A stretch of 64,000 nucleotides of DNA from Desulfurellales bacterium (GTDB lineage Bacteria; Campylobacterota_A; Desulfurellia; Desulfurellales; Hippeaceae). The notes below the pieces were generated by a model. The model saw only the letters and a program-made list of their open reading frames with translations, searched no databases and had not been told where the DNA came from. The stretch is taken from assembly GCA_027035575.1 (NCBI GenBank), contig JALVUQ010000086.1:1-64000 (forward strand). Direction: 5' to 3'. Numbering within the stretch: position 1 is the first letter of the stretch; every line of letters starts with the position of its first letter. Shown in pieces: positions 1 through 64,000 of the stretch. The translations under genes were made by a program, and so were the position numbers.

Positions 1-254
1 ACGGCGATGACAGCATAACCAAACAAAAGCTCGAAGAGATGTCAAACAGAATAATATCATTGGCAAAGCTGTTCAATATAAGAGAAAATCCCGACAGAAT
101 AGACGAGCTTGAAAAATTGCCCGAAAGGCTGTTTAAAGAACCGCTTGAAAACGGTAAGATAATGGACAGAGAGATATTCGACAATATGCTTAAAGAGTAT
201 TACCAACTAAGAGGGTGGAACAATAGAGGTATTCCGCCTAAGATGGAAATTTAA
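1..254 (+). CDS. Aldehyde:ferredoxin oxidoreductase, C-terminal end (partial)
   Basis: This gene enters from the left edge; only its last 83 codons (frame from base 3) are visible. The fragment has the pattern of the C-terminal domain of tungsten/molybdenum aldehyde:ferredoxin oxidoreductases: KLFNIRENPDR, then LPERLFKEPL, then EYYQLRGW and a final GIPPK. In that family the enzyme oxidises aldehydes to carboxylic acids with ferredoxin as acceptor in the cytoplasm, using a pterin-bound W or Mo and one [4Fe-4S]. The catalytic domains lie outside the window, so substrate and metal cannot be judged. The next gene begins six bases downstream, suggesting one transcript. Confidence 0.85.
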   Translation, partial: GDDSITKQKLEEMSNRIISLAKLFNIRENPDRIDELEKLPERLFKEPLENGKIMDREIFDNMLKEYYQLRGWNNRGIPPKMEI

Positions 255-260
255 GAGTTT

Positions 261-494
261 GTGCTTACGATAAGGTGCGCAAAGTGCAAAGCCAAGATAT
301 TTAAGTATAAAAAGATTGGCAAAGGAAGAATTCTTAGGTGTTGGAAGGAGAGAATAAGCGAAGACTACTCACAAAAAGACGGAAATTTGATTAAATGCGT
401 CTGCGGAGCTGTGATTGGAACGGATGAAGGTTTGTATATCAAGATGAAGCAGGGCTCATTCACAGCCTCCGGCACCTACTCTACAAAAAAATGA
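261..494 (+). CDS. Small zinc-ribbon-like protein
   Basis: A 77-residue protein that I cannot name. It begins at a GTG with a weak upstream purine run. Five cysteines are visible: C6 and C9 in a C-x2-C knuckle, C27, and C46/C48 in CVCG. This arrangement fits a small zinc ribbon; the rest is basic and has no membrane segment. It lies six bases after the aldehyde oxidoreductase gene, and its stop overlaps the ATG of the HemW-like gene (ATGA), so it is probably translated with both. A role in metal or cofactor handling for the oxidoreductase would be a guess. Confidence 0.6.
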   Translation: MLTIRCAKCKAKIFKYKKIGKGRILRCWKERISEDYSQKDGNLIKCVCGAVIGTDEGLYIKMKQGSFTASGTYSTKK

Positions 495-1606
495 ATAACA
501 AAATCTACCTATATGTTCATATTCCTTTTTGCTACAAAAAATGTCCCTACTGCGCTTTTGTTTCCTATGAGAAACGCTTATCGTCACTGGCATTATATAT
601 AAAAAGACTGATTGATGAGATAAAAGATTTTAAAACATCAAAAGTTGTGCAAAGCATCTATTTTGGCGGCGGCACACCCTCAACACTCAAAATCAAGCAT
701 ATTGAAAGCGTATTGAATGCCGTATATTCAAATTTTACAGTTGACAAAAATGCTGAGATAACGTTTGAGTCAAACCCCGTATCGTTAAAAATCGATTATT
801 TAAAAGGGCTGAAAAGTCTTGGAATCAACCGTTTAAGTATAGGTGTCCAATCGTTTATGGATTCAAAGTTAAAAATACTCGGCAGACTTCACGACAGCCA
901 AAAAGCTTTTAAAGCTGTGAAAAATGCTCAAGATACGGGTTTTAATAATATAAGCATAGATTTGATTTACGGACTTAACGAAACAGAAAAAGATATGGAA
1001 TTTGAACTAAAAAACGCCTGTTCTCTGGATGTTCAACACATATCAACCTATATGCTGTCAATAGAAAAAGGAACGCTGTTTGAGAAATTATTCAAAAGCG
1101 GAGAGCTTACAATATCCAACGATGAAGATACGGCAAACCTGTATCTTTTTATTTCGGACTACTTAAAAAGTGCCGGATATAAACACTACGAAATATCGAA
1201 TTTTGCAAAGGGTGGATTTGAAAGCAATCACAACAGTGCATACTGGCTCGGATACGACTATCGCGGCTTCGGCGTTTCGGCAAGCTCGTTTGTTGATGGT
1301 ATAAGGTTTAAGAATACGGATAGTTTGGATAACTATATTAACAAAAAAAACTATGTTGTTTATGAAAAACAACTCGATGAAATTGATAAAATCAAAGAGG
1401 CTTTTGTTTTGCTTTTGAGAATGAAAGACGGAGTTGAGATAGAACATTTTAACAAACGCTATAACACAAATATAAAAAAGCTTTATAAAAATGAGCTCGA
1501 TAAATTTGAAAAGTTAGATATGATTAAAGAAAAAAACGGGCATATATTTTTAAACGGCGCAGAGGCAATGGTCGTTTCCAATGCAGTACTGAGTGAATTT
1601 ATATAA
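491..1606 (+). CDS. hemW: HemW-like radical SAM protein (coproporphyrinogen III oxidase-like)
   Basis: A 371-residue radical SAM enzyme. The cluster motif C-x3-C-x2-C is at C14, C18 and C21 (HIPFCYKKCPYC), followed by the SAM-binding glycine motif GGGTPS at 59-64. The start and spacing of the cluster motif (Y-V-H-I-P-F-C) match the HemN/HemW family, and the length matches HemW (about 370-390) rather than HemN (about 450). HemW proteins are heme chaperones in studied cases; many are annotated as oxygen-independent coproporphyrinogen oxidases. The ATG overlaps the stop of the zinc-ribbon gene. The gene converges on the YigZ gene with only one base between the two stops. Confidence 0.85.
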   Translation: MNNKIYLYVHIPFCYKKCPYCAFVSYEKRLSSLALYIKRLIDEIKDFKTSKVVQSIYFGGGTPSTLKIKHIESVLNAVYSNFTVDKNAEITFESNPVSLKIDYLKGLKSLGINRLSIGVQSFMDSKLKILGRLHDSQKAFKAVKNAQDTGFNNISIDLIYGLNETEKDMEFELKNACSLDVQHISTYMLSIEKGTLFEKLFKSGELTISNDEDTANLYLFISDYLKSAGYKHYEISNFAKGGFESNHNSAYWLGYDYRGFGVSASSFVDGIRFKNTDSLDNYINKKNYVVYEKQLDEIDKIKEAFVLLLRMKDGVEIEHFNKRYNTNIKKLYKNELDKFEKLDMIKEKNGHIFLNGAEAMVVSNAVLSEFI

Positions 1607-1607
1607 T

Positions 1608-2210
1608 CTACTCTAATATTTTTACATCCGCACCGAGGAGTTTGAGCCTTCTAAAGACATTTTCCGTGAGTTTTCGAGCAATATCTACCTTAACGACACA
1701 CCTTTTTTTATTCTCAATCTTCAATACATTCAATTTGTTCTTACTTATAATGCCCATAACACTATTTAAGTCAGCATAATCAAACTCCAAAAGCATAATC
1801 TTTTTATCTTCGGCTTTTATAATTTCTGCATTTTCAATTGCCGTCTTTGCGGCTGTTTTATAGGCATTTATAAGCCCGGGAATTCCGAGTTTTTTACCGC
1901 CGAAATATCTTACTACGACAATCAAGATATTTGTCAGACCAAAACTCTTTATCTGCCCCAACACTGCCGGTGCCGATGAATTGTGAGGCTCTTTATCGTC
2001 GCTTAACTGCACAACAACATCTTCAAAACCCAGCCTGAGAGCATAGACGTGATGACGTGCATCATAATACTTTTTGCGCAACTCTTTTCTGATTTCATCG
2101 GCTTCACCTTTTGTTTTTATCGGATAAGCAAATGCGTAAAAAACACTTCTTCTATCCTTAAATACTGCTGATGAGGGCTTAGCTATGGTTTTAAAAGTAG
2201 CACTTTCCAC
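1608..2210 (-). CDS. yigZ: YigZ/IMPACT family protein
   Basis: A 200-residue member of the YigZ/IMPACT (UPF0029) family. The N-terminal domain shows the hallmark stretch with DARHHVYALR, DDKEPHNSSAPAVLGQI and VVRYFGGKKLGIPGL (about residues 50-120); the C-terminal part (from about 135) fits the small ferredoxin-like DUF1949 domain. Eukaryotic IMPACT acts on the GCN1/GCN2 stress pathway; the bacterial function is not established. It is a single-gene unit on the minus strand, facing away from tRNA-Leu/metK, with about 265 bases of non-coding sequence upstream. Confidence 0.85.
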   Translation of the reverse strand: MESATFKTIAKPSSAVFKDRRSVFYAFAYPIKTKGEADEIRKELRKKYYDARHHVYALRLGFEDVVVQLSDDKEPHNSSAPAVLGQIKSFGLTNILIVVVRYFGGKKLGIPGLINAYKTAAKTAIENAEIIKAEDKKIMLLEFDYADLNSVMGIISKNKLNVLKIENKKRCVVKVDIARKLTENVFRRLKLLGADVKILE

Positions 2211-2264
2211 AAAAATTTCCCGTTTTTAAATTTTATTCTTCCTTTAATCTTCTATAAAAAAAGA

Positions 2265-2413
2265 GAGGCTTTGTCAAAAATGCTGCCGATAAGAAACCTA
2301 ATAACCTGTGCTGTCAATACGGATAAAAAGTTTTTTAGATAGACAGCCTCAAGTGGCACGATTCTGTCAAAATGCTGTAAATGCAGTCATATTTGGAAAC
2401 TGCAAACCGATAA
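2265..2413 (+). other. Non-coding stretch with stem and repeats upstream of tRNA-Leu
   Basis: No gene fits in 2211-2429. The stretch contains GAGGCT-TT-GTC at 2265-2275, which can pair with GACAGCCTC at 2342-2350 (9 bp with a two-base bulge). A direct repeat TGTCAAAA(A)TGCTG occurs at 2272-2285 and 2365-2377. The octamers GCCGATAA (2285-2292) and ACCGATAA (2406-2413) resemble sigma-28 -10 boxes, but no TAAA lies 15 bases upstream of either. Whether this is a structured leader, a small RNA or decayed sequence cannot be decided by eye. Confidence 0.3.
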
Positions 2414-2429
2414 AAGAGTGTTTATATAA

Positions 2430-2457
2430 TTGACATGATATTCATAATGGATATAAT
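2430..2457 (+). promoter_or_regulatory. Consensus sigma-70-type promoter for tRNA-Leu/metK operon
   Basis: A perfect TTGACA (-35) at 2430-2435 and a perfect TATAAT (-10) at 2452-2457 are separated by 16 bases. The expected start of transcription is about 2464, roughly 12 bases before the mature 5' end of tRNA-Leu. It is the best-matching promoter seen in the window and the only strong one upstream of the SAM-cycle run. Confidence 0.8.
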
Positions 2458-2476
2458 CCGTTTTGTTGAGAGAGTT

Positions 2477-2564
2477 GCCGAAGTGGCGGAATTGGTAGAC
2501 GCGCTAGATTCAGGGTCTAGTGGGCATTATGCTCGTAGGGGTTCGACTCCCCTCTTCGGCACCA
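2477..2564 (+). tRNA. tRNA-Leu (anticodon CAG)
   Basis: An 88-base class II tRNA. The acceptor stem GCCGAAG (2477-2483) pairs with CTTCGGC (2554-2560), followed by A and an encoded CCA (2562-2564). The anticodon stem CTAGA/TCTAG encloses the loop TTCAGGG with anticodon CAG at 2511-2513. The D-loop has GG, the long variable arm follows the anticodon stem, and the T-arm contains GGTTCGACTCC. The long variable arm and anticodon both indicate leucine. The metK start codon is only 23 bases after the CCA end. Confidence 0.97.
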
Positions 2565-2587
2565 TTTCTTTTTTTGGGGAGGAAGTT

Positions 2588-5006
<2,419 letters not shown>

Positions 5007-5022
5007 AATACAGGAGGAATTG

Positions 5023-6051
5023 ATGAAAGAAAAGGTATTGGATGCATTAAAGCAGGTTTTTTACCCCGGCAAAACACACAGCGTTGTTAATGAAGGAATA
5101 ATTGAAGATGTAGAAATTCAAGGGTCAAAGGTAGTTGTAAAAATAAAAACAGCCGAAAAAAATCAAGGCGTTATAGAGATGCTCAAACGCAGCATTCCTG
5201 CCGCACTAAAAAGGCTTGAAGGCATTGAAGATGTTGAACTTGAGATAGAAAAAGTTGTTGAAGAAAAAGAAAAGGTTTCAAATATACGCTACATCATTGC
5301 AACAACAAGCGGTAAAGGCGGTGTCGGAAAATCAACCGTCAGTGTTAACATTGCCGTCAGCCTGGCTAAGTTGGGTTTTAAAACCGGTCTGTTGGATGCC
5401 GATATATACGGACCTAACATCCCTACAATGATGGGCATAGACGGTGTCCCGGTTCAAATAGACAGGGAGCACAAGGATAAAATACTGCCCACGGAGAAAT
5501 ACGGCGTTAAAATTATATCCATAGGCAATATGATACCGAAAGATGCAGCAGTTATCTGGAGAGGCTCTTTAATACACTCGGCAATAAAACAGTTTATGGA
5601 GGATGTTTCTTGGGGCGATTTGGATTTTCTTGTTGTTGATTTGCCGCCGGGAACAGGCGACGCCCAGCTAACGCTTGCTCAGGAGTCAAAAGTGTCAGGA
5701 GGTATTATTGTCATAACACCTCAGCATGTTGCTATGAGTGACGCTATGAAGGCTAACGACTTTTTTAACAAACTAAAGATTCCGGTTTTGGGTGTTATAG
5801 AAAATATGAGCTACTTCATCTGTCCGCATTGCGGAAAAAGAAGCGATATATTCTCACACGGAGGCGGCAAAAAGTTTGCTGCTGAAAGCTCCTTGCCGTT
5901 TTTGGGAGAGATTCCCATAGATTTGGAAATTAGAGAAGGTGGCGATACAGGCAAACCTATAGTAACATCAAATCCGGATTCTCCGGTTTCCAAAGCGTTT
6001 GAAGATGCCGCCAGAAATATTGTCGAAAAGGTGAAGCTCTTAAACAGTTAA
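5023..6051 (+). CDS. Mrp/ApbC-type iron-sulfur carrier ATPase
   Basis: A 342-residue P-loop ATPase of the Mrp/NBP35 family, which carries and transfers [4Fe-4S] clusters. An N-terminal MIP18/DUF59-like domain (about 1-75) precedes the deviant Walker A motif TSGKGGVGKST near residue 100, and the cluster-binding C-x2-C (FICPHCGK) lies near residue 265. I chose ATG 5023 over the TTG three bases earlier because GGAGG lies five bases upstream of the ATG, and only two bases from the TTG. It follows ahcY by 16 bases. Confidence 0.92.
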   Translation: MKEKVLDALKQVFYPGKTHSVVNEGIIEDVEIQGSKVVVKIKTAEKNQGVIEMLKRSIPAALKRLEGIEDVELEIEKVVEEKEKVSNIRYIIATTSGKGGVGKSTVSVNIAVSLAKLGFKTGLLDADIYGPNIPTMMGIDGVPVQIDREHKDKILPTEKYGVKIISIGNMIPKDAAVIWRGSLIHSAIKQFMEDVSWGDLDFLVVDLPPGTGDAQLTLAQESKVSGGIIVITPQHVAMSDAMKANDFFNKLKIPVLGVIENMSYFICPHCGKRSDIFSHGGGKKFAAESSLPFLGEIPIDLEIREGGDTGKPIVTSNPDSPVSKAFEDAARNIVEKVKLLNS

Positions 6052-6062
6052 GGAGAGAAAAA

Positions 6063-6731
6063 ATGAGTATTTTTGACCTTTTTAGAAAATCCCCCTTTGC
6101 GGCACTAAACGAGATGATGAAAGAGGTTATGGAATGTACGAACAGGGTTCCGGCTCTGTATGAGGCTTTTTTAAACTCAGACAGAGAAAATATAGAAAAA
6201 ATAGCCAAAGAGATATCCGACCACGAGTATAAAACGGACTTAATCAAAAACGAGATAAGACAGAGTTTGCCGAACAGTATTTTTATGCCTGTTGCAAGAG
6301 GAGATTTGCTCCAAATTATCTCGGCTATGGACGCAATTGCCGATAAAACGGAAGACCTTGGCGTTTTAATGACATTCAAAACCATTACGGTACCGAATGA
6401 GATAAAGGCAGAAATAATGGATTTCGCAAAAAGTGTCATAGGCGTTGTTAAACTGTCAAAAGATGTAATTGAGGAGCTCGAAACTCTAAAGGCAGCCAGT
6501 TTTGCCGGTCCTGAAGCCGAATCGGTTTCTAATCTTCTCGACAAGATAAACGAATCGGAGCACGAAACCGATAAGTACCAATACAGCCTGACAAAAAAGG
6601 TTCTAAACTCCGAACAGGAGATGGATTGCGGCTCTTTGGTCTTGTGGTTGAAAATTATTGAAATAACCGGCGGCATAGCAAACTCAGCAGAAAAGATGGC
6701 TAACAGAATAAGGCTTATTATTTCGCAATAG
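6063..6731 (+). CDS. PhoU-like DUF47 protein, Pit accessory
   Basis: A 222-residue all-helical protein of the DUF47 (TIGR00153) family, distant relatives of PhoU. Repeated acidic metal-binding-type helices are seen (ISDHEYKTDLIKNEI, DAIADKTEDLG, ESEHETDKYQ). Such genes commonly sit directly before a Pit phosphate permease and are thought to modulate it; here the pit start is two bases after the stop. It is preceded by an aGGAGagaaaaa ribosome site 11 bases after the Mrp gene. Confidence 0.88.
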   Translation: MSIFDLFRKSPFAALNEMMKEVMECTNRVPALYEAFLNSDRENIEKIAKEISDHEYKTDLIKNEIRQSLPNSIFMPVARGDLLQIISAMDAIADKTEDLGVLMTFKTITVPNEIKAEIMDFAKSVIGVVKLSKDVIEELETLKAASFAGPEAESVSNLLDKINESEHETDKYQYSLTKKVLNSEQEMDCGSLVLWLKIIEITGGIANSAEKMANRIRLIISQ

Positions 6732-6733
6732 CT

Positions 6734-7981
6734 ATGGAACTATATATAATACTCATACTGTCGGCTGTAATAGGCTTCTATATGGCTTGGAATATAGGAG
6801 CCAACGACGTTGCCAACGCTATGGGAACAAGCGTTGGCGCAAGAAGCGTTACATTCAAACAGGCAATTATTATTGCTGCAATTTTTGAATTCTTGGGCGC
6901 AATGCTTGTCGGAAACCACGTAAGCCTGACCATAGCAAAAGGAATCGTAAATCCGCAGGACTATACAAACAACGCAATGATTTTCGCATACGGGATGCTT
7001 GCCACTCTGCTTTCTGCTGCTTTATGGGTAAACCTTGCAACAAAGCTCGGTATGCCGGTTTCAACAACTCACTCTATAGTCGGAGGAGTGATAGGCTTTG
7101 GCATTGTAAGTAAGGGCTTTGCTTCAATCAAATGGATTAAACTGGTATCCATTGTGGCAAGCTGGATAGTATCTCCAATCAGCGGCGGAATCATATCTTT
7201 TGCCATTTTTATATTTATCTCAAAATCAATACTTAGCAAAGAAAAGCCGGTTGTTGCAGCTAAAAAGTATGCTCCGTTTCTGGCTTTTCTTGTTGCCATA
7301 ATACTCGTGTTTTCTATGTTATATAAGGGATTGAAAAATCTGCACCTAAACTTGTCTTTTTCTCACGCTTTGATTATAGCCTCACTTGTAGGTATTGTTT
7401 TTGCCTTCTTTATATTTCTTGTGGTATCGAGAATTCCCGTTGACACCACCCTGCCCTACAAAAGAAGATTTCCTCAGGTTGAACGTGTTTTTGCCATACT
7501 TCAGCTTATAACGGCATCATATATGGCATTTTCACACGGGGCAAACGACGTGGCAAATGCCGTTGGTCCTTTAATGGGCGCGGTCTATGCAGGAGCTTTG
7601 GTTCATTCGCAAAATATAGCTATGCCCATATGGGTACTGAGCGTTGGTGCTGTCGGAATAGTTGTGGGGCTTTCGATGTACGGATATAAGGTTATACTTG
7701 TGGTTGGCAGAAAAATAACCGATATGACACCCTCAAGAGGCTTTGCAGCAGAATTCGGTGCAGCAACCACCGTTTTGGTCTGCTCCAAGATGGGATTACC
7801 CATTTCAACAACCCACACTCTCATAGGTTCGGTTATAGGAGTCGGGCTTGCAAGAGGAATTGGTGCCCTAAACGGTAAAGTGCTTAAAGATGTAGCCATA
7901 TCCTGGATTTTAACCATACCCATAGCCGCAATACTTTCTGCCGGGATTTTCTTATCGCTTCAAGGCATTTTCAGTTTATGA
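6734..7981 (+). CDS. pit: PiT-family inorganic phosphate transporter
   Basis: A 415-residue inner-membrane permease with about ten hydrophobic segments. The duplicated PiT signature is visible in both halves: NIGANDVANAMGTSVGA near residue 20 and SHGANDVANAVGPLMGA near residue 265. The paired STTHSIVGGVIG and STTHTLIGSVIG motifs are also present. PiT proteins take up phosphate or metal-phosphate complexes with H+ or Na+. The stop overlaps the start of the Ppx/GppA gene, tying phosphate uptake to polyphosphate or ppGpp-type phosphatase activity in one operon. Confidence 0.95.
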   Translation: MELYIILILSAVIGFYMAWNIGANDVANAMGTSVGARSVTFKQAIIIAAIFEFLGAMLVGNHVSLTIAKGIVNPQDYTNNAMIFAYGMLATLLSAALWVNLATKLGMPVSTTHSIVGGVIGFGIVSKGFASIKWIKLVSIVASWIVSPISGGIISFAIFIFISKSILSKEKPVVAAKKYAPFLAFLVAIILVFSMLYKGLKNLHLNLSFSHALIIASLVGIVFAFFIFLVVSRIPVDTTLPYKRRFPQVERVFAILQLITASYMAFSHGANDVANAVGPLMGAVYAGALVHSQNIAMPIWVLSVGAVGIVVGLSMYGYKVILVVGRKITDMTPSRGFAAEFGAATTVLVCSKMGLPISTTHTLIGSVIGVGLARGIGALNGKVLKDVAISWILTIPIAAILSAGIFLSLQGIFSL

Positions 7982-8901
7982 AATATGCAACCCTCGATAT
8001 GGGCACAAACACCGTCAGACTTTTAATTGCTCAAAAAAAGGAGGGCTGTCTATTTGACTTTATCTGTCAAAAAAGCAAAATTGCCAGAATCGGAGAGGGT
8101 TTCGGAAGCAATAAACTCATAAAAAAAGAGGCTTTAAAAAGAACCCTGAATATTCTTAGAGAGTATAAAAGCGTTATTAGAAAATACGATGTAAAAGAGG
8201 TTTTTGCAGCAGCTACAAGCGCTATAAGAGAAGCACAAAATCGTAAATGGTTTATTGAAAATATAAAACAAGCGGGTTTTGATATTGAGGTAATAACTCC
8301 GCAGCAAGAAGCCGAATTAACCCACATCGGAATAGTTTATATGCTAAAAGACATAATAAAAAACGGCAATTGGCTTGCATTCGATTTGGGTGGAGGCAGC
8401 ACCGAATTTATGTTTTCTTCAAAAAACAGACTGATAGATTCTTTCAGCATACCGCTTGGGGGCGTAAAACTGCTTGAGATGTTTATAAAAAATGACCCGC
8501 CCCAAGAAGATGAGCTTAATACGGCTGCAAAATATTTTAAAAAACAGCTTGAAGAATACATTCAAAGACCGCATAAACCGGATTTTATTGTAGGTAATGC
8601 GGGTACGGTCACATCACTCGCGGCAATCGATATGAATTTAACAACATACTCATTTGAAAAAACCGAAGGGTACAAACTAAAAAAAGAAAACATAGATAAG
8701 ATTCTTACAAAACTTACATCTATGAGCTCTCAAAAACGCCTTGAGACATACAATATACTTGAAAAAGGCAGAGAGGATGTTATTGTTGTGGGCGCCAAAA
8801 TTGTAAAAACAATATTGAACTTTTTTGATAAGGATTATATTATTACAACAAACGGCAGTTTAAGAGAAGGATTGCTTATAAAGAAGGTGTGTTATGGATG
8901 A
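7978..8901 (+). CDS. Ppx/GppA family phosphatase
   Basis: A 307-residue cytoplasmic enzyme of the exopolyphosphatase/guanosine pentaphosphatase family (ASKHA fold). The first phosphate motif DMGTNTVRLL (residues 7-16) and the second, AFDLGGGSTEF (about 137-147), are clear, with GNAGTVTSLAA further on. At about 300 residues it lacks the C-terminal HD-like domain of the long E. coli Ppx, as is common for the short form. Sequence alone does not separate polyphosphate from pppGpp hydrolysis; the position directly after a phosphate transporter favours polyphosphate turnover. Confidence 0.9.
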   Translation: MKYATLDMGTNTVRLLIAQKKEGCLFDFICQKSKIARIGEGFGSNKLIKKEALKRTLNILREYKSVIRKYDVKEVFAAATSAIREAQNRKWFIENIKQAGFDIEVITPQQEAELTHIGIVYMLKDIIKNGNWLAFDLGGGSTEFMFSSKNRLIDSFSIPLGGVKLLEMFIKNDPPQEDELNTAAKYFKKQLEEYIQRPHKPDFIVGNAGTVTSLAAIDMNLTTYSFEKTEGYKLKKENIDKILTKLTSMSSQKRLETYNILEKGREDVIVVGAKIVKTILNFFDKDYIITTNGSLREGLLIKKVCYG

Positions 8902-9223
8902 AAACAGAAAAGAACTATTTCTTATGCTAAAAAACAATGCAGAAGATATAAAAAATACCCTCAGCTCAAAAGAACTTCAACTTGCAAAACTCGATACGCT
9001 TTTAAGGGAAAGAAACAGGGTATTTGTAAAATTGAGGGATATACTGACCGAAACGTCGATAGATGACGAAGAAGAGGAACTCATTCAAGGAATGATAGAG
9101 GATAACGGCTTTATTTTAGAGAGGATGAATGAAATCAAGCAGGATATGGAGAGCAAATTTAACAAAAAGGAGAGCGACGCAAACAAGATTTCAAAATACT
9201 CCCCTGATAATCTGAAGGGGTAA
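8894..9223 (+). CDS. Coiled-coil protein of unknown function
   Basis: A 109-residue charged protein with no recognised domain. It has no signal or membrane segment and is predicted by eye to be mostly helical, with heptad-like runs (about residues 15-50 and 60-95) and an acidic centre (SIDDEEEEL). The start overlaps the end of the Ppx/GppA gene by eight bases. Its size and composition resemble small chaperones of the FlgN/FliT kind, but no flagellar gene is adjacent, so I leave it unnamed. Confidence 0.65.
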   Translation: MDENRKELFLMLKNNAEDIKNTLSSKELQLAKLDTLLRERNRVFVKLRDILTETSIDDEEEELIQGMIEDNGFILERMNEIKQDMESKFNKKESDANKISKYSPDNLKG

Positions 9224-9241
9224 AAAAGGAGGTTTTAAGCT

Positions 9242-9799
9242 ATGATTATCAAGAAAGACGACTGTATCCTCGTTGTTATCGATATGCAGGAAAAGTTAGC
9301 TAAAGTTATGCAAAATCTTGACAATACGACAAAAAACATAAGGCTGCTTATTGAGGCTGCAAACGAATTTAACATACCCATACTTTATACGGAACAATAT
9401 CCGAAAGGGCTCGGTGATACCATAGAGCCTTTAAAATCCCTCCTTGAAAAATACAAGGCTCAACGATTTGATAAGATGTCATTTTCAGCACTTTTGATAG
9501 ACGATATAAAAGATGCACTGGATAAGTCCGGGAAAAACACCGTTGTTTTAACGGGAATAGAGTCTCATATCTGCGTTCTCTCAACAGCGATAGATCTGCA
9601 GGATGCGGGCTTCGATGTTGTAATAGCCAATGATGCGGTTACATCAAGAGAAGAAGGTTTTTATAAAACTGCTATGGATTTTTATAACGGACAAAACATA
9701 CCTGTTATTCCAGCAGAATCAATTGTTTTTTACTGGATTGAGTTTGCAGGAACGGAATCGTTTAAAAAGTTGCAGAAAATAATTCTCGGGAGAGATTAG
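9242..9799 (+). CDS. Isochorismatase-family cysteine hydrolase
   Basis: A 185-residue hydrolase of the isochorismatase/nicotinamidase superfamily. The catalytic triad can be assigned by pattern: Asp in VVIDMQEKL near residue 13, a central Lys in the AQRFDKMSFSA region, and Cys in GIESHICVLST near residue 107. The family includes nicotinamidases, YcaC-like hydrolases and others; nothing here fixes the substrate. A good ribosome site (AGGAGG) precedes the ATG. Confidence 0.88.
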   Translation: MIIKKDDCILVVIDMQEKLAKVMQNLDNTTKNIRLLIEAANEFNIPILYTEQYPKGLGDTIEPLKSLLEKYKAQRFDKMSFSALLIDDIKDALDKSGKNTVVLTGIESHICVLSTAIDLQDAGFDVVIANDAVTSREEGFYKTAMDFYNGQNIPVIPAESIVFYWIEFAGTESFKKLQKIILGRD

Positions 9800-9810
9800 A
9801 CCTATAAATT

Positions 9811-11328
9811 GTGATAGATAATTTTTTCAAAAGCCGCTTTAATATATTTTTTTATTCGTTCATACTCTTTTCCATAGGGAGCTTCTATGTAGGTTTTTTC
9901 CCGCCGGATGAGCCTAAATATGTCGATGCCGCTTTAAGAATGATTAAAACAGGCAATTATATTGTTCCTTTTTTCAACTGTCACATCCGCTTTGATAAAC
10001 CTATACTATACTATCTTGAGATTGTAGTTTTCTTTAAAATGTTTTTTGTGGAGCATCTGTTAAAAATAGGGCACGACCCTCTGGGTATAATAGAGTATGC
10101 GGCAAGACTGCCCTCAATTATAACCGGAAGCTTTATAATGCTGTTTACCTACCTTACATCTCTGGAGTTATTCAAAGATAAAGAGGGAGCAAAAAATTCT
10201 GTGGTTGTTCTGCTTTCTTTCTTTTTCTATTTTTATCTTACGCGTTCGGTTTATCCCGATGCGAGCCTAATATTGTTTGAACTTATGGCAATCTACTTTT
10301 TCATAAAAAATTCTTATATATTGGCTTGGACGTTTATAGCTTTGGCTTTCCTGACAAAAGGACCTATCGGTATAGTGACTCCCGGTTTTACATATTTTAT
10401 ATATCTGTGGATTGTTAAAAAAGAATCAGGCATAAAAGAATTTTTTTCGCTTCAAAATCTATTTGGAATAGCGGTATTTTTAATACTGTCAGCACCTTGG
10501 TATATTATTATGTATCACCAATACGGAATGGAATTTATTAACAAATTTCTTATTTACCACAACATAGAACGCTTCACGGGTCAGGCGCATCAACATCCTC
10601 ACTCGTTTTTTTACTACATTCCCATAGTCATCGCATCTTTATATTTTTGGTTTGCCTATCTAAAACAGTTGTACGAAAAAATAGATATAAAAGATAAACA
10701 AAACCTGTTTCTCATTCTCTGGTTTGCCTGGATTGTACTGTTTTTTTCAATATCAAGAAACAAACTTGTTCACTACATAGCTCCGGCATACATTCCCCTT
10801 GCAGTACTTATGGGACGATATGTTGATGAACTTAAAAATTTTAAAACTGCTCAAACCATAATATCGCTACTTGAAATTCTTTTGGCTTTTGGCGCCGCTT
10901 TTTATGCCTATAAACAGCATTTAAACTTGTTAATGCCGACTCTCCTTTTCGGATTTTTCTTTTTATCTATGCTGAATTTCCTCAAAAACCCAAAAAGAGT
11001 TGTGTTTTATAAGGTTGTGTTTCTAAGCGTCGTAGCGGCAGTAGTGCTTATACAGTTCGAGTCATACAGACCTGAGAAAAAAATTTGGAAATTGCTTATA
11101 AATAAACCCGCAAAACTGTATGAGTACAAAATTAACAATCAATCGCTTGTCGCATATACAGGCAGGTGTTTGAAAGAATACAGAAACCCGGCTATATTCA
11201 TAAAAGCTAAAAAGCCGTTTTATATCTACACAAAAAAAAGACACATCAAAGAGATAAATGTCAGATATAAAATTCTTTTTTATGCCAAAGATAAGGGCAC
11301 AAACACAGCACTGTTATTTGTACAATGA
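9811..11328 (+). CDS. GT39/ArnT-like membrane glycosyltransferase
   Basis: A 505-residue integral membrane protein starting at GTG. The N-terminal half matches the PMT/ArnT group: a first membrane helix, then a periplasmic loop with the DEPKY acidic motif near residue 33, TGNYIVPFFN and the FDKPILYY motif, followed by around ten further helices. These enzymes move a sugar from a polyprenyl-phosphate donor to protein or lipid A on the outer face of the inner membrane. There is no lipid A or undecaprenyl-sugar gene nearby, so the acceptor is open. The stop overlaps the JetD-like gene (ATGA). Confidence 0.85.
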   Translation: MIDNFFKSRFNIFFYSFILFSIGSFYVGFFPPDEPKYVDAALRMIKTGNYIVPFFNCHIRFDKPILYYLEIVVFFKMFFVEHLLKIGHDPLGIIEYAARLPSIITGSFIMLFTYLTSLELFKDKEGAKNSVVVLLSFFFYFYLTRSVYPDASLILFELMAIYFFIKNSYILAWTFIALAFLTKGPIGIVTPGFTYFIYLWIVKKESGIKEFFSLQNLFGIAVFLILSAPWYIIMYHQYGMEFINKFLIYHNIERFTGQAHQHPHSFFYYIPIVIASLYFWFAYLKQLYEKIDIKDKQNLFLILWFAWIVLFFSISRNKLVHYIAPAYIPLAVLMGRYVDELKNFKTAQTIISLLEILLAFGAAFYAYKQHLNLLMPTLLFGFFFLSMLNFLKNPKRVVFYKVVFLSVVAAVVLIQFESYRPEKKIWKLLINKPAKLYEYKINNQSLVAYTGRCLKEYRNPAIFIKAKKPFYIYTKKRHIKEINVRYKILFYAKDKGTNTALLFVQ

Positions 11329-12083
11329 GTGATGATATATTAAGCAAACTGCAAATAAGCAAAAAAGATACGTATCTATACGACAAAGCAGTCAAAGTTT
11401 TGGAGTTTATGAAAAACAGATATAAAGGAGAGGATTTGAGATTCGTTTCGGCTTATCTTTTTAACGACTCCAAAATAATAGATAAAAACGCAAAATTACG
11501 TGCTCTTTTTAACAGGTTCGCAACGGTGGAAAGACCCAATATTATTTATATAAGAACGGATACCGATTTAAAAATAAACAGCATAAGTATAAAAGATTTA
11601 ACCCAAAAACTTCACTTATGCGCATTCTTCGGTGGGAATATAAACAGTCTCGTTCAAGAAGATTGCAGTGTGGTCATATCTGAAAACCTGTCGTTTTTTA
11701 TGAGTGCTGTTCCAAATAACGCGATATTTTTATACAGCAAGGGGTTTCATTTAATAAATTCGCTGACAGCATTTATAAAAAAACTCAAATACAACAACCT
11801 CATTCATTTCGGTGATGTTGATACCGAAGGTCTTGCCATATTCGAGGCGTTTAAAAAAAATCTGCCTGAGCTAACCTTTTATCCGGACATAGAAACGGTT
11901 AGGTTTATTATTGATAAATTCAAAGATAATCTACCCACCAATAAACAAAAAGCAGACGGATGCGAGTATAAACACTCCAAAGAGTATTATGATTTGGTTA
12001 AAAATGGCATAAGCATTGAGCAGGAGTTTGTGCATTCTCTTTTCTACAAAACAATATTAGAGAAACCGAAATGGATGAAGTAA
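11325..12083 (+). CDS. JetD-like Toprim (DUF2220) protein, standalone
   Basis: A 252-residue protein whose C-terminal two thirds match the DUF2220 Toprim domain of JetD, the nuclease subunit of Wadjet plasmid-defence systems. The putative metal site is complete: a glutamate in VISEN (E120), then HFGDVDTEGLAIF with D164 and D166, then FYPDIETV, and finally ISIEQEFV, matching the EQE close to the end of JetD proteins. Length is well below the usual 380-400; the N-terminal DUF3322-type arm is short or divergent. None of JetA, JetB or JetC is within reach; neighbours are a glycosyltransferase and a molybdopterin enzyme. It overlaps both neighbours, so it is expressed with housekeeping-like genes. 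Function in this setting is unknown. Confidence 0.75.
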   Translation: MSDDILSKLQISKKDTYLYDKAVKVLEFMKNRYKGEDLRFVSAYLFNDSKIIDKNAKLRALFNRFATVERPNIIYIRTDTDLKINSISIKDLTQKLHLCAFFGGNINSLVQEDCSVVISENLSFFMSAVPNNAIFLYSKGFHLINSLTAFIKKLKYNNLIHFGDVDTEGLAIFEAFKKNLPELTFYPDIETVRFIIDKFKDNLPTNKQKADGCEYKHSKEYYDLVKNGISIEQEFVHSLFYKTILEKPKWMK

Positions 12084-13729
12084 AACTTTTCTGCTCCAAA
12101 GATTGCCCTGATACCTGCTCATTTTTAGGCAGACTGGATAAAAACGACAAATTATTAATAAAACCGTTAAAAGATGGATTTCTTGACAGAGGTTTTGTGT
12201 GCAAAAAGCTCAAAGGTTTTTATAGAAGAGAAGTTGAGAACAACAAAGCACAATCTTTTTACGTAAAAGACGGAAACAAAATCGTAGGTAGAGATGTTTT
12301 GGAAAAACTGGCGGAATTGTTAATTAAAAACAAAAACAAAAAAATTCTCCTTTATAAAGGTTCCGGCAGCCTCGGATACTATATGGGTTTTTGGGACAAG
12401 TTGTTCTCAAACTTTGAAAATTGCTATTTTGTAAAAGGAAATCCTTGCGATGAAACAGGAATTATAGCGCATAGAGAAGATTTCGGTGTCTGCGCAAATC
12501 CGCCCGTAGAAAACCTAAAAAAGGCGGAAACAATTATACTTTTCGGGAAAAACGCCTACGTTGTATCGCCCCATCTCTTTGTATATCTTCAAAAGCTAAA
12601 AAAACTCGGCAAAAAAATAATATACATAGACCCTATAAAATCAGAAACGTCAATAATAGCCGATAGATATATCAGAATAAATCCCGCAGCAGACGGGCTT
12701 TTAGCTTATGCCATACTGGCAGAAATGGGATATTTTCCAAAAAAATATGAGCTGTTTGACAAAATCGGCATATCAAAAAACGATTTCGAATATATTACGA
12801 AAAGCATCAAACCTAAAAAAACAGGTATTATTGAGGGTTTTGGTATGCAGCGATATTCAAACGGGAAAAACATAATACAATGGATAAACAGGCTCGCATA
12901 TTTTACAGATAACATTTATAACCTTTTTTATTCCCGCTCATCGAAAGAGGGCTTGGAAAAAATTGAGGTAAACAAAAAGCATATAATAAATATTGCCGAG
13001 GTTACAGATTTTTTAAAAAGAAACTTTTTTAATATTATTATTGTCGTTGCATCTAATCCTACCGTAACTATGCCGCAAAATTCAATATGGAAGAGGGCTT
13101 TAGAGAAAGCAAAAACCGTTGTTATTGATACGAACGAAACGAATACGTCGAAATTTGCCGATTTTTTCATCAGAGTCGGCGGAATGTTTGCTCAAGAAGA
13201 TATTCAGGGCAGCTACTTTTTCAATAAAACAAACAAAAGAGAAAGGTTAATCAACTCGGATAACTCGGATATTGATATAATTAAGCAGCTTTCTAAATTG
13301 ATGAATATTGATATAAAAATACCGAAAATTAACGAAATAAATACAAATATACCCGTTAAAGTCAGAATTTTGAGTAAAAAACAGATAGACTTGCTTGAGC
13401 CGAAAGTTGAGAAAGACAGAATTAGACTCATAACACTATCAAACGAGAACTATCTAAACTCACAAACTGAAACTCTGCAATACGACAGCATATTTATCTC
13501 ACGGGAACTCTCCTTAAACCTTAATATCAAAAACGGCGAATTTGTAACCATAAAAAGCAGAATATCGGAATGCAGGGTGCAGTGTTTTGTTAGTGAAAAA
13601 GTCAATGGCTTCAACGCTTTTGCCTATAAAAACAGGTCTGAGTGTTTTAATAAATTAACAGAAAGCAAACCTACCGATGCGACATATGCCCTCGCCTACT
13701 ACGATTTGTTTGTCGAAATTATAAAATGA
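12071..13729 (+). CDS. Small molybdopterin oxidoreductase
   Basis: A 552-residue member of the DMSO-reductase superfamily. The N-terminal [4Fe-4S] site is intact: C8, C12 and C16 (CSKDCPDTC) and C44 (GFVCKK). Cys126 in GNPCDETG lies where the molybdenum ligand is expected. The C-terminal part has the usual domain IV features, such as ELSLNLNIKNGEFVTIKS. It is shorter than most catalytic subunits (650-800), has no Tat signal and no neighbouring electron-transfer or membrane subunit, so a soluble cytoplasmic enzyme is likely. The substrate cannot be inferred. It overlaps the JetD-like gene by 13 bases. Confidence 0.82.
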   Translation: MDEVKLFCSKDCPDTCSFLGRLDKNDKLLIKPLKDGFLDRGFVCKKLKGFYRREVENNKAQSFYVKDGNKIVGRDVLEKLAELLIKNKNKKILLYKGSGSLGYYMGFWDKLFSNFENCYFVKGNPCDETGIIAHREDFGVCANPPVENLKKAETIILFGKNAYVVSPHLFVYLQKLKKLGKKIIYIDPIKSETSIIADRYIRINPAADGLLAYAILAEMGYFPKKYELFDKIGISKNDFEYITKSIKPKKTGIIEGFGMQRYSNGKNIIQWINRLAYFTDNIYNLFYSRSSKEGLEKIEVNKKHIINIAEVTDFLKRNFFNIIIVVASNPTVTMPQNSIWKRALEKAKTVVIDTNETNTSKFADFFIRVGGMFAQEDIQGSYFFNKTNKRERLINSDNSDIDIIKQLSKLMNIDIKIPKINEINTNIPVKVRILSKKQIDLLEPKVEKDRIRLITLSNENYLNSQTETLQYDSIFISRELSLNLNIKNGEFVTIKSRISECRVQCFVSEKVNGFNAFAYKNRSECFNKLTESKPTDATYALAYYDLFVEIIK

Positions 13730-13747
13730 GAATTAGTGAAATAAAAT

Positions 13748-13766
13748 CGGGGGTAAGAGACCCCCG
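13748..13766. terminator. Bidirectional hairpin terminator between convergent genes
   Basis: CGGGGGT (13748-13754) pairs perfectly with ACCCCCG (13760-13766) around the loop AAGAG. It lies between the convergent molybdopterin gene and atpE. T-rich sequence follows on the plus side (TGTTTT) and ATTTTAT follows on the minus side, so it could end transcription from both directions. Confidence 0.75.
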
Positions 13767-13787
13767 CTTGTGTTTTAATTAAGAAAA

Positions 13788-14129
13788 TTAGATATGGAAA
13801 GGATTTGTGTAGAAAATAATCAGAACAATAACAAGCATATAGATGACAAGAGATTCTATCATTGCAAGACCAATCATCATCAGTGTAAGCAGCTTACCGG
13901 ACAAGCCCGGGTTTCTTGCCGTTCCAAGCACGGTTCCGTTGACGGCGTGTCCCTGCCCTATTCCGCCGCCTCCTGCTGCAAGCCCAAGACCGATAGCTCC
14001 ACCCATGGCAACGAACATATAGTATTTTTTGAGCACCAAAGTTCCTGTCTGAGCATCACCCGCAGCAAATGCAGGTAGCGCCAAAATTACTCCGAACAGT
14101 GCAAGTGCAAACGTTGTAAATCTCCTCAT
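13788..14129 (-). CDS. atpE: ATP synthase F0 subunit c, with Na+-type ion-binding residues
   Basis: A 113-residue rotor-ring proteolipid. An N-terminal hydrophobic segment ending ALPAFA-AG (1-23) looks like a cleavable signal, as in some Campylobacterota c subunits; two membrane hairpin helices follow (about 38-63 and 80-108). The ion-carrying carboxylate is E92. Aligned on the Na+-dependent Ilyobacter subunit, Q59 (GIGQG) sits at Q32, E92 at E65, S93 at S66 and Y97 at Y70, with the same 33-residue spacing. Proton-type relatives usually lack the Gln and Ser. It is the last gene of the hemL-atpZ-atpI-atpB-atpE run; F1 genes are not in the window. Confidence 0.95.
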   Translation of the reverse strand: MRRFTTFALALFGVILALPAFAAGDAQTGTLVLKKYYMFVAMGGAIGLGLAAGGGGIGQGHAVNGTVLGTARNPGLSGKLLTLMMIGLAMIESLVIYMLVIVLIIFYTNPFHI

Positions 14130-14165
14130 AACTCCACCTCCTCACAAAAAATCAAAAAAATAATT

Positions 14166-14837
14166 CTACTCTTCCATACCGCTCAATGCATCCGCAATAT
14201 ACAATGTTGAAAGAAGCGGGAAAATAAATGATTGTATAACGGCAGCCAGCAAAACCAAAGCCATAACAGGCAGAGGAATAAGCCAAGGTGCAAGGAAAAA
14301 CAGAACTGCCAAAAGTATATCATCGCCTCCGATGTTACCGAACAACCTGACAGAGAGAGACAAAATCCTTGCAAAATGTCCTACGATTTCAACGGGCAGC
14401 ATCAACGGTGTTAACCACCAAACAGGTCCTAAAAAATGTTTGACATATCTGAAGCCGTGTTTTTTGATTCCGAGATATTGATAGTATATAAAAACGATTA
14501 TAGCCATAGATATGGTTGTGTTCCAAGACGATGTAGGAGGGATGAAACCCGGAACAAGCTCAACAATATTGGCAAAAAATATAAATATACCGAGTGTAGC
14601 AATTAAGGGAAAGTGTTTTTTTGCCTCGTCCTCGCCGAGAATTTCCTCTACAAAGTTATACAGTCCGTAAACAACGGCTTCCACCACATTTTGAAAACCG
14701 GTTGGCATCAATTTTAAAGACGACCTTGCAATCAATGCCAAAACGATGATTACTAACATCATAAACCAAGTAAAAATCAAATACCCGGGCAAACCTGTGG
14801 CGTGAATAATAAAATCTAAAAAGGTTGGTGCTTCCAT
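14166..14837 (-). CDS. atpB: ATP synthase F0 subunit a
   Basis: A 223-residue stator membrane subunit of the F1F0 ATP synthase with five to six helices. The conserved arginine helix is seen as HFARILSLSVRLFGNIGGDDIL near residue 140, with the essential Arg in the SVRLFGN motif. The region EILGEDEAKKHFPLIATLGIFIFFANI is also typical of bacterial a subunits. It sits 36 bases upstream of atpE and 12 bases downstream of the AtpI-like gene, a standard F0 order. With the c subunit it forms the ion half-channels. Confidence 0.95.
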   Translation of the reverse strand: MEAPTFLDFIIHATGLPGYLIFTWFMMLVIIVLALIARSSLKLMPTGFQNVVEAVVYGLYNFVEEILGEDEAKKHFPLIATLGIFIFFANIVELVPGFIPPTSSWNTTISMAIIVFIYYQYLGIKKHGFRYVKHFLGPVWWLTPLMLPVEIVGHFARILSLSVRLFGNIGGDDILLAVLFFLAPWLIPLPVMALVLLAAVIQSFIFPLLSTLYIADALSGMEE

Positions 14838-14849
14838 GAATCCTCCCGA

Positions 14850-15203
14850 CTAAACAGTAATATTTTTATTTATCAAAGCAAAAACAGACATAATCATTAT
14901 TGATAAAGGCACAACAGATAATCCCAAAACAATACCTAAAACGTCAAATTTAAGCTCAAACAAAATCCAGATGGTAAACCCTACAAAAAGATAACGCAAT
15001 GAATTTTCAATAAGAGAAAATCTCCCTTTTTTCAACCACCAAACGGACATAAGCTTGATTATATACCAATCGCCTATACCCACCAAAGCACCAAGAAAAC
15101 TTCCTGCAAGGCACTTTGTACTGGTGAAAACATAGCAAAAAACAGCTATTAAAAGATACACTATAACAAAAATTATTTCAAGTTTTTTCGTTGTTATCTT
15201 CAT
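14850..15203 (-). CDS. atpI: ATP synthase subunit I-like protein
   Basis: A 117-residue membrane protein with four hydrophobic helices and a short loop with basic residues (WWLKKGRFSLIEN). Sequence conservation in this family is low, but size, topology and placement between atpZ and atpB fit the AtpI/subunit I family, which aids assembly of the c ring. It overlaps the end of atpZ by 26 bases. Confidence 0.7.
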   Translation of the reverse strand: MKITTKKLEIIFVIVYLLIAVFCYVFTSTKCLAGSFLGALVGIGDWYIIKLMSVWWLKKGRFSLIENSLRYLFVGFTIWILFELKFDVLGIVLGLSVVPLSIMIMSVFALINKNITV

Positions 15204-15423
15204 CTTTTTTGTATTTCTTTATGCCTCTGTACATATTTTGAAATCCAGCTATTATTCCTACAAGCAGAAAGAAAAAAAACGCCCAGTGGTGCGATGTGTT
15301 ATATTTGTTGTCTATCCAATAACCTATCCCACCGCCTATAATGATTGAAAAAACGACGCTGAATCCGACGGTTGTGGCATCGTATAAATCCAAATAGAAC
15401 TTCTTGTCTTTTTTGTCTTTCAT
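15178..15423 (-). CDS. atpZ: AtpZ-like small membrane protein
   Basis: An 81-residue protein with two membrane helices separated by a short turn: VGFSVVFSIIIGGGIGYWIDNKY, then AFFFFLLVGIIAGFQNMYRGIKKY. The glycine-rich first helix ending GYWIDNK, and the GIIAGFQNMYR second helix, are the AtpZ signature. AtpZ partners AtpI in F0 assembly or Mg2+ supply in studied bacteria. Its start overlaps the stop of hemL (ATGA), so heme/chlorin precursor synthesis and the ATP synthase membrane sector are co-translated. Confidence 0.82.
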   Translation of the reverse strand: MKDKKDKKFYLDLYDATTVGFSVVFSIIIGGGIGYWIDNKYNTSHHWAFFFFLLVGIIAGFQNMYRGIKKYKKDEDNNEKT

Positions 15424-16721
15424 ATATAAAACTTACCGCTCGATAAATCTTTAAACACGTTTTCCATCGCAATTAAGGTGTTTTCTATATCTTCAAGGGT
15501 ATGTTGAATGCCTATAAAATTGGATTCAAACTGCGAAGGCGGTAAATATATACCCTGATTAAGCATACCCAGAAAATAGTTATTAAACAGATTTAAATCA
15601 CTTGATAGCACTTCTTTATAATTTTTCGGAACATTATCGCTAAAAAATAGGCAAAACATAGAACCTGTCGATTCTCCCGAAAGCGGAATGCCGTATTGTT
15701 TTGCCAGTCCTACTGCGCGTGACACTAATTTTGTGGTATTTTTTTCCAAATCATTGTAAGGATTCTTCTTTTTTAATATATCAAGCGTTGCAGCGCCGGC
15801 TGCCATCGCTATCGGATTTCCGCTTAAAGTTCCTGCTTGATAAACGCTGCCTTCAGGCGACAGATAGTCCATTATATCTTTTTTTGCACCGAAACAGGCA
15901 GAAGGAAACCCACCTCCCACAACCTTTCCTAGAATGGTAATATCAGGTTCGATGTTATAGATATGCTGTACTCCTCCGTATGTCAATCTAAACCCGGTCA
16001 TAACCTCATCAAAAATAAGCAAACTTTCGTATTGATTGCAAATTTCTCTTAATCCTTCCAAAAAACCTTCTTTAGGTTTGATAACACCCATATTACCCGC
16101 AACAGGTTCAACAATAATACAGGCAATCGTATCTCCATACTTTTTAAAGATTTTCTTAACCGCATCCAAATCGTTATACTCCGCAAGCAGGGTATGTTTT
16201 GCAAAATCAAGAGGTACACCTTTGCTTGAAGGAACACCAAACGTGCTTGCTCCGCTTCCTGCACCTACCAACAAACCATCGGAATGCCCGTGATAGCATC
16301 CTATAAACTTTAGAATATTGTCTCTGCCTGTCACACCCCTTGCAAGCCTTATGGCGCTCATGGCAGCTTCCGTGCCTGAGTTAACAAATCTAACACTCTC
16401 TATCGACTCGAAAGCATTAACTATTCTTTTTGCCAATTCAGTTTCTATAGTTGTAGGCGCTCCGAAACTAAAGCCGTTTTGCAAAACTTTTTCTACTTTT
16501 TTTAACACCTCCGGGTTTGCGTGTCCGACTACTGCAGGTCCCCAAGTGTTTACATAATCGATAAATTCGTTACCGTCCTCGTCATAAACCTTAGAACCTT
16601 TGGCTTTTTTAATAAACAAAGGCTCAATACCCACGGCTTTAAAAGCTCTGACAGGGCTGTTTACCCCTCCGGCTATATATTTTTTTGCTTCTTCAAATAA
16701 CTCTCTGCTTTTTTCAAACAT
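15420..16721 (-). CDS. hemL: Glutamate-1-semialdehyde 2,1-aminomutase
   Basis: A 433-residue PLP enzyme that converts glutamate-1-semialdehyde to 5-aminolevulinate in the C5 tetrapyrrole route. The N-terminus SRELFEEAKKYIAGGVNSPVRAF is characteristic; DEVMTGFR and the PLP lysine region ILGKVVGGGFP are clear. I placed the start at ATG 16721, preceded by ACGGAGGCAAAA, rather than 22 codons upstream. It heads the atpZ-atpI-atpB-atpE run and overlaps atpZ by four bases. Confidence 0.95.
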   Translation of the reverse strand: MFEKSRELFEEAKKYIAGGVNSPVRAFKAVGIEPLFIKKAKGSKVYDEDGNEFIDYVNTWGPAVVGHANPEVLKKVEKVLQNGFSFGAPTTIETELAKRIVNAFESIESVRFVNSGTEAAMSAIRLARGVTGRDNILKFIGCYHGHSDGLLVGAGSGASTFGVPSSKGVPLDFAKHTLLAEYNDLDAVKKIFKKYGDTIACIIVEPVAGNMGVIKPKEGFLEGLREICNQYESLLIFDEVMTGFRLTYGGVQHIYNIEPDITILGKVVGGGFPSACFGAKKDIMDYLSPEGSVYQAGTLSGNPIAMAAGAATLDILKKKNPYNDLEKNTTKLVSRAVGLAKQYGIPLSGESTGSMFCLFFSDNVPKNYKEVLSSDLNLFNNYFLGMLNQGIYLPPSQFESNFIGIQHTLEDIENTLIAMENVFKDLSSGKFYI

Positions 16722-16882
16722 TTTTGCCTCCGTTAAACAAGCGATATATTTAAAATAAAAAGTATCACAATAAGAGGGGTTATTCAAGAAAAAGCAAAGA
16801 ATCTTTCAAATAATATAAAAACAAAGTTGAGAAATAAAATTGTAAAAAATAGCAAATTAAGTCATTACGGAAATTTTTTTAC

Positions 16883-17506
16883 TTAATAGCCATACACAAC
16901 GGATATATGGGCTTTATCTTTAGGGTTTTTTGTAGATTCTGCAACTACCTCTATACGAAAGAGAGACGGTATGGTTGGAGGGTGGATAATATTAGTTCCT
17001 CTTTTACTCGTTGTGACTCCACCGGCTATTAATTTCTTAGAAGCTGAAGAACCTGACGTGTTACCCTTTGCTGCATTTACAATTTCTACATATACTAAGT
17101 AAGTTCCCACAGAATATTTTAAGTCATAATAATTTTTAATATAATTTGTATTTATATTTTCAGCTAAAGTGGTTGATGTAGCTCTACACTGATTATCTGA
17201 GAGCTCACTATCTGTCCAATTAGATGTTTGAGTATTGAGCTTATAGTGCAAACAAGTAGTTTTTTTATCCAGTAAGTTTGACGGAAAAGAAACGGCATTG
17301 TTATTCTTAATATACCCCAAAATTTCTTTCGTTTCCCTGAAGGCACCTACAGCAGACTCTACCGCACTCCTATACTGCCTAAAACTTCCGGATATTTTTG
17401 TGCTTTGCATTGAGATATACAGAGCCATACTTACAAGAGCTAAAATTATAAACGCAAAAACAATTGCAACTATGAGAGCAATTCCTTTGTCATTCTTAAC
17501 AGTCAT
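16883..17506 (-). CDS. PilX-like minor pilin/pilus assembly protein
   Basis: A 207-residue protein starting with a short basic leader, then KGIALIVAIVFAFIILALVSMAL, the form of the PilX N-terminal helix, in which the usual pilin Glu5 pattern is weak. The rest is a soluble periplasmic domain with several Asn/Thr-rich strands. It is the last gene of the run fimT-pilV-pilW-pilX downstream of pilY1 in map order, three bases after the pilW-like stop. By analogy it primes type IV pilus assembly at the inner membrane. A stretch of about 160 bases without a gene separates it from hemL. Confidence 0.75.
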   Translation of the reverse strand: MTVKNDKGIALIVAIVFAFIILALVSMALYISMQSTKISGSFRQYRSAVESAVGAFRETKEILGYIKNNNAVSFPSNLLDKKTTCLHYKLNTQTSNWTDSELSDNQCRATSTTLAENINTNYIKNYYDLKYSVGTYLVYVEIVNAAKGNTSGSSASKKLIAGGVTTSKRGTNIIHPPTIPSLFRIEVVAESTKNPKDKAHISVVYGY

Positions 17507-17509
17507 ACA

Positions 17510-18604
17510 CTACTCCAAATTTTTTGGTGTTGCTAAAATCTTTATAACTTCCCAACGATAATTTTTATAATCGGTAATTTTTGTCAAGTCAAAATTTCTT
17601 CCCATTCCGGTTGAGCTATCACCCACAAATATACTATTGTGCGGATACATATAATTTTTATCTTTTCTTCCGTTTTGCATTAAAATAAACACTCTTACCT
17701 GTTTTAACTCATCTCTAATTTTCTCGGCGTTTAAACCCGTTATATTTTGCGTCCAATAGTCTATACTACCGTTAGTATCGTTGTCCAAGCCAAATTCAAC
17801 CTGAAAATCTGCAACACAGTGCAAAATTGGGTAAGACTGCACTACACCGTTGGATTGTTTCATAACTGCTCTTGCCAATGTATAGGTACCGTTGGCACAC
17901 TCGCTTTTTGTATCACCTCCGGAATATAAACGATAATCAATTCTATTAAACGGAGACCTAAGGTTACTATTATCAACACCATATATAAGATACACAGATG
18001 AAGGTAAAAACGGTAGTCCGTAATCTGTCGGAATAGTATCAGATGGATCTGCATCTTTAGAAATAACATAAAATAAACTGCCTCCTATTAAAGTCCTGCT
18101 TCCTGCATCCATAACAATTACTCTATCTGTATTTTGAAGGTTGTTGTAGTTAGCAACGTTATTTGAAGGCCAAATATTTAGGGAGCGGTTACTATTTATG
18201 TAGCTCCAATGGCTCGAAGCTTTATTTAAACCGAAAGCCGTACTTTTTAGAACTAAATAGCTAAAACCTTTTTTGTTATCCTTTTTTCCGACTATGGCTC
18301 TTGGCGGATTGGAAGAGTCATTAAAAATATCTGGAGTTAAAGAATAAAGACTTAAGGTTGAAGCAGTCGCTTCAGAGTATAGTAATCCCCCGGTACCCCA
18401 TGGCAAACCCAATCCTGCCGTTTCTATATCTTTTCTTATAACTTCAAGAGCCGGAATGTTTTCTATACTCGTTTTGGATAAGCTAACCTCTCTTACGGTT
18501 GTCTTTAATTCTTGTATAAACAATTTATATGGTATTCCTATAATCACGGCGAATATAATTACTGCAACAAGAATCTCTATTAAACTAAACCCTTTTTTAT
18601 TCAT
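17510..18604 (-). CDS. PilW-like minor pilin
   Basis: A 364-residue prepilin-like protein. The class III signal is classical: MNKKG^FSLIEILVAVIIFAV with the peptidase site after Gly5 and Glu at mature position 5. The large C-terminal globular domain and its length match PilW of the minor-pilin operon. The start overlaps the end of the PilV-like gene by eight bases. It is expected to lie with FimT, PilV and PilX at the pilus tip or base together with PilY1. Confidence 0.82.
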   Translation of the reverse strand: MNKKGFSLIEILVAVIIFAVIIGIPYKLFIQELKTTVREVSLSKTSIENIPALEVIRKDIETAGLGLPWGTGGLLYSEATASTLSLYSLTPDIFNDSSNPPRAIVGKKDNKKGFSYLVLKSTAFGLNKASSHWSYINSNRSLNIWPSNNVANYNNLQNTDRVIVMDAGSRTLIGGSLFYVISKDADPSDTIPTDYGLPFLPSSVYLIYGVDNSNLRSPFNRIDYRLYSGGDTKSECANGTYTLARAVMKQSNGVVQSYPILHCVADFQVEFGLDNDTNGSIDYWTQNITGLNAEKIRDELKQVRVFILMQNGRKDKNYMYPHNSIFVGDSSTGMGRNFDLTKITDYKNYRWEVIKILATPKNLE

Positions 18605-18989
18605 TTTTGTTCACCACCGTATCTGTTGTGTAGTTATAATTTTTATTTCTATAGTTCCAACTTATTTTAGATGCTATATTTTTATATCCTGATGAAAATA
18701 CGGTTATATTATCTATTATGGTAAACCTCTCGTAAAAGTTGCGTATAGCTTTAATCTCAACCTGTGTCAAAACTCCTGTAGGTACATTATTGTAAGGTCT
18801 ATTTGATAAATCGTTCACGTGATCACTCAAAATCTCAACAGCAGTGTTTCTGATTTCGTTTTTCAAGTTGTTATCCATCACAACCGCTGACAGTTCCATA
18901 AGCCCTGTTACGGACACACCTATAATCACCATAGCAACAAGAAGTTCAATTAAGGAAAATCCTCTATTTGACTTCGCATTTTCCAGCAT
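18597..18989 (-). CDS. PilV-like minor pilin
   Basis: A 130-residue prepilin with leader MLENAKSNRG^FSLIELLVAMVIIG, cut before Phe and with Glu5 present. The size and the TGLMEL/AVVMDNNLKNE segment fit PilV. The ATG at 18989 has GGGAGAG four bases upstream even though it lies inside the end of the FimT-like gene (26-base overlap), so the overlap is probably real. Confidence 0.8.
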   Translation of the reverse strand: MLENAKSNRGFSLIELLVAMVIIGVSVTGLMELSAVVMDNNLKNEIRNTAVEILSDHVNDLSNRPYNNVPTGVLTQVEIKAIRNFYERFTIIDNITVFSSGYKNIASKISWNYRNKNYNYTTDTVVNKNE

Positions 18990-19524
18990 TATACTCTCCC
19001 ATAGCTATACGACTTATATATACCTTGATACAATTATGCCTCGCAGGATAATTTATGTATAAAGTAAAAGAACCAAAACTCCAATTGCTACTTCTGGCAA
19101 CACCTTCATCTCCAAACATAATTACACTACCGGGTGCTATGCCGTTTAGCGGATATTTTAAGGTAACAGTTGTAGCATCTTTTTCCTCGGATACTCCGTC
19201 AAACTTGAGATTATAATTTTTGTCATCTAAAGTAAAAATAGTGTATTGAGTGGAAGAATCAAACCTTATTCCGTGCGGTATCCCCGTATTCATTGATTTG
19301 AATCGTTGTAGAGACAAATCACTGTATATTTTTGTAATTTCTTTTTGAGTATTATATTTTTTCATATATCTCGATAAATAAGGAACTGCAATAGCCAGCA
19401 TAGTAAGCAATATCAAAACTACGACTATCATCTCTAATAATGAAAAACCGCTTTGTCTATTGTGGCACACAGCTTTATCAAATCTATAAAATAGTTGTTT
19501 AAAACCGTTTTTTTTGCGCTTCAT
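18964..19524 (-). CDS. FimT/GspH-like prepilin
   Basis: A 186-residue prepilin. The leader is long and basic (MKRKKNGFKQLFYRFDKAVCHNRQSG) before the processing site G^FSLLEMIVVVLILLTML; Glu5 is present. The soluble part matches the FimT/GspH layout (PYLSRYMKKYNTQKEI, then beta-rich sequence). FimT proteins in some species bind DNA during uptake; a cluster of basic residues could serve this here, but that is inference. It starts four bases after the pilY1 stop. Confidence 0.8.
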   Translation of the reverse strand: MKRKKNGFKQLFYRFDKAVCHNRQSGFSLLEMIVVVLILLTMLAIAVPYLSRYMKKYNTQKEITKIYSDLSLQRFKSMNTGIPHGIRFDSSTQYTIFTLDDKNYNLKFDGVSEEKDATTVTLKYPLNGIAPGSVIMFGDEGVARSSNWSFGSFTLYINYPARHNCIKVYISRIAMGEYNAGKCEVK

Positions 19525-19528
19525 TGCA

Positions 19529-22500
19529 TTATTTCTCTTTCCATTGTATAACCTTATTAATAGGGGGAGGAGGCAAAATAAATGTCATACCGGCAGAGGG
19601 AGGAGGAGCTCCAACTATAGGGTGAAGCAACTTTCTTCCCTCATGAGAACCGTGCCCTTGCCCAAACTCTTCTGTTAACTTAATCTTTTCTATAGCACCG
19701 GTAGATAATTGCATATATAATGTTCCCTCAATATTTGTCGGAGTGCCTCCGTTACTGTAATTTACCATCCAAGCAGATGAACTTCCTCCAAAACCGCACA
19801 TATCACTCGTTGGCATAAATGTTGTATAAAATACCCATCCGTTTGTAGAGGCAACCGGGTCAGTAATCATCCTTTCCGAATTATAATTACCTTCGGAAGA
19901 ATTAAGATTAATATACCATCCATTGTTAATGTTATCAATCGAAGCGTTTGCATCATTGGTAACATTAGTTAAATCATTTAAATTCAATATTGATGTACAG
20001 TTTTTAATATAAACCCCATTTCCAAAACAAGGGTCCTTAACACCATATATTCTTCTTTGAGCAGTCGGGTCATCTTCCTTTGTAAAATATCTTCCTTCAC
20101 CGAAATAAACCCATAGTGTATTATCCTGTTTGTCTTGTAAAGTTCTAACTCCAGACGTCACAGGACCTATGCCGTCTATCAACTTTGAAACTTTCCAATT
20201 ATCAGGATTTACATCATCATTCGTAACTAAGCGTAAAATACCGCCATGCCAACCACTATTTTCGTATGTATATCCGAAATACACGGAATCATCTGAATAA
20301 TTTGTTCCTAAATCAACACTAGTTTTAAACATTCTTCCCGCAAAGGCATTTATATTACCCAGAACAGAATCAGAACTTCCGCTTAACCGTATTTTTCTTT
20401 TCAAATCACCGGTTTTCAAATCAAGAATATATAAGTATAGTGGTTGATGAACCGTTCCATTATAACTATCAGGACCTGATGCAAATACAACATACCAATA
20501 ACCGTTTTTCTTATTGTTATCAACATAAGTACCGTTATCAAGCCTTTTTTTTGCAGGTATGTGCACAATAGCCGGTCCTGTTGTAGTAAATCCTAAATCA
20601 TTATCACTAAACTCCCAAAGAACTTTTGGATTTTCCGGATCTGTTACATCCAATGCAAAATAGGAAGAACGTCCTATTCCTGTCGGGACTTTTCCAGTAT
20701 CATTTGGAGGATGGACAGCTCCGTCAGCATCACTACCACAGGCTCCACCCAAATTCAATCCGCCTATAAGTATCGTGCGCCAACTATTTACCGTTTTGGT
20801 TTGAGAATAATAATCATTTACGTTATCTCCCGGATATTCTATACTTGCATCTAACATATATGGGGTCAAATCAACATAATAAATATGACAATATTCTTTA
20901 TCCATATAGTATTTCAAATACGGCAAAAGATTTTTGGGTATAAATCCCCAAGCTTCTGACCCTAATTCCACATCAGCCGGCAGTTTTTCCAACTTAGCTA
21001 TATTACTGTTGGCTGCATTCAACATAGTAACTTTGCCGAGTCTGAAGGCATGAAGCATTCCATCATTTGCTCCAACAAACACCATTCCTCTGTTTTTATA
21101 ATCATCACTTTCTACAAATTCTTTATATGTTTTGTCGTTATATCCATACGGAGCATTTTTATAGTAATCATCAATGGGACTACCAGACAAAATTCTAGGT
21201 GTTGAATAAACTATATCTCCAAGCTTCCATACATGGGTATTGCTACCTATGGTTACAGTCCTGTTTCTATAACCTTCTATATCTTCTCCTCTTATATAAT
21301 TTATAACATCATCCGCTTGCGTCAAATTGTCAACGTCAAGATAATCCATTAACTTGGTAGCGTTTGCATCTATGAAGTTGCCCTCTGTCAAGTTATCGGT
21401 TAAATTATCAATATCCGTAAAAATTTTCCTGTTATCCGGGGGTGTTTCCCATAAAGACATACCGGCATCCCATAAGTATTTCACTTCCGAGACATTTTTA
21501 TCAGGTAAAGATGTATCAGGTATTCCGTCTCCGTTGCTATCTTTCATAACGTGAACCATTGTAGTATTTGTAGAATTATCAAAGAAAAATGAAATAGCAT
21601 AATCATTATAAAGATTTAAAATTTTATTTCCATCAGTATCTTCCCTTATATTTTGGACAAAAGGCCCTAGATAAAACCACATATTTTTTAAATTACCCAC
21701 CCAATTCATATTAGTACTATTATCAAAACTTTTCTTCGGGTAAAACAAGGCCTGCAAGACTACAGAACCGCTACTTTCATTTGTAGCAAGAATTGAAGAA
21801 GGCGTTCCGGAAGATGCCAGTTTTAATATTTCAGCAATGGTTCCTTGTATAAAATTTTCTATTAAATACCCGTCTCGGGCTCCGAGATAGTTGTCTGGAA
21901 TTCCATCTCCATTTTTATCCCATTCTGCTTGAAGATCCGGTTTTCCATCCCCATTTAAATCTTTAAAACCTCCGTATTTAGCGGCTGCTTCTAAAAGTTT
22001 CCGCGCCCTTGCACTCCTACCAAATGTATAAATAGTATATAGAGTAAGATTTTGTGTACCAGGAAGATTACTTCTTAAGTCTGAAACATGGCTATAGTAT
22101 GCATCACCCTCCAAATAATAAGTTCCATCACTGGATAAAGTGGAACACCATTTGGAGTCGTACCCTTCTTCATCTGCTATTTTATCCATCCAGGTTTTCA
22201 CATTAAAATTTGGGTCTGAGACAGTCCCAGTATATCCATAAAAACACGTCCCCGGCACATTCATATCCTTTGTAGATTCTCCATCTGTTATTAAAATAAC
22301 AAAATTTTTCTGACACCTATATTGAATAGGGTCGTGATTAGAATAATCTACTCCTGAATTGTAGGCTGACTGTGTAGCTTCAAAATATCTTATTGCTTCA
22401 TAGTAAGTTTCGGCAAGTGGCGTCCAATTATGAGGATAAAGCGGTGGATATCCTTTAGGCTTATTTGGATATTTATTCTTATCATATACATCCTGATTCA

Positions 22501-23344
22501 AATATAAAGATGCAAGATTTGTATTGTTGTCAGATATGTAACTAACAACTCTTCCTCCGTCTTTACGGTCGTCATCATCTTCATATTCACTGCCATGGTT
22601 GAAAACCATTAAACCGACTCTGACCTTTTTTGAAATCTTCTGCAAGATACCCTTAGGTTTACCGTCTATCTTAACCCTTATTGCGTATTTATCACCGTCA
22701 ACCTCAAACCAGAATCTATCATTCCTTGTTTTATTTGAACCGTCATAATCTGTGCCGACATAAAAAATTTCATCACTGTAATCATATGGAAAGTAGTTAT
22801 CAGACTCACTTTCTTCATATTTTTTCTTAAATTTGTAACCATAAGGATATAAAGAATCTGCATTCTTTTCTATTGTGTTAAACCCCTGCAGAAATTCATC
22901 ACTGCCACTTTTCTTGTAATTTCCACCAACCAGTATTTTTAATAGTATGTCATACCTTCTCATTGTTAACCAGTTTAAAAAATTGCCGTTCCAATCACCA
23001 TTTGAGTCTTTATAGAAATAATCATCACTGTCATTATAAAAGTATTGTGAATCAGGATCAAAGATACCGTAATACTTATGGCTTGAGTCGAACGATGTAT
23101 CAACTTCATATAGATGCAAACCTTGAGGCCAATAAGCCGCATATTTCATACTGCCTGAATTATCAACTATAAACAAAACATTGGGAGTGACCGAAGAAAT
23201 CAGAAAAGGTGGTGCAGCACAATAAGTGGACATGCTTTGAGAATAAGCTTTTAGTGGGAAAATACTTAAAGCTAAAAATAAAAACAGACATCCGACATAT
23301 AATGCTCTAAACATTTTCTTAATTATCATAATACACTTCCTCAT
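19529..23344 (-). CDS. pilY1: PilY1-like pilus adhesin/tip protein
   Basis: A 1271-residue secreted protein. A signal sequence (to about residue 36) is followed by a von Willebrand A domain with an intact MIDAS start, D61-x-S63-x-S65 in VDNSGSM, and ITDGES near 352. The C-terminal half (from about 640) matches the PilY1 beta-propeller, with GANDGMLHAFRLG and WRTILIGGLNLGG. Ca2+-loop sequences are seen at 462-470 (DLNGDGKPD), 476-484 (DKNGDGIPD) and 602-610 (DSNGDGIPD). It is expected at the pilus tip. The start overlaps the preceding gene (ATGA); an internal ATG at 23329 is an alternative. Confidence 0.93.
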   Translation of the reverse strand: MRKCIMIIKKMFRALYVGCLFLFLALSIFPLKAYSQSMSTYCAAPPFLISSVTPNVLFIVDNSGSMKYAAYWPQGLHLYEVDTSFDSSHKYYGIFDPDSQYFYNDSDDYFYKDSNGDWNGNFLNWLTMRRYDILLKILVGGNYKKSGSDEFLQGFNTIEKNADSLYPYGYKFKKKYEESESDNYFPYDYSDEIFYVGTDYDGSNKTRNDRFWFEVDGDKYAIRVKIDGKPKGILQKISKKVRVGLMVFNHGSEYEDDDDRKDGGRVVSYISDNNTNLASLYLNQDVYDKNKYPNKPKGYPPLYPHNWTPLAETYYEAIRYFEATQSAYNSGVDYSNHDPIQYRCQKNFVILITDGESTKDMNVPGTCFYGYTGTVSDPNFNVKTWMDKIADEEGYDSKWCSTLSSDGTYYLEGDAYYSHVSDLRSNLPGTQNLTLYTIYTFGRSARARKLLEAAAKYGGFKDLNGDGKPDLQAEWDKNGDGIPDNYLGARDGYLIENFIQGTIAEILKLASSGTPSSILATNESSGSVVLQALFYPKKSFDNSTNMNWVGNLKNMWFYLGPFVQNIREDTDGNKILNLYNDYAISFFFDNSTNTTMVHVMKDSNGDGIPDTSLPDKNVSEVKYLWDAGMSLWETPPDNRKIFTDIDNLTDNLTEGNFIDANATKLMDYLDVDNLTQADDVINYIRGEDIEGYRNRTVTIGSNTHVWKLGDIVYSTPRILSGSPIDDYYKNAPYGYNDKTYKEFVESDDYKNRGMVFVGANDGMLHAFRLGKVTMLNAANSNIAKLEKLPADVELGSEAWGFIPKNLLPYLKYYMDKEYCHIYYVDLTPYMLDASIEYPGDNVNDYYSQTKTVNSWRTILIGGLNLGGACGSDADGAVHPPNDTGKVPTGIGRSSYFALDVTDPENPKVLWEFSDNDLGFTTTGPAIVHIPAKKRLDNGTYVDNNKKNGYWYVVFASGPDSYNGTVHQPLYLYILDLKTGDLKRKIRLSGSSDSVLGNINAFAGRMFKTSVDLGTNYSDDSVYFGYTYENSGWHGGILRLVTNDDVNPDNWKVSKLIDGIGPVTSGVRTLQDKQDNTLWVYFGEGRYFTKEDDPTAQRRIYGVKDPCFGNGVYIKNCTSILNLNDLTNVTNDANASIDNINNGWYINLNSSEGNYNSERMITDPVASTNGWVFYTTFMPTSDMCGFGGSSSAWMVNYSNGGTPTNIEGTLYMQLSTGAIEKIKLTEEFGQGHGSHEGRKLLHPIVGAPPPSAGMTFILPPPPINKVIQWKEK

Positions 23345-23775
23345 TCTGGAATTCTAACAATTACAATTCTTTTAACAAGACCAAATTTATTTAACACAAT
23401 AATCACAGAATCATCTATACGAATCTTTTCCTCATTTCTTTTCTTGAGGCTTTCAAGACTCACTTTTTTATAATTGGTCTCCCCTTCACAATTGCCATAA
23501 CAATCACTTTTTATGAAAATTTCATACTTGTTTGACAATCTGAGCGTAACATATTTGCCGTCTATTTTACCCTTAACGGTGCTGTCGGTAAATGTTATAC
23601 CATTGTCAAAAATCAATTTACGTGCAGATACTGCACCTTTTAAAGATTTAGATTGAGATACGTTACATAGAGCAAGCACATAAAAAATAAAAAGAATATC
23701 CAAACATATAAGTTTTACAAACCGCTTTGAAAACCAATTCCAACCAACAAAATTATTCCTTTTAATATCAACCAT
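23341..23775 (-). CDS. Periplasmic protein of unknown function heading pilus operon
   Basis: A 144-residue protein not recognised. One hydrophobic helix near the N-terminus (about 19-40, LICLDILFIFYVLALC) looks like a signal or anchor. The remainder is beta-rich with a GxxT-type stretch, KSDCYGNCEGE (two cysteines three residues apart, perhaps a disulfide) and a basic C-terminus. I chose ATG 23775 over the TTG two codons upstream because AGAGG lies six bases before it. Its stop overlaps pilY1, so a role beside PilY1, for example in export or prepilin handling, is likely but unproven. Confidence 0.65.
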   Translation of the reverse strand: MVDIKRNNFVGWNWFSKRFVKLICLDILFIFYVLALCNVSQSKSLKGAVSARKLIFDNGITFTDSTVKGKIDGKYVTLRLSNKYEIFIKSDCYGNCEGETNYKKVSLESLKKRNEEKIRIDDSVIIVLNKFGLVKRIVIVRIPE

Positions 23776-23962
23776 TTCCAACCTCTAAAAAACAATTTAT
23801 TTTTATTAAGATATTACTAATATAAACGTTATCGTTCTCTAAATCATCGCAAAACAAACAACATGAAAAAATCAAACTTCTCTCCTCCATCTTATTTTAT
23901 TTAAATTTATATTATTTTTGTGAAAAAATCGTGAAAATTCTTTTTTTAACAATAACCACTCA

Positions 23963-24046
23963 ACTACTCACCAACTCAACCATTATCCGATTCCATTCAC
24001 AAACCACCAGACGCCAGCCACCAATCACTAATCACCAATCACTATC
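23963..24046. repeat. Intergenic tract with 7-bp periodicity
   Basis: The 316-base gap between the pilus operon and lysE has no gene. It is dominated by CA/CT-rich sequence. 24019-24046 is four tandem heptamers: CACCAAT, CACTAAT, CACCAAT, CACTATC. 23963-23978 (ACTACTCACCAACTCA) is the exact reverse complement of 63066-63081 at the other end of the window. The tract is degenerate elsewhere. Confidence 0.7.
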
Positions 24047-24072
24047 AACCTTTATTTTTTTTAATCAATTCG

Positions 24073-24078
24073 TATAAT
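24073..24078 (+). promoter_or_regulatory. Probable -10 box of lysE promoter
   Basis: A perfect TATAAT lies 25 bases upstream of the chosen lysE start. The -35 region 17 bases earlier (about 24050-24055, CTTTAT) is poor, so this is a tentative call. Confidence 0.4.
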
Positions 24079-24103
24079 ACGATAATTCTAAAGAGGTTTG
24101 AAA

Positions 24104-24718
24104 ATGTTAGATTCTTTAATAGAAGGATTTTTCTTAGGAATAGGCGCAGCAATACCCATAGGTCCGATAAACATACTTATAATAAACGAAGCTCTAATAT
24201 CTTATAAAAATGCCGTATTCATAGGGGCAGGCGCAATGAGCGCCGATTTAACCTACCTATCTTTGATACTTTTGGGTTTATTAAACAAAATACAAAAAAG
24301 TCATAATATCCTGGTTTTTATGGGCATTATGGGAAGCATTTTTTTGATATATCTGTCATACGGCATCTTTAAAACAAGAAATATCCTGCCTGAAATCTCA
24401 AACTCTCAAGCACACCAAAAAGGCATAGTAAATTCGTACTTCAAAGGATACTCCTTGACGCTTCTAAATCCCTACACCATAGGTTTTTGGCTTAGTGTTA
24501 CAACCTATGTGGCAACAAACGGACTTAACCCTATATTTACGGTTTTGGGTTTAATCTTTGCAATAACCCTGTGGATAACCATAATGCCTTTTGCCGTTCA
24601 TAAGTCTAAAAATATTATAGCAGCAAAGGCATTTAAACTTATAAATATAATATCGTCCCTCGTTCTTCTTTTTTTCGGCGTCTCAATGTTAATCGCATCA
24701 ATTTCTTTGATAAAATAA
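24104..24718 (+). CDS. LysE-family amino acid exporter
   Basis: A 204-residue inner-membrane protein with six hydrophobic helices. The N-terminal GIGAAIPIGPINILIINEAL is the LysE/RhtB signature (GxxxxxxPGP-like, here PIGPIN), and the sequence LLNPYTIGFWLSV in the middle is also typical. These proteins export amino acids or related solutes. I chose ATG 24104, preceded by AAGAGG at seven bases, over a TTG two codons upstream. It is a single gene, convergent with comM with a seven-base gap. Confidence 0.85.
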   Translation: MLDSLIEGFFLGIGAAIPIGPINILIINEALISYKNAVFIGAGAMSADLTYLSLILLGLLNKIQKSHNILVFMGIMGSIFLIYLSYGIFKTRNILPEISNSQAHQKGIVNSYFKGYSLTLLNPYTIGFWLSVTTYVATNGLNPIFTVLGLIFAITLWITIMPFAVHKSKNIIAAKAFKLINIISSLVLLFFGVSMLIASISLIK

Positions 24719-24725
24719 CCGAGTT

Positions 24726-26246
24726 TTATATCTCCCAGTCCAATACACGATAAGATATAGCCTCTTTGATATGGGTTGGCTTAATATCCTGAGAGCCTTC
24801 AATATCCGCTATGGTTCTTGCAATTTTCAATATTTTAGAGTAGCTCCTTGCAGAAAATGCGAAACGTTCAACAGCCAATTTCAAAATTGTGTTGGATTCA
24901 TCATCGAGTTTGCAGAACTGTCTCAGCTGTTTTTCGTTCATTTGAGCGTTGTGGTTTATAGGTGAATTTTTAAACCTGTTTTTTTGTATATCAAAAGCCA
25001 GTTCAACCTTTTCTCTCATTTCGGAAGAAGAGATAGTTGTTTTATTTTCCGAGCTTAAATCCTCATAGTCAACCTCAGGGACACTGACCTGTATATCAAT
25101 CCTATCAAGAATAGGTCCTGATATTTTTGAACGATACTGCTTAATTTGAGCTATCGTGCAGGAGCAGGTTTTTCTTTTGGAGCCGTAGTAGCCGCATTTG
25201 CAGGGATTCATAGCCGCAACAAGCATAAATTTTGAAGGGTATGTAACCTTATTCGCAGCCCTTGAAACGGTTATCTTCCCGTCTTCCATAGGCTGCCTCA
25301 ATACCTCTATAACATTACGTCTAAATTCGGGAAACTCATCAAGAAACAAGATACCATTATGTGCAAGTGTGATTTCGCCCGGCATAGCGTTGATTCCGCC
25401 GCCAATCATACTAACGTCGCTCGATGTGCTGTGAGGAGACCTAAACGGCCTTTTAAGCATAATGGGGCTGTCTTTATCAAGCAGACCCATAATGCTGTAA
25501 ATCTTGGTGGTTTCAAGAATTTCGCTCTCTGTCATATCAGGCATAATCGTAGGCAAGCGTTTTGCTATCATACTTTTGCCGACACCCGGAGAACCTATCA
25601 ACAACATATTATGAAAACCCGAAACGGAAATCAGCGCAGCTCTTTTAACCTTGGCTTGCCCTTTTATATCTGAAAAATCAACCTCATATAAACCTTTTTT
25701 ATTAAAAGATAAGCCAACATCACTTTTTGCTTGTTCTTGTTCCAAAGTGCCGTTTAAAAAGTTTACAACCTCAAGAAAAGTTGAGAATCCGTAGGTTTCC
25801 GCCCCGCTAATCGCACCCTCTTTTTCATTTTCTTTGCTAACTATCAACTTAAGATTGTTCTTTTTTGCAAAAACACCTATGGGGAAGATACCCTTTGTAG
25901 ATTTCAAGCGTCCGTCAAGTGACAGCTCTGCTGCAAATACATACCCCTCAAAAGAAGGAATATCGACACCTGAAATATGAGCCAAGCCCAAAGCTATGGG
26001 CAAATCAAAGTATGAGCCTATTTTCTTTAAATCTGCCGGTGCGAGATTTATGGTAATCTTTTTGGGCGGCAGTTTAACAGAGCTGTTAGCCAAGGCGTGC
26101 AAAGCTCTGTCTTTACTCTCCTTTGCAGCCCCTTGAGCCAAGCCTATTATATTTATCGACGGCAAGCCCCTTGCGGCATCTATCTCAACATCAACATCAA
26201 AAGCCTCTATGCCGACAACTATTGCGCTTTTGAGCTTTGTGAACAT
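24726..26246 (-). CDS. comM: ComM/YifB-type AAA+ ATPase (Mg-chelatase-like)
   Basis: A 506-residue protein with an N-terminal Lon-like ChlI domain (about 1-170, INLAPADLKKIGSYFDLPIAL), a central Mg-chelatase AAA+ domain and a C-terminal part. Walker A is GSPGVGKSM near residue 220, with LFLDEFPEF as Walker B, followed by AAMNPCKCGYYG. ComM is a hexameric helicase that promotes branch migration when DNA taken up by natural transformation is integrated. The nearby type IV minor-pilin operon makes that role plausible here. Confidence 0.94.
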   Translation of the reverse strand: MFTKLKSAIVVGIEAFDVDVEIDAARGLPSINIIGLAQGAAKESKDRALHALANSSVKLPPKKITINLAPADLKKIGSYFDLPIALGLAHISGVDIPSFEGYVFAAELSLDGRLKSTKGIFPIGVFAKKNNLKLIVSKENEKEGAISGAETYGFSTFLEVVNFLNGTLEQEQAKSDVGLSFNKKGLYEVDFSDIKGQAKVKRAALISVSGFHNMLLIGSPGVGKSMIAKRLPTIMPDMTESEILETTKIYSIMGLLDKDSPIMLKRPFRSPHSTSSDVSMIGGGINAMPGEITLAHNGILFLDEFPEFRRNVIEVLRQPMEDGKITVSRAANKVTYPSKFMLVAAMNPCKCGYYGSKRKTCSCTIAQIKQYRSKISGPILDRIDIQVSVPEVDYEDLSSENKTTISSSEMREKVELAFDIQKNRFKNSPINHNAQMNEKQLRQFCKLDDESNTILKLAVERFAFSARSYSKILKIARTIADIEGSQDIKPTHIKEAISYRVLDWEI

Positions 26247-26247
26247 C

Positions 26248-27471
26248 TTAATGCGTTTTTATGCTGACAACCGGAGAAGACTTGCTCTCCTGCCCATACT
26301 TATCAACAGACTTAACCCAATAGTAATAGGTTGTATTCGGTGATACGCTGCTGTCTATATACTGCGTTTTGTTTGTGTCTGCTATCTTTTTTGTGATAAT
26401 GAGATAATATCTTCTGAAAACTTCATAAGAAACCGTATCGGGGGAGCCTTTATCCCAGGTTATTAAAACGGAGCCGTCACTTAACTGACTGACCTTAATG
26501 CCTTTTGGCGGAAGGGGAAGCGGCTTTGTTTTTACTGCTTTAATCTCTTTGGAATCGCTTTCTATCCCGTCTTTATCAACAGCATTAACCTTGTAGTAGT
26601 ATGTTGTTCCGGGCGCCAATCCGCTGTCCAAATAGGTTAGTTTTGAGGAGCTCACCTCTCCGATTAAAGATAGGGAATCGGGGTCTGTGCCTCTATAAAT
26701 TCTATATTTAACAACGTCTGCGTTAAGGCTGGGCCACCAGCTTATAAGCAGTTTCCCAGCTCCTGCAACCTGCCCTGCTATGTTTCTTGGGGCAAGCGGT
26801 TTAAATTTCGTCGTTGCTTTTGCATAGGCAAGTATATCTCCCTCTACTCCGTCGTAGTTTACGGATGTAACCGAATAGTAATAGGTAGAGCCGTCTTTTA
26901 GATTTTTATCCACATAAAAATTATTCAAATGTCCCGATACGTGCCCTATCTTTTTAAACGGACCCTTCGGCGAAAGACTTCTATAGACATTGTAGGCTAT
27001 AACGCTTTTATCGCTGACAGGCTCCCACTTTATTGCAACCATCCTCGGAAGTCCGCTTTGAGCCGTTATCTTTGTAGGCGATTTAGGTGGAGGAGCAGTA
27101 TGCCCGACAACAACAGGACTCGAAGGACCTATTCCCTGCTTGTTATAAACCACAATCTTGTAAAAATAGTCCGTATTATCTCCGAGATGCTTTAAAAAAC
27201 CGCCGGTGTCAAGATAAGATGTTTTAAATCTGTCCTTTATTGTCGTCAACTCCTTAAACGGACCGCTTGAACTTGGCGCTCTGTAGATGATATAACCCTC
27301 CACGCGAGGGTCTTTAACGGCTGACCAGGAGAGATTAACGCTTCTTATACCGCCCTGTGCGCTGAAGTTTTGAACGACCGGAAGAGAAGTTATAACGGTT
27401 TTTTGTGTTTGCAAAGTGGAGCAGGATGCCATAAACACCAAAACAGCGAGAAACAGAAAAAGTTTTTTCAT
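26248..27471 (-). CDS. Lipoprotein with four fibronectin type III domains
   Basis: A 407-residue surface or periplasmic lipoprotein. The lipobox is MASC at residues 14-17 after a hydrophobic leader. Four FN3-like units follow at about 36-130, 131-230, 231-322 and 323-407; each has a Trp in the first half and repeats of the kind SYLDTGG/FYVDKNL, GTTYYYKVNAVD, NTTYYYWVKSVD. FN3 arrays act in binding polysaccharides or proteins. It lies one base from comM and rluD on each side. The ligand is unknown. Confidence 0.88.
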   Translation of the reverse strand: MKKLFLFLAVLVFMASCSTLQTQKTVITSLPVVQNFSAQGGIRSVNLSWSAVKDPRVEGYIIYRAPSSSGPFKELTTIKDRFKTSYLDTGGFLKHLGDNTDYFYKIVVYNKQGIGPSSPVVVGHTAPPPKSPTKITAQSGLPRMVAIKWEPVSDKSVIAYNVYRSLSPKGPFKKIGHVSGHLNNFYVDKNLKDGSTYYYSVTSVNYDGVEGDILAYAKATTKFKPLAPRNIAGQVAGAGKLLISWWPSLNADVVKYRIYRGTDPDSLSLIGEVSSSKLTYLDSGLAPGTTYYYKVNAVDKDGIESDSKEIKAVKTKPLPLPPKGIKVSQLSDGSVLITWDKGSPDTVSYEVFRRYYLIITKKIADTNKTQYIDSSVSPNTTYYYWVKSVDKYGQESKSSPVVSIKTH

Positions 27472-27472
27472 T

Positions 27473-28387
27473 TTAACCTCCGTCTTTTATAATTTTCATA
27501 ATATCATCCGGCAATTTTGAATAAAAGCGCATTGCAGCATTGTTTATCGGGTGCTCAAACCCCAAATAGAAAGCATGAAGCGCCTGCCTTGTTATTCTTT
27601 CTTCCTTTTTCTTATAGTAAACCCTGTCCCCGACCAACGGGTGATTTATATACTTCATATGCACCCTTATCTGGTGGGTTCTGCCTGTAAACAGCTTAAA
27701 TAACACAACATCCATCCCATCCAATCGCTTAATGACTTTGTAGTGTGTTTTTGCACTTTTGCCTTTCTCTGCAACACAGAACTCCTTTCTTCTTAAGCGA
27801 TGCCTTGCTATGGGTTTATCTATAACTCCCTCTTTTTGATTCATATTACCGTACACAACTCCGATATACCTTCTGTCTATGGTATGTGAAAAAAATTGTT
27901 TTGCAAGAAGAAAATGCATCTTGTCCGTCTTTGCCAACACTATCACACCGCTTGTATCCTTGTCTATCCTGTGGACAACTCCCGGTCTTAGAGGAGCTCC
28001 CACACTTGAAAGCTTGATGTTTCTGAATTTTAAAGCAGACACAACACTCACCTTCTCCTTCGCAGCACCCGGATGAACAACAAGAAAAGCCGGTTTGTCA
28101 ACCACAACAATATAATCGTCTTCATAAAGTATCTTTATATCGGCATCGTTTGCCTCTATTTCGTCGTTTTCAACCTCAGGAACACATACTGTAACAACAT
28201 CGTTCAGCTTGAGCTTGTAGTTTTTTTTAACCGCAGAACCGTTGAGTTTAACAAACTGCTCTTTGATGTAATTTTGAATTCTGTTTCTCGGCACATCCGT
28301 CATCTCGGATAAAACGGTGTCTATACGCAAACCGACATATCGAATATCGTCTATTTTCAGTCTTACTTCACTGGAAATACTGTTCAT
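27473..28387 (-). CDS. rluD: RluD-type 23S rRNA pseudouridine synthase
   Basis: A 304-residue enzyme with an N-terminal S4 RNA-binding domain (about 15-75) and the RluA/C/D catalytic domain. The catalytic aspartate is in VVHRIDKDTSGVIVLAK; RTHQIRVHMKYINHPLVGD is the second signature. RluD-type enzymes modify uridines of 23S rRNA helix 69. The gene start lies inside the end of the class A PBP gene (20-base overlap). RluA/C versus RluD specificity is assigned on overall likeness only. Confidence 0.88.
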   Translation of the reverse strand: MNSISSEVRLKIDDIRYVGLRIDTVLSEMTDVPRNRIQNYIKEQFVKLNGSAVKKNYKLKLNDVVTVCVPEVENDEIEANDADIKILYEDDYIVVVDKPAFLVVHPGAAKEKVSVVSALKFRNIKLSSVGAPLRPGVVHRIDKDTSGVIVLAKTDKMHFLLAKQFFSHTIDRRYIGVVYGNMNQKEGVIDKPIARHRLRRKEFCVAEKGKSAKTHYKVIKRLDGMDVVLFKLFTGRTHQIRVHMKYINHPLVGDRVYYKKKEERITRQALHAFYLGFEHPINNAAMRFYSKLPDDIMKIIKDGG

Positions 28388-30305
28388 ACAAATTTTGAAT
28401 CGTGGGTTTTTTGCTTAATTCATCCGGGTTTTCGGGGGGACCCAAACTTTCTATAACCTTTTTTGTTACTCCCTCAGGGATGGGAAATGTCTTTATGGGT
28501 GTGCCGCTAAGAGCGTTTTTCATAAACGTTATCCAAATGGGCAGTGCAGCCCTTGCGCCTGTTGCTCCTCTAAAAATGGTTCTGTTGTTGTCGTAGCCAA
28601 CCCAAACACCGCAAACCAAATCGGGTGAAAATCCTATAAACCACGCATCTTTATAGTCGTTTGTGGTACCTGTCTTTCCGGCTAAAGGTCTTCCTATTAC
28701 TCTCGCCTTTCTGCCCGTTCCGTAGCCTATTACGTTTTTTAACATTCCGGTTAAAATAAAGGCATCTATGGTATTTGCAACCCTTTTTAGTTGGGGCTCA
28801 TTATCATATATAACCTTTCCGTATCTGTTTACAACTCTTGTTATAAAAATCGGCTTGGGCAAAAGACCGTAATTGTCAAAGGACGCATAAGCCCTGACCA
28901 TCTCTATAAGCCTAACGGACAAAGAGCCAAGAGCAATGGAAAGGTTGTGGGGTATTTTCTCTTGAATACCGAGCCGTTTTGCCGTCTTGATGACATTCTC
29001 TATTCCTACGGCATTTAAAAGATTGATGGTTGCCACATTGACGGAGTGAACCAGTGCATACATAAGACTGACTGTCCCGTGAAATGTTCCTTCATAGTTT
29101 TGAGGTCTCCACTCTTTGCCGTTAAATCTGAACACCTCAGGTTCGTCCTTAACCGTATCAGTCGGCATATATCCCTGGCTTATGGCTGTTAAATAGATAA
29201 ACGGCTTAAAAGAGGAGCCGGGTTGTCTTTCAGCTTGCAAAGCCCTGTTAAATTGGCTCTTTTCATAGCTAAATCCTCCGACCATAGCCTTTATATATCC
29301 GGTTTTCGGGTCCATAGCCAAAAGTGCGCTTTGAAGTCCGTCGTATCGTTTTTTTAGCCTCAACACTCCCGTTTTAACGGCAATAAAGGCATACCTTTGC
29401 AGTCTTGTATCAAGTGTTGTATAGACCTTTAAGCCGCTCGTATAAACAATATCTTCACCGTATCTGTCTATCAGCCAATTTCTTACATAATCGGTAAAAT
29501 ATGGTGCCACAATAAGACCGAAAAAATTTGCGCTCTGTTTTTTCAGCACTATCTTACTGTTCATAGCCTTCTTGTACTGCTTAAAAGTTATGAAGTGATT
29601 GTCGTACATTCTTTTTAAAACATAAATCATCCTTCTTCTCGCATCCTCAGGGTGTTTATAAGGGTTGTAAGCACTCGGTGCTTTAACCAAACCGGCCAAA
29701 AGGGCGCTTTGCGGGATTGTTAAATCCTTTGCATGGGTATCAAAATAGGTTCTTGCAGCCGATTCTATCCCCCACGCTCCCGCTCCGAAATAAACGGTGT
29801 TAAGGTACAGCTCCAGTATTTGATTTTTCGTTAATTTTTTTTCAAGCCTGTATGCCAAAATGACCTCTTTGAGTTTTCTTGTTATGGTTTTTGAAGGTGT
29901 CAGATAGATATTTTTAACGAGTTGTTGAGTGATAGTGCTGCCGCCCTGCACTATTCTCTTGTGCACTATATCGGCAATCAGAGCTCTGAACATACTGACC
30001 AAATCAATAGCACCGTGGTCGTAGAAGCGGGCGTCTTCACTAGCCAAAATTGCATACTTCATATTCATAGAGATGTCTTTTAATTTGACGGGAATCCTGT
30101 TTTGAAGACCGAAGCTGCCTATCAATTTACCGTCTGATGAATAAACCTTGGTTGGAACAGGTAAAATATTAACCGAAACGACCTTATTAAAATCCTTCTT
30201 AGCACTCATAAACACAGATGCAAAATATAACGAGCCGATTAAAAAAGCCACAAACAGTACGGAAAGAATAAATAAGGATACGATTTTAAAAGCCTTTTTT
30301 AACAT
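28368..30305 (-). CDS. Class A penicillin-binding protein (PBP1A-type)
   Basis: A 645-residue bifunctional peptidoglycan synthase. An N-terminal membrane anchor (about 5-30) is followed by a GT51 transglycosylase domain with EDARFYDHGAIDL and GGSTITQQLVKNIYL, then a transpeptidase domain with SxxK as GSSFKPF, SVN and KTGTTNDYKDAWF. The ATG at 30305 is preferred to a TTG three codons upstream that overlaps the TPR gene; neither has a strong ribosome site. It works at the periplasmic face of the inner membrane in cell-wall elongation. Confidence 0.93.
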   Translation of the reverse strand: MLKKAFKIVSLFILSVLFVAFLIGSLYFASVFMSAKKDFNKVVSVNILPVPTKVYSSDGKLIGSFGLQNRIPVKLKDISMNMKYAILASEDARFYDHGAIDLVSMFRALIADIVHKRIVQGGSTITQQLVKNIYLTPSKTITRKLKEVILAYRLEKKLTKNQILELYLNTVYFGAGAWGIESAARTYFDTHAKDLTIPQSALLAGLVKAPSAYNPYKHPEDARRRMIYVLKRMYDNHFITFKQYKKAMNSKIVLKKQSANFFGLIVAPYFTDYVRNWLIDRYGEDIVYTSGLKVYTTLDTRLQRYAFIAVKTGVLRLKKRYDGLQSALLAMDPKTGYIKAMVGGFSYEKSQFNRALQAERQPGSSFKPFIYLTAISQGYMPTDTVKDEPEVFRFNGKEWRPQNYEGTFHGTVSLMYALVHSVNVATINLLNAVGIENVIKTAKRLGIQEKIPHNLSIALGSLSVRLIEMVRAYASFDNYGLLPKPIFITRVVNRYGKVIYDNEPQLKRVANTIDAFILTGMLKNVIGYGTGRKARVIGRPLAGKTGTTNDYKDAWFIGFSPDLVCGVWVGYDNNRTIFRGATGARAALPIWITFMKNALSGTPIKTFPIPEGVTKKVIESLGPPENPDELSKKPTIQNLYEQYFQ

Positions 30306-30310
30306 CGTTT

Positions 30311-32542
30311 TCAAGACACCAACTTTATATCAAAAGATAAAAATACATTCGTATTTAGCCAAACTCTTTCCTTCTTCAATATGAGTTTTAAGTAGTAAAC
30401 AACACCTTTAAAATCGCCGGATTGTGCCTGTAAAATTACCTTAGCCATATAGGCGTTATAAACATTGTCACCCAAAAGTATGGATTTTGTAAAAAAGTTA
30501 TCGGCTACATCGGGGTATCCGTCCATTAAATAGGCAATGCCGAGCTTATAATAGTCCGTTGCAGTGTATTGAACAATGCCGAACAGCGACCTGTATGCTT
30601 TCTCATAATTTCCCTTCATAAGATAGTAGTCGGATATGGTTCTTTTTATATAATCCGTCGGATATTTTTTATACAGGTACTCAAGAATAGAGGTTTCGGA
30701 AAAATTGTTCATATCTATACCGAGGTTGTTTATAAACCCGCCTTCCAAATTTAAAAGCGAAAAATCACTGTCAACAGCAGCCTTTACTACCAAAAAAAGA
30801 CGTTTTACCATTAAATCAAGAGAGTTATATGTGCCGATTTGTCCGTTTTGGATAAAATTAACCAAAAAGCCCAAATCGTTCATATTATTGCTCAAAACAC
30901 CGAGAGACTTAAACTTAATGAGAAAATCGCTCAAATTGTTCAATGCGTCCTTATGGTCGCCTCTTAACTCTTTAATAATAAACAGTCCGAGATACGGCAA
31001 TGGAAAATCGGGATACGCGCTGTTTAGCTGCATAAAAATCTTGTATGAATCTTTCAAATTATGCAGTTTCATATACATAATGGCAACGTTGTATAAAAGT
31101 ATCGGGCTTGTATTAACTTTTTTCAGGGCTTTTTTATAGTACAAAAGCGCTCCTTTAACGTTTCTGGCAGCATAAAATTTGACCGCTCTCTCCGATAACA
31201 GCAAAGCTTGAGCAAAAGCCGCCGTATTCTTATAACTAAGTTTTGCGCGATTCGGCAGACCGAGACTCTCATATAGATTGCCGAGCTTTATACTGCCCGC
31301 AGCTCCTTTAAGAATAAACTTAATAGGTTTCATATACATATTGAGAAGCTCCGCCGTAAACATATAGTTTATATTTCTTCTTATAAAAAGCGACTTTGTA
31401 GTCAAATCCGAAGAGACAACAGGTATTATCTTAAAGTGGGAATAGCATTGCGGATAGTATTTTTTGTTAAGCTGCAAAAAAGAGTATGCGGCTTTGAATT
31501 TATGCGAATGCAGAAGCAGAAAAAAAGACAGATAGTTCTTGCATTTTATTTTGCTGAAATCCATATAGTACGTTTTGGGTATTAAATCCGCTGCCTCACG
31601 ATATTTACCGGCAGCAACTTCAGCCAACATTTTGTTGTAATACACACTTCCCATAAAAGATGCTTTTAACGCCTTATTGAAATAGTAACAGGCTTTGTCA
31701 ATCAACCCCTGCTTTAAAAACACACCGCCAACCAACCCGTTAAGCAGCGGAAAATTCGGATATTTATCCGCCATATTCAAGGCTTCGTCAACTTTGTTAT
31801 TTACTATAAAATCGTAATAAACCTTCATCAAAGACAGCTCTTTATTATTTACCTTTTTCAAAGCAAGAATATCTATAATCTTTTTGGCATTATCGTATTC
31901 GCCGTCTGACATATAAACCCTGAACAGGTTTACGTATCCGGCTATATAATCCGGGTTATTTTCAATCGTAAGTTTAAGGTACTGCTTGGTTTTATCTATC
32001 AAATACTCTTTTGCCTTCTCAATATCTCCCATTTTTAAGTATATGTAACCTATGCCGTAGTATGACAGATATAAATCAATACTTGCCTGTTTGAGCTCGT
32101 TTATTGCGGCTTTATAGTTTCCCTTTTCCTGGAGCCTCATTGCGCTTATGAAGTGAACGTCAACGGCAGGATTATACGGAATGTTGCCTGTTTTTTGTTC
32201 TACTGCTTTTTTCTTAACAACCTTATGCTCAACAACCTTTTCCTTTTTAACAACCTTTTCCTTATGGCTAACCGGTTTTTTAGGCTGCTTTTTGCCGGAA
32301 TGAAATACAAAAAACAGTAATAATATAAGGATAACAACTATTGAAACCGTTAAAATTATAAAAATCAGGCGTTTTTTTGAAGAAGGAGGCGGAAGCTTTT
32401 CCTCTTTGTCTTCCTCTGCTTCTGCCTCCGATTTTGATTCTGCTTCTGTTTCTTTTTGAGGTTCTTCCTGCGTCTCTCCTTCGACCTCTTCTTCCAAATC
32501 CTCTATTACTATGACCTGTTCGTCTTTTTCCTCTTCAGCCAT
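30311..32542 (-). CDS. TPR-repeat membrane protein with acidic cytoplasmic tail
   Basis: A 743-residue protein not assignable to a named family. Residues 1-50 are extremely acidic (Glu/Asp/Lys/Ser); a single membrane helix lies at about 58-81, followed by a Lys/Val-rich linker with KEKVV/EHKVV repeats. From about 130 to the end there are many TPR-like pairs (NYKAAINELKQA, YIYLKMGDIEKAKEYL, NYEKAYRSLFGI). Orientation would put the TPR solenoid in the periplasm. It sits between aspC and the class A PBP, so a scaffold role in the envelope is possible but unproven. Confidence 0.8.
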   Translation of the reverse strand: MAEEEKDEQVIVIEDLEEEVEGETQEEPQKETEAESKSEAEAEEDKEEKLPPPSSKKRLIFIILTVSIVVILILLLFFVFHSGKKQPKKPVSHKEKVVKKEKVVEHKVVKKKAVEQKTGNIPYNPAVDVHFISAMRLQEKGNYKAAINELKQASIDLYLSYYGIGYIYLKMGDIEKAKEYLIDKTKQYLKLTIENNPDYIAGYVNLFRVYMSDGEYDNAKKIIDILALKKVNNKELSLMKVYYDFIVNNKVDEALNMADKYPNFPLLNGLVGGVFLKQGLIDKACYYFNKALKASFMGSVYYNKMLAEVAAGKYREAADLIPKTYYMDFSKIKCKNYLSFFLLLHSHKFKAAYSFLQLNKKYYPQCYSHFKIIPVVSSDLTTKSLFIRRNINYMFTAELLNMYMKPIKFILKGAAGSIKLGNLYESLGLPNRAKLSYKNTAAFAQALLLSERAVKFYAARNVKGALLYYKKALKKVNTSPILLYNVAIMYMKLHNLKDSYKIFMQLNSAYPDFPLPYLGLFIIKELRGDHKDALNNLSDFLIKFKSLGVLSNNMNDLGFLVNFIQNGQIGTYNSLDLMVKRLFLVVKAAVDSDFSLLNLEGGFINNLGIDMNNFSETSILEYLYKKYPTDYIKRTISDYYLMKGNYEKAYRSLFGIVQYTATDYYKLGIAYLMDGYPDVADNFFTKSILLGDNVYNAYMAKVILQAQSGDFKGVVYYLKLILKKERVWLNTNVFLSFDIKLVS

Positions 32543-32545
32543 AAA

Positions 32546-33748
32546 TTATTTCAAAGCGTTTAAAAACTCTTTTAATGCCTGCATTCCCCTTTTAATGGTA
32601 TCCAAATCCGTAGCATAAGAGATTCTCACAAAGTCATCGTCTCCGAATGCAATGCCCGGAACAACGGCTACATTAGCTTCTTCCAACAAAACCATAGAAA
32701 AATCCATAGAGTTGTTTATTTTTCTGCCGTTGTATTCCTTTCCGTAATATTTTGATACATTCGGGAAAACGTAGAATGCCCCTTTGGGTTTAACACAGCT
32801 TATTTTATCCATTTCATTTAAGGCTTTAACTATATAATCCCTTCTTTCTTCAAACTTTTCTCTCATCATAGCAACGCTGTCCTGAGGACCGTTTAAAGCC
32901 TCAACGGCAGCCATTTGAGAAATAGAGGTTGGGTTCGACGTACTTTGAGACTGCAATTTCGTCATAGCCGATATGATTTCGGCATCTCCGCAGGTGTAGC
33001 CTATCCTCCAACCGGTCATAGAGTACGACTTGCTCATACCGTTTACGATTAAGGTTTTTTCTTTTGCATATTCAGACAGTGTTGCAATACTAACAGGTTC
33101 GTAACCGTCAAAAACTATATCCTCGTATATCTCGTCCGATACTATCCATATATTGTGTTTTTCAGCCAAATCCGCAATAAACTGCAAATCCTCTTTTTCA
33201 TATGTTGCACCCGTGGGATTTGAAGGGTTGTTCAAAAGAATCATCTTGGTATTTTCAGTAACGGCTTTCTCCAGCTCTTGTTTATCCAATACAAAGTTAT
33301 TTTCCTCTTTTGTTTTGACGATAACAGGCGTTGCCTCGTTAATTTTCACTATTGCCTCATAGGTAACCCAATAGGGAGCCGGTATAATAACTTCATCTCC
33401 CTTTTCAAGCATAACAGAGCAAATATTATACAAAGAGTGCTTGGCTCCTACTGAGACACAAACCTCGGAACGTTTGTAGTCAAGACCGTTTTTTCTTTTT
33501 TCTTTGGCTATTATTGCGTCTTTCAACTCATTAATACCGCCTGCTGCCGTATATTTCGTAAAACCTTCCTCTATTGCCTTTATTGCAGCTTTTTTGATGT
33601 TTTCCGGTGTATCAAAATCGGGCTCTCCCGCAGAAAATGTTAAAACATCAATACCGGATGCACACATATCTTTTGCCTTTGCGCTTATACCCTGTGTCAT
33701 AGAAGGCTCAATCAAACCGATGCGATAATTCAACTTGTCCTTGCTCAT
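32546..33748 (-). CDS. aspC: Class I aminotransferase (aspartate aminotransferase-like)
   Basis: A 400-residue PLP enzyme of aminotransferase class I, subgroup I-gamma. Characteristic parts are SAGEPDFDTPENIK, NNPSNPTGATY, SDEIYEDIVFDG and the PLP lysine in VNGMSKSYSMTGWRIGY; the final Arg is in FVRISYA. Such enzymes usually move the amino group between aspartate and 2-oxoglutarate and can also serve aromatic or prephenate substrates. The start overlaps the coaD stop (ATGA). Confidence 0.9.
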   Translation of the reverse strand: MSKDKLNYRIGLIEPSMTQGISAKAKDMCASGIDVLTFSAGEPDFDTPENIKKAAIKAIEEGFTKYTAAGGINELKDAIIAKEKRKNGLDYKRSEVCVSVGAKHSLYNICSVMLEKGDEVIIPAPYWVTYEAIVKINEATPVIVKTKEENNFVLDKQELEKAVTENTKMILLNNPSNPTGATYEKEDLQFIADLAEKHNIWIVSDEIYEDIVFDGYEPVSIATLSEYAKEKTLIVNGMSKSYSMTGWRIGYTCGDAEIISAMTKLQSQSTSNPTSISQMAAVEALNGPQDSVAMMREKFEERRDYIVKALNEMDKISCVKPKGAFYVFPNVSKYYGKEYNGRKINNSMDFSMVLLEEANVAVVPGIAFGDDDFVRISYATDLDTIKRGMQALKEFLNALK

Positions 33749-34254
33749 TTTACCAAAACTCCTTTGTCTAAAAATTTTTCTTTCATATGTTTAATCACAA
33801 TTTCGGGTACAAATTGGCTGATATCTCCACCGTTAATAAAAACATCCTTAACAATGGAAGAGCTTAAAAAAGAGTATTTTATGTAAGGCATCATATACAT
33901 CATTTCTATGTCGCTATCAAGGCGTCTGTTCATAAAAGCCATCTGGAGTTCATATTCAAAATCCGAAACGGCTCTCAGTCCCCTGACGATAACTTTTGCG
34001 TTTTTTCTTTTTGCAAAATCAACAAGCAAACCTTGAACGCCCTCAACTTTAACTCCCTCAAGTTCACTGTCGGAATTGACAACCTCCTTTGTTATAACAA
34101 TCCTTTCGTGAAAATTAAACATAGGATTCTTACCGCTGTTGATTGCAACAGCCACAATAACACTATCGAAAATTTTCTTTGACCTTTTTATTATATCTAT
34201 ATGGCCGTTCGTAATCGGGTCAAATGTTCCCGGGACAATAGCTACTTTACACAT
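33745..34254 (-). CDS. coaD: Phosphopantetheine adenylyltransferase
   Basis: A 169-residue nucleotidyltransferase in coenzyme A synthesis: 4'-phosphopantetheine plus ATP gives dephospho-CoA. The T/HxGH-type motif is TFDPITNGHIDII at the N-terminus, with VRGLRAVSDFEYE in the middle and SFLSSSIVKDVF at the end. The start ATG at 34254 has GGAG six bases upstream; a TTG four codons earlier would place that GGAG inside the gene. It overlaps the end of rsmD by eight bases, a common gene pair. Confidence 0.95.
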   Translation of the reverse strand: MCKVAIVPGTFDPITNGHIDIIKRSKKIFDSVIVAVAINSGKNPMFNFHERIVITKEVVNSDSELEGVKVEGVQGLLVDFAKRKNAKVIVRGLRAVSDFEYELQMAFMNRRLDSDIEMMYMMPYIKYSFLSSSIVKDVFINGGDISQFVPEIVIKHMKEKFLDKGVLVK

Positions 34255-34792
34255 TGACAACTCCAAAATAATCCAGAATATTTTTTCCTATTTTTCTTCT
34301 TTTGATGTTTGAAAACTCGCCGATTTTCTCTTCAAGCTCATTTTTACTGCTGTGCTCAATACATATTATAGCATTTTTGTTTACATTTAAAAAAAGTTTT
34401 TCGAGCAAATCATATATATCGTATCCATATGGTGCATCCATATAAACAATATCGACCTTTTTCATAATATCTTTATTGCTCACAAAGCTCGCAGCATCGG
34501 ATTTTACAACAACAGACCTCGACTCGCAGCCAGACAAACCTATATTCTCTTTTATCATTTTTATACTTCTGAAGGAGTTATCCACAAAGATAGCCTCTTT
34601 TGCTCCCCTTGAGATAGCCTCAATTCCCACAGAGCCGACACCTGCAAACAAATCCAGAAACACACATCCGTCTATTATCGTAGAAACCGTATCAAAAAAA
34701 GACTTTTTAACAATATTTCTTGTTGGTCTGAGTCTATCGTCTTTTATGTATTTAATCTTTTTATACTTCAAATTTCCGGCTTGGATTCGCAT
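34247..34792 (-). CDS. rsmD: 16S rRNA (guanine-N2)-methyltransferase RsmD
   Basis: A 181-residue SAM-dependent methyltransferase. The SAM motif is FLDLFAGVGSVGIEAISRGA near residue 45, and the catalytic motif appears as YMDAPYGYD instead of the usual DPPY, with Asp and Pro-Tyr retained. RsmD methylates G966 of 16S rRNA. It overlaps both coaD and the U32 gene (25 bases), so all three are one transcript. Confidence 0.9.
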   Translation of the reverse strand: MRIQAGNLKYKKIKYIKDDRLRPTRNIVKKSFFDTVSTIIDGCVFLDLFAGVGSVGIEAISRGAKEAIFVDNSFRSIKMIKENIGLSGCESRSVVVKSDAASFVSNKDIMKKVDIVYMDAPYGYDIYDLLEKLFLNVNKNAIICIEHSSKNELEEKIGEFSNIKRRKIGKNILDYFGVVNV

Positions 34793-35979
34793 TTTCTTAA
34801 AATATCCCGCCTTTCAACATCAACATAGCCTTTAATATACAAAAATTCATTCGGATTGCCAACACTCTTTTCGTTTGAATTTATATCGTACAGCCTATCT
34901 ATCTCGACAGGCACAACCTCTGCATCTTTTGTAAAAAACTCATACCTGCCCGGCTTTATCTGGTTCCTCACCTTTATAAATACTTTATCAGCCTCCACCT
35001 TTTCCACAACCCCTACAAAGTTACAATCCCTTTTGTAACCTGAAGATTTAATATACTGTTTGGGTTGGTTTTTGTAAAAACCCAATGAATACGGTCTGTG
35101 GCTTATTTTTTTAAGCTCGTTCATATAAAAATCGATATTATCTTTAAAGTTTCTCCCGTTTAAGATGTCATCGAGCGCTTTTCTGTAAACGGCGGTTGCA
35201 ACGGCTACGTAATAGACACTTTTCATCCTTCCCTCTATTTTTAAAGAGGCCGCATTTGCATTGACTATCTCGTCGAGTATAGGCATTGCGCACATATCGT
35301 ATGAGTTGAAAATAAACGTTCCTTCTTTGTGTTCCTCAAGATATATCGGCTCATCCTCCCTCTTTTCCTCAACCAACTTATACTTCCACCTGCAGCTTTG
35401 TGCGCAGTCTCCCCTGTTTGCGCTTCTGTTTGTAAAATAGGCACTCAAAAAGCATCTGCCGGAATATGCCATACACATAGCTCCGTGAATAAAAACCTCA
35501 ACATCCACTTTGCTTTTTGATGCAAAAAGTTTTATATTGTCTATTGTCATCTCTCTTGCAAGAACAATACGTTCAACGTTAAAAGGCTTTAAAAAGTTGG
35601 CGGCGTAAGAGTTTGTTATATTCGCCTGCGTGCTTATATGAATCGGAATATCACTCAGCTCATTAATCAGACTCAAAACGCCCATATCCGACACAATGAG
35701 CGCATCAGGCGGATAGTTGTTTAAAAACCCGATAAAGTCCGCCAACTCGTCAAATTCTTCATCAAAAAGGTAGGAATTAATTGTTAAATAGAGCTTTCTG
35801 TTTGCCTTATGCACATACTCCAAAGCCTCTATTAAGCCCTTTTTATCCGGATTTCCGGCTCTTGAACGCAAACCGAATTTTTTATATCCCGTATAAACAG
35901 CATCCGCTCCGTAATTGATAGCCGTTTTTATCTTTTCTATGTTTCCTGCCGGTGACAGAAGTTCAACTTCTTCTCTCAT
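34768..35979 (-). CDS. U32-family protein (TrhP/YegQ-like)
   Basis: A 403-residue member of the peptidase U32 family. The N-terminus ELLSPAGNIEKIKTAINYGADAVY and the cysteine-rich core (CMAYSGRCFLSAY, NRGDCAQSCRWKY) match the family; these cysteines bind an iron-sulfur cluster in studied members. Despite the name, TrhP proteins act in prephenate-dependent hydroxylation of tRNA U34. The size fits TrhP rather than the longer RlhA. Specific function is inferred from family only. Confidence 0.85.
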   Translation of the reverse strand: MREEVELLSPAGNIEKIKTAINYGADAVYTGYKKFGLRSRAGNPDKKGLIEALEYVHKANRKLYLTINSYLFDEEFDELADFIGFLNNYPPDALIVSDMGVLSLINELSDIPIHISTQANITNSYAANFLKPFNVERIVLAREMTIDNIKLFASKSKVDVEVFIHGAMCMAYSGRCFLSAYFTNRSANRGDCAQSCRWKYKLVEEKREDEPIYLEEHKEGTFIFNSYDMCAMPILDEIVNANAASLKIEGRMKSVYYVAVATAVYRKALDDILNGRNFKDNIDFYMNELKKISHRPYSLGFYKNQPKQYIKSSGYKRDCNFVGVVEKVEADKVFIKVRNQIKPGRYEFFTKDAEVVPVEIDRLYDINSNEKSVGNPNEFLYIKGYVDVERRDILRKCESKPEI

Positions 35980-36020
35980 AAGGGTAGGAATTATACCTGT
36001 AATTTAATTGATTTACAAAC

Positions 36021-37727
36021 CTATTTTGTCTGTTTAATGCCGTAGTAGTGCAAGGCAAAATTAACTATTTTTGAAAACAGAGGAGCCGCCACAACTCCTC
36101 CGTAAAACCCACCTTTTTGCGGATTGAATACGGAAACCGCAACAACTATCCTCGGTGCGCTGACAGGAGCGAAGCCTATAAAAGATGCTACATACTCCTT
36201 TGACTTATAGCTGCCCTTTTTAGGTATTTGAGCCGTGCCGGTCTTTCCTGCAACGAGATAACCTTTAACGGCAGCTCTTTTTCCTGTCCCTCTTTCAACA
36301 ACATTGTATAAAATTTTTTTAATTCTTTTAACCGTTGAACTTTTTAATATTTTCCGTTTCTTAACCTCGTATTTCGCTATATATCCATCGCCTTTTTTGA
36401 TAAATTCCATAAAATGCGGTCTAACGAGATACCCTCCGTTGGCTATAACGCTGTAGGCTCTTGCAAGCTGTATTTCCGTGACGCCTATTCCTTGACCGAA
36501 CGCCATATTAGCCAAATCCACATCCCCAACTCTGAATATATCTTTAACCAACCCTCTTGATTCCGAAATTGTATCTATTCCGGTTTTTTTTCCGAAACCG
36601 TATTTGATTAAATATCTGTAAAAGACTTCCTTTCCCATCTTCAAAGCTATTTTGGCACTCCCGATATTGCTTGAATAAACAAAAACATTATCAAAACTCA
36701 ACCACTTAAACCTATGGGCATCGTGGATTATTTTATTTTTAAGTCTCCATCTTCCGTTTTCGCAGTATAAAATTTCGTTACCCTTAAATATGCCGGAATC
36801 CAAAGCCGCAGACATAGTAACCAGTTTAAAAACGCTTCCCGGCTCGAAAACATCGGCAACAGCTCTGTTTCTTATGTCTTTATACTTAAATTCGTAATAT
36901 CTGTTGTTGTTGTAAAAAGGGTATGAATCCATAGCAATTACGGCGCCGTTTTTAGGGTTCATCACAACAACCGTGGCGCTTTGAGCTTTATACTTTTCAA
37001 CCGTTTTTTTGAGATTTATATGCACAAAATCCTGAATATCCCTGTTTAGAGAGACATACAAATCATCTCCGTCTATAGGCATCCGTATGTTTTTATACCT
37101 ATACGCATCTATAGGCACTATGTTTTTCTCGTTAGAGGCTTTTAAGTAACCGTTGTAGTACTTTTCAAGCCCTTCCGCACCGTTTCCGTTTGAAAAACAA
37201 AATCCTATGTCGTGAGCGGAATATTCACCGTCGGGGTAGTACCTTTTATATTTTTTTATAAACCCGAAACTGTTAGGCACAAAACCCTTCGTAAAACGCT
37301 TAAATTCCTTGAGGCTTATTCCTCTTTTTAAGACTATAAAATGCTTCTGTCTGTTTTTATCAATTATATTTTGAAGCGTTGAGGGGGCAATGTTAATGAA
37401 ATTTGACACTCTTTTAATAAAATCGCTCACTTTTTGTTTATAATCCTTCATTTTGTCGTGTTTCATATGAAATTCCAGATCTTTAAAAAAATAGTTGGGG
37501 TCAACAAAAATAGAATAAGTGGGGTAGTCTATAGCATAAATATCACCCGACAAATCGTATATCGAACCCCTTTTCCCTTTTTGTTTTGAAACCTTAAAAA
37601 CATTTTTCGTATATTGAGATATGTAATATTTATGGCGGATTACGGCTATATCAAAAGATTTTATTAGGGCAATGGCAAAAAGAACTGCTATAACGAACAG
37701 GACAAATTTGTATCTTGTTGCATTCAA
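36021..37727 (-). CDS. ftsI: FtsI-type class B penicillin-binding protein
   Basis: A 568-residue monofunctional transpeptidase for septal peptidoglycan. There is one N-terminal membrane helix (about 8-26), KGKRGSIYDLSGDIYAIDY typical of the class B linker, then the transpeptidase domain with SxxK in EPGSVFKLV, SSN and KTGTAQIP. It overlaps the FtsL-like gene by four bases and follows mraZ-rsmH-ftsL, the usual division and cell-wall cluster order. The cluster stops here: murE and later genes do not follow; 41 bases downstream is the U32 gene. Confidence 0.93.
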   Translation of the reverse strand: MNATRYKFVLFVIAVLFAIALIKSFDIAVIRHKYYISQYTKNVFKVSKQKGKRGSIYDLSGDIYAIDYPTYSIFVDPNYFFKDLEFHMKHDKMKDYKQKVSDFIKRVSNFINIAPSTLQNIIDKNRQKHFIVLKRGISLKEFKRFTKGFVPNSFGFIKKYKRYYPDGEYSAHDIGFCFSNGNGAEGLEKYYNGYLKASNEKNIVPIDAYRYKNIRMPIDGDDLYVSLNRDIQDFVHINLKKTVEKYKAQSATVVVMNPKNGAVIAMDSYPFYNNNRYYEFKYKDIRNRAVADVFEPGSVFKLVTMSAALDSGIFKGNEILYCENGRWRLKNKIIHDAHRFKWLSFDNVFVYSSNIGSAKIALKMGKEVFYRYLIKYGFGKKTGIDTISESRGLVKDIFRVGDVDLANMAFGQGIGVTEIQLARAYSVIANGGYLVRPHFMEFIKKGDGYIAKYEVKKRKILKSSTVKRIKKILYNVVERGTGKRAAVKGYLVAGKTGTAQIPKKGSYKSKEYVASFIGFAPVSAPRIVVAVSVFNPQKGGFYGGVVAAPLFSKIVNFALHYYGIKQTK

Positions 37728-38047
37728 TAGACTATCTGGATATTTTTAGCCAACTTCATATCTTTGGAGACACTCTCTGCAACAATCGAACCGGAACTTA
37801 AAATATGAGCCTTTTTTGCCTGTAAAGAAGCCATTTGCATTTCAAGCTCCATAAGTCTGGCTTTTTTAATGTTTATACCGTGCTGCACCTGTGAAATCGT
37901 GCTGTTTTGATACCCCAATACGTAAATAAACACAGCTATGATTAGCGCAAAACCCAACTGCGGAACTGCAACCTCCAACGATATCGACGATGCCTTGCTT
38001 TTGGCTTTTACCTGACTTTTTACAGCGCTTTGAGCATAGTCAACCAT
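37724..38047 (-). CDS. ftsL: FtsL-like cell-division protein
   Basis: A 107-residue bitopic protein with a membrane helix at about 30-50 (LGFALIIAVFIYVLGY), followed by a periplasmic coiled coil (ISQVQHGINIKKARLMELEMQMASLQAKK). Sequence is too variable for certainty, but size, topology and position between rsmH and ftsI fit FtsL. ATG 38047 is chosen because GGGAGG lies six bases upstream; a GTG two codons earlier would sit against that site. It overlaps rsmH by eight bases. Confidence 0.8.
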   Translation of the reverse strand: MVDYAQSAVKSQVKAKSKASSISLEVAVPQLGFALIIAVFIYVLGYQNSTISQVQHGINIKKARLMELEMQMASLQAKKAHILSSGSIVAESVSKDMKLAKNIQIVY

Positions 38048-38948
38048 CTCCACCCTCCCTTAAATTTAACATATCATCCTTTACCGCACATCTGAGTTTT
38101 GCGCTGCGAGCCCTCCTGTTTGACATTACCTCCACTTTAGACGGCAGTATAGGCTTTTTATTTATCAGTCTTAATTCCTTTTTTTGTTTGAATTCTCTAA
38201 ATATATTTTTAACAACTCTATCTTCCAATGAATGAAAGGAGATAACGCAAATTGTTCCTTTTGGCTTAAGCAGCTCTACGGCATCAGTCAAGCCTTTCTG
38301 CAAACTCTCCAGCTCATCGTTCACAACTATCCTTAATGCTTGAAAAACCCTTGTTGCAGGGTGGGTTTTTTTATAAAGGTGCCTGGGAATACACGATTCC
38401 ACTATTCCGGCAAGCTCTCTTGTAGAGCGTATCGGTCTTTTTCTCACTATATTTCTTGCTATTCTGCCTGCAAATCTCTCCTCACCGTAAATACGCAAGA
38501 TATTGGCAAGCTCGTTTTCTTCCCAACCGTTGACTATCTTTTCAGCCGTTAACGGTTTTCTTTTATCCATCCTCATATCCAAAGGACCGTCTGTCAAAAA
38601 AGAAAACCCTCTATCCTGTCCTTTTAACTGGTCCAAAGACACCCCTAAGTCCATTACAACTCCGTCTGCTTCATCAAAACCAAGCTCTCTTACCCTTGCA
38701 AGGCAGTTGGAATAGTTGTCGTGCACCAAAATCAACCTGTCTTTAAACTCCCTTTTTAGTGTTTCATTTGCATAAGATATTGCCTTTTCATCTTTGTCAA
38801 AGGCTATTACAATCCCATCGGGGGCTGATTTTTCAAGCAGTTTTCTTGTATGTCCTCCGGCTCCAAGCGTCATATCAACATAAATCCCGCCACTTTGCGG
38901 GTTTATGGCAAAAATGGTTTCGTTAAGCAAAACACTTTTATGAAGCAT
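38040..38948 (-). CDS. rsmH: 16S rRNA m4C1402 methyltransferase RsmH
   Basis: A 302-residue SAM methyltransferase (MraW). Signature parts are MLHKSVLLNETI, the SAM loop DMTLGAGGHTRKLL, DGVVMDLGVSLDQL, and VISFHSLEDRVVK near the C-terminus. It modifies C1402 of 16S rRNA. Its ATG shares one base with the mraZ stop (TGATG), so translation is coupled. A TTG one codon earlier is possible but less likely. Confidence 0.95.
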   Translation of the reverse strand: MLHKSVLLNETIFAINPQSGGIYVDMTLGAGGHTRKLLEKSAPDGIVIAFDKDEKAISYANETLKREFKDRLILVHDNYSNCLARVRELGFDEADGVVMDLGVSLDQLKGQDRGFSFLTDGPLDMRMDKRKPLTAEKIVNGWEENELANILRIYGEERFAGRIARNIVRKRPIRSTRELAGIVESCIPRHLYKKTHPATRVFQALRIVVNDELESLQKGLTDAVELLKPKGTICVISFHSLEDRVVKNIFREFKQKKELRLINKKPILPSKVEVMSNRRARSAKLRCAVKDDMLNLREGGDG

Positions 38949-39391
38949 CAAAATATACCCAAATCTTCTATTTGACTTGCCAGTTCTTCCTCCGACTCCC
39001 TGAGTGCCGAGGACTCTTTATCCCATTTTTCCTTTGTCCAAATTTCTATATGGTCTAAATTTCCGAGTATAACAACATCTTTTTCTATTGAAACATCCTC
39101 TCTTAAAACGGAGGGTATAAGAACCCTGCCCTGCTTATCGAGATTTACATCTTGGGCGGATGAGAAAAACATCCTTTTAAATCGTCTTGCAGCTTTATTT
39201 GTTAATGGAAGGTTAACTGCTTTTTTTTCCAGCTCTTCCCAGACATCCTGGGGGTAGGCATAGATACACTCATCAAATACGGTCATAACAAGCGTGGAAA
39301 TCCCTTTATTTTTAAGCGTTTCCTTAAATTTAGGCGGGATTTTCACCCTGCCCTTATCATCAATCGAATAATCAAACCTTCCTCTAAACAT
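38948..39391 (-). CDS. mraZ: Transcriptional regulator MraZ
   Basis: A 147-residue protein with two AbrB-like SpoVT domains. Each has the DNA-binding motif: DDKGRVKIPPKFK near residue 11 and DKQGRVLIPSVLRE near residue 86. MraZ binds its own promoter and represses the division cluster. The start MFRGRFDYS is the family N-terminus. No classical ribosome site precedes it; instead the operator repeats run up to the ATG. Confidence 0.96.
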   Translation of the reverse strand: MFRGRFDYSIDDKGRVKIPPKFKETLKNKGISTLVMTVFDECIYAYPQDVWEELEKKAVNLPLTNKAARRFKRMFFSSAQDVNLDKQGRVLIPSVLREDVSIEKDVVILGNLDHIEIWTKEKWDKESSALRESEEELASQIEDLGIF

Positions 39392-39415
39392 CCACTAACA
39401 CCCACTTTAGACCAC
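39392..39415 (-). promoter_or_regulatory. MraZ operator: three GTGG repeats at 10-bp spacing
   Basis: On the coding strand GTGGT, GTGGG and GTGGA begin exactly 10 bases apart, the last one touching the mraZ ATG (plus-strand CCAC at 39392, 39402 and 39412). MraZ of other bacteria binds direct TGGG-type repeats with this 10-bp phase upstream of its own gene. The site lies just downstream of a -10 region, so binding would block transcription and possibly translation. Confidence 0.8.
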
Positions 39416-39444
39416 TTTTACCCTATTTATATATCGGATGTCAA
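39416..39444 (-). promoter_or_regulatory. Promoter of division cluster
   Basis: A perfect TTGACA (plus-strand TGTCAA at 39439-39444) is followed after 17 bases by GTAAAA (39416-39421), a weak -10. It directly abuts the MraZ repeats. The remaining part of the 277-base gap to clcA (39445-39668) is AT-rich and holds no gene I can support. Confidence 0.55.
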
Positions 39445-39668
39445 GTAAAAAAATTAAATTTATCCAATTTTCTAATCTTTTTTTATTTTTCAGCCCTATA
39501 GAAAAGAATACGAATACAAAAAAAGAAAGAGGGCGTTTTTAAAAATAAACCGGCAAGCAGCAATTAATTCGTATCAAAGGATTTTTTGTCGATTTGGAAT
39601 TGATAGATAAAAAGCTTAAGAAATGTGGACTTTAGTGAGTAATAACTCTTTCTTATCTAATGATGAAC

Positions 39669-41405
39669 TCAGGGTTTATGCAGAATTATATCCGTTTTTG
39701 TTATCATACCCAAAAGTTTATTGGGGTTCTTTCTATCCACTACAGGCAAATGCGATATATTATGATTGCTCATTTTCTCCCAAGCTTTATCAAATGTTTC
39801 ATCGGGATATGTAACTATCAACTGCCTTTCGCATACCTTATCCACACGGCATATATTCAACTCGTCATTATCATAATTGATTATGTCTTCTCCGGTTATT
39901 ATGCCTATAAGGTTACCGTAATTGTTTATTATTGGAAATCCGTGATGCCCTGTTTTCAGTATTTTATTTTTAACCGACTTTACCGTTTCACTTTCCTTTA
40001 CCGTTAAAACATTTGTAATCATTATCTCCTCTATATGTTTGTATCTCATCATATTCGCTTCAAGTCCCCGCGGTATCTTTATACCTCTTCTTGAAAGTTT
40101 TTCCGTATATATCGTATCTTCATAAAATATTGAACTTACAACATCGGCAACAACACAGGCAAAGATTAAAGGTATAATGATTTTATAGTCACGCGTCATC
40201 TCGAAAACCATAATTATGGATGTCAGTGTTGCTCTGCTTGCGGCTGCAAAAACGGCTGCCATACCAACCAAGCTGTATGCGGGATAAGGTGCGCTGATTG
40301 AAGGAAAAATCATATTAACTATGATTCCGAAAAGTGTTCCGCCTACGGCACCTATAAACAAAGACGGAGCAAATACGCCTCCGGAGCCGCCCGAACCGAG
40401 CGTAATAGACAGGGCAAGCATCTTAGCTAAGAGTAAGAGAAAAAGTATAAATGCCAGATAGCTGCTCGGGTTTCCATAGTTGAAATTAAGCAGGGAACTT
40501 ATCGACTCATAGCCTACACCGAAAACCTGTGGAAATTCAAGTCCTATAATACCTAAGACTGCACCCCCTATTACGGGCTTTGCTATGGGGTGAATTTTCA
40601 TATAATCAAAAACGTCTTCAACTTTATAAAGCAGTTTCGATTCGGCTATCCCTATAAAACCTGCAAATATTCCCAAAGCAAGATAAAAGAAGAGTTCATA
40701 AAGCGATTGAAAATGGTACGGAGGAACAATAAAAGCGGGATTGCTTCCCAAAAACAACCTTGATATTACGGTGGCAAATACGGAAGACACAACAAGAGGC
40801 ACAAACGATTCCGTCTTTAATTCAAGTAAAATAAGTTCAACGGAGAAGATAACACCTGCAATCGGGGCATTAAAGGTCGCAGCTATACCCGCTGTTGCTC
40901 CGCAACCCACCAAAATTTTTCTTTCATTGACAGACAGATTTAAAAGCTGACTAACCGACGAACCGAACGCACTGCCTATCTGGACGATAGGACCCTCCCT
41001 GCCTGCTGAACCGCCGCTTCCCAAACAAACTCCCGATGCAATAATTTTGGCGATAACCACCCTCGGGCGTATAACACCCTGTTTTTTAAACATTGCTTCC
41101 ATAACTTCGGGAACACCGTGACCTTTGGTTTCGGGGGCAAAATAGTATGTTATCATACCGACTATCAACCCTCCGATTGCGGGAGGGATAATAACCAAAA
41201 AACCGAGATTATTACCCAATGGTGAGATGAAGTGAATGGAAAATTTCTGCCAAAAAGACAAATTGCTTATGAGATGTATGAGCCACCTGAATAAAACAGC
41301 CCCGAATCCTCCTACAATACCCACTGCTACGGCTATGACAATTACCCTTGTAGAGCTGAACAATTTTGATAGCTTACCGCCGGTTTGTTGACTATTTTTA
41401 TACAT
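39669..41405 (-). CDS. CLC-family chloride channel/transporter with CBS domains
   Basis: A 578-residue membrane protein with the CLC fold and a C-terminal pair of CBS domains (from about 450: MITNVLTVKESET and KVCERQLIVTYPDE). Ion-path motifs are GHGVPEVMEA (where E. coli ClC has GSGIPE), GGSAGREGPIVQ with the gating glutamate, and GSGGSGGVFAPSLFIG. The serine of the first motif is replaced by histidine. ATG 41405 has AAGGAG five bases upstream. CBS domains suggest control by adenine nucleotides. Antiport versus channel cannot be told by eye. Confidence 0.9.
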   Translation of the reverse strand: MYKNSQQTGGKLSKLFSSTRVIVIAVAVGIVGGFGAVLFRWLIHLISNLSFWQKFSIHFISPLGNNLGFLVIIPPAIGGLIVGMITYYFAPETKGHGVPEVMEAMFKKQGVIRPRVVIAKIIASGVCLGSGGSAGREGPIVQIGSAFGSSVSQLLNLSVNERKILVGCGATAGIAATFNAPIAGVIFSVELILLELKTESFVPLVVSSVFATVISRLFLGSNPAFIVPPYHFQSLYELFFYLALGIFAGFIGIAESKLLYKVEDVFDYMKIHPIAKPVIGGAVLGIIGLEFPQVFGVGYESISSLLNFNYGNPSSYLAFILFLLLLAKMLALSITLGSGGSGGVFAPSLFIGAVGGTLFGIIVNMIFPSISAPYPAYSLVGMAAVFAAASRATLTSIIMVFEMTRDYKIIIPLIFACVVADVVSSIFYEDTIYTEKLSRRGIKIPRGLEANMMRYKHIEEIMITNVLTVKESETVKSVKNKILKTGHHGFPIINNYGNLIGIITGEDIINYDNDELNICRVDKVCERQLIVTYPDETFDKAWEKMSNHNISHLPVVDRKNPNKLLGMITKTDIILHKP

Positions 41406-41413
41406 TTTCACTC

Positions 41414-41458
41414 CTTGTTATAAATTATGCCTTCAATTTAACTTTAAGCTATAACAAG
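41414..41458 (-). promoter_or_regulatory. Inverted repeat in clcA leader next to ribosome site
   Basis: CTTGTTATA (41414-41422) and TATAACAAG (41450-41458) form a perfect 9-bp inverted repeat with 27 bases between. In the mRNA for the CLC gene, the 3' arm runs into the AAGGAG ribosome site, so the hairpin could hide it. The sequence does not match the fluoride riboswitch consensus. Confidence 0.45.
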
Positions 41459-41575
41459 ATAATTTCAAGTATTCAGTCATATATAAAAACAAACATTTTT
41501 TACTTACGCGTTTAACGTGTTGCAAGTCAGTATGTATTGATCTTTTTTGGCAAATCTAACTATAAAAACACTTTA

Positions 41576-41605
41576 TAGGCGGGGTTCAATGCCTCGCTTT
41601 TTTTT
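41576..41605 (+). terminator. Intrinsic terminator with no upstream plus-strand gene
   Basis: GCGGGG (41579-41584) pairs with CCTCGC (41592-41597), including one G-T pair, around the loop TTCAATG and followed by eight T. It has the form of a rho-independent terminator on the plus strand, inside the 301-base gap between the divergent clcA and DMT genes. No plus-strand gene lies before it; see findings. Confidence 0.5.
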
Positions 41606-41706
41606 AAAAAACCACAAGTTATCCCTTACTTTTTTACAAACATCACATATTTTGATATTGAATATTTCTTTCAAATATGTAGCATACTAAAATTTAAAAG
41701 CAGGAG

Positions 41707-42570
41707 GTGCTTATTAAACCGAAGAACAAAGGTTTGCTTGAGATGTTTTTTGCAACGTTTATATGGGGCTCCATTCCTCTTTTTTCGATTTGGTGTGCCC
41801 TTCCCTCACCCGTATTCGTATTTTTCAGGGTTTTGTTTGCTTTTCCTTTTATGCTGTTTTACTCTTTAAAAAAGCTGGGCAAAAAAGAGCTGTTCAACAT
41901 CAAACCAGTTTTGCCGTTAATACTTTCAGGCATTGTGTTGTCGCTTAACTGGATATTCTTTTTTTGGGCAATAAACATTACTGACATTGCCACGGCTGTG
42001 GTGTTGTACTATTTCGGTCCGGTATTCACAATCATTCTTGCCGTTATTTTCTTAAAAGAACCGTTAAGCAAAACGCTTGTTATTGCCACAATAACAGCGT
42101 TTGCAGGTGCATTCTTAACGTTTGCACCGTCTTTTGAATCTGGGGGCTCTTTTTTCGGCGTTATTATTGCCCTTTTATCGGGACTGCTTTACGGACTTCT
42201 CGGCTTCATATCAAAAATCGCCACATTCAACCACTCATCAATAAAAATAACCACATACCAGATATTCATATCCATATTTTTTACTCTTCCTTTTGTTTTT
42301 TTCTTTCATTTTGCTTTGAATCTTTATGTGCTCTTACTGTTAATCATCACAGGAATCATTCATACAGCCCTGGCTCTTTTTTTATGGTATGACTCTCTAA
42401 ATTACATAAATGTTTCAACAAGCGCCGTTTTTTCTTATTTAGACCCGTTTTTTGCAATAGCGCTCGGCTTCATATTCCTGAACCAAAAACCGGGTTTACT
42501 TCAAATTGCAGGCGGCATTCTGATAACCGTATCAGGTATAATGATTACACTTAAAGAAAGCAGAAAGTAA
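41707..42570 (+). CDS. EamA/DMT-superfamily transporter
   Basis: A 287-residue inner-membrane protein of ten helices, with two EamA repeats of five helices each (about 10-140 and 150-285). Typical parts are GTFIWGS-like FATFIWGSIPLF, YYFGPVFTIILAVIFLKE and FSYLDPFFAIALGFIFLNQ. Such proteins export amino acids or other metabolites. The start is uncertain: the GTG at 41707 overlaps AGGAGG, while ATT at 41713 sits at ideal distance from it; ATG 41743 would cut into the first helix. Confidence 0.85.
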   Translation: MLIKPKNKGLLEMFFATFIWGSIPLFSIWCALPSPVFVFFRVLFAFPFMLFYSLKKLGKKELFNIKPVLPLILSGIVLSLNWIFFFWAINITDIATAVVLYYFGPVFTIILAVIFLKEPLSKTLVIATITAFAGAFLTFAPSFESGGSFFGVIIALLSGLLYGLLGFISKIATFNHSSIKITTYQIFISIFFTLPFVFFFHFALNLYVLLLLIITGIIHTALALFLWYDSLNYINVSTSAVFSYLDPFFAIALGFIFLNQKPGLLQIAGGILITVSGIMITLKESRK

Positions 42571-42626
42571 AAAATCTCTCTGAAATTTCTCATAAAAAGT
42601 CTTAAAACCTTGAATAAAAAACATTA

Positions 42627-43277
42627 ATGGTGTATTATTTTTGTATGTTCGGCGAATATTTAAAAATGTTTCTGCATCACACAATCACTCTTCTTACGAT
42701 TGTAAATCCCATAGCTGCCGCAAGTATTATGCTCTCCCTTCTGCCGCCAAACGACGATAAAATCGTTAAATCCACAGCCAGAAAAGCAACTCTTATAGTT
42801 ATGGTAGCCTCTTTCATAACGCTTTTTCTCGGTGAAATGATATTCAAACTGTTCGGCATAAGCGTTCTATCCATAGAGGTTATAGGCGGAATAATTATTA
42901 TGTTGATTGCCATAAATATGGTTTACGGAGAGCACTCCAAAGCACGTCATTCGCCCGAAGAACGAGATGAAGCCAAAGAAAAAGAAGATATTGCCATTGT
43001 TCCGTTGGGAATTCCAATACTTTTCGGTCCGGGCGTCATTGCCGTACTGATTTTACTTAATAATCAACTAAAAGGACTCTACTCCTATATAGTTGTGTCA
43101 TTATCAATAATTACTGTCGGTATTGCCGTATATTTAACACTCTTATATGCAGCTAAGATTGATAAATTGTTAGGCGTGACCGGTATAAAAATACTGACGA
43201 GAATTATGGGGCTTATTCTCGGAGCCATCGCTTCTCAAATGTTGATAAACGGCATAAAAGGTCTTTGGAACGGCTAA
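42627..43277 (+). CDS. MarC-family integral membrane protein
   Basis: A 216-residue protein with six membrane helices. The MarC signature is clear: TLLTIVNPIAAASIMLSLLP near the N-terminus and VPLGIPILFGPGVIAVLILL after a charged loop (about 95-115). The function of MarC proteins is unknown; the old link with antibiotic resistance was not supported. It lies between two transport genes and is 12 bases before the second CLC gene. Confidence 0.9.
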   Translation: MVYYFCMFGEYLKMFLHHTITLLTIVNPIAAASIMLSLLPPNDDKIVKSTARKATLIVMVASFITLFLGEMIFKLFGISVLSIEVIGGIIIMLIAINMVYGEHSKARHSPEERDEAKEKEDIAIVPLGIPILFGPGVIAVLILLNNQLKGLYSYIVVSLSIITVGIAVYLTLLYAAKIDKLLGVTGIKILTRIMGLILGAIASQMLINGIKGLWNG

Positions 43278-43289
43278 GAAGGCAGCTCT

Positions 43290-45023
43290 ATGAAAAAACG
43301 TAGAAGCTTTTTGCTTCTCGATACGGTTATTATAGGGCTTATCGGTGCGGCAAGTGCCCAAATATTCGTATTTTTATTAAAGTTTGTCGGGCATTACTCT
43401 TTAACCTTAATAGCCGGATACACTCCGCCCGATGTATTAAACATATTAACAGATTCAATAGTAACCCACACATACCATTCATTGTTGATTCTGCCGGTCA
43501 TAGTTGTCGGCGGGCTAATTTCAGGATTTTTGGTTTATACCTTTGCACCGGAAGCAGAAGGTCACGGAACCGATACGGCTGTCAGAGCCTTCCATAGAAC
43601 GGGAGGATACATAAGAGCCATTGTTACACCTCTAAAAATAGCAGCATCGGCAATAACAATAGGCACGGGCGGTTCTGCGGGAAGAGAAGGACCCACCGCC
43701 CTGTTTAGCTCAGGTGTGGGTTCGATTTATGCAGATTTCAGAAAGGCTACGATAGAAGAAAGAAGGCTTTTTGTTTTAATAGGTATGGCTTCGGGCTTAT
43801 CGGCAATATTCAGAGCCCCCATAGGAACGTCGATATTTGCCATAGAAGTCTTATACAGCGATATGGAGTTTGAGGCAAGCGCCCTTGTTTATACGCTTCT
43901 TGGCTCGATTATAGCATATATAGCAACAGGTTTTATTATGGGCTGGCACTCCATTTTCAATGTCCCTACCAATCTCCAAGCCACAAATTTAAGCGTTTTT
44001 CTCTATTTATCCGTTCTGGGACTCTTCAGCGGCGTTATCGGCGTTATCTTACCCAACGTATTTTATTATACACGTGATTTTTTTCATAAAATAAAGATAC
44101 CTCCGCACTTAAAACCGGCATTGGGAGCGCTTCTTGTGGGTTTGATAGCTTTGGAGTTTCCCCAGGTTCTCGGAGGGGGTTACGGCTGGATTCAAGACGC
44201 CATAGACGGCAGAATTGTTGTAGGGCTGCTTTCTATGCTGTTGATTGCAAAGATGTTTGCCTTTACTTTCACCGTATCGTCCGGGGGTTCGGGCGGTGTA
44301 TTTGCACCTACACTCTTTTTGGGAGCGATGCTCGGAGGAATAGCAGCACATATTTTTCACCAACCATCGGCTATCTTTGCGGTAATAGGAATGGCTGCCG
44401 TTTTCGGCTCGGCAGCAAGAGCACCGCTTGCAACAATCATTATGGTGACGGAAATGACCGGCGGATACAGCCTTCTATCGCCGGCAGCTTTTACTGTTTT
44501 ACTTGCATATCTAATCCAGGTGACGCTAACCGATAAACTGGAATTGAAATACTCAAGTCTATACGAAGCCCAGGTGTTGAATAAATCTCACTCTCCCGTA
44601 CATCAAATAGAAACACTAAAAAACATTCTTTTATGCAATCTTAGCTACCTGTCTATAGATGCAAAAGCCCTAAGCGATGACAAAATACTCAATCTCTTGG
44701 AATCCGGCATTCCCATAGAGCTTCAAAACGGTAAAACTCTGTTTTTCGGAACACTGACAAAAAATATAGACGCAAAGAGGATAGACGGTGAGCTGTTCTA
44801 CAAAGAAGCGAAAATTTTATATATATTTAGAAACGGTGTTTGGCTGCACCCCAATGAAGTCGATTCTCTAAGAAAAAACGATGAAGTTTTGGTGTGCGGA
44901 AACCAAGATGCCATAGATAGCATCAAAAACGACTTTACTCGCATCTCCTATATATTCTCCAAACTAAAAAACCAACACATAAGGCTTGAGAAATACGCAA
45001 AGAAATATATACCATCAAAATAA
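43290..45023 (+). CDS. Second CLC-family chloride transporter, RCK-like C-terminus
   Basis: A 577-residue CLC protein distinct from the first. Motifs are EGHGTDTAVRAFHRTGG, GGSAGREGPTALF with the gating glutamate, and SSGGSGGVFAPTLFLG. In place of CBS domains the C-terminal 140 residues end in a segment resembling a TrkA-C/RCK-C ligand domain (LRKNDEVLVCGNQDAIDSI). The first motif again lacks the serine of E. coli ClC. It is 12 bases after marC and probably co-transcribed with it. Confidence 0.88.
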   Translation: MKKRRSFLLLDTVIIGLIGAASAQIFVFLLKFVGHYSLTLIAGYTPPDVLNILTDSIVTHTYHSLLILPVIVVGGLISGFLVYTFAPEAEGHGTDTAVRAFHRTGGYIRAIVTPLKIAASAITIGTGGSAGREGPTALFSSGVGSIYADFRKATIEERRLFVLIGMASGLSAIFRAPIGTSIFAIEVLYSDMEFEASALVYTLLGSIIAYIATGFIMGWHSIFNVPTNLQATNLSVFLYLSVLGLFSGVIGVILPNVFYYTRDFFHKIKIPPHLKPALGALLVGLIALEFPQVLGGGYGWIQDAIDGRIVVGLLSMLLIAKMFAFTFTVSSGGSGGVFAPTLFLGAMLGGIAAHIFHQPSAIFAVIGMAAVFGSAARAPLATIIMVTEMTGGYSLLSPAAFTVLLAYLIQVTLTDKLELKYSSLYEAQVLNKSHSPVHQIETLKNILLCNLSYLSIDAKALSDDKILNLLESGIPIELQNGKTLFFGTLTKNIDAKRIDGELFYKEAKILYIFRNGVWLHPNEVDSLRKNDEVLVCGNQDAIDSIKNDFTRISYIFSKLKNQHIRLEKYAKKYIPSK

Positions 45024-45069
45024 CATCAATTATCGGAATTTGTGCTCTACGAAACGGGAGGTATTTTAT

Positions 45070-45369
45070 CTATTCTTTGCAAAAAGCATAAAAACCGGAG
45101 ATTCTGATAACATAATCCACGATTTTTTGAGGCTTATGGATGAATGTATTTTTTCCTGTGGCTCTCCTGTTTTTCGATACAAAAAGAAGAACCTGCAAGC
45201 CGGCTGAAGTCATATATTCCAGCTTCTCAACATTAAAAATAACGTCCTTAGTGCAACCCTGCAATCTTGTTTCTATCTTTTTAGCTATAGAACGGGCATT
45301 GACGGAATCAAGTCTGCCTTCAATAGTAATAATAAGACTGTCTTTAGTCTCTGTAAATTTTAAGCTCAT
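45070..45369 (-). CDS. STAS-domain protein (anti-sigma factor antagonist-like)
   Basis: A 99-residue single STAS domain. IEGRLDSVNARSI, then FNVEKLEYMTSAGLQVLLFV match SpoIIAA/RsbV, with the phosphorylatable Ser in TSAG (usually DSSG). No anti-sigma kinase or phosphatase gene is adjacent. I start at ATG 45369, 13 bases after the stop of the preceding gene, because a longer frame would run through that gene. It is the last gene of the long minus-strand run. Confidence 0.82.
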   Translation of the reverse strand: MSLKFTETKDSLIITIEGRLDSVNARSIAKKIETRLQGCTKDVIFNVEKLEYMTSAGLQVLLFVSKNRRATGKNTFIHKPQKIVDYVIRISGFYAFCKE

Positions 45370-45382
45370 ATCGTTTTGTTTT

Positions 45383-45637
45383 TTAGCTTTTAACTCTACA
45401 GCACTTTTTTGCAAATACACCGCCCACAAACTGACCGATAAAATAGGCGCTTATCATAACCGGAAAGGTGTAAAGTTGAAATCCAAGCCCGGACAGCAGC
45501 CTCAAGGCAATAACGAAAGGAACGGGAACGTGCACCCAGATAAACCACTGTTTTGAGAATTTTTCGCTTTTTCCTCTTAAATAGCCGAAAGGCAGGTTAA
45601 TCAACGCAACAAGCAGTGCCGTTGTTTGCAAACTCAT
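45383..45637 (-). CDS. Small conserved membrane protein
   Basis: An 84-residue protein with two to three hydrophobic segments and the conserved-looking NLPFGYLRGKSEKFSKQWFIWVH-type region (residues 17-39), including PFGY and WF. No function can be given. It overlaps the LolB-like gene by four bases and precedes the STAS gene. Confidence 0.65.
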   Translation of the reverse strand: MSLQTTALLVALINLPFGYLRGKSEKFSKQWFIWVHVPVPFVIALRLLSGLGFQLYTFPVMISAYFIGQFVGGVFAKKCCRVKS

Positions 45638-46134
45638 TTGACGCTCCTTAAACTTTTTATTTTTATATTTTTCAGATTTATTCTCAATCTTCTTCGCTGT
45701 CTATCCTCGAATATTATGGATGAGGGTATTTTTTTACCGTCTATATTTTCACACGACAAAACCACTATTTCCGGGTTATTGTTCTTGCAGAGCCGTGTAA
45801 AATTCCTCATCATATATAGTATCATAGGTTTATATTGCGACAAATCGTTTCCGTTTACGTTCAACCTTTTATAGACCTTGCCGGTTTGATAGTTTTTTAG
45901 GAAAACGCTATCATCTTGTGCATAAACGCCGTATATGGAAAATCCGAAAGTGTTTACCACATCGAGCCTCAAACTGTGTTTTGATATTGAAAAAAAACCG
46001 TCAAACTCATTTTTATTATAATACGCCCTGAAGGTGCCGTTAATGCTTTCGTTTGACTTTACCGCTTTAAAGGTTGTGCACGAACTCAAACTAACAGCTG
46101 CCAAAAAAACTACAAACAGAATCTTTAATCTCAT
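45634..46134 (-). CDS. LolB-like outer-membrane lipoprotein
   Basis: A 166-residue lipoprotein with lipobox LSSC at 16-19. The body has the LolB-type beta layout (GTFRAYYNKNEFDGFFSISKHSLRLDVVNTFGFSIYGV, shown in pieces by GFFSI and LRLDV) and a hydrophobic bulge. LolB inserts lipoproteins in the outer membrane; low conservation makes this tentative. Its signal peptide lies inside the last 44 bases of the DinG-like gene. Confidence 0.65.
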   Translation of the reverse strand: MRLKILFVVFLAAVSLSSCTTFKAVKSNESINGTFRAYYNKNEFDGFFSISKHSLRLDVVNTFGFSIYGVYAQDDSVFLKNYQTGKVYKRLNVNGNDLSQYKPMILYMMRNFTRLCKNNNPEIVVLSCENIDGKKIPSSIIFEDRQRRRLRINLKNIKIKSLRSVK

Positions 46135-48307
46135 TTGTTTTTACAACCTCTTTCTTTAGTTTAGGCAGTGAATCCACAAAAACCTTCCCGTATGTCTTTC
46201 GTATTATTCTCGAATCGGTCACCAAAATTACACCTCTGTCATTTTTATCTCTTATCAGTCTTCCGAAGCCCTGTCTGAACTTCAAAACGGCTTTTGGTAA
46301 AGAGTATTCAAAAAAAGCGTTAACTCCCTGACGTTTCATAACCTCATATCTTGAACTCTCAACAGGAGTGTTGGGCACCTCAAACGGCAGTCTTGTTATA
46401 AAAACTATCGATAAAGCATCGCCTTTTACATCTATTCCTTCCCAAAAACTGCTTGTCGCAAACAGAAAACTTCTGTTTTTCTTAAATTCCTTCAGTGTTT
46501 CAAAATTATCAAAATCGCCCTGTCTTAAAACAACAAAGCCCAAGTTTTCAAGCTTTTCACAACTCAACTCGTATGTTTCATTCAACATCCTGTATGATGT
46601 AAAAAGAATCAATGCCCCCGCATCAACATCCTTTACGCCTTTTGCAATACTAACAATACACTTGGATAACGTATTTGCATACTCAGGAGAATCGGGGAAT
46701 GGCGTATCGCTTGTTATAACGAGTTTGCTTGTTGAGTCGTAGTCAAAACTGTTTTTGGCTATAAACTCATTTGCATCATCCACACCGACGGTTTTTTTAA
46801 AGAAATCAAAGTTGCCGTTTACGGATATAGTGGCAGATGTAAAAATAATGCTCTTCGCCCTTTCGTAAATATTTTCCCTAAGCGCCTCGCTTATTGACAA
46901 GGGCGTTATGTTGAAACGGACATAAGTTTGTGTCTTTTTAATCCATTTTATATCAGAGCTCTCGTTCTCAAAAAAAAGATTTAAGGCATTTGAATAATCG
47001 CTTAAAGATTGAGCTACTGCGGATATATCAACATTATCTTTCCAGTGTTTCAGTTTAAGCGAAAGGTTATAGACGGCATCCGATAAGATGTTTATAGGCG
47101 GTTTAAATTCATAAAAGTTTTCTGCATTGACGGTAATCTCATCCTCTTTAAGTCCGCCGAAAAATTCCAACACCTCTTCTATAGCCTCTTTCACCTTTTT
47201 TAGCTCATTCACACACTCCGTTTTCTTTTTATCTTCTGCAACTTCAGACAGAAGTCCCGTTTCTTTACGTTTCTTTTTCATATAAAGCCTGTCCAACAGT
47301 TTTGAAATCTCGACAGTCGATACCGTTTGCGTAAAATAGTTCGTGGCATTTTTTTCCAGATTGTGAGCCTCATCAAAAATAATAGCATCATAATCCGGTA
47401 AAACACCAGCTTCTTTAACCAAAGCATCTGATAAAACGATATGGTGGTTTGCCACTATCAAATCGGCAGACTCAAGCGAAGCCCGCGCTTTGTAATAGAA
47501 ACATCTGTTTTTATAGTACGGGCATTTGGTATGTGCACAGGTTAAGCTTGTGCTTGCAACCGACTCCCATAAAGCTTCGTCAATCGCATTGGCAGATGTA
47601 AACAATTCAGCCTTAACCCCAGTCTTTGTTGAGTTTACAAACGATTTCAACTTTTCATAAGAACCGTCCTCAAACAAAAACAGATTACCCTTCTTAAAAA
47701 TCGAATCCGCTTTTCTTTTACAAAGATAGTTAGACCTGCCCAACGCTACTTTTGCGTCAAAATCAATGATATTTTTAAGAACAGGCAAATCTTTTTCCAT
47801 AAGCTGCCTTTGCAGATTTATAGTATTTGTTGAAACAACAACCTTTAGAGAGTGTTTTTTTGCATACAAGATGGAAGGTATAAGATACGCAAGGCTTTTT
47901 CCTGTTCCGGTGGGCGCTTCAAAAATACCAAATTTACCCTCCTCAAGACAGTTTTCAATCTCTTTAGATAGCTTAATCTGCTCTTTTCTTTCCTCAAAGT
48001 CTTTGAAAATCTTTTGAATTCTGCCGAATATCTCTTCTATTGACAAAACGGGTTTTTCAGGTTCACCTAAAACAACTACATCCTGGCGTTCTTTCTCAAA
48101 AAAAAGCAGATAGTCTATAACATCCCTGTACTGTACTCCGACATCGAACGCATCTTCCATACTATCCGAAAAAACAAGAATATTTCCATAAACGTTACCT
48201 TCTACTTTTTCTTCTATTGTTACCGTTTCTTCGGATATATTAACTCTAAACAGAGACGGAATTTCGCTTTTGTTTAAAATTGCCAATGAACTATTATCTA
48301 TCCTCAT
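46091..48307 (-). CDS. DinG/XPD-type ATP-dependent helicase
   Basis: A 738-residue superfamily 2 helicase. Walker A is [15 protein letters not shown] near residue 135, the DEAH box is [11 protein letters not shown], and the four iron-sulfur cysteines appear around [19 protein letters not shown] and upstream NYLCKRKA. The C-terminal motor ends with [16 protein letters not shown]. Such helicases unwind R-loops, D-loops and G4 DNA 5'-3'. There is no exonuclease domain, unlike Gram-positive DinG. It overlaps purF (ATGA). Confidence 0.9.
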
Positions 48308-49662
48308 TCTCTATCGAATTCCACCGGATAATCCCCGTCAAAACAGGCAAAACAGTATCCCGTTTCGCCGACGACCTTCTTCAGTCCTTCAATGGAGAGA
48401 TACTCCAAAGAATCAGCCGTAGTGTATTTTCTTATCTCTTCCGTTGAGTGAGATGATGCTATCAACTCTCTTTTTGTGGGTGTATCCATACCGTAAAAAC
48501 AGGGAGAGATAACGGGAGGTGAGGATATTCTCAAATGCACCTCTTTGGCACCTGCGCTTTTCAACATTTTAACTATTCTTTTACTTGTCGTACCTCTGAC
48601 TATCGAATCGTCAACAACAACAACCCTCCTGCCTTTAAGAACATCTCTTGACGGGTTGAGTTTTAACCTGACTCCGAAATGCCTGATGGTCTGTGTCGGT
48701 TCTATAAAAGTCCTTCCGACATAGTGATTTCTTATCAGCCCGAAATCAAAAGGAATACCTGATTTCTTTGAAAATCCCAACGCTGCCGGGACACCTGAAT
48801 CCGGCGTAGGTATAACAATATCGGCTTCAACAAAAGACTCTTCAGCCAATACTTCGCCCATTCTTTTCCTGATTGAGTATATATTTTTCCCCCACAGGTA
48901 GGAGTCTGGTCTGGAGAAATATATATATTCAAACACACACTTTTTCTCATCGGTTACATCAAACACATTTGGGAAATGCTTAACCCCTTCGTTACCCGCA
49001 ACGACAATCTCTCCCGGGTTAATATCCCTTATAAATTCCGCACCTATCAAATCAAATGCGCAGGTCTCGCTTGCAAAAACGGTGGCATCGTCAAGTTTCC
49101 CCATAGACAAAGGTCTGAAACCCCAAGGGTCTCTTATTGCGTATACCTCATTTTCTCTCATAATTATCAATGAAAAAGCGCCCTTCAATACCTTAAGAGC
49201 ATCTGTCAATCTGTCAAAAAACGTTGTTTTCTGGCTTCTTGCAATCAGGTGTATAATAACCTCGGTATCGGAATTAGAATTGAATATGGCTCCGTCATCA
49301 ACCAGTTCTTTTTTTATTCTGTTCGCATTTATTATATTTCCGTTGTGCGCTATTGCTATCTGCCCCATATCGAAATGTGCAAAAAGGGGTTGTATGTTAG
49401 CAATTGAATCATCTCCGAAGGTTGAATATCTGTTGTGCCCTATCGCAACGTTTCCTCTCAAAGATGATATGTTATTTTTGTTAAATACATCGTTTACAAG
49501 CCCGCAGCCCTTATGTTCGTAAAATTGAATTCCGTCTGTTGATACTATGCCTGCGGCCTCCTGCCCTCTGTGTTGGAGAGCATGGAGACCCAAATAGACA
49601 TAATTTGCGGCTTCGGATTTGTTATATATTCCTACAATGCCGCAATATTCCTTTAAATTCAT
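48304..49662 (-). CDS. purF: Amidophosphoribosyltransferase
   Basis: A 452-residue enzyme for the first step of purine synthesis (PRPP plus glutamine to phosphoribosylamine). The nucleophile is Cys7 (EYCGIVGI), which would be exposed by removing a short propeptide, as in the Bacillus form. The PRPP loop is [16 protein letters not shown]. Cysteines for the structural [4Fe-4S] cluster are retained ([24 protein letters not shown] near the end). It overlaps dapB and the helicase gene by four bases each. Confidence 0.96.
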
Positions 49663-50462
49663 TTTAGGTTCAAAACATCCTGCATATTGTAAAAACCCGG
49701 CACCTTATCTATGACCCACTTTGCGGCTTTCAAAGCCCCTAAAGCAAACGTGTCCCTCGAGGTTGCTTTGTGCGTCAACTCTATTCTTTCTCCCAATCCT
49801 GCAAAGACAACCGTATGGTCACCCACAACATCGCCACCTCTTAAACTCATTATGCCGATTTCCTGCCTGTTTCTTTCTCCGATATTCCCCTGCCTTCCGT
49901 AAACGGCAACCTCGTCCAAATTGTGACCTATACCTGCCGCAGCGTGCTCTGCCAATTTCAATGCCGTACCGCTCGGCGCATCCTTTTTAAATCTATGATG
50001 CATCTCGACTATCTCTATGTCGTAGTCGTCTTTCAGAATTTTTGCCACATCCTCGACCAATTTAAACAGAATATTCACACCCAAACTCATATTGGGAGCA
50101 AGCACTATCGGAATTCTGACAGACAATTTTTTTATTTCATCAAGCTCTTCGGGTGAAAATCCTGTGGTTCCTATAACCATAGCTTTTTTATTTTCGGCAG
50201 CAGCTCTGACGTTTGAAAGAGTTGATGCAGGTGTGGAAAAGTCTATTATAACCTCACCGTCATCCATAACATCGTCGAGTTTATATGTAACCTCAATATT
50301 TTTTTCACCGATTCCACAAACAGCCCCTACATCGTTTCCTATATATTTTGAATTCTTTGCCTCAATTGCACCGATTAACTCCAGTTCGTCATCGTTTTCA
50401 ATAAGGGCGCAAATCCTTTTCCCCATTTTTCCGCCTGCGCCGCATACTATAGTTCTTATCAT
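49659..50462 (-). CDS. dapB: 4-hydroxy-tetrahydrodipicolinate reductase
   Basis: A 267-residue NAD(P)H-dependent enzyme of the diaminopimelate/lysine pathway. The Rossmann start is [12 protein letters not shown], with [18 protein letters not shown] and the active-site [15 protein letters not shown]. It lies with dapA, dapF and lysA in one run, so meso-DAP for peptidoglycan and lysine are made from one operon. The aminotransferase step is not encoded in the cluster. Confidence 0.96.
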
Positions 50463-50472
50463 ACAACTCCCC

Positions 50473-51354
50473 CTATTTTATTAACTTCATATTTTGTAAA
50501 ACTGCTTTCAGCTTTTCTTTATTACCTTCACTCATCTTACACAGTGGCAGTCTGAACTCCTCTTCTATTAATCCCATTAAATGAACAGCTGTTTTTACAG
50601 GTATGGGATTCGTTTCATAGAACATCGCTTCGTGCAGTTTAAACATTTTGTGGTGCAGTTTCTCTGCCTCTTTATAGTTTCCGGCGTCTATTTCGTCATA
50701 CTGCCTTGCCACCAAATCGGGTGCAACGTTTGCCGTAACGGAGATTACACCGACTCCGCCTATTGACATCATAGGCAACGTTAAGAAATCATCCCCGCTT
50801 ATTACCTCGAAATTGTCCGCCTTGCCCTCTATAATTTTTGAAACCTGGTTTAGAGAACCGCTTGCCTCTTTTATTCCGATTATATTGTCAATCTCAGAAA
50901 GCCTGATTGCAGTTTCGGGTAGAATATTAACGCTCGTTCTTCCCGGAACGTTGTACAAAACAAGCCCTACTTTGATATTCTCCGCTATTGTTTTGTAGTG
51001 TTGATACAGCCCCTCCTGTGTTGGTTTGTTATAGTAAGGAGAAACGGAAAGAATGGCATCAGCACCGGCTTTTTCAGCAATTTTAGCAAGTTCTGTAACC
51101 TTTTTTGTATTGTTTGTTCCTGCTCCGGCTAAAACGGGTATTTTTCCCCTGCACTCATCGACGCTAACCCCTATAACACGTTCGTATTCATCCAAAGAAA
51201 GCGTTGCAGCCTCTCCTGTAGTTCCGCAAGGCACCAAACCGTCAATTCCGTTATCTATCTGCCTTTTTATTAGTTTCCTAAAACTGTCTTCATCAAATTC
51301 ACCGTTCTTGAAAGGTGTAACAATTGCAACCATAGCCCCTTTTAACTCAAACAT
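50473..51354 (-). CDS. dapA: 4-hydroxy-tetrahydrodipicolinate synthase
   Basis: A 293-residue class I aldolase condensing pyruvate with aspartate semialdehyde. The pyruvate loop is PCGTTGEAATLS, with LYNVPGRTSVN holding the catalytic Tyr, and the Schiff-base lysine in IGIKEASG near residue 162. Length is typical. It sits 10 bases upstream of dapB and 15 after dapF. Confidence 0.97.
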   Translation of the reverse strand: MFELKGAMVAIVTPFKNGEFDEDSFRKLIKRQIDNGIDGLVPCGTTGEAATLSLDEYERVIGVSVDECRGKIPVLAGAGTNNTKKVTELAKIAEKAGADAILSVSPYYNKPTQEGLYQHYKTIAENIKVGLVLYNVPGRTSVNILPETAIRLSEIDNIIGIKEASGSLNQVSKIIEGKADNFEVISGDDFLTLPMMSIGGVGVISVTANVAPDLVARQYDEIDAGNYKEAEKLHHKMFKLHEAMFYETNPIPVKTAVHLMGLIEEEFRLPLCKMSEGNKEKLKAVLQNMKLIK

Positions 51355-51369
51355 AATTCCCCCCTAAAA

Positions 51370-52203
51370 TTAATACTTCCAAGCTTCTTCCGTCATAGTT
51401 CCTATATAAGTTAACGTTGCATCCCCTTCGAGAAACACTTTTTGAATTTCGTTTTGCTCGGCTTCAACATAAACCCTTAAAATTTTTCCGCTTTTTGTAT
51501 GAACATTAACGGGTGAAACGACTTTTTTATTGAGCATTGCCACAAGGGCGACAGCGGTAGCACCCGTTCCGCAAGCCAACGTTTCCCCCTCAACCCCACG
51601 CTCGTAAGTCCTCATTTTTATATTTTCCTCATCTATTATCTCTGCAAAATTGGCATTTGTGCCCTCAGGCTTGAAATAGTCGTGATATCGTGTTTTTGCT
51701 CCAAGTTCTTTTACATCGACATTATCAACGTTATCCGTAAAATAGACTACGTGCGGAACCCCCGTGTTGATAAAGTTTGCTTCCAAATCAATGCCTTCAA
51801 GTTTAAGACCGCTCTTATAATCCTTAGGCATTGTCAATTGAACCTTAACGGAGTTCAAACCCGTTATCTGCGCACTGATTATACCGGCTAACGTTCTAAA
51901 CCTCATCTCAATCGGCGCTAAATTGTTAAGGTATGCGAACCTTGCGGCACATCGCGAACCGTTTCCGCACATCTCAACCTCAGCTCCGTCATTATTAAAA
52001 AATCTCCACCTGAAGTTACACTCATCGTCCTTTTCTATCAAAATCAAACCGTCGGCGCCGACAGAAAGAGCCCTTGCGCAAACCTTCACCACAAAATCCC
52101 TGACGGATATATCCAGGTTATCCTCAACGACCTTCTCTTGATTGTTGATAATGATAAAATCGTTTCCGCTTCCGTTCATCTTAAAAAATGGTATCTTCTT
52201 CAT
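51370..52203 (-). CDS. dapF: Diaminopimelate epimerase
   Basis: A 277-residue cofactor-independent epimerase converting LL- to meso-diaminopimelate with two catalytic cysteines. The first is in CGNGSRCAARFA near residue 79 and the second in LACGTGATAVAL near residue 215. The N-terminus KMNGSGNDFIII is classical. Its start overlaps the lysA stop by four bases. Confidence 0.97.
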   Translation of the reverse strand: MKKIPFFKMNGSGNDFIIINNQEKVVEDNLDISVRDFVVKVCARALSVGADGLILIEKDDECNFRWRFFNNDGAEVEMCGNGSRCAARFAYLNNLAPIEMRFRTLAGIISAQITGLNSVKVQLTMPKDYKSGLKLEGIDLEANFINTGVPHVVYFTDNVDNVDVKELGAKTRYHDYFKPEGTNANFAEIIDEENIKMRTYERGVEGETLACGTGATAVALVAMLNKKVVSPVNVHTKSGKILRVYVEAEQNEIQKVFLEGDATLTYIGTMTEEAWKY

Positions 52204-53444
52204 AGGGTCTCACCTTTTATCAAATCCTCAAGATTCTCTCTTTGTCTTATTATTTTATAGCTATTTCCATCAACCATCACCTCTGCCGCCTTTGCTCTTG
52301 AATTGTAGTTACTCGACATAGTAAATCCGTACGCTCCGCTGCTGAACACAGCGAGATACTCTCCGTTTTGCGCATCCTCAATCTCATAGTCTCTTGCCAA
52401 AAAATCCCCTGTTTCGCATATCGGACCTACAACATCGCATACTATTTTTTTATTTTGCCCTTGTTTTATAGGTTGAATTTCTTGGAAAGCGCCATAAAGA
52501 GAAGGTCTTATCAAATCGTTCATTCCGGCATCGACAATAATAAAGTTCTTGTTAACATTTTTTTTATGATAAATGACCTTCGTTACCATAATTCCGCCGT
52601 TACCGACAAGAAATCTGCCCGGTTCACACACAAGCAAAACATCCTTAAAGTCTTTAAAAGCCTCCTCAACCTGCTTGGCGTATGTTTCAACAGAAGGCGG
52701 GTTGTCTTTTTGTCTGTCATACACTATTCCAAGCCCGCCGCCGACATCCACCGCTTTAAACTCTATGCCTTTGGAAAGCAGCTCTTTCATAAGATTGGCA
52801 ACCTTAACCGAAGCATCGTAAATCGGCGTCGAATCGAGCAGCTGGCTGCCTATATGGAACTGCACTCCGTAAATCTCTATATTGTCAAGCTCTTTTGCTT
52901 TTAAATAGGCATCAAAAGCCTCCTCGTACGGAATGCCGAATTTATTTTTCTTCAAACCAGTTGAGATATAAGGATGGGTTTTCGGGTCAACATCAGGATT
53001 AACTCTAAATGCTATTCTTGCTTTTTTGTTAAGCGATTTAGCCACCTCGTTCACCGCATAAAGCTCGTCGGTTGATTCGAGATTCAGCATCATAATCTCA
53101 TTTTCAATGGCATATTTTATCTCATCCTTTGTCTTGGCAACGCCGCTAAAAACAATTTTTGACGGTTCTATATTTGCTTTAAGAGCCCTGAACAGTTCTC
53201 CCTTTGAGACTATATCCGCTCCGCTTCCCAATTTTGCAAATGTGTTTATAACGCTTAAGTTACTGTTTGCCTTAACGGCAAAGGATATGCAGTGTTTTCT
53301 TGAAAATGCCTTGTCAAATCTCTTGAATTGGTCTTCAAAGTGCTTCTTTGAATAGATATAAACCGGCGTTTTAACATCTTTGACAATATCTTCCACCTTA
53401 ATATTCTCAACATATAACTCGTTATCGATATATTGAAAACCCAT
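52200..53444 (-). CDS. lysA: Diaminopimelate decarboxylase
   Basis: A 414-residue fold III PLP enzyme that makes lysine from meso-DAP. The PLP lysine is in FAVKANSNLSV near residue 59; HIGSQ, DVGGGLGI, EPGRFLVG and the C-terminal GPICETGDFLARD are typical. It is nine bases after the Lut-type gene and overlaps dapF, so it opens the DAP/lysine block. Confidence 0.96.
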   Translation of the reverse strand: MGFQYIDNELYVENIKVEDIVKDVKTPVYIYSKKHFEDQFKRFDKAFSRKHCISFAVKANSNLSVINTFAKLGSGADIVSKGELFRALKANIEPSKIVFSGVAKTKDEIKYAIENEIMMLNLESTDELYAVNEVAKSLNKKARIAFRVNPDVDPKTHPYISTGLKKNKFGIPYEEAFDAYLKAKELDNIEIYGVQFHIGSQLLDSTPIYDASVKVANLMKELLSKGIEFKAVDVGGGLGIVYDRQKDNPPSVETYAKQVEEAFKDFKDVLLVCEPGRFLVGNGGIMVTKVIYHKKNVNKNFIIVDAGMNDLIRPSLYGAFQEIQPIKQGQNKKIVCDVVGPICETGDFLARDYEIEDAQNGEYLAVFSSGAYGFTMSSNYNSRAKAAEVMVDGNSYKIIRQRENLEDLIKGETL

Positions 53445-53453
53445 TGAAACCTC

Positions 53454-55496
53454 CTAACTGTTTGTGAGTATTTTATCCAAATAGCTTACAAAATGCAATA
53501 ATTCTATGTTCATACCGGCAGCTTTAAGACCTCCGCCTATCTGCATCATACATCCGGGACAAGCGGTAACAAGACTCTGTAAACCTGCTTTTGAAATGTT
53601 ATCTGTTTTGTCCTCAAGGAGTTTTTTTGAAATATGAGGGTGCATAATGGAGTAGCTCCCCGCAAAACCGCAGCATCTGTCCGAATCGTTTATCTCTGTG
53701 AAATTAGGTTCGTTATCTAATAAAAAATCGTGCAACATCTGAGAGTAGTTTAAACCTCTTTTTAAATGACACGGGTGGTGATAACCGACAAATGAGCCGA
53801 GTCTATCCGTTTTTATGTTATTTTTTAAGATAAAATCAACAAAAAAGGCTCCCGCACACACTACTTTTGACGACAACCCTTCAGCTTTTTTATTTTTACT
53901 CAACAAAAGATAGTCTCTTTCTATCATATGGGCGCAGTGCGGGTCTAAAAATAGTATTTTATCACAATTTAAAGAAAGCAGATGGTCAATATTTATAGAA
54001 GCTGCTTTTTCAGCCGAATTTCTCTCGCCGTTATACCAGGCAGGCGCACCGCAGCAGGCTTTCTGTTTTATAACTCTAAGTTTAAGCCCCAACTTTTTTG
54101 CAACCGAGAGGGCATCTTTGCCTATATTCGTATATAAAAAATTGGTTGAGCATCCGGCAAACAAACACAGGGAAGAATCACTGCTTTTAATCATATCAAA
54201 CGAAGGTTTAATGCCGGGAAGCGGTCTGTAATCGACACCCAAAGTCTCATCAATAAACTTTATATTTGTTCTTAGCTCGTTTTTAAATAAAAAATGGCTT
54301 AACAGAGCACCAATACGCAAAAGAGGATAGTAATTTTCAAGGTGCTTTATTATCAAACCCTTGATGCCGGGAGTTGTTTTCGTGTTTTCAGCTTTTATAG
54401 CAAGTATCATCTCCTGCAAGTTGATTTTAGATGAGCATATCTCATCGCAAGCCATACAGCCTATACACAAATTTGCATATTCCCTTATGTCTGGCGTGTC
54501 CTGCGCGGCATAGGAAAGCAGTATTCCAATAGGACCCGCATAGGTTTTTCCTCTGAAAAATCCTCCTCCTACGGTGGTATAAACCGGACAGGCGTTTTGG
54601 CAGGCTCCGCAACGAATACAGTTGAGAATCTCTTTGTATTGTGCGTTCTTTCTCAACTTGCTTCTGCCGTTATCAACAAAAACCACATAAAACTTACCGA
54701 ATGGCTTTTTTAACACATCTATATAGCTTGTTGTAATTTGACCCGTAGCGGCTTTTGGAAGCAGCGTCAGTATCTCAAAGGCATCCCTGTCGCTTTCAAC
54801 AATCTTATCTATTCCTATAACGCATATAAGTGTTTTTTGTCTTATGACATTTTGAACATTGCCCTCATTGCTCACTATAAAAAAAGAGCCGCTTTCAACA
54901 GATGCCACATTTGCACCTATTATACCGCATTGGGCATCATAAAAATCTTTTCTTATTTTTTCTTTGGAAAAATCGACCATTTTTTTAACATCAAGCGGAA
55001 TATTCTCCTCAAAAACCCTATTTAAAAGCTCGTTTATCTTCTCTTTAGGCATATGAATAGCCGGAGCGGTCATATGGGTCGGCGGTTCGTTATTGATTTG
55101 AACCAACCACTCTCCAAGGTCTGTTTCCTTAACATCAAAACCCAGCTTATCCAAAAACTTATTTAGTCCAATCTCCTCTGTAGTAAGGGATTTTGACTTC
55201 ACAACCTTTTTTACAGCACTGCTTTTTAGTATGGCTAAGACGGCAGACAGGGCATCCTCTTTGCTTTCTGCCAAAAAAACCTCTATTTTTCTTTTTTGAA
55301 GTGTTTTTATAAACTTCTCAAGGTTGCCCTCCATATTTTGAACTGAGGTTTCCTTGATGGCTTTAACTTTTCTTTTTAGGGTCTCTATGTCGTAAAGTGC
55401 TTCAATTTTTTCTCTTTTGGCAAAATAATTTTGTCTTAACCTATCAAGGGCGTTATTTAAAAATCGATTTTGGGCATAATCTTTTTCATTTCCCAT
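53454..55496 (-). CDS. LutB-LutA fusion: LUD/ferredoxin/CCG-domain oxidoreductase
   Basis: A 680-residue fusion. Residues 1-270 match the LutB LUD domain (KSKSLTTEEI, TDLGEWLVQI, PPTHMTAPAIHMP). Two [4Fe-4S] sites follow: CIRCGACQNACPVY near 293 and CIGCMACDEIC near 345. The last 240 residues are LutA/GlpC-like with two CCG units (ACCGAPAWYNGE; HHPCHLKR, RCCGFAGSY, CPGCMMQ). In Bacillus the LutABC proteins oxidise lactate, and here LutA and LutB parts are one chain. No LutC or lactate permease is adjacent. It overlaps the preceding small gene by 11 bases. Confidence 0.88.
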   Translation of the reverse strand: MGNEKDYAQNRFLNNALDRLRQNYFAKREKIEALYDIETLKRKVKAIKETSVQNMEGNLEKFIKTLQKRKIEVFLAESKEDALSAVLAILKSSAVKKVVKSKSLTTEEIGLNKFLDKLGFDVKETDLGEWLVQINNEPPTHMTAPAIHMPKEKINELLNRVFEENIPLDVKKMVDFSKEKIRKDFYDAQCGIIGANVASVESGSFFIVSNEGNVQNVIRQKTLICVIGIDKIVESDRDAFEILTLLPKAATGQITTSYIDVLKKPFGKFYVVFVDNGRSKLRKNAQYKEILNCIRCGACQNACPVYTTVGGGFFRGKTYAGPIGILLSYAAQDTPDIREYANLCIGCMACDEICSSKINLQEMILAIKAENTKTTPGIKGLIIKHLENYYPLLRIGALLSHFLFKNELRTNIKFIDETLGVDYRPLPGIKPSFDMIKSSDSSLCLFAGCSTNFLYTNIGKDALSVAKKLGLKLRVIKQKACCGAPAWYNGERNSAEKAASINIDHLLSLNCDKILFLDPHCAHMIERDYLLLSKNKKAEGLSSKVVCAGAFFVDFILKNNIKTDRLGSFVGYHHPCHLKRGLNYSQMLHDFLLDNEPNFTEINDSDRCCGFAGSYSIMHPHISKKLLEDKTDNISKAGLQSLVTACPGCMMQIGGGLKAAGMNIELLHFVSYLDKILTNS

Positions 55497-55779
55497 ATTT
55501 TCTTCCCGTACGCTTACCCTTTTGTCTTCTTTTTATCTCTCTTGAGACCTTCATTCGTACATAAAATACAAAAAAAACCAAAAGAAAGGTAAAAATGCCC
55601 AATATAACAGTCGGCAGGGTGTAGCGGTTTTTTTCCATATTTTTGTTTATCTGTTTTTTAATTAAGACCTGTTTGTGATTGTCGGATGAGCCTGTTGTCG
55701 AAGCAGCAGTCACACTGCTTAAAGCAAAAAAGGATATAAATATTAAAACAAGCAGAACTTTTAATTTGGATATTACCAT
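55486..55779 (-). CDS. Small membrane protein of unknown function
   Basis: A 97-residue protein. A signal-like hydrophobic segment (about 7-26, ending SSVTAAS) is followed by a short polar stretch, then a membrane helix (about 55-77) and a very basic tail (RRQKGKRTGRKYGK). This layout recalls FliO, but likeness is too weak to name it. It overlaps the genes on both sides (7 and 11 bases). Confidence 0.6.
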   Translation of the reverse strand: MVISKLKVLLVLIFISFFALSSVTAASTTGSSDNHKQVLIKKQINKNMEKNRYTLPTVILGIFTFLLVFFVFYVRMKVSREIKRRQKGKRTGRKYGK

Positions 55780-56324
55780 AACGGTTCTATGACAACTCTA
55801 TGCGGAATATGAAGCCTGTCAATATCAAACACGGCTTTTTTGTTGCATATTTTTTTGGCAAACAGCTCAACCGGCTTTCTCGTTTTTAAATTTATCACCT
55901 TAACAAACATAGCGTATCCTTTATACGTATATGCGTATGTACCGTAAATAAAGTAGTCAAAACCTTTTTGTGGTATTATTGTCGTATTTGAGTCGTTTTG
56001 CTTCAACCATTTGGAGTTATCTATAACCGTGGCATCAGCTTTGCAGACACTCCACAGCTTTGTTTTTAAATCAAAAGCAAGATATCGACCGTCTTGGGTT
56101 ACCCTTTTGTTTAGGGTATCGATAAAGTTTCCTACGGCAATATCGGTAATATTGTCTTTACAAATCGCCACAGCTATGGAGTTCATAGTGCTTTCAAGGT
56201 TATCCATATAGGCAATTCTGTTTTTTATATCTATATTGTCACCAACGCTGAAAGGTTTAAGATTTACACAAGCTTCAAGCGCAACGCCGATAAGTATAAT
56301 GAACAAAAAAACAAACTTCTTCAT
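55773..56324 (-). CDS. FlgO-like lipoprotein
   Basis: A 183-residue lipoprotein with lipobox LEAC near residue 18. The body has the general layout of the FlgO domain: a helix with MNSIAVAICKD, a strand IAVGNFID, then TLNKRV and a later FIYGTYAYTYKGYAMFVKVINLKT-type region. FlgO is an outer-membrane flagellar accessory in Vibrio; here flagellar motA/motB lie 1.4 kb away. Likeness is modest. ATG 56324 is preferred to a TTG five codons upstream. It opens the long run towards STAS. Confidence 0.5.
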   Translation of the reverse strand: MKKFVFLFIILIGVALEACVNLKPFSVGDNIDIKNRIAYMDNLESTMNSIAVAICKDNITDIAVGNFIDTLNKRVTQDGRYLAFDLKTKLWSVCKADATVIDNSKWLKQNDSNTTIIPQKGFDYFIYGTYAYTYKGYAMFVKVINLKTRKPVELFAKKICNKKAVFDIDRLHIPHRVVIEPLW

Positions 56325-56464
56325 AACTGAAAAATACAACGATACTCGATTGTAGTCAAGACAATAATACGAAAGAAGGGCTCAAATATAAAAATAAAAT
56401 CGGGCAATTTTCTAACAATAAAAACCTCTCACTCCAAAAGCACTATTAAATTTACTATACAGCC

Positions 56465-57532
56465 TTAGTAAATCGCCCTTAAATACTGCTTGGGTAAATC
56501 AACCCTGCAATTAAGAGTTTTTGCTGCGTGAATCGCCCAATACGGGTCATACAACAATGCTCTTCCCAAAAAAACCGCATCAGCCTGGCAAGATGAAATA
56601 GTATGCTCAGCCTGATACGCATTGACAATCATACCTACACTTCCCGTTGGCAAACTCGTCTCTTTTTTTATCCTACTTGCAAATTCCGTTTGAAAACCGT
56701 AACTTTCCTTGACTTGGGCACAGCTTACAAGTCCGCCGCTGCTGACATCTGTAAAATCAACCCCTACACTTTTCAGTTTCTTTACAAATTCTACAGACTG
56801 GTCTATATCCCAACCGCCATAAGCCCAATCCGATGCAGAAATCCTAACAAAAAGCGGCATATCATTCGGAATAATCTTTCTGACAGATTTTGCAACCTCA
56901 AGAGGAAACCTGCATCTGTTTTCAAAACTCCCTCCGTACTTATCGCTTCTTTTGTTGGATAAAGGCGATAAAAACTCGTGCAAAAGATAGCCGTGTGCCA
57001 TATGAATTTCTACAAAATCAAACCCTGCTTCCACGCATCTAAGCGCTGCATTTTTGAAATGTTCAATAGTATTTTGAATATCGAGTTGAGTCATTGCTTT
57101 CGGAGTTTGGGATTTATCGTCAAATGGTATAGGGCTCGGCGCTACAATATCCCATCCGCCTTCTTTTTCACTTAAAGCCTTTCCGCCCATCCAAGGGACA
57201 TCTCTTGAGCCTTTTCTGCCGGAATGAGCCAACTGTAAACCGATTTTACACTCGTATCGTTTTACCGAATTAACCAAAATCTCAAGCGATTTCTTTTGTT
57301 CATCGTTCCAAATACCCAAATCAAACGGGCTGATTCTGCCGTTTGGTTCAACAGCCGTAGCCTCAAGAACTACCGCACCGACACCCCCGATAGCACGAGA
57401 AACATAGTGGATTTTATGCCATTCGTTAGCAAGACCGTCCGTTGCGGAATATTGACACATCGGTGACATAAAAATCCTGTTTTTTACCTGCATTGCGCCT
57501 ATCTTAATAGGTGAAAACAAAGAGCTCTCCAC
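56465..57532 (-). CDS. Old Yellow Enzyme-family NADH:flavin oxidoreductase (YqjM-like)
   Basis: A 355-residue FMN enzyme starting at GTG after AAGGAGG. The FMN-barrel signature runs MSPMCQYSATDG, HIHY-type WHKIHYVSRAIGG, the paired-histidine motif in LQLAHSGRKG and EIHMAHGYLLHEFLSP, then NKRSDKYGGSFENRCRF. Cys at the CQYS site marks the YqjM-like (thermophilic-type) subgroup. These reduce activated C=C bonds. It stands alone between the FlgO-like gene and motB. Confidence 0.92.
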   Translation of the reverse strand: MESSLFSPIKIGAMQVKNRIFMSPMCQYSATDGLANEWHKIHYVSRAIGGVGAVVLEATAVEPNGRISPFDLGIWNDEQKKSLEILVNSVKRYECKIGLQLAHSGRKGSRDVPWMGGKALSEKEGGWDIVAPSPIPFDDKSQTPKAMTQLDIQNTIEHFKNAALRCVEAGFDFVEIHMAHGYLLHEFLSPLSNKRSDKYGGSFENRCRFPLEVAKSVRKIIPNDMPLFVRISASDWAYGGWDIDQSVEFVKKLKSVGVDFTDVSSGGLVSCAQVKESYGFQTEFASRIKKETSLPTGSVGMIVNAYQAEHTISSCQADAVFLGRALLYDPYWAIHAAKTLNCRVDLPKQYLRAIY

Positions 57533-57575
57533 TTTTTCCTCCTTTTTTCACTAAAAAAGCAATTCTCAACACAAG

Positions 57576-57603
57576 TTTATACTCAATACTCTATCAAATT
57601 CAA
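57576..57603 (-). promoter_or_regulatory. Promoter of Old Yellow Enzyme gene
   Basis: TTGAAT (plus-strand ATTCAA, 57598-57603) and TATAAA (plus-strand TTTATA, 57576-57581) lie 16 bases apart, ending 43 bases before the GTG start. It supports a separate transcript for this gene. Confidence 0.5.
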
Positions 57604-57669
57604 GCAAACTAAAAAAGTCCGGAGTTTTAATCGTTCTAAAAATCCTTATAAAACAGCAGAATTGTTTTT

Positions 57670-58530
57670 TTACAGTCTTTTGACAACTATAACTATACGC
57701 CTGTTCACAGGGTCTTTCGGGCTTGTGCCGGGCATAGGTCTTGTATCGGCATATCCTACCACACTGCTGAACCTGTCTTCGGAGACACCGTTTAATTCAA
57801 GCTCCTTCAAAGCAGCATTGGCTCTCATAGAAGACAAATCCCAGTTGGAAAATTTTGTTCCGACATAACTTGTGGCGTCTGTATGGCCCTCAATAACTAT
57901 CTTATTTGATATTTGCCTTAGCTGCTTTGCAACCGCATCAAGAATTTCTTTTGCATACGGCTCAAGTTCGGCAGAACCCGGAGCAAACATAGGTCTGTTA
58001 TTTTTATCAAAAATAATTATCCTCAAGCCCTCTTCGGTTATCTCCATCTTTATCTGATTTTTATACTTCAGCAGCTCTTTATTTTGGAATATCGTTCTTT
58101 TAATCTTTGTCATTAAGGTATAAAGGTTAAGCAAACTCTTCTGTTTACCCACACCGCCGCCGCTGTTTCTCAAAATCTTAGGTATAAGCCCCTTACCGTG
58201 AACTACCTTCTGCCTTTTTACCGTAGGCAGAGGCATTTCCGGCAGCTTTGTCGATATGGTTAAACTTCTTGAACCGATATCAAAAACACCTTTTGAGGGA
58301 AGTTGTGTTGAGCCTTCCGTCAGAGAGGTTGCACCGGGGTTTGTGAAGTATGTTGAAAGCACTTTTCTTTGTTTGACATTAGTTGCCGCAATAAGCCACA
58401 TAACAAGGAAAAACGCCATCATAGAGGTCATAAAGTCTCCGTATGCAACCTCCCAGGCGCTTCCTCCGCCTTCTTCACACTTCTTCTTTTTGCACTTTTT
58501 AACTATGCCGCCTTCGTTTTCTTCAGCCAT
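57670..58530 (-). CDS. motB: Flagellar stator protein MotB
   Basis: A 286-residue stator subunit. A basic, cysteine-containing cytoplasmic start is followed by the membrane helix with the ion-carrying Asp in AYGDFMTSMMAFFLVMWLIA (residues 28-47), then a plug/linker and an OmpA-like peptidoglycan-binding domain with IEGHTDATSY. The helix sequence is of the proton-type MotB (ADFMTAMMAFFLVMWL-like), not the PomB type. It is one base after motA. Confidence 0.95.
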   Translation of the reverse strand: MAEENEGGIVKKCKKKKCEEGGGSAWEVAYGDFMTSMMAFFLVMWLIAATNVKQRKVLSTYFTNPGATSLTEGSTQLPSKGVFDIGSRSLTISTKLPEMPLPTVKRQKVVHGKGLIPKILRNSGGGVGKQKSLLNLYTLMTKIKRTIFQNKELLKYKNQIKMEITEEGLRIIIFDKNNRPMFAPGSAELEPYAKEILDAVAKQLRQISNKIVIEGHTDATSYVGTKFSNWDLSSMRANAALKELELNGVSEDRFSSVVGYADTRPMPGTSPKDPVNRRIVIVVKRL

Positions 58531-58531
58531 A

Positions 58532-59377
58532 TTACTTACCTTTAACGGTTTGTTCGGCTAATTCAAAGTCCGGTCTTGACATCGGAGGAATGCTTTCTCT
58601 AACAGCCTCCATTGCTATAATAGGTGCATCACCCTTTGCTATGTATATTATCCCCGTTTTTAAAGCGGTCAGATATGCTATAAAATCTTCGTTTTTAAAC
58701 TCGGCGTATTTAGCCATAGGACCGAATATTCCGTAGCATAAAAGCAATCCTAAAAATGTTCCGGTCAAGGCTGCCGCAATATGTTCACCAATAACCAAAA
58801 TGGAGCCTCCCAAAGCACCCATTGTCAAAATAACGCCCATAACGGCTGCGACGATACCCATACCGGGCATAGATTCAGCCAGAATGCCTACCATTTTTGG
58901 CGGTGCCGATATCTCTTTTTCTATCGCCTCTATATTGCCGTCCAGTATTTCATCAAGCTTTTCCACTTCAATACCGGTAACCACATTTCTCAAAGCATCA
59001 ATCAACAGGTTTCTGGCATCTTTATTTTTCAGAAAGAAAGTAGCCTCCTGCATAATTGGCGACGACTCAGGGTCATCAACTATAGCTTCAAGAGAGAGTA
59101 TTCCGTCTTTCCTAACCTTGGTGGAAAGTCCGTAAATAATCTTTAAAAGTTCGAGGTAGTTCTTTTTATTGTAAGGGTCGGGCTTTGCGACACCCATTAT
59201 AACCTTGAAAGCCCCTTTTAGGGCATTTGGCGATGCACTTGCCAAAAGCATACCGAAAAATGCACCAAGCAAAACAATATATTCACCAATTTGTATCAAT
59301 ACGAGTGGGTTACCGCCTTCATAAACAAAAGCGCCCACAACAGCAGCCAAGGTAAAGATAATACCTACAGCGTTCAT
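58532..59377 (-). CDS. motA: Flagellar stator protein MotA
   Basis: A 281-residue four-helix stator protein. The E. coli-type N-terminus (EGGNPLVLIQIGEYIVLLGAFFG), the cytoplasmic loop with charged residues, and the third helix motif PGMGIVAAVMGVI with its functional proline are present. With MotB it forms the torque-generating ion channel. A good ribosome site (GGAGGTGAT) precedes the ATG. No other flagellar gene is in the window. Confidence 0.95.
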   Translation of the reverse strand: MNAVGIIFTLAAVVGAFVYEGGNPLVLIQIGEYIVLLGAFFGMLLASASPNALKGAFKVIMGVAKPDPYNKKNYLELLKIIYGLSTKVRKDGILSLEAIVDDPESSPIMQEATFFLKNKDARNLLIDALRNVVTGIEVEKLDEILDGNIEAIEKEISAPPKMVGILAESMPGMGIVAAVMGVILTMGALGGSILVIGEHIAAALTGTFLGLLLCYGIFGPMAKYAEFKNEDFIAYLTALKTGIIYIAKGDAPIIAMEAVRESIPPMSRPDFELAEQTVKGK

Positions 59378-59415
59378 ATCACCTCCGCAAGACTTTCAAG
59401 CTCTTACATCACTAA

Positions 59416-59442
59416 TAATCGGTCGTTTTGCCGGATTATTTA
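59416..59442 (-). promoter_or_regulatory. Sigma-28-like promoter for motA-motB
   Basis: On the coding strand TAAA (plus-strand TTTA, 59439-59442) is followed by exactly 15 bases and ACCGATTA (59416-59423), close to the FliA consensus TAAA-N15-GCCGATAA. It ends 38 bases before motA and just after the paaK stop, so stator genes would be under flagellar late-class control. Confidence 0.6.
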
Positions 59443-59443
59443 A

Positions 59444-60718
59444 CTATTTGTTTCTTTTATCTATAACTCTGACGGCTTTACCTGCCGGCCTTTCAATTGT
59501 TCCTTCGGGAACTATCTGAATATTACAATGAAAACCAAGGAAATCATACAGTTCGTTGCCCAATCTTTCAAGCTCCTCGTGCTTAAACCCGTTTCTCCTT
59601 TCGGCAATTATTGTCATAGCGCCCTTACCTTTAACCTTCTCAAGCACGATGTTGTAGTAGGGCGTTAAATTTTTATACTTCATCAAAATACTCTCAATTT
59701 GAGACGGATAAAAATTAACCCCTTTAACTTTAAACATATCGTCCGTTCTGCCCTTTAACCTGTCAACTCTTAAATGCGTTCTTCCGCAATCGCATTTATC
59801 CCTTGATACTATTTTTGTTATATCCCTTGTTCTGTACCTCAAAAGCGGCAGTCCTTCACGCGTAAGTGTTGTTATCAACATTTCGCCCTCTTCTTTGTCT
59901 TCAACAACTTCAAGGGTTTCAGGGTTGACAATTTCGACTATGTAGTGGTCTTCCCAAATATGAATGCCGTTTTTAGCCTCACAATCTATTCCCATTCCAA
60001 CGCCGCCCGTTTCCGTCATTCCTATTATGTCAAACGTGTTTACGTTCATCTCCTCTTCTATTCTCTCTCTTAATTCGTTGCTCCAGGTCTCCGCACCGAG
60101 AATCGCAACCTTTAAGTTTGTTTTTTTGAAATCAAAATCTATCTCTTTTGCAACCTCCATCAACCTCAAAGGATAAGAAGCTATTGCGCAGATAGCCGTT
60201 GTTGAAAGTTCATCCATAAACTTCAATTGAAGCCTGGTTCTTCCCGCCCCTATCGGAATAATAAAAGCGCCTATCTTTTCGGCTCCGTAGTGAAAACCGA
60301 ATCCGCCGTTAAAAAGACCGAAAGACGGCGTTATCTGTATTCTATCCCTGCCTGTCACTCCGGCCGCATAATAACATCTCGCCATTATCTCTCCCCACTG
60401 CTCAATATCTTTCTTAGTCATAGCATTGATAATAGGTGTTCCGGTTGTGCCTGAGCTCATATGCATTCTATACCATTTTTCATCATCAACAACTATATGC
60501 TTAAAGGGGTAGGCTTTTCTTAGTTCGTCCTTTTCAAGAACGGGAATTTTTCTTATATCTTCAAGGGTTTTTATATCTTCAGGTTCAATATCTTTATACT
60601 TATCTTTAAAAATTGAGCCTGAATTTTTTATTGTTTTTAACGTATTTTTTAAACCTTCAAGCTGAAGCTTCTCAAGCTCTTCTCTTGGCATTGTTTCCAT
60701 CTTCTTATTAAAAATCAT
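59444..60718 (-). CDS. paaK: Phenylacetate-CoA ligase
   Basis: A 424-residue AMP-forming acyl-CoA ligase of the ANL superfamily. The P-loop-like motif is HMSSGTTGTPI near residue 87; IIGMTETGGVG and YRTRDI are the later core motifs, with DRLKGRTDDMFKVKGVNFYPSQIE at the hinge. It links to iorB by a four-base overlap. In anaerobes this pairing with IorAB handles aryl-acetate/aryl-acetyl-CoA during aromatic amino-acid use or synthesis. Confidence 0.94.
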   Translation of the reverse strand: MIFNKKMETMPREELEKLQLEGLKNTLKTIKNSGSIFKDKYKDIEPEDIKTLEDIRKIPVLEKDELRKAYPFKHIVVDDEKWYRMHMSSGTTGTPIINAMTKKDIEQWGEIMARCYYAAGVTGRDRIQITPSFGLFNGGFGFHYGAEKIGAFIIPIGAGRTRLQLKFMDELSTTAICAIASYPLRLMEVAKEIDFDFKKTNLKVAILGAETWSNELRERIEEEMNVNTFDIIGMTETGGVGMGIDCEAKNGIHIWEDHYIVEIVNPETLEVVEDKEEGEMLITTLTREGLPLLRYRTRDITKIVSRDKCDCGRTHLRVDRLKGRTDDMFKVKGVNFYPSQIESILMKYKNLTPYYNIVLEKVKGKGAMTIIAERRNGFKHEELERLGNELYDFLGFHCNIQIVPEGTIERPAGKAVRVIDKRNK

Positions 60719-61173
60719 TTTACCCCCTCATAAAAAGCTTTAATATTTTTATCAGGCATTTTAAAAGCACTCAAAACACCTACAGCATCTTTTCTATCAA
60801 ATATATTCTGTTTTTTAAAGAACTTTCCCAAAATAAACGAATTTGCAAAACGAATATCCCCGAATTCCTTCAAAATCTTTACTTTATCATCGTCTTTTAA
60901 AAGGATAATCCCTTCGGGCGATTTAACCAAATTAAGAGCATAATCATAATAAAGCCTCTCCAAAACTATGCAAAAATCCGCCTCTTTCTGCGGAATATAC
61001 GGGCTTGCACCCTCCCCTATTTTCATATATATCTCAACGAGTCCGCCTTTTTTTGCCATTCCGTGAATCTCTGTGGACTTAACCGTCAAGTTTTTATTAA
61101 TTGCAACCCGAGCCAAAATTTTTGACAGGGAGATGGCTCCCATACCGCCTACTCCGAGAATAACAAGCTTCAT
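60715..61173 (-). CDS. iorB: Indolepyruvate oxidoreductase subunit beta
   Basis: A 152-residue gamma-type subunit of the 2-oxoacid:ferredoxin oxidoreductases. The N-terminus LVILGVGGMGAISLSKILA and TEIHGMAKKGGLVEIYMKIG are the family marks. It is about 40 residues shorter than common IorB (about 190-200), ending soon after VLSAFKM, so a C-terminal part is missing or lost. It overlaps iorA and paaK by four bases each. Confidence 0.9.
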   Translation of the reverse strand: MKLVILGVGGMGAISLSKILARVAINKNLTVKSTEIHGMAKKGGLVEIYMKIGEGASPYIPQKEADFCIVLERLYYDYALNLVKSPEGIILLKDDDKVKILKEFGDIRFANSFILGKFFKKQNIFDRKDAVGVLSAFKMPDKNIKAFYEGVK

Positions 61174-62969
61174 TCTTTAACCTTTATCGCACCTAACGGG
61201 CAGGAAACAACACATTGACCGCAGTTTATGCAGGTTGATCGGTCTATCTCCACCACCGAATCTTTAAAAATCAGAGAAGGACACTCAAAGTTGTCTATGC
61301 AAACCTTGCAGCCCTCACACATATCCTTATCAACAAAAACTTTTTCAAACCTTATGTTTTCCTTCAACCCCTCTTTTGTATAAACACAAGGGTGTTTAAG
61401 AATTACCACAGCCGGTTTACTGCTTTTTAAAATGTACTCTTTGGCTTTGGAAAGAATGTCCGTTACACTGTCAATATTATAGGCATCCTCGGTTTCTACA
61501 AACTCAACACCGACACCTTTTACCACATTTTCTATTCCTACGGCGTTTGCCGTGTTGTTGTACGAGTCTGTTTTATCTTGAGGAGTTTTTTGATTTCCGG
61601 TCATAGCAACCGTCGCATTATCCAAAATCACAAGCAAAAAGGATGCCCGATTATGGATTGCATTTACCAAAGGAGTTATGCCGGAATGAAAAAATGTGGA
61701 ATCCCCTATCGTCGCAACAACAGGCATTTTACTGCCAAAGGTTGAAAAAGATTTGTCAAACCCGAAAGCAAACGACACGCTCGCACCCATACAGTGAACG
61801 GTGTCAACGGCTTTCAAATTCAAACCCAGAGTATAGCAGCCTATATCTCCCGTATATATTGCTTTATTTTTAAACACCTTTTTTATCGCATAAAATGCGC
61901 TTCTATGACCGCAACCCGGACACAAGGAAGGCCTTTTAAAGGGCGGAGCAACAATACTTTTTTCTTTTCTTTCTTTAATAATCCCACATTTAAAAAACAG
62001 CTCCTTTATAACATCAAGAGTCAACTCACCCTCGTTTGGCACAAAACCATTCAATCTGCCCGACACGTTTTCTCTGTTTTTTACCTGCATTTCAATAACG
62101 GGGTAGCTCTCCTCAATAACCAAAATATTTGAATGACCGCCTATCTTTTTTTGCAAATTATCGAAATTTATAGGGTATGGCATATCAAATTTGATAACCT
62201 TTACAACACCTTCAAGATTATATTCTTCAACAATATCGCATATATAAGCAAAACTTACGCCGCTTGTAATAATAAGAAAATCACCGTCAAAGTACTCTTT
62301 AAAATCGTTTTTCTGTCTGATTTTCTCTATTTTTTCATTCAAAGTTTTATGCAAAAGATATCTAAAGTGCGGCGTTGCAGCAAATCTATCCGTATTTTTG
62401 TTAAAATTAACTGCCGTATCGTCTTTAAAGTTAAATTCACCTGTTTCTATATCTTCCCTTGAGTGAGAAATTCTTGTTGTCGTTCTGAGCATAACCGGAA
62501 TTTCAAACTCTCTGCTTAAATTAACGGCATCTTTTGAAAACTCATAAGCCTCTTTGGGGGTGGATGGGTCTAAAACCGGAATTTTTGCAAAAAATGCCAG
62601 GAAACGTGAATCCTGTTCGGTTTGGGAGGAGTGCGGACCGGGGTCATCTGCACTAACAACAACCAATCCTCCCGGCGTTCCCACAATTGCCGTATTCATA
62701 AACGGGTCCATCGCCACATTCAAGCCTACCTGTTTGAATGTCACGGCACTTTTAATGTTTGCATAACTTGCAGCCGTAACCTCTTCCATAGCCGATTTCT
62801 CATTAACAGACCACTCGAAATATGCGTTTATCTTGTATTTTCTTTTTAACTCGATAGCCGTCGGCAGTATCTCGCTTGAAGGAGTTCCGGGATAACCGCT
62901 GATGAATCTAACCCCAGCTTCAACAAGCCCGAATGCTATCGCCTCGTTGCCAGACAAAAATAGTTTCAT
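61170..62969 (-). CDS. iorA: Indolepyruvate ferredoxin oxidoreductase subunit alpha
   Basis: A 599-residue thiamine-diphosphate enzyme that decarboxylates aryl-pyruvates to aryl-acetyl-CoA and reduces ferredoxin. The N-terminal part (LSGNEAIAFGLVEAGVRFISGYPGTPSSE) and the ThDP site GDSTFFHSG...NATVAMTG are clear; CPGCGHRSAFY is near 355. Two ferredoxin-type sites end the chain (CEGCKVCI and CINCGQCVVSC). ATG 62969 gives the family start MKLFLSGNEA; the TTG nine codons upstream is not needed. Confidence 0.95.
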   Translation of the reverse strand: MKLFLSGNEAIAFGLVEAGVRFISGYPGTPSSEILPTAIELKRKYKINAYFEWSVNEKSAMEEVTAASYANIKSAVTFKQVGLNVAMDPFMNTAIVGTPGGLVVVSADDPGPHSSQTEQDSRFLAFFAKIPVLDPSTPKEAYEFSKDAVNLSREFEIPVMLRTTTRISHSREDIETGEFNFKDDTAVNFNKNTDRFAATPHFRYLLHKTLNEKIEKIRQKNDFKEYFDGDFLIITSGVSFAYICDIVEEYNLEGVVKVIKFDMPYPINFDNLQKKIGGHSNILVIEESYPVIEMQVKNRENVSGRLNGFVPNEGELTLDVIKELFFKCGIIKERKEKSIVAPPFKRPSLCPGCGHRSAFYAIKKVFKNKAIYTGDIGCYTLGLNLKAVDTVHCMGASVSFAFGFDKSFSTFGSKMPVVATIGDSTFFHSGITPLVNAIHNRASFLLVILDNATVAMTGNQKTPQDKTDSYNNTANAVGIENVVKGVGVEFVETEDAYNIDSVTDILSKAKEYILKSSKPAVVILKHPCVYTKEGLKENIRFEKVFVDKDMCEGCKVCIDNFECPSLIFKDSVVEIDRSTCINCGQCVVSCPLGAIKVKE

Positions 62970-63000
62970 AAATTTCCCGCTTTCACTTTTTTCCAAGCCA

Positions 63001-63028
63001 ATTATTACAAAATATGCTTTTTTTTCAA
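63001..63028 (-). promoter_or_regulatory. Promoter of iorA-iorB-paaK operon
   Basis: TTGAAA (plus-strand TTTCAA, 63023-63028) and AATAAT (plus-strand ATTATT, 63001-63006) are 16 bases apart, ending about 31 bases before the iorA start. Confidence 0.45.
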
Positions 63029-63061
63029 GTTAAATCTTAACAGAACAGTTTATAGGTTGAG

Positions 63062-63140
63062 TCGCTGAGTTGGTGAGTAGTGAGTAGTGATTTGTGTGTA
63101 GCCAACATTGAGTGGCGGATGGTGGTTAATGATTGGTTGA
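63062..63140. repeat. Second intergenic tract with 7-bp periodicity
   Basis: This GT/GA-rich tract runs as degenerate heptamers (TGAGTTGG, TGAGTAG, TGAGTAG, TGATTTG, TGTGTAG) and ends with TTAATGATTGGTTGAC. 63066-63081 is identical to the reverse complement of 23963-23978. It has no gene. It lies between the iorA promoter and the transposase remnant. Confidence 0.65.
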
Positions 63141-63150
63141 CAAATAGCAC

Positions 63151-63222
63151 AACATCGTGGACTGAAATAATATCACTAAATTGGTATAACATCGTGAACT
63201 CCATTTAAAGAATTTTAAATGG
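63151..63222. repeat. Direct repeat and hairpin beside transposase remnant
   Basis: AACATCGTGGACT at 63151-63163 is repeated with one change at 63188-63200 (AACATCGTGAACT), 37 bases apart. Directly after lies the palindrome CCATTTAAA-GAAT-TTTAAATGG (63201-63222). The set lies 20-90 bases past the stop of the transposase remnant and may be the insertion element's end or its terminator. Confidence 0.45.
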
Positions 63223-63240
63223 AAACTCTATAATAAAATT

Positions 63241-63770
63241 TTATTCTTTGAAAATTTTCAGTTTATGCTCTTCCGTAAGAACTACTCCCAGCACATAATG
63301 ATACATCAGTTCTTCCGGCACAGGGAATGAGAGGCAAAATAGATTGAACTTCAAATCACTTCTTATAAAACGGATAATGCAGATTTGACCTTCTTCAATC
63401 TCAATTTCACCTTGCGGCATCTGATAATCTTCCGGTAAAATATGCCAAGGATGTCCATATTTCTTCATAGCTTCCATCGGCGTCATACCATTTTGAGAAC
63501 TGTAATGATATGTCTGATTATAGATATCATAGAAAGTTGAAGCACTTTTTTAATCCTTCGATGTTTTTGTATTTTTTCTTTAAAACAGCTGATTGAAAAG
63601 TCTTGTTAAAATGTTCCACAATTCCATTTCTCCGGGGCTCTTTTACGGGGATAAAGACAGGAGTAACACCAAGTGAGAGGCATAAACGAATAACTTTGCC
63701 AAAGGCGTTTGGCATGCGTAAGCTCCCCCAAAAAGAAATCTAATTGTCCATTTGCAGGAAATTCGATATA
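63241..63770 (-). pseudogene. Decayed rve/IS481-like transposase
   Basis: The remnant reads, on the minus strand, FLQMDN, then an in-frame TAG (63740-63742), then WGSLRMPNAFGKVIRLCLSL, GVTPVFIPVKEPRRNGIVEHF (about 63715-63620), a frameshift near 63535, then FYDIYNQTYHYSSQNGMTP and a C-terminal part ending at 63241. QMDN and the Glu in NGIVEHF are the integrase-type catalytic region. Upstream (63770-63960) further pieces in changing frames (IWQSNKFP) suggest more decay. The element is not active as seen here. Confidence 0.8.
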
Positions 63771-63962
63771 CCGGCGACTTTCCGGAAATTTATTAGATTG
63801 CCATATGTTGATTGCGCTAGTAGGTTATCTTGTGTAATAACTTGGGCTAAGTGGGCATCTTTAAAGATTATCGTATGTCAAAAATAACTTTGTCCACCTT
63901 CCGAATAGCACAATCCAAGAGCTCGATAGCCCTTTAAAGCAGTTTTTCTTTTGAGTTTGACA

Positions 63963-64000
63963 TAAATATTCTCCTTTTTTTAATTTCAGGAGAATATTTA
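63963..64000. repeat. Perfect 13-bp inverted repeat at right edge
   Basis: TAAATATTCTCCT (63963-63975) and AGGAGAATATTTA (63988-64000) are exact inverted copies around 12 AT-rich bases. The second arm touches the end of the window, so the repeat may be longer. It lies at the 5' side of the transposase remnant and could be an element end, a terminator of a neighbouring gene or an operator. Confidence 0.6.

Follow-up and report, generated by a model that had tools for sequence, protein, structure and literature searches.

A short JetD-like Toprim protein outside a Wadjet system, encoded by a core gene of Hippea-like Desulfurellales

The locus and its operon

The window considered here is the whole 64,000-nucleotide stretch of DNA (positions 1 to 64,000 of contig JALVUQ010000086.1, assembly GCA_027035575.1) from a Desulfurellales bacterium. 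It contains an operon in which a JetD-like gene is the last but one, with the genes following one another in the order listed below.

2435..9799, + strand: upstream operon genes, namely metK, ahcY, Mrp-type ATPase, DUF47 (6063-6731), PiT transporter, Ppx/GppA, small protein and isochorismatase
9811..11328, + strand: ArnT/PMT-like glycosyltransferase (PMT_2, 8.2e-10), with a 4 nt overlap (ATGA) with the JetD-like gene
11325..12083, + strand: JetD/MksG-type short Toprim protein, 252 aa, ATG start (JetD_C, PADLOC JetD1, 10 orthologs, AlphaFold model)
11325..11645, + strand: N-terminal region of this protein, residues 1-107, corresponding to the end of the CAP/winged-helix-like region of JetD, with LFxDSK and RPNIIYIRTD conserved
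11646..12038, + strand: Toprim domain of this protein, residues 108-238, with E120, D164 and D166, and E232-Q233-E234
12071..13729, + strand: small molybdopterin-oxidoreductase-like protein (PF00384, 3.3e-12), with a 13-nt overlap with the JetD-like gene
13748..13766, + strand: terminator-like hairpin 3' of the last operon gene, with a 7-pair stem (6 GC pairs) and a T-rich tail

An earlier note, made from the sequence of the window, had placed a gene for 252 residues at 11325-12083, and this was borne out, the gene lying on the + strand and starting with ATG. The overlaps it described with a glycosyltransferase gene and a molybdopterin enzyme gene are real as well and are similar in the orthologs: the JetD-like gene overlaps the preceding gene by a few nucleotides across the orthologs, and the overlap with the molybdopterin-like gene measures 16 nt in one of the 11 genomes and 13 nt in the other ten. 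The order of the operon is kept in every genome whose contig spans the region, the isochorismatase gene being unlisted by the simple ORF caller in two of them (G010 and G012), and both immediate neighbours, the glycosyltransferase and the molybdopterin-like protein, are the same in all 11 genomes; conservation of the neighbourhood, which had been suggested as a check, is thus established. The operon neighbours are metabolic, with no DNA-related gene among them.

Some further observations concern the surroundings of the gene. The molybdopterin-oxidoreductase-like protein (12071-13729) has 552 aa and an N-terminal cysteine cluster, and it adjoins the JetD-like gene family-wide. A gene conserved in the interval from ppx to isochorismatase (window 8894-9223) encodes a fast-evolving protein of 109 aa with no Pfam match. 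In two genomes the glycosyltransferase has a second copy that lacks a JetD-like neighbour (L150:7187-8731 in G009 and L151:8069-9631 in G015). Elsewhere in the window (16883-23781), pilin-like genes and a 1271-aa PilY1-like protein were recognized by eye as a type IV pilus minor-pilin cluster.

Domain content, conserved residues and predicted fold

Residues 108-237 match the Pfam family JetD_C, for which the cut-off is 22 bits, with a score of 46.5 bits and an E value of 3.5e-12. JetD_C (PF09983) is the new name of DUF2220, the family to which the earlier note had assigned the protein, with an HMM search proposed as a check and a missing match named as the finding that would speak against it. 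The Pfam search found the domain in all 11 orthologs, the window protein included. Residues 14-237 also match the PADLOC model JetD1 (PDLC00533, E 1.1e-11), and given that the match covers profile positions 149-406 of 409, approximately 150 N-terminal residues of JetD are missing from the window protein. A profile search reported no DUF3322, the N-terminal JetD domain, in the 252-aa protein, which keeps the last part alone of that region, and an hhalign comparison of the orthologs (A1) with the JetD1 group aligned residues 38-243. An N-terminal arm hidden in the upstream frame can be ruled out, since the open frame from stop to stop is 262 codons in the window and 237-262 codons across the orthologs.

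Alignment of the 11 orthologs revealed that K50, E120-N121, G163-D164, D166, G169 and E232-Q233-E234 are invariant, and the same positions (K of D-S/T-K, E-N, G-D-x-D-x2-G and E-Q-E) recur without exception in nine full-length JetDs of distant genomes, the sequence identity to true JetDs being about 25%. Three of the motifs from which the earlier note had recognized JetD, that is SEN with E120, HFGDVDTEG with D164/D166, and IEQE, are present as S119-E120-N121, G163-D164-x-D166-x2-G169 and I231-E232-Q233-E234. The fourth, PDIETV (187-192), is present but not diagnostic, as its D and E vary among the orthologs (PNYQTV, PSEAIA); the FYP directly before it is invariant. When the site is mapped, the counterparts of E120 are E248 in E. 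coli JetD, which is the mutated position of PDB 8q72, and E236 in MksG; D164 matches MksG D279, and the EQE glutamates match MksG E349/E351. In MksG, the E236A and D279A mutations drastically impaired activity (PMC10123090).

The AlphaFold model of the window protein has a mean pLDDT of 88.6 and a pTM of 0.77. The comparison with JetD and Spo11/Topo VI A that had been suggested was carried out on this predicted structure, and Foldseek retrieved MksG (E 1.3e-6), Topo VI-A (1d3y, 9.3e-5) and JetD (3.3e-4) as its best folds in the PDB and its sole matches at E<=0.001. For these matches the TM scores lie between 0.42 and 0.54 and the rmsd is large, which indicates that the domains match, with a packing that differs or is uncertain. 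A chance or partial resemblance to Toprim proteins is ruled out by the JetD_C match, the invariant residues and the fold matches.

Given that Topo VI-A is the second-best fold match of the predicted model, it could be asked whether the protein acts like topoisomerase VI-A/Spo11, cutting by way of a covalent tyrosine, and four tyrosines (Tyr33, Tyr75, Tyr137 and Tyr186) are indeed invariant in the orthologs. However, Tyr44, which lies near the expected winged-helix Tyr site of Topo VI-A as placed by eye, is Phe in the ortholog L014, and no ortholog has a Topo VI-A Pfam match. In addition, MksG Y258, a proposed possible nucleophile, corresponds to F141, which is invariant in the orthologs, and is thereby ruled out as a common nucleophile. 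A covalent mechanism is very improbable on these grounds, and the topoisomerase-like factor that the earlier note had envisaged is not favoured.

It can also be argued that a nuclease without a controller is potentially toxic and that the operon neighbours are metabolic, so that the protein might have kept the Toprim fold while turning into a DNA-binding or regulatory factor that no longer cuts. Against this, the metal-binding and EQE residues are all invariant across three genera and down to about 50% identity, which is unexpected after a loss of catalysis, and we regard a non-cutting protein as distinctly unlikely.

Distribution and descent within one family

A search of 61 genomes yielded 10 orthologs besides the window protein, all from one family of heat-loving sulfur bacteria, the Hippea-like Desulfurellales, and the JetD-like gene is carried by nine of the nine family genomes that are at least 90% complete. 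Five family genomes had no match. In two of them (G002 and G014) the contigs stop inside the upstream glycosyltransferase gene, and the other three (G001, G003 and G005) are 76-82% complete; a real gene loss is rejected for these reasons. Extending the profile search to 386 genomes added solely a weak match to a full-length JetD. A scan of 84,980 species genomes with two short alignment-based peptide patterns, the reach of which is limited to close relatives, found six loci, all in Desulfurellales/Hippea MAGs, and a pattern scan of the genome collection with the single window protein as query returned no match. Phages, plasmids and viral contigs yielded no relative, and an origin from any of these is rejected on that basis.

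In the genome examined from the sister family there is no JetD_C protein, and the small protein and isochorismatase genes adjoin a distant glycosyltransferase. With parts of the neighbourhood thus kept, it looks as if the JetD-like gene was gained once, ancestrally, in the Hippea-like family. The pairwise distances of its protein are correlated with the distances among five core proteins encoded in the operon (r 0.85, Mantel p 0.0005); as these genes are linked, this demonstrates shared operon descent rather than an independent history. Pairs with synonymous sites that are neither saturated nor nearly so gave dN/dS values of 0.05-0.07, that is, purifying selection. The JetD-like gene is therefore a core gene passed on vertically within one family, the Hippea-like Desulfurellales, and the suggestion of a domesticated factor is upheld in that the gene behaves as a domesticated core gene, sitting in the same operon in all 11 genomes and being held by purifying selection.

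The shortened N-terminus and the lack of partner genes might also be taken as signs of a degraded, functionless leftover of a Wadjet locus. This is already refuted by the selection signal, and the ORF and its overlaps are conserved in 11 genomes; we give such a leftover virtually no weight.

Search for a motor, interpretation and comparison with known systems

Motor genes were searched for in 25 genomes of the class/phylum, the full set available from the phylum, including two single-contig ones (G006 and G009). Neither JetA (DUF3375, PF11855) nor JetB (DUF4194, PF13835) was found in any of the 25, whereas both searches, as well as that for JetD_C, were positive in the Mks-bearing control C. 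glutamicum. For JetC, the JetC1 model nearest this JetD subgroup was used, and the 25 genomes gave only short P-loop/coiled-coil matches of at most 33 bits; true JetCs score above 900 bits with this model in the same subgroup, and one of another subgroup scores above 200 bits. The NCBI model for canonical Smc gave nothing above cut-off in the 25 genomes and passes in 10 of 14 control genomes, and the best SMC_N matches have lengths like those of RecF/RecN and ABC ATPases. That the search recognizes real loci is indicated by other genomes, where most full-length JetD_C proteins adjoin genes with the sizes of JetB, JetA and JetC (about 210, 490 and 1,100 codons).

The isolation from a Wadjet locus described in the earlier note was accordingly confirmed, with no JetABC neighbour in any of the 11 genomes, and the 252-aa protein is a member of the JetD_C domain family outside a Wadjet system. 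The possibility raised there that a complete JetABC set lies elsewhere, with this gene as a misplaced copy, is rejected, as no such set was found in this genome or in any of the 25; the proposed partnership with a genome SMC likewise lacks support, given the Smc result. The apparent absence of Smc from these 25 genomes, single-contig ones included, is an observation in its own right, as it would mean a chromosome organisation without Smc. A separate remark concerns two weak JetD_C matches of about 185 aa (G193 and G331), which by eye look closer to Toprim proteins of the RNase M5 type than to JetD.

Another genome harbors a Wadjet-like set (L131:3551-8887) of overlapping genes for a 416-aa protein, a 185-aa MksE-like protein, a 919-aa SMC-like ATPase and a short JetD_C protein of 273 aa, the first three of which PADLOC does not call Wadjet components. 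By analogy with this short JetD_C protein coupled to MksE-like and SMC-like partners, the Hippea-like protein could be the effector of a highly diverged complex, whether Wadjet-like or based on some other ATPase, with its genes elsewhere in the genome, for which RPNIIYIRTD, the N-terminal patch conserved among the orthologs, and other such patches could serve as the partner interface. Set against it are the 25 genomes without JetA, JetB, JetC1 or Smc and the operons of all 11 genomes, none of which has a motor-like neighbour. A very divergent SMC-like partner, or type II/III JetA/JetB/JetC, could have been overlooked in the Hippea-like genomes, and we consider an effector of this kind unlikely.

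The explanation that we favour, with a probability of about 0.58, is an orphan, N-terminally shortened and domesticated homodimeric Toprim endonuclease of the JetD/MksG type, encoded by a core gene of the Hippea-like family and working without an SMC motor. Its nuclease activity, dimerisation, independence from a motor and role, be it genome upkeep or intracellular DNA restriction, are what we infer from the evidence above. The protein would form a homodimer via its Toprim domain, bind a divalent metal through E120/D164/D166 and cut or nick double-stranded DNA by hydrolysis, with the C-terminal EQE glutamates assisting, and cutting would proceed without the JetABC loop-extruding motor. Without that motor, activity must be restrained in some other way, which might be a low intrinsic rate, DNA shape (bending, crossings) or an as yet unseen partner.

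Points against this explanation are the low identity to true JetDs (about 25%) and the lack of a DNA-related neighbour in the operon. In addition, JetD of E. coli and P. aeruginosa requires JetABC for efficient cutting, so that an orphan might have no activity or be under strong inhibition. Catalysis free of a motor is possible: in vitro, MksG can cleave DNA in the absence of MksBEF (PMC10123090), and JetD by itself cuts when its concentration is high (PMC10586767). Within the JetD/MksG group, Toprim nucleases may furthermore select bent DNA (PMC13040014), a form of control that would need no motor.

Concerning the cellular role, the core-gene status and the housekeeping operon would make maintenance likelier than mobile defence. 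It can tentatively be speculated that, in a whole bacterial family without Smc and Wadjet motors, a miniaturised JetD acts on its own as a DNA-shape-sensing core genome-maintenance nuclease that needs no loop extrusion, which we hold to be possible rather than probable. A compact core-gene cutter in a lineage without a detectable SMC motor offers a natural setting in which to find out if JetD-type nucleases are able to work, and to remain harmless, alone; it also suggests a route by which defence nucleases enter housekeeping roles, and the apparent lack of Smc in the class raises the question of how chromosomes are organised there.

Wadjet is a machine for defence against plasmids in which JetD is the subunit that cuts DNA, normally under the control of the motor subunits. 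The Wadjet/Mks systems described so far encode this cutter together with an SMC motor, and the literature searched, a limited library and hence weak evidence, contained no description of a JetD/MksG protein outside a complete system. Topoisomerase VI-A/Spo11 shares by fold (1d3y) the arrangement of Toprim and winged-helix-like parts, whereas no conserved catalytic Tyr and no family match were identified in the window family. Wadjet type I JetD (PDB 7til, 8q72; PDLC00533) has JetD_C, D-S-K, E-N, GDxDxxG and EQE in common with the window protein, and the closest sequence found, L132, belongs to the PDLC00533 type and is 27% identical to one ortholog across 209 aa; the window protein differs from type I JetD in having about 150 N-terminal residues fewer, in a genome in which JetA/JetB/JetC were not found, in its housekeeping operon and in its restriction to one family. 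The short JetD_C protein of L131 (genome G084) is of similar length, with 26% identity around the Toprim core, and differs in its coupling to MksE-like and SMC-like proteins. The best fold match, MksG of Corynebacterium glutamicum (PDB 8b7f), shares with the window protein the E...DxD...EQE acidic set and the Toprim dimer fold, and differs in having a full N-terminal domain, in being encoded and acting together with MksBEF, and in carrying Tyr258 where the Hippea-like family has Phe141.
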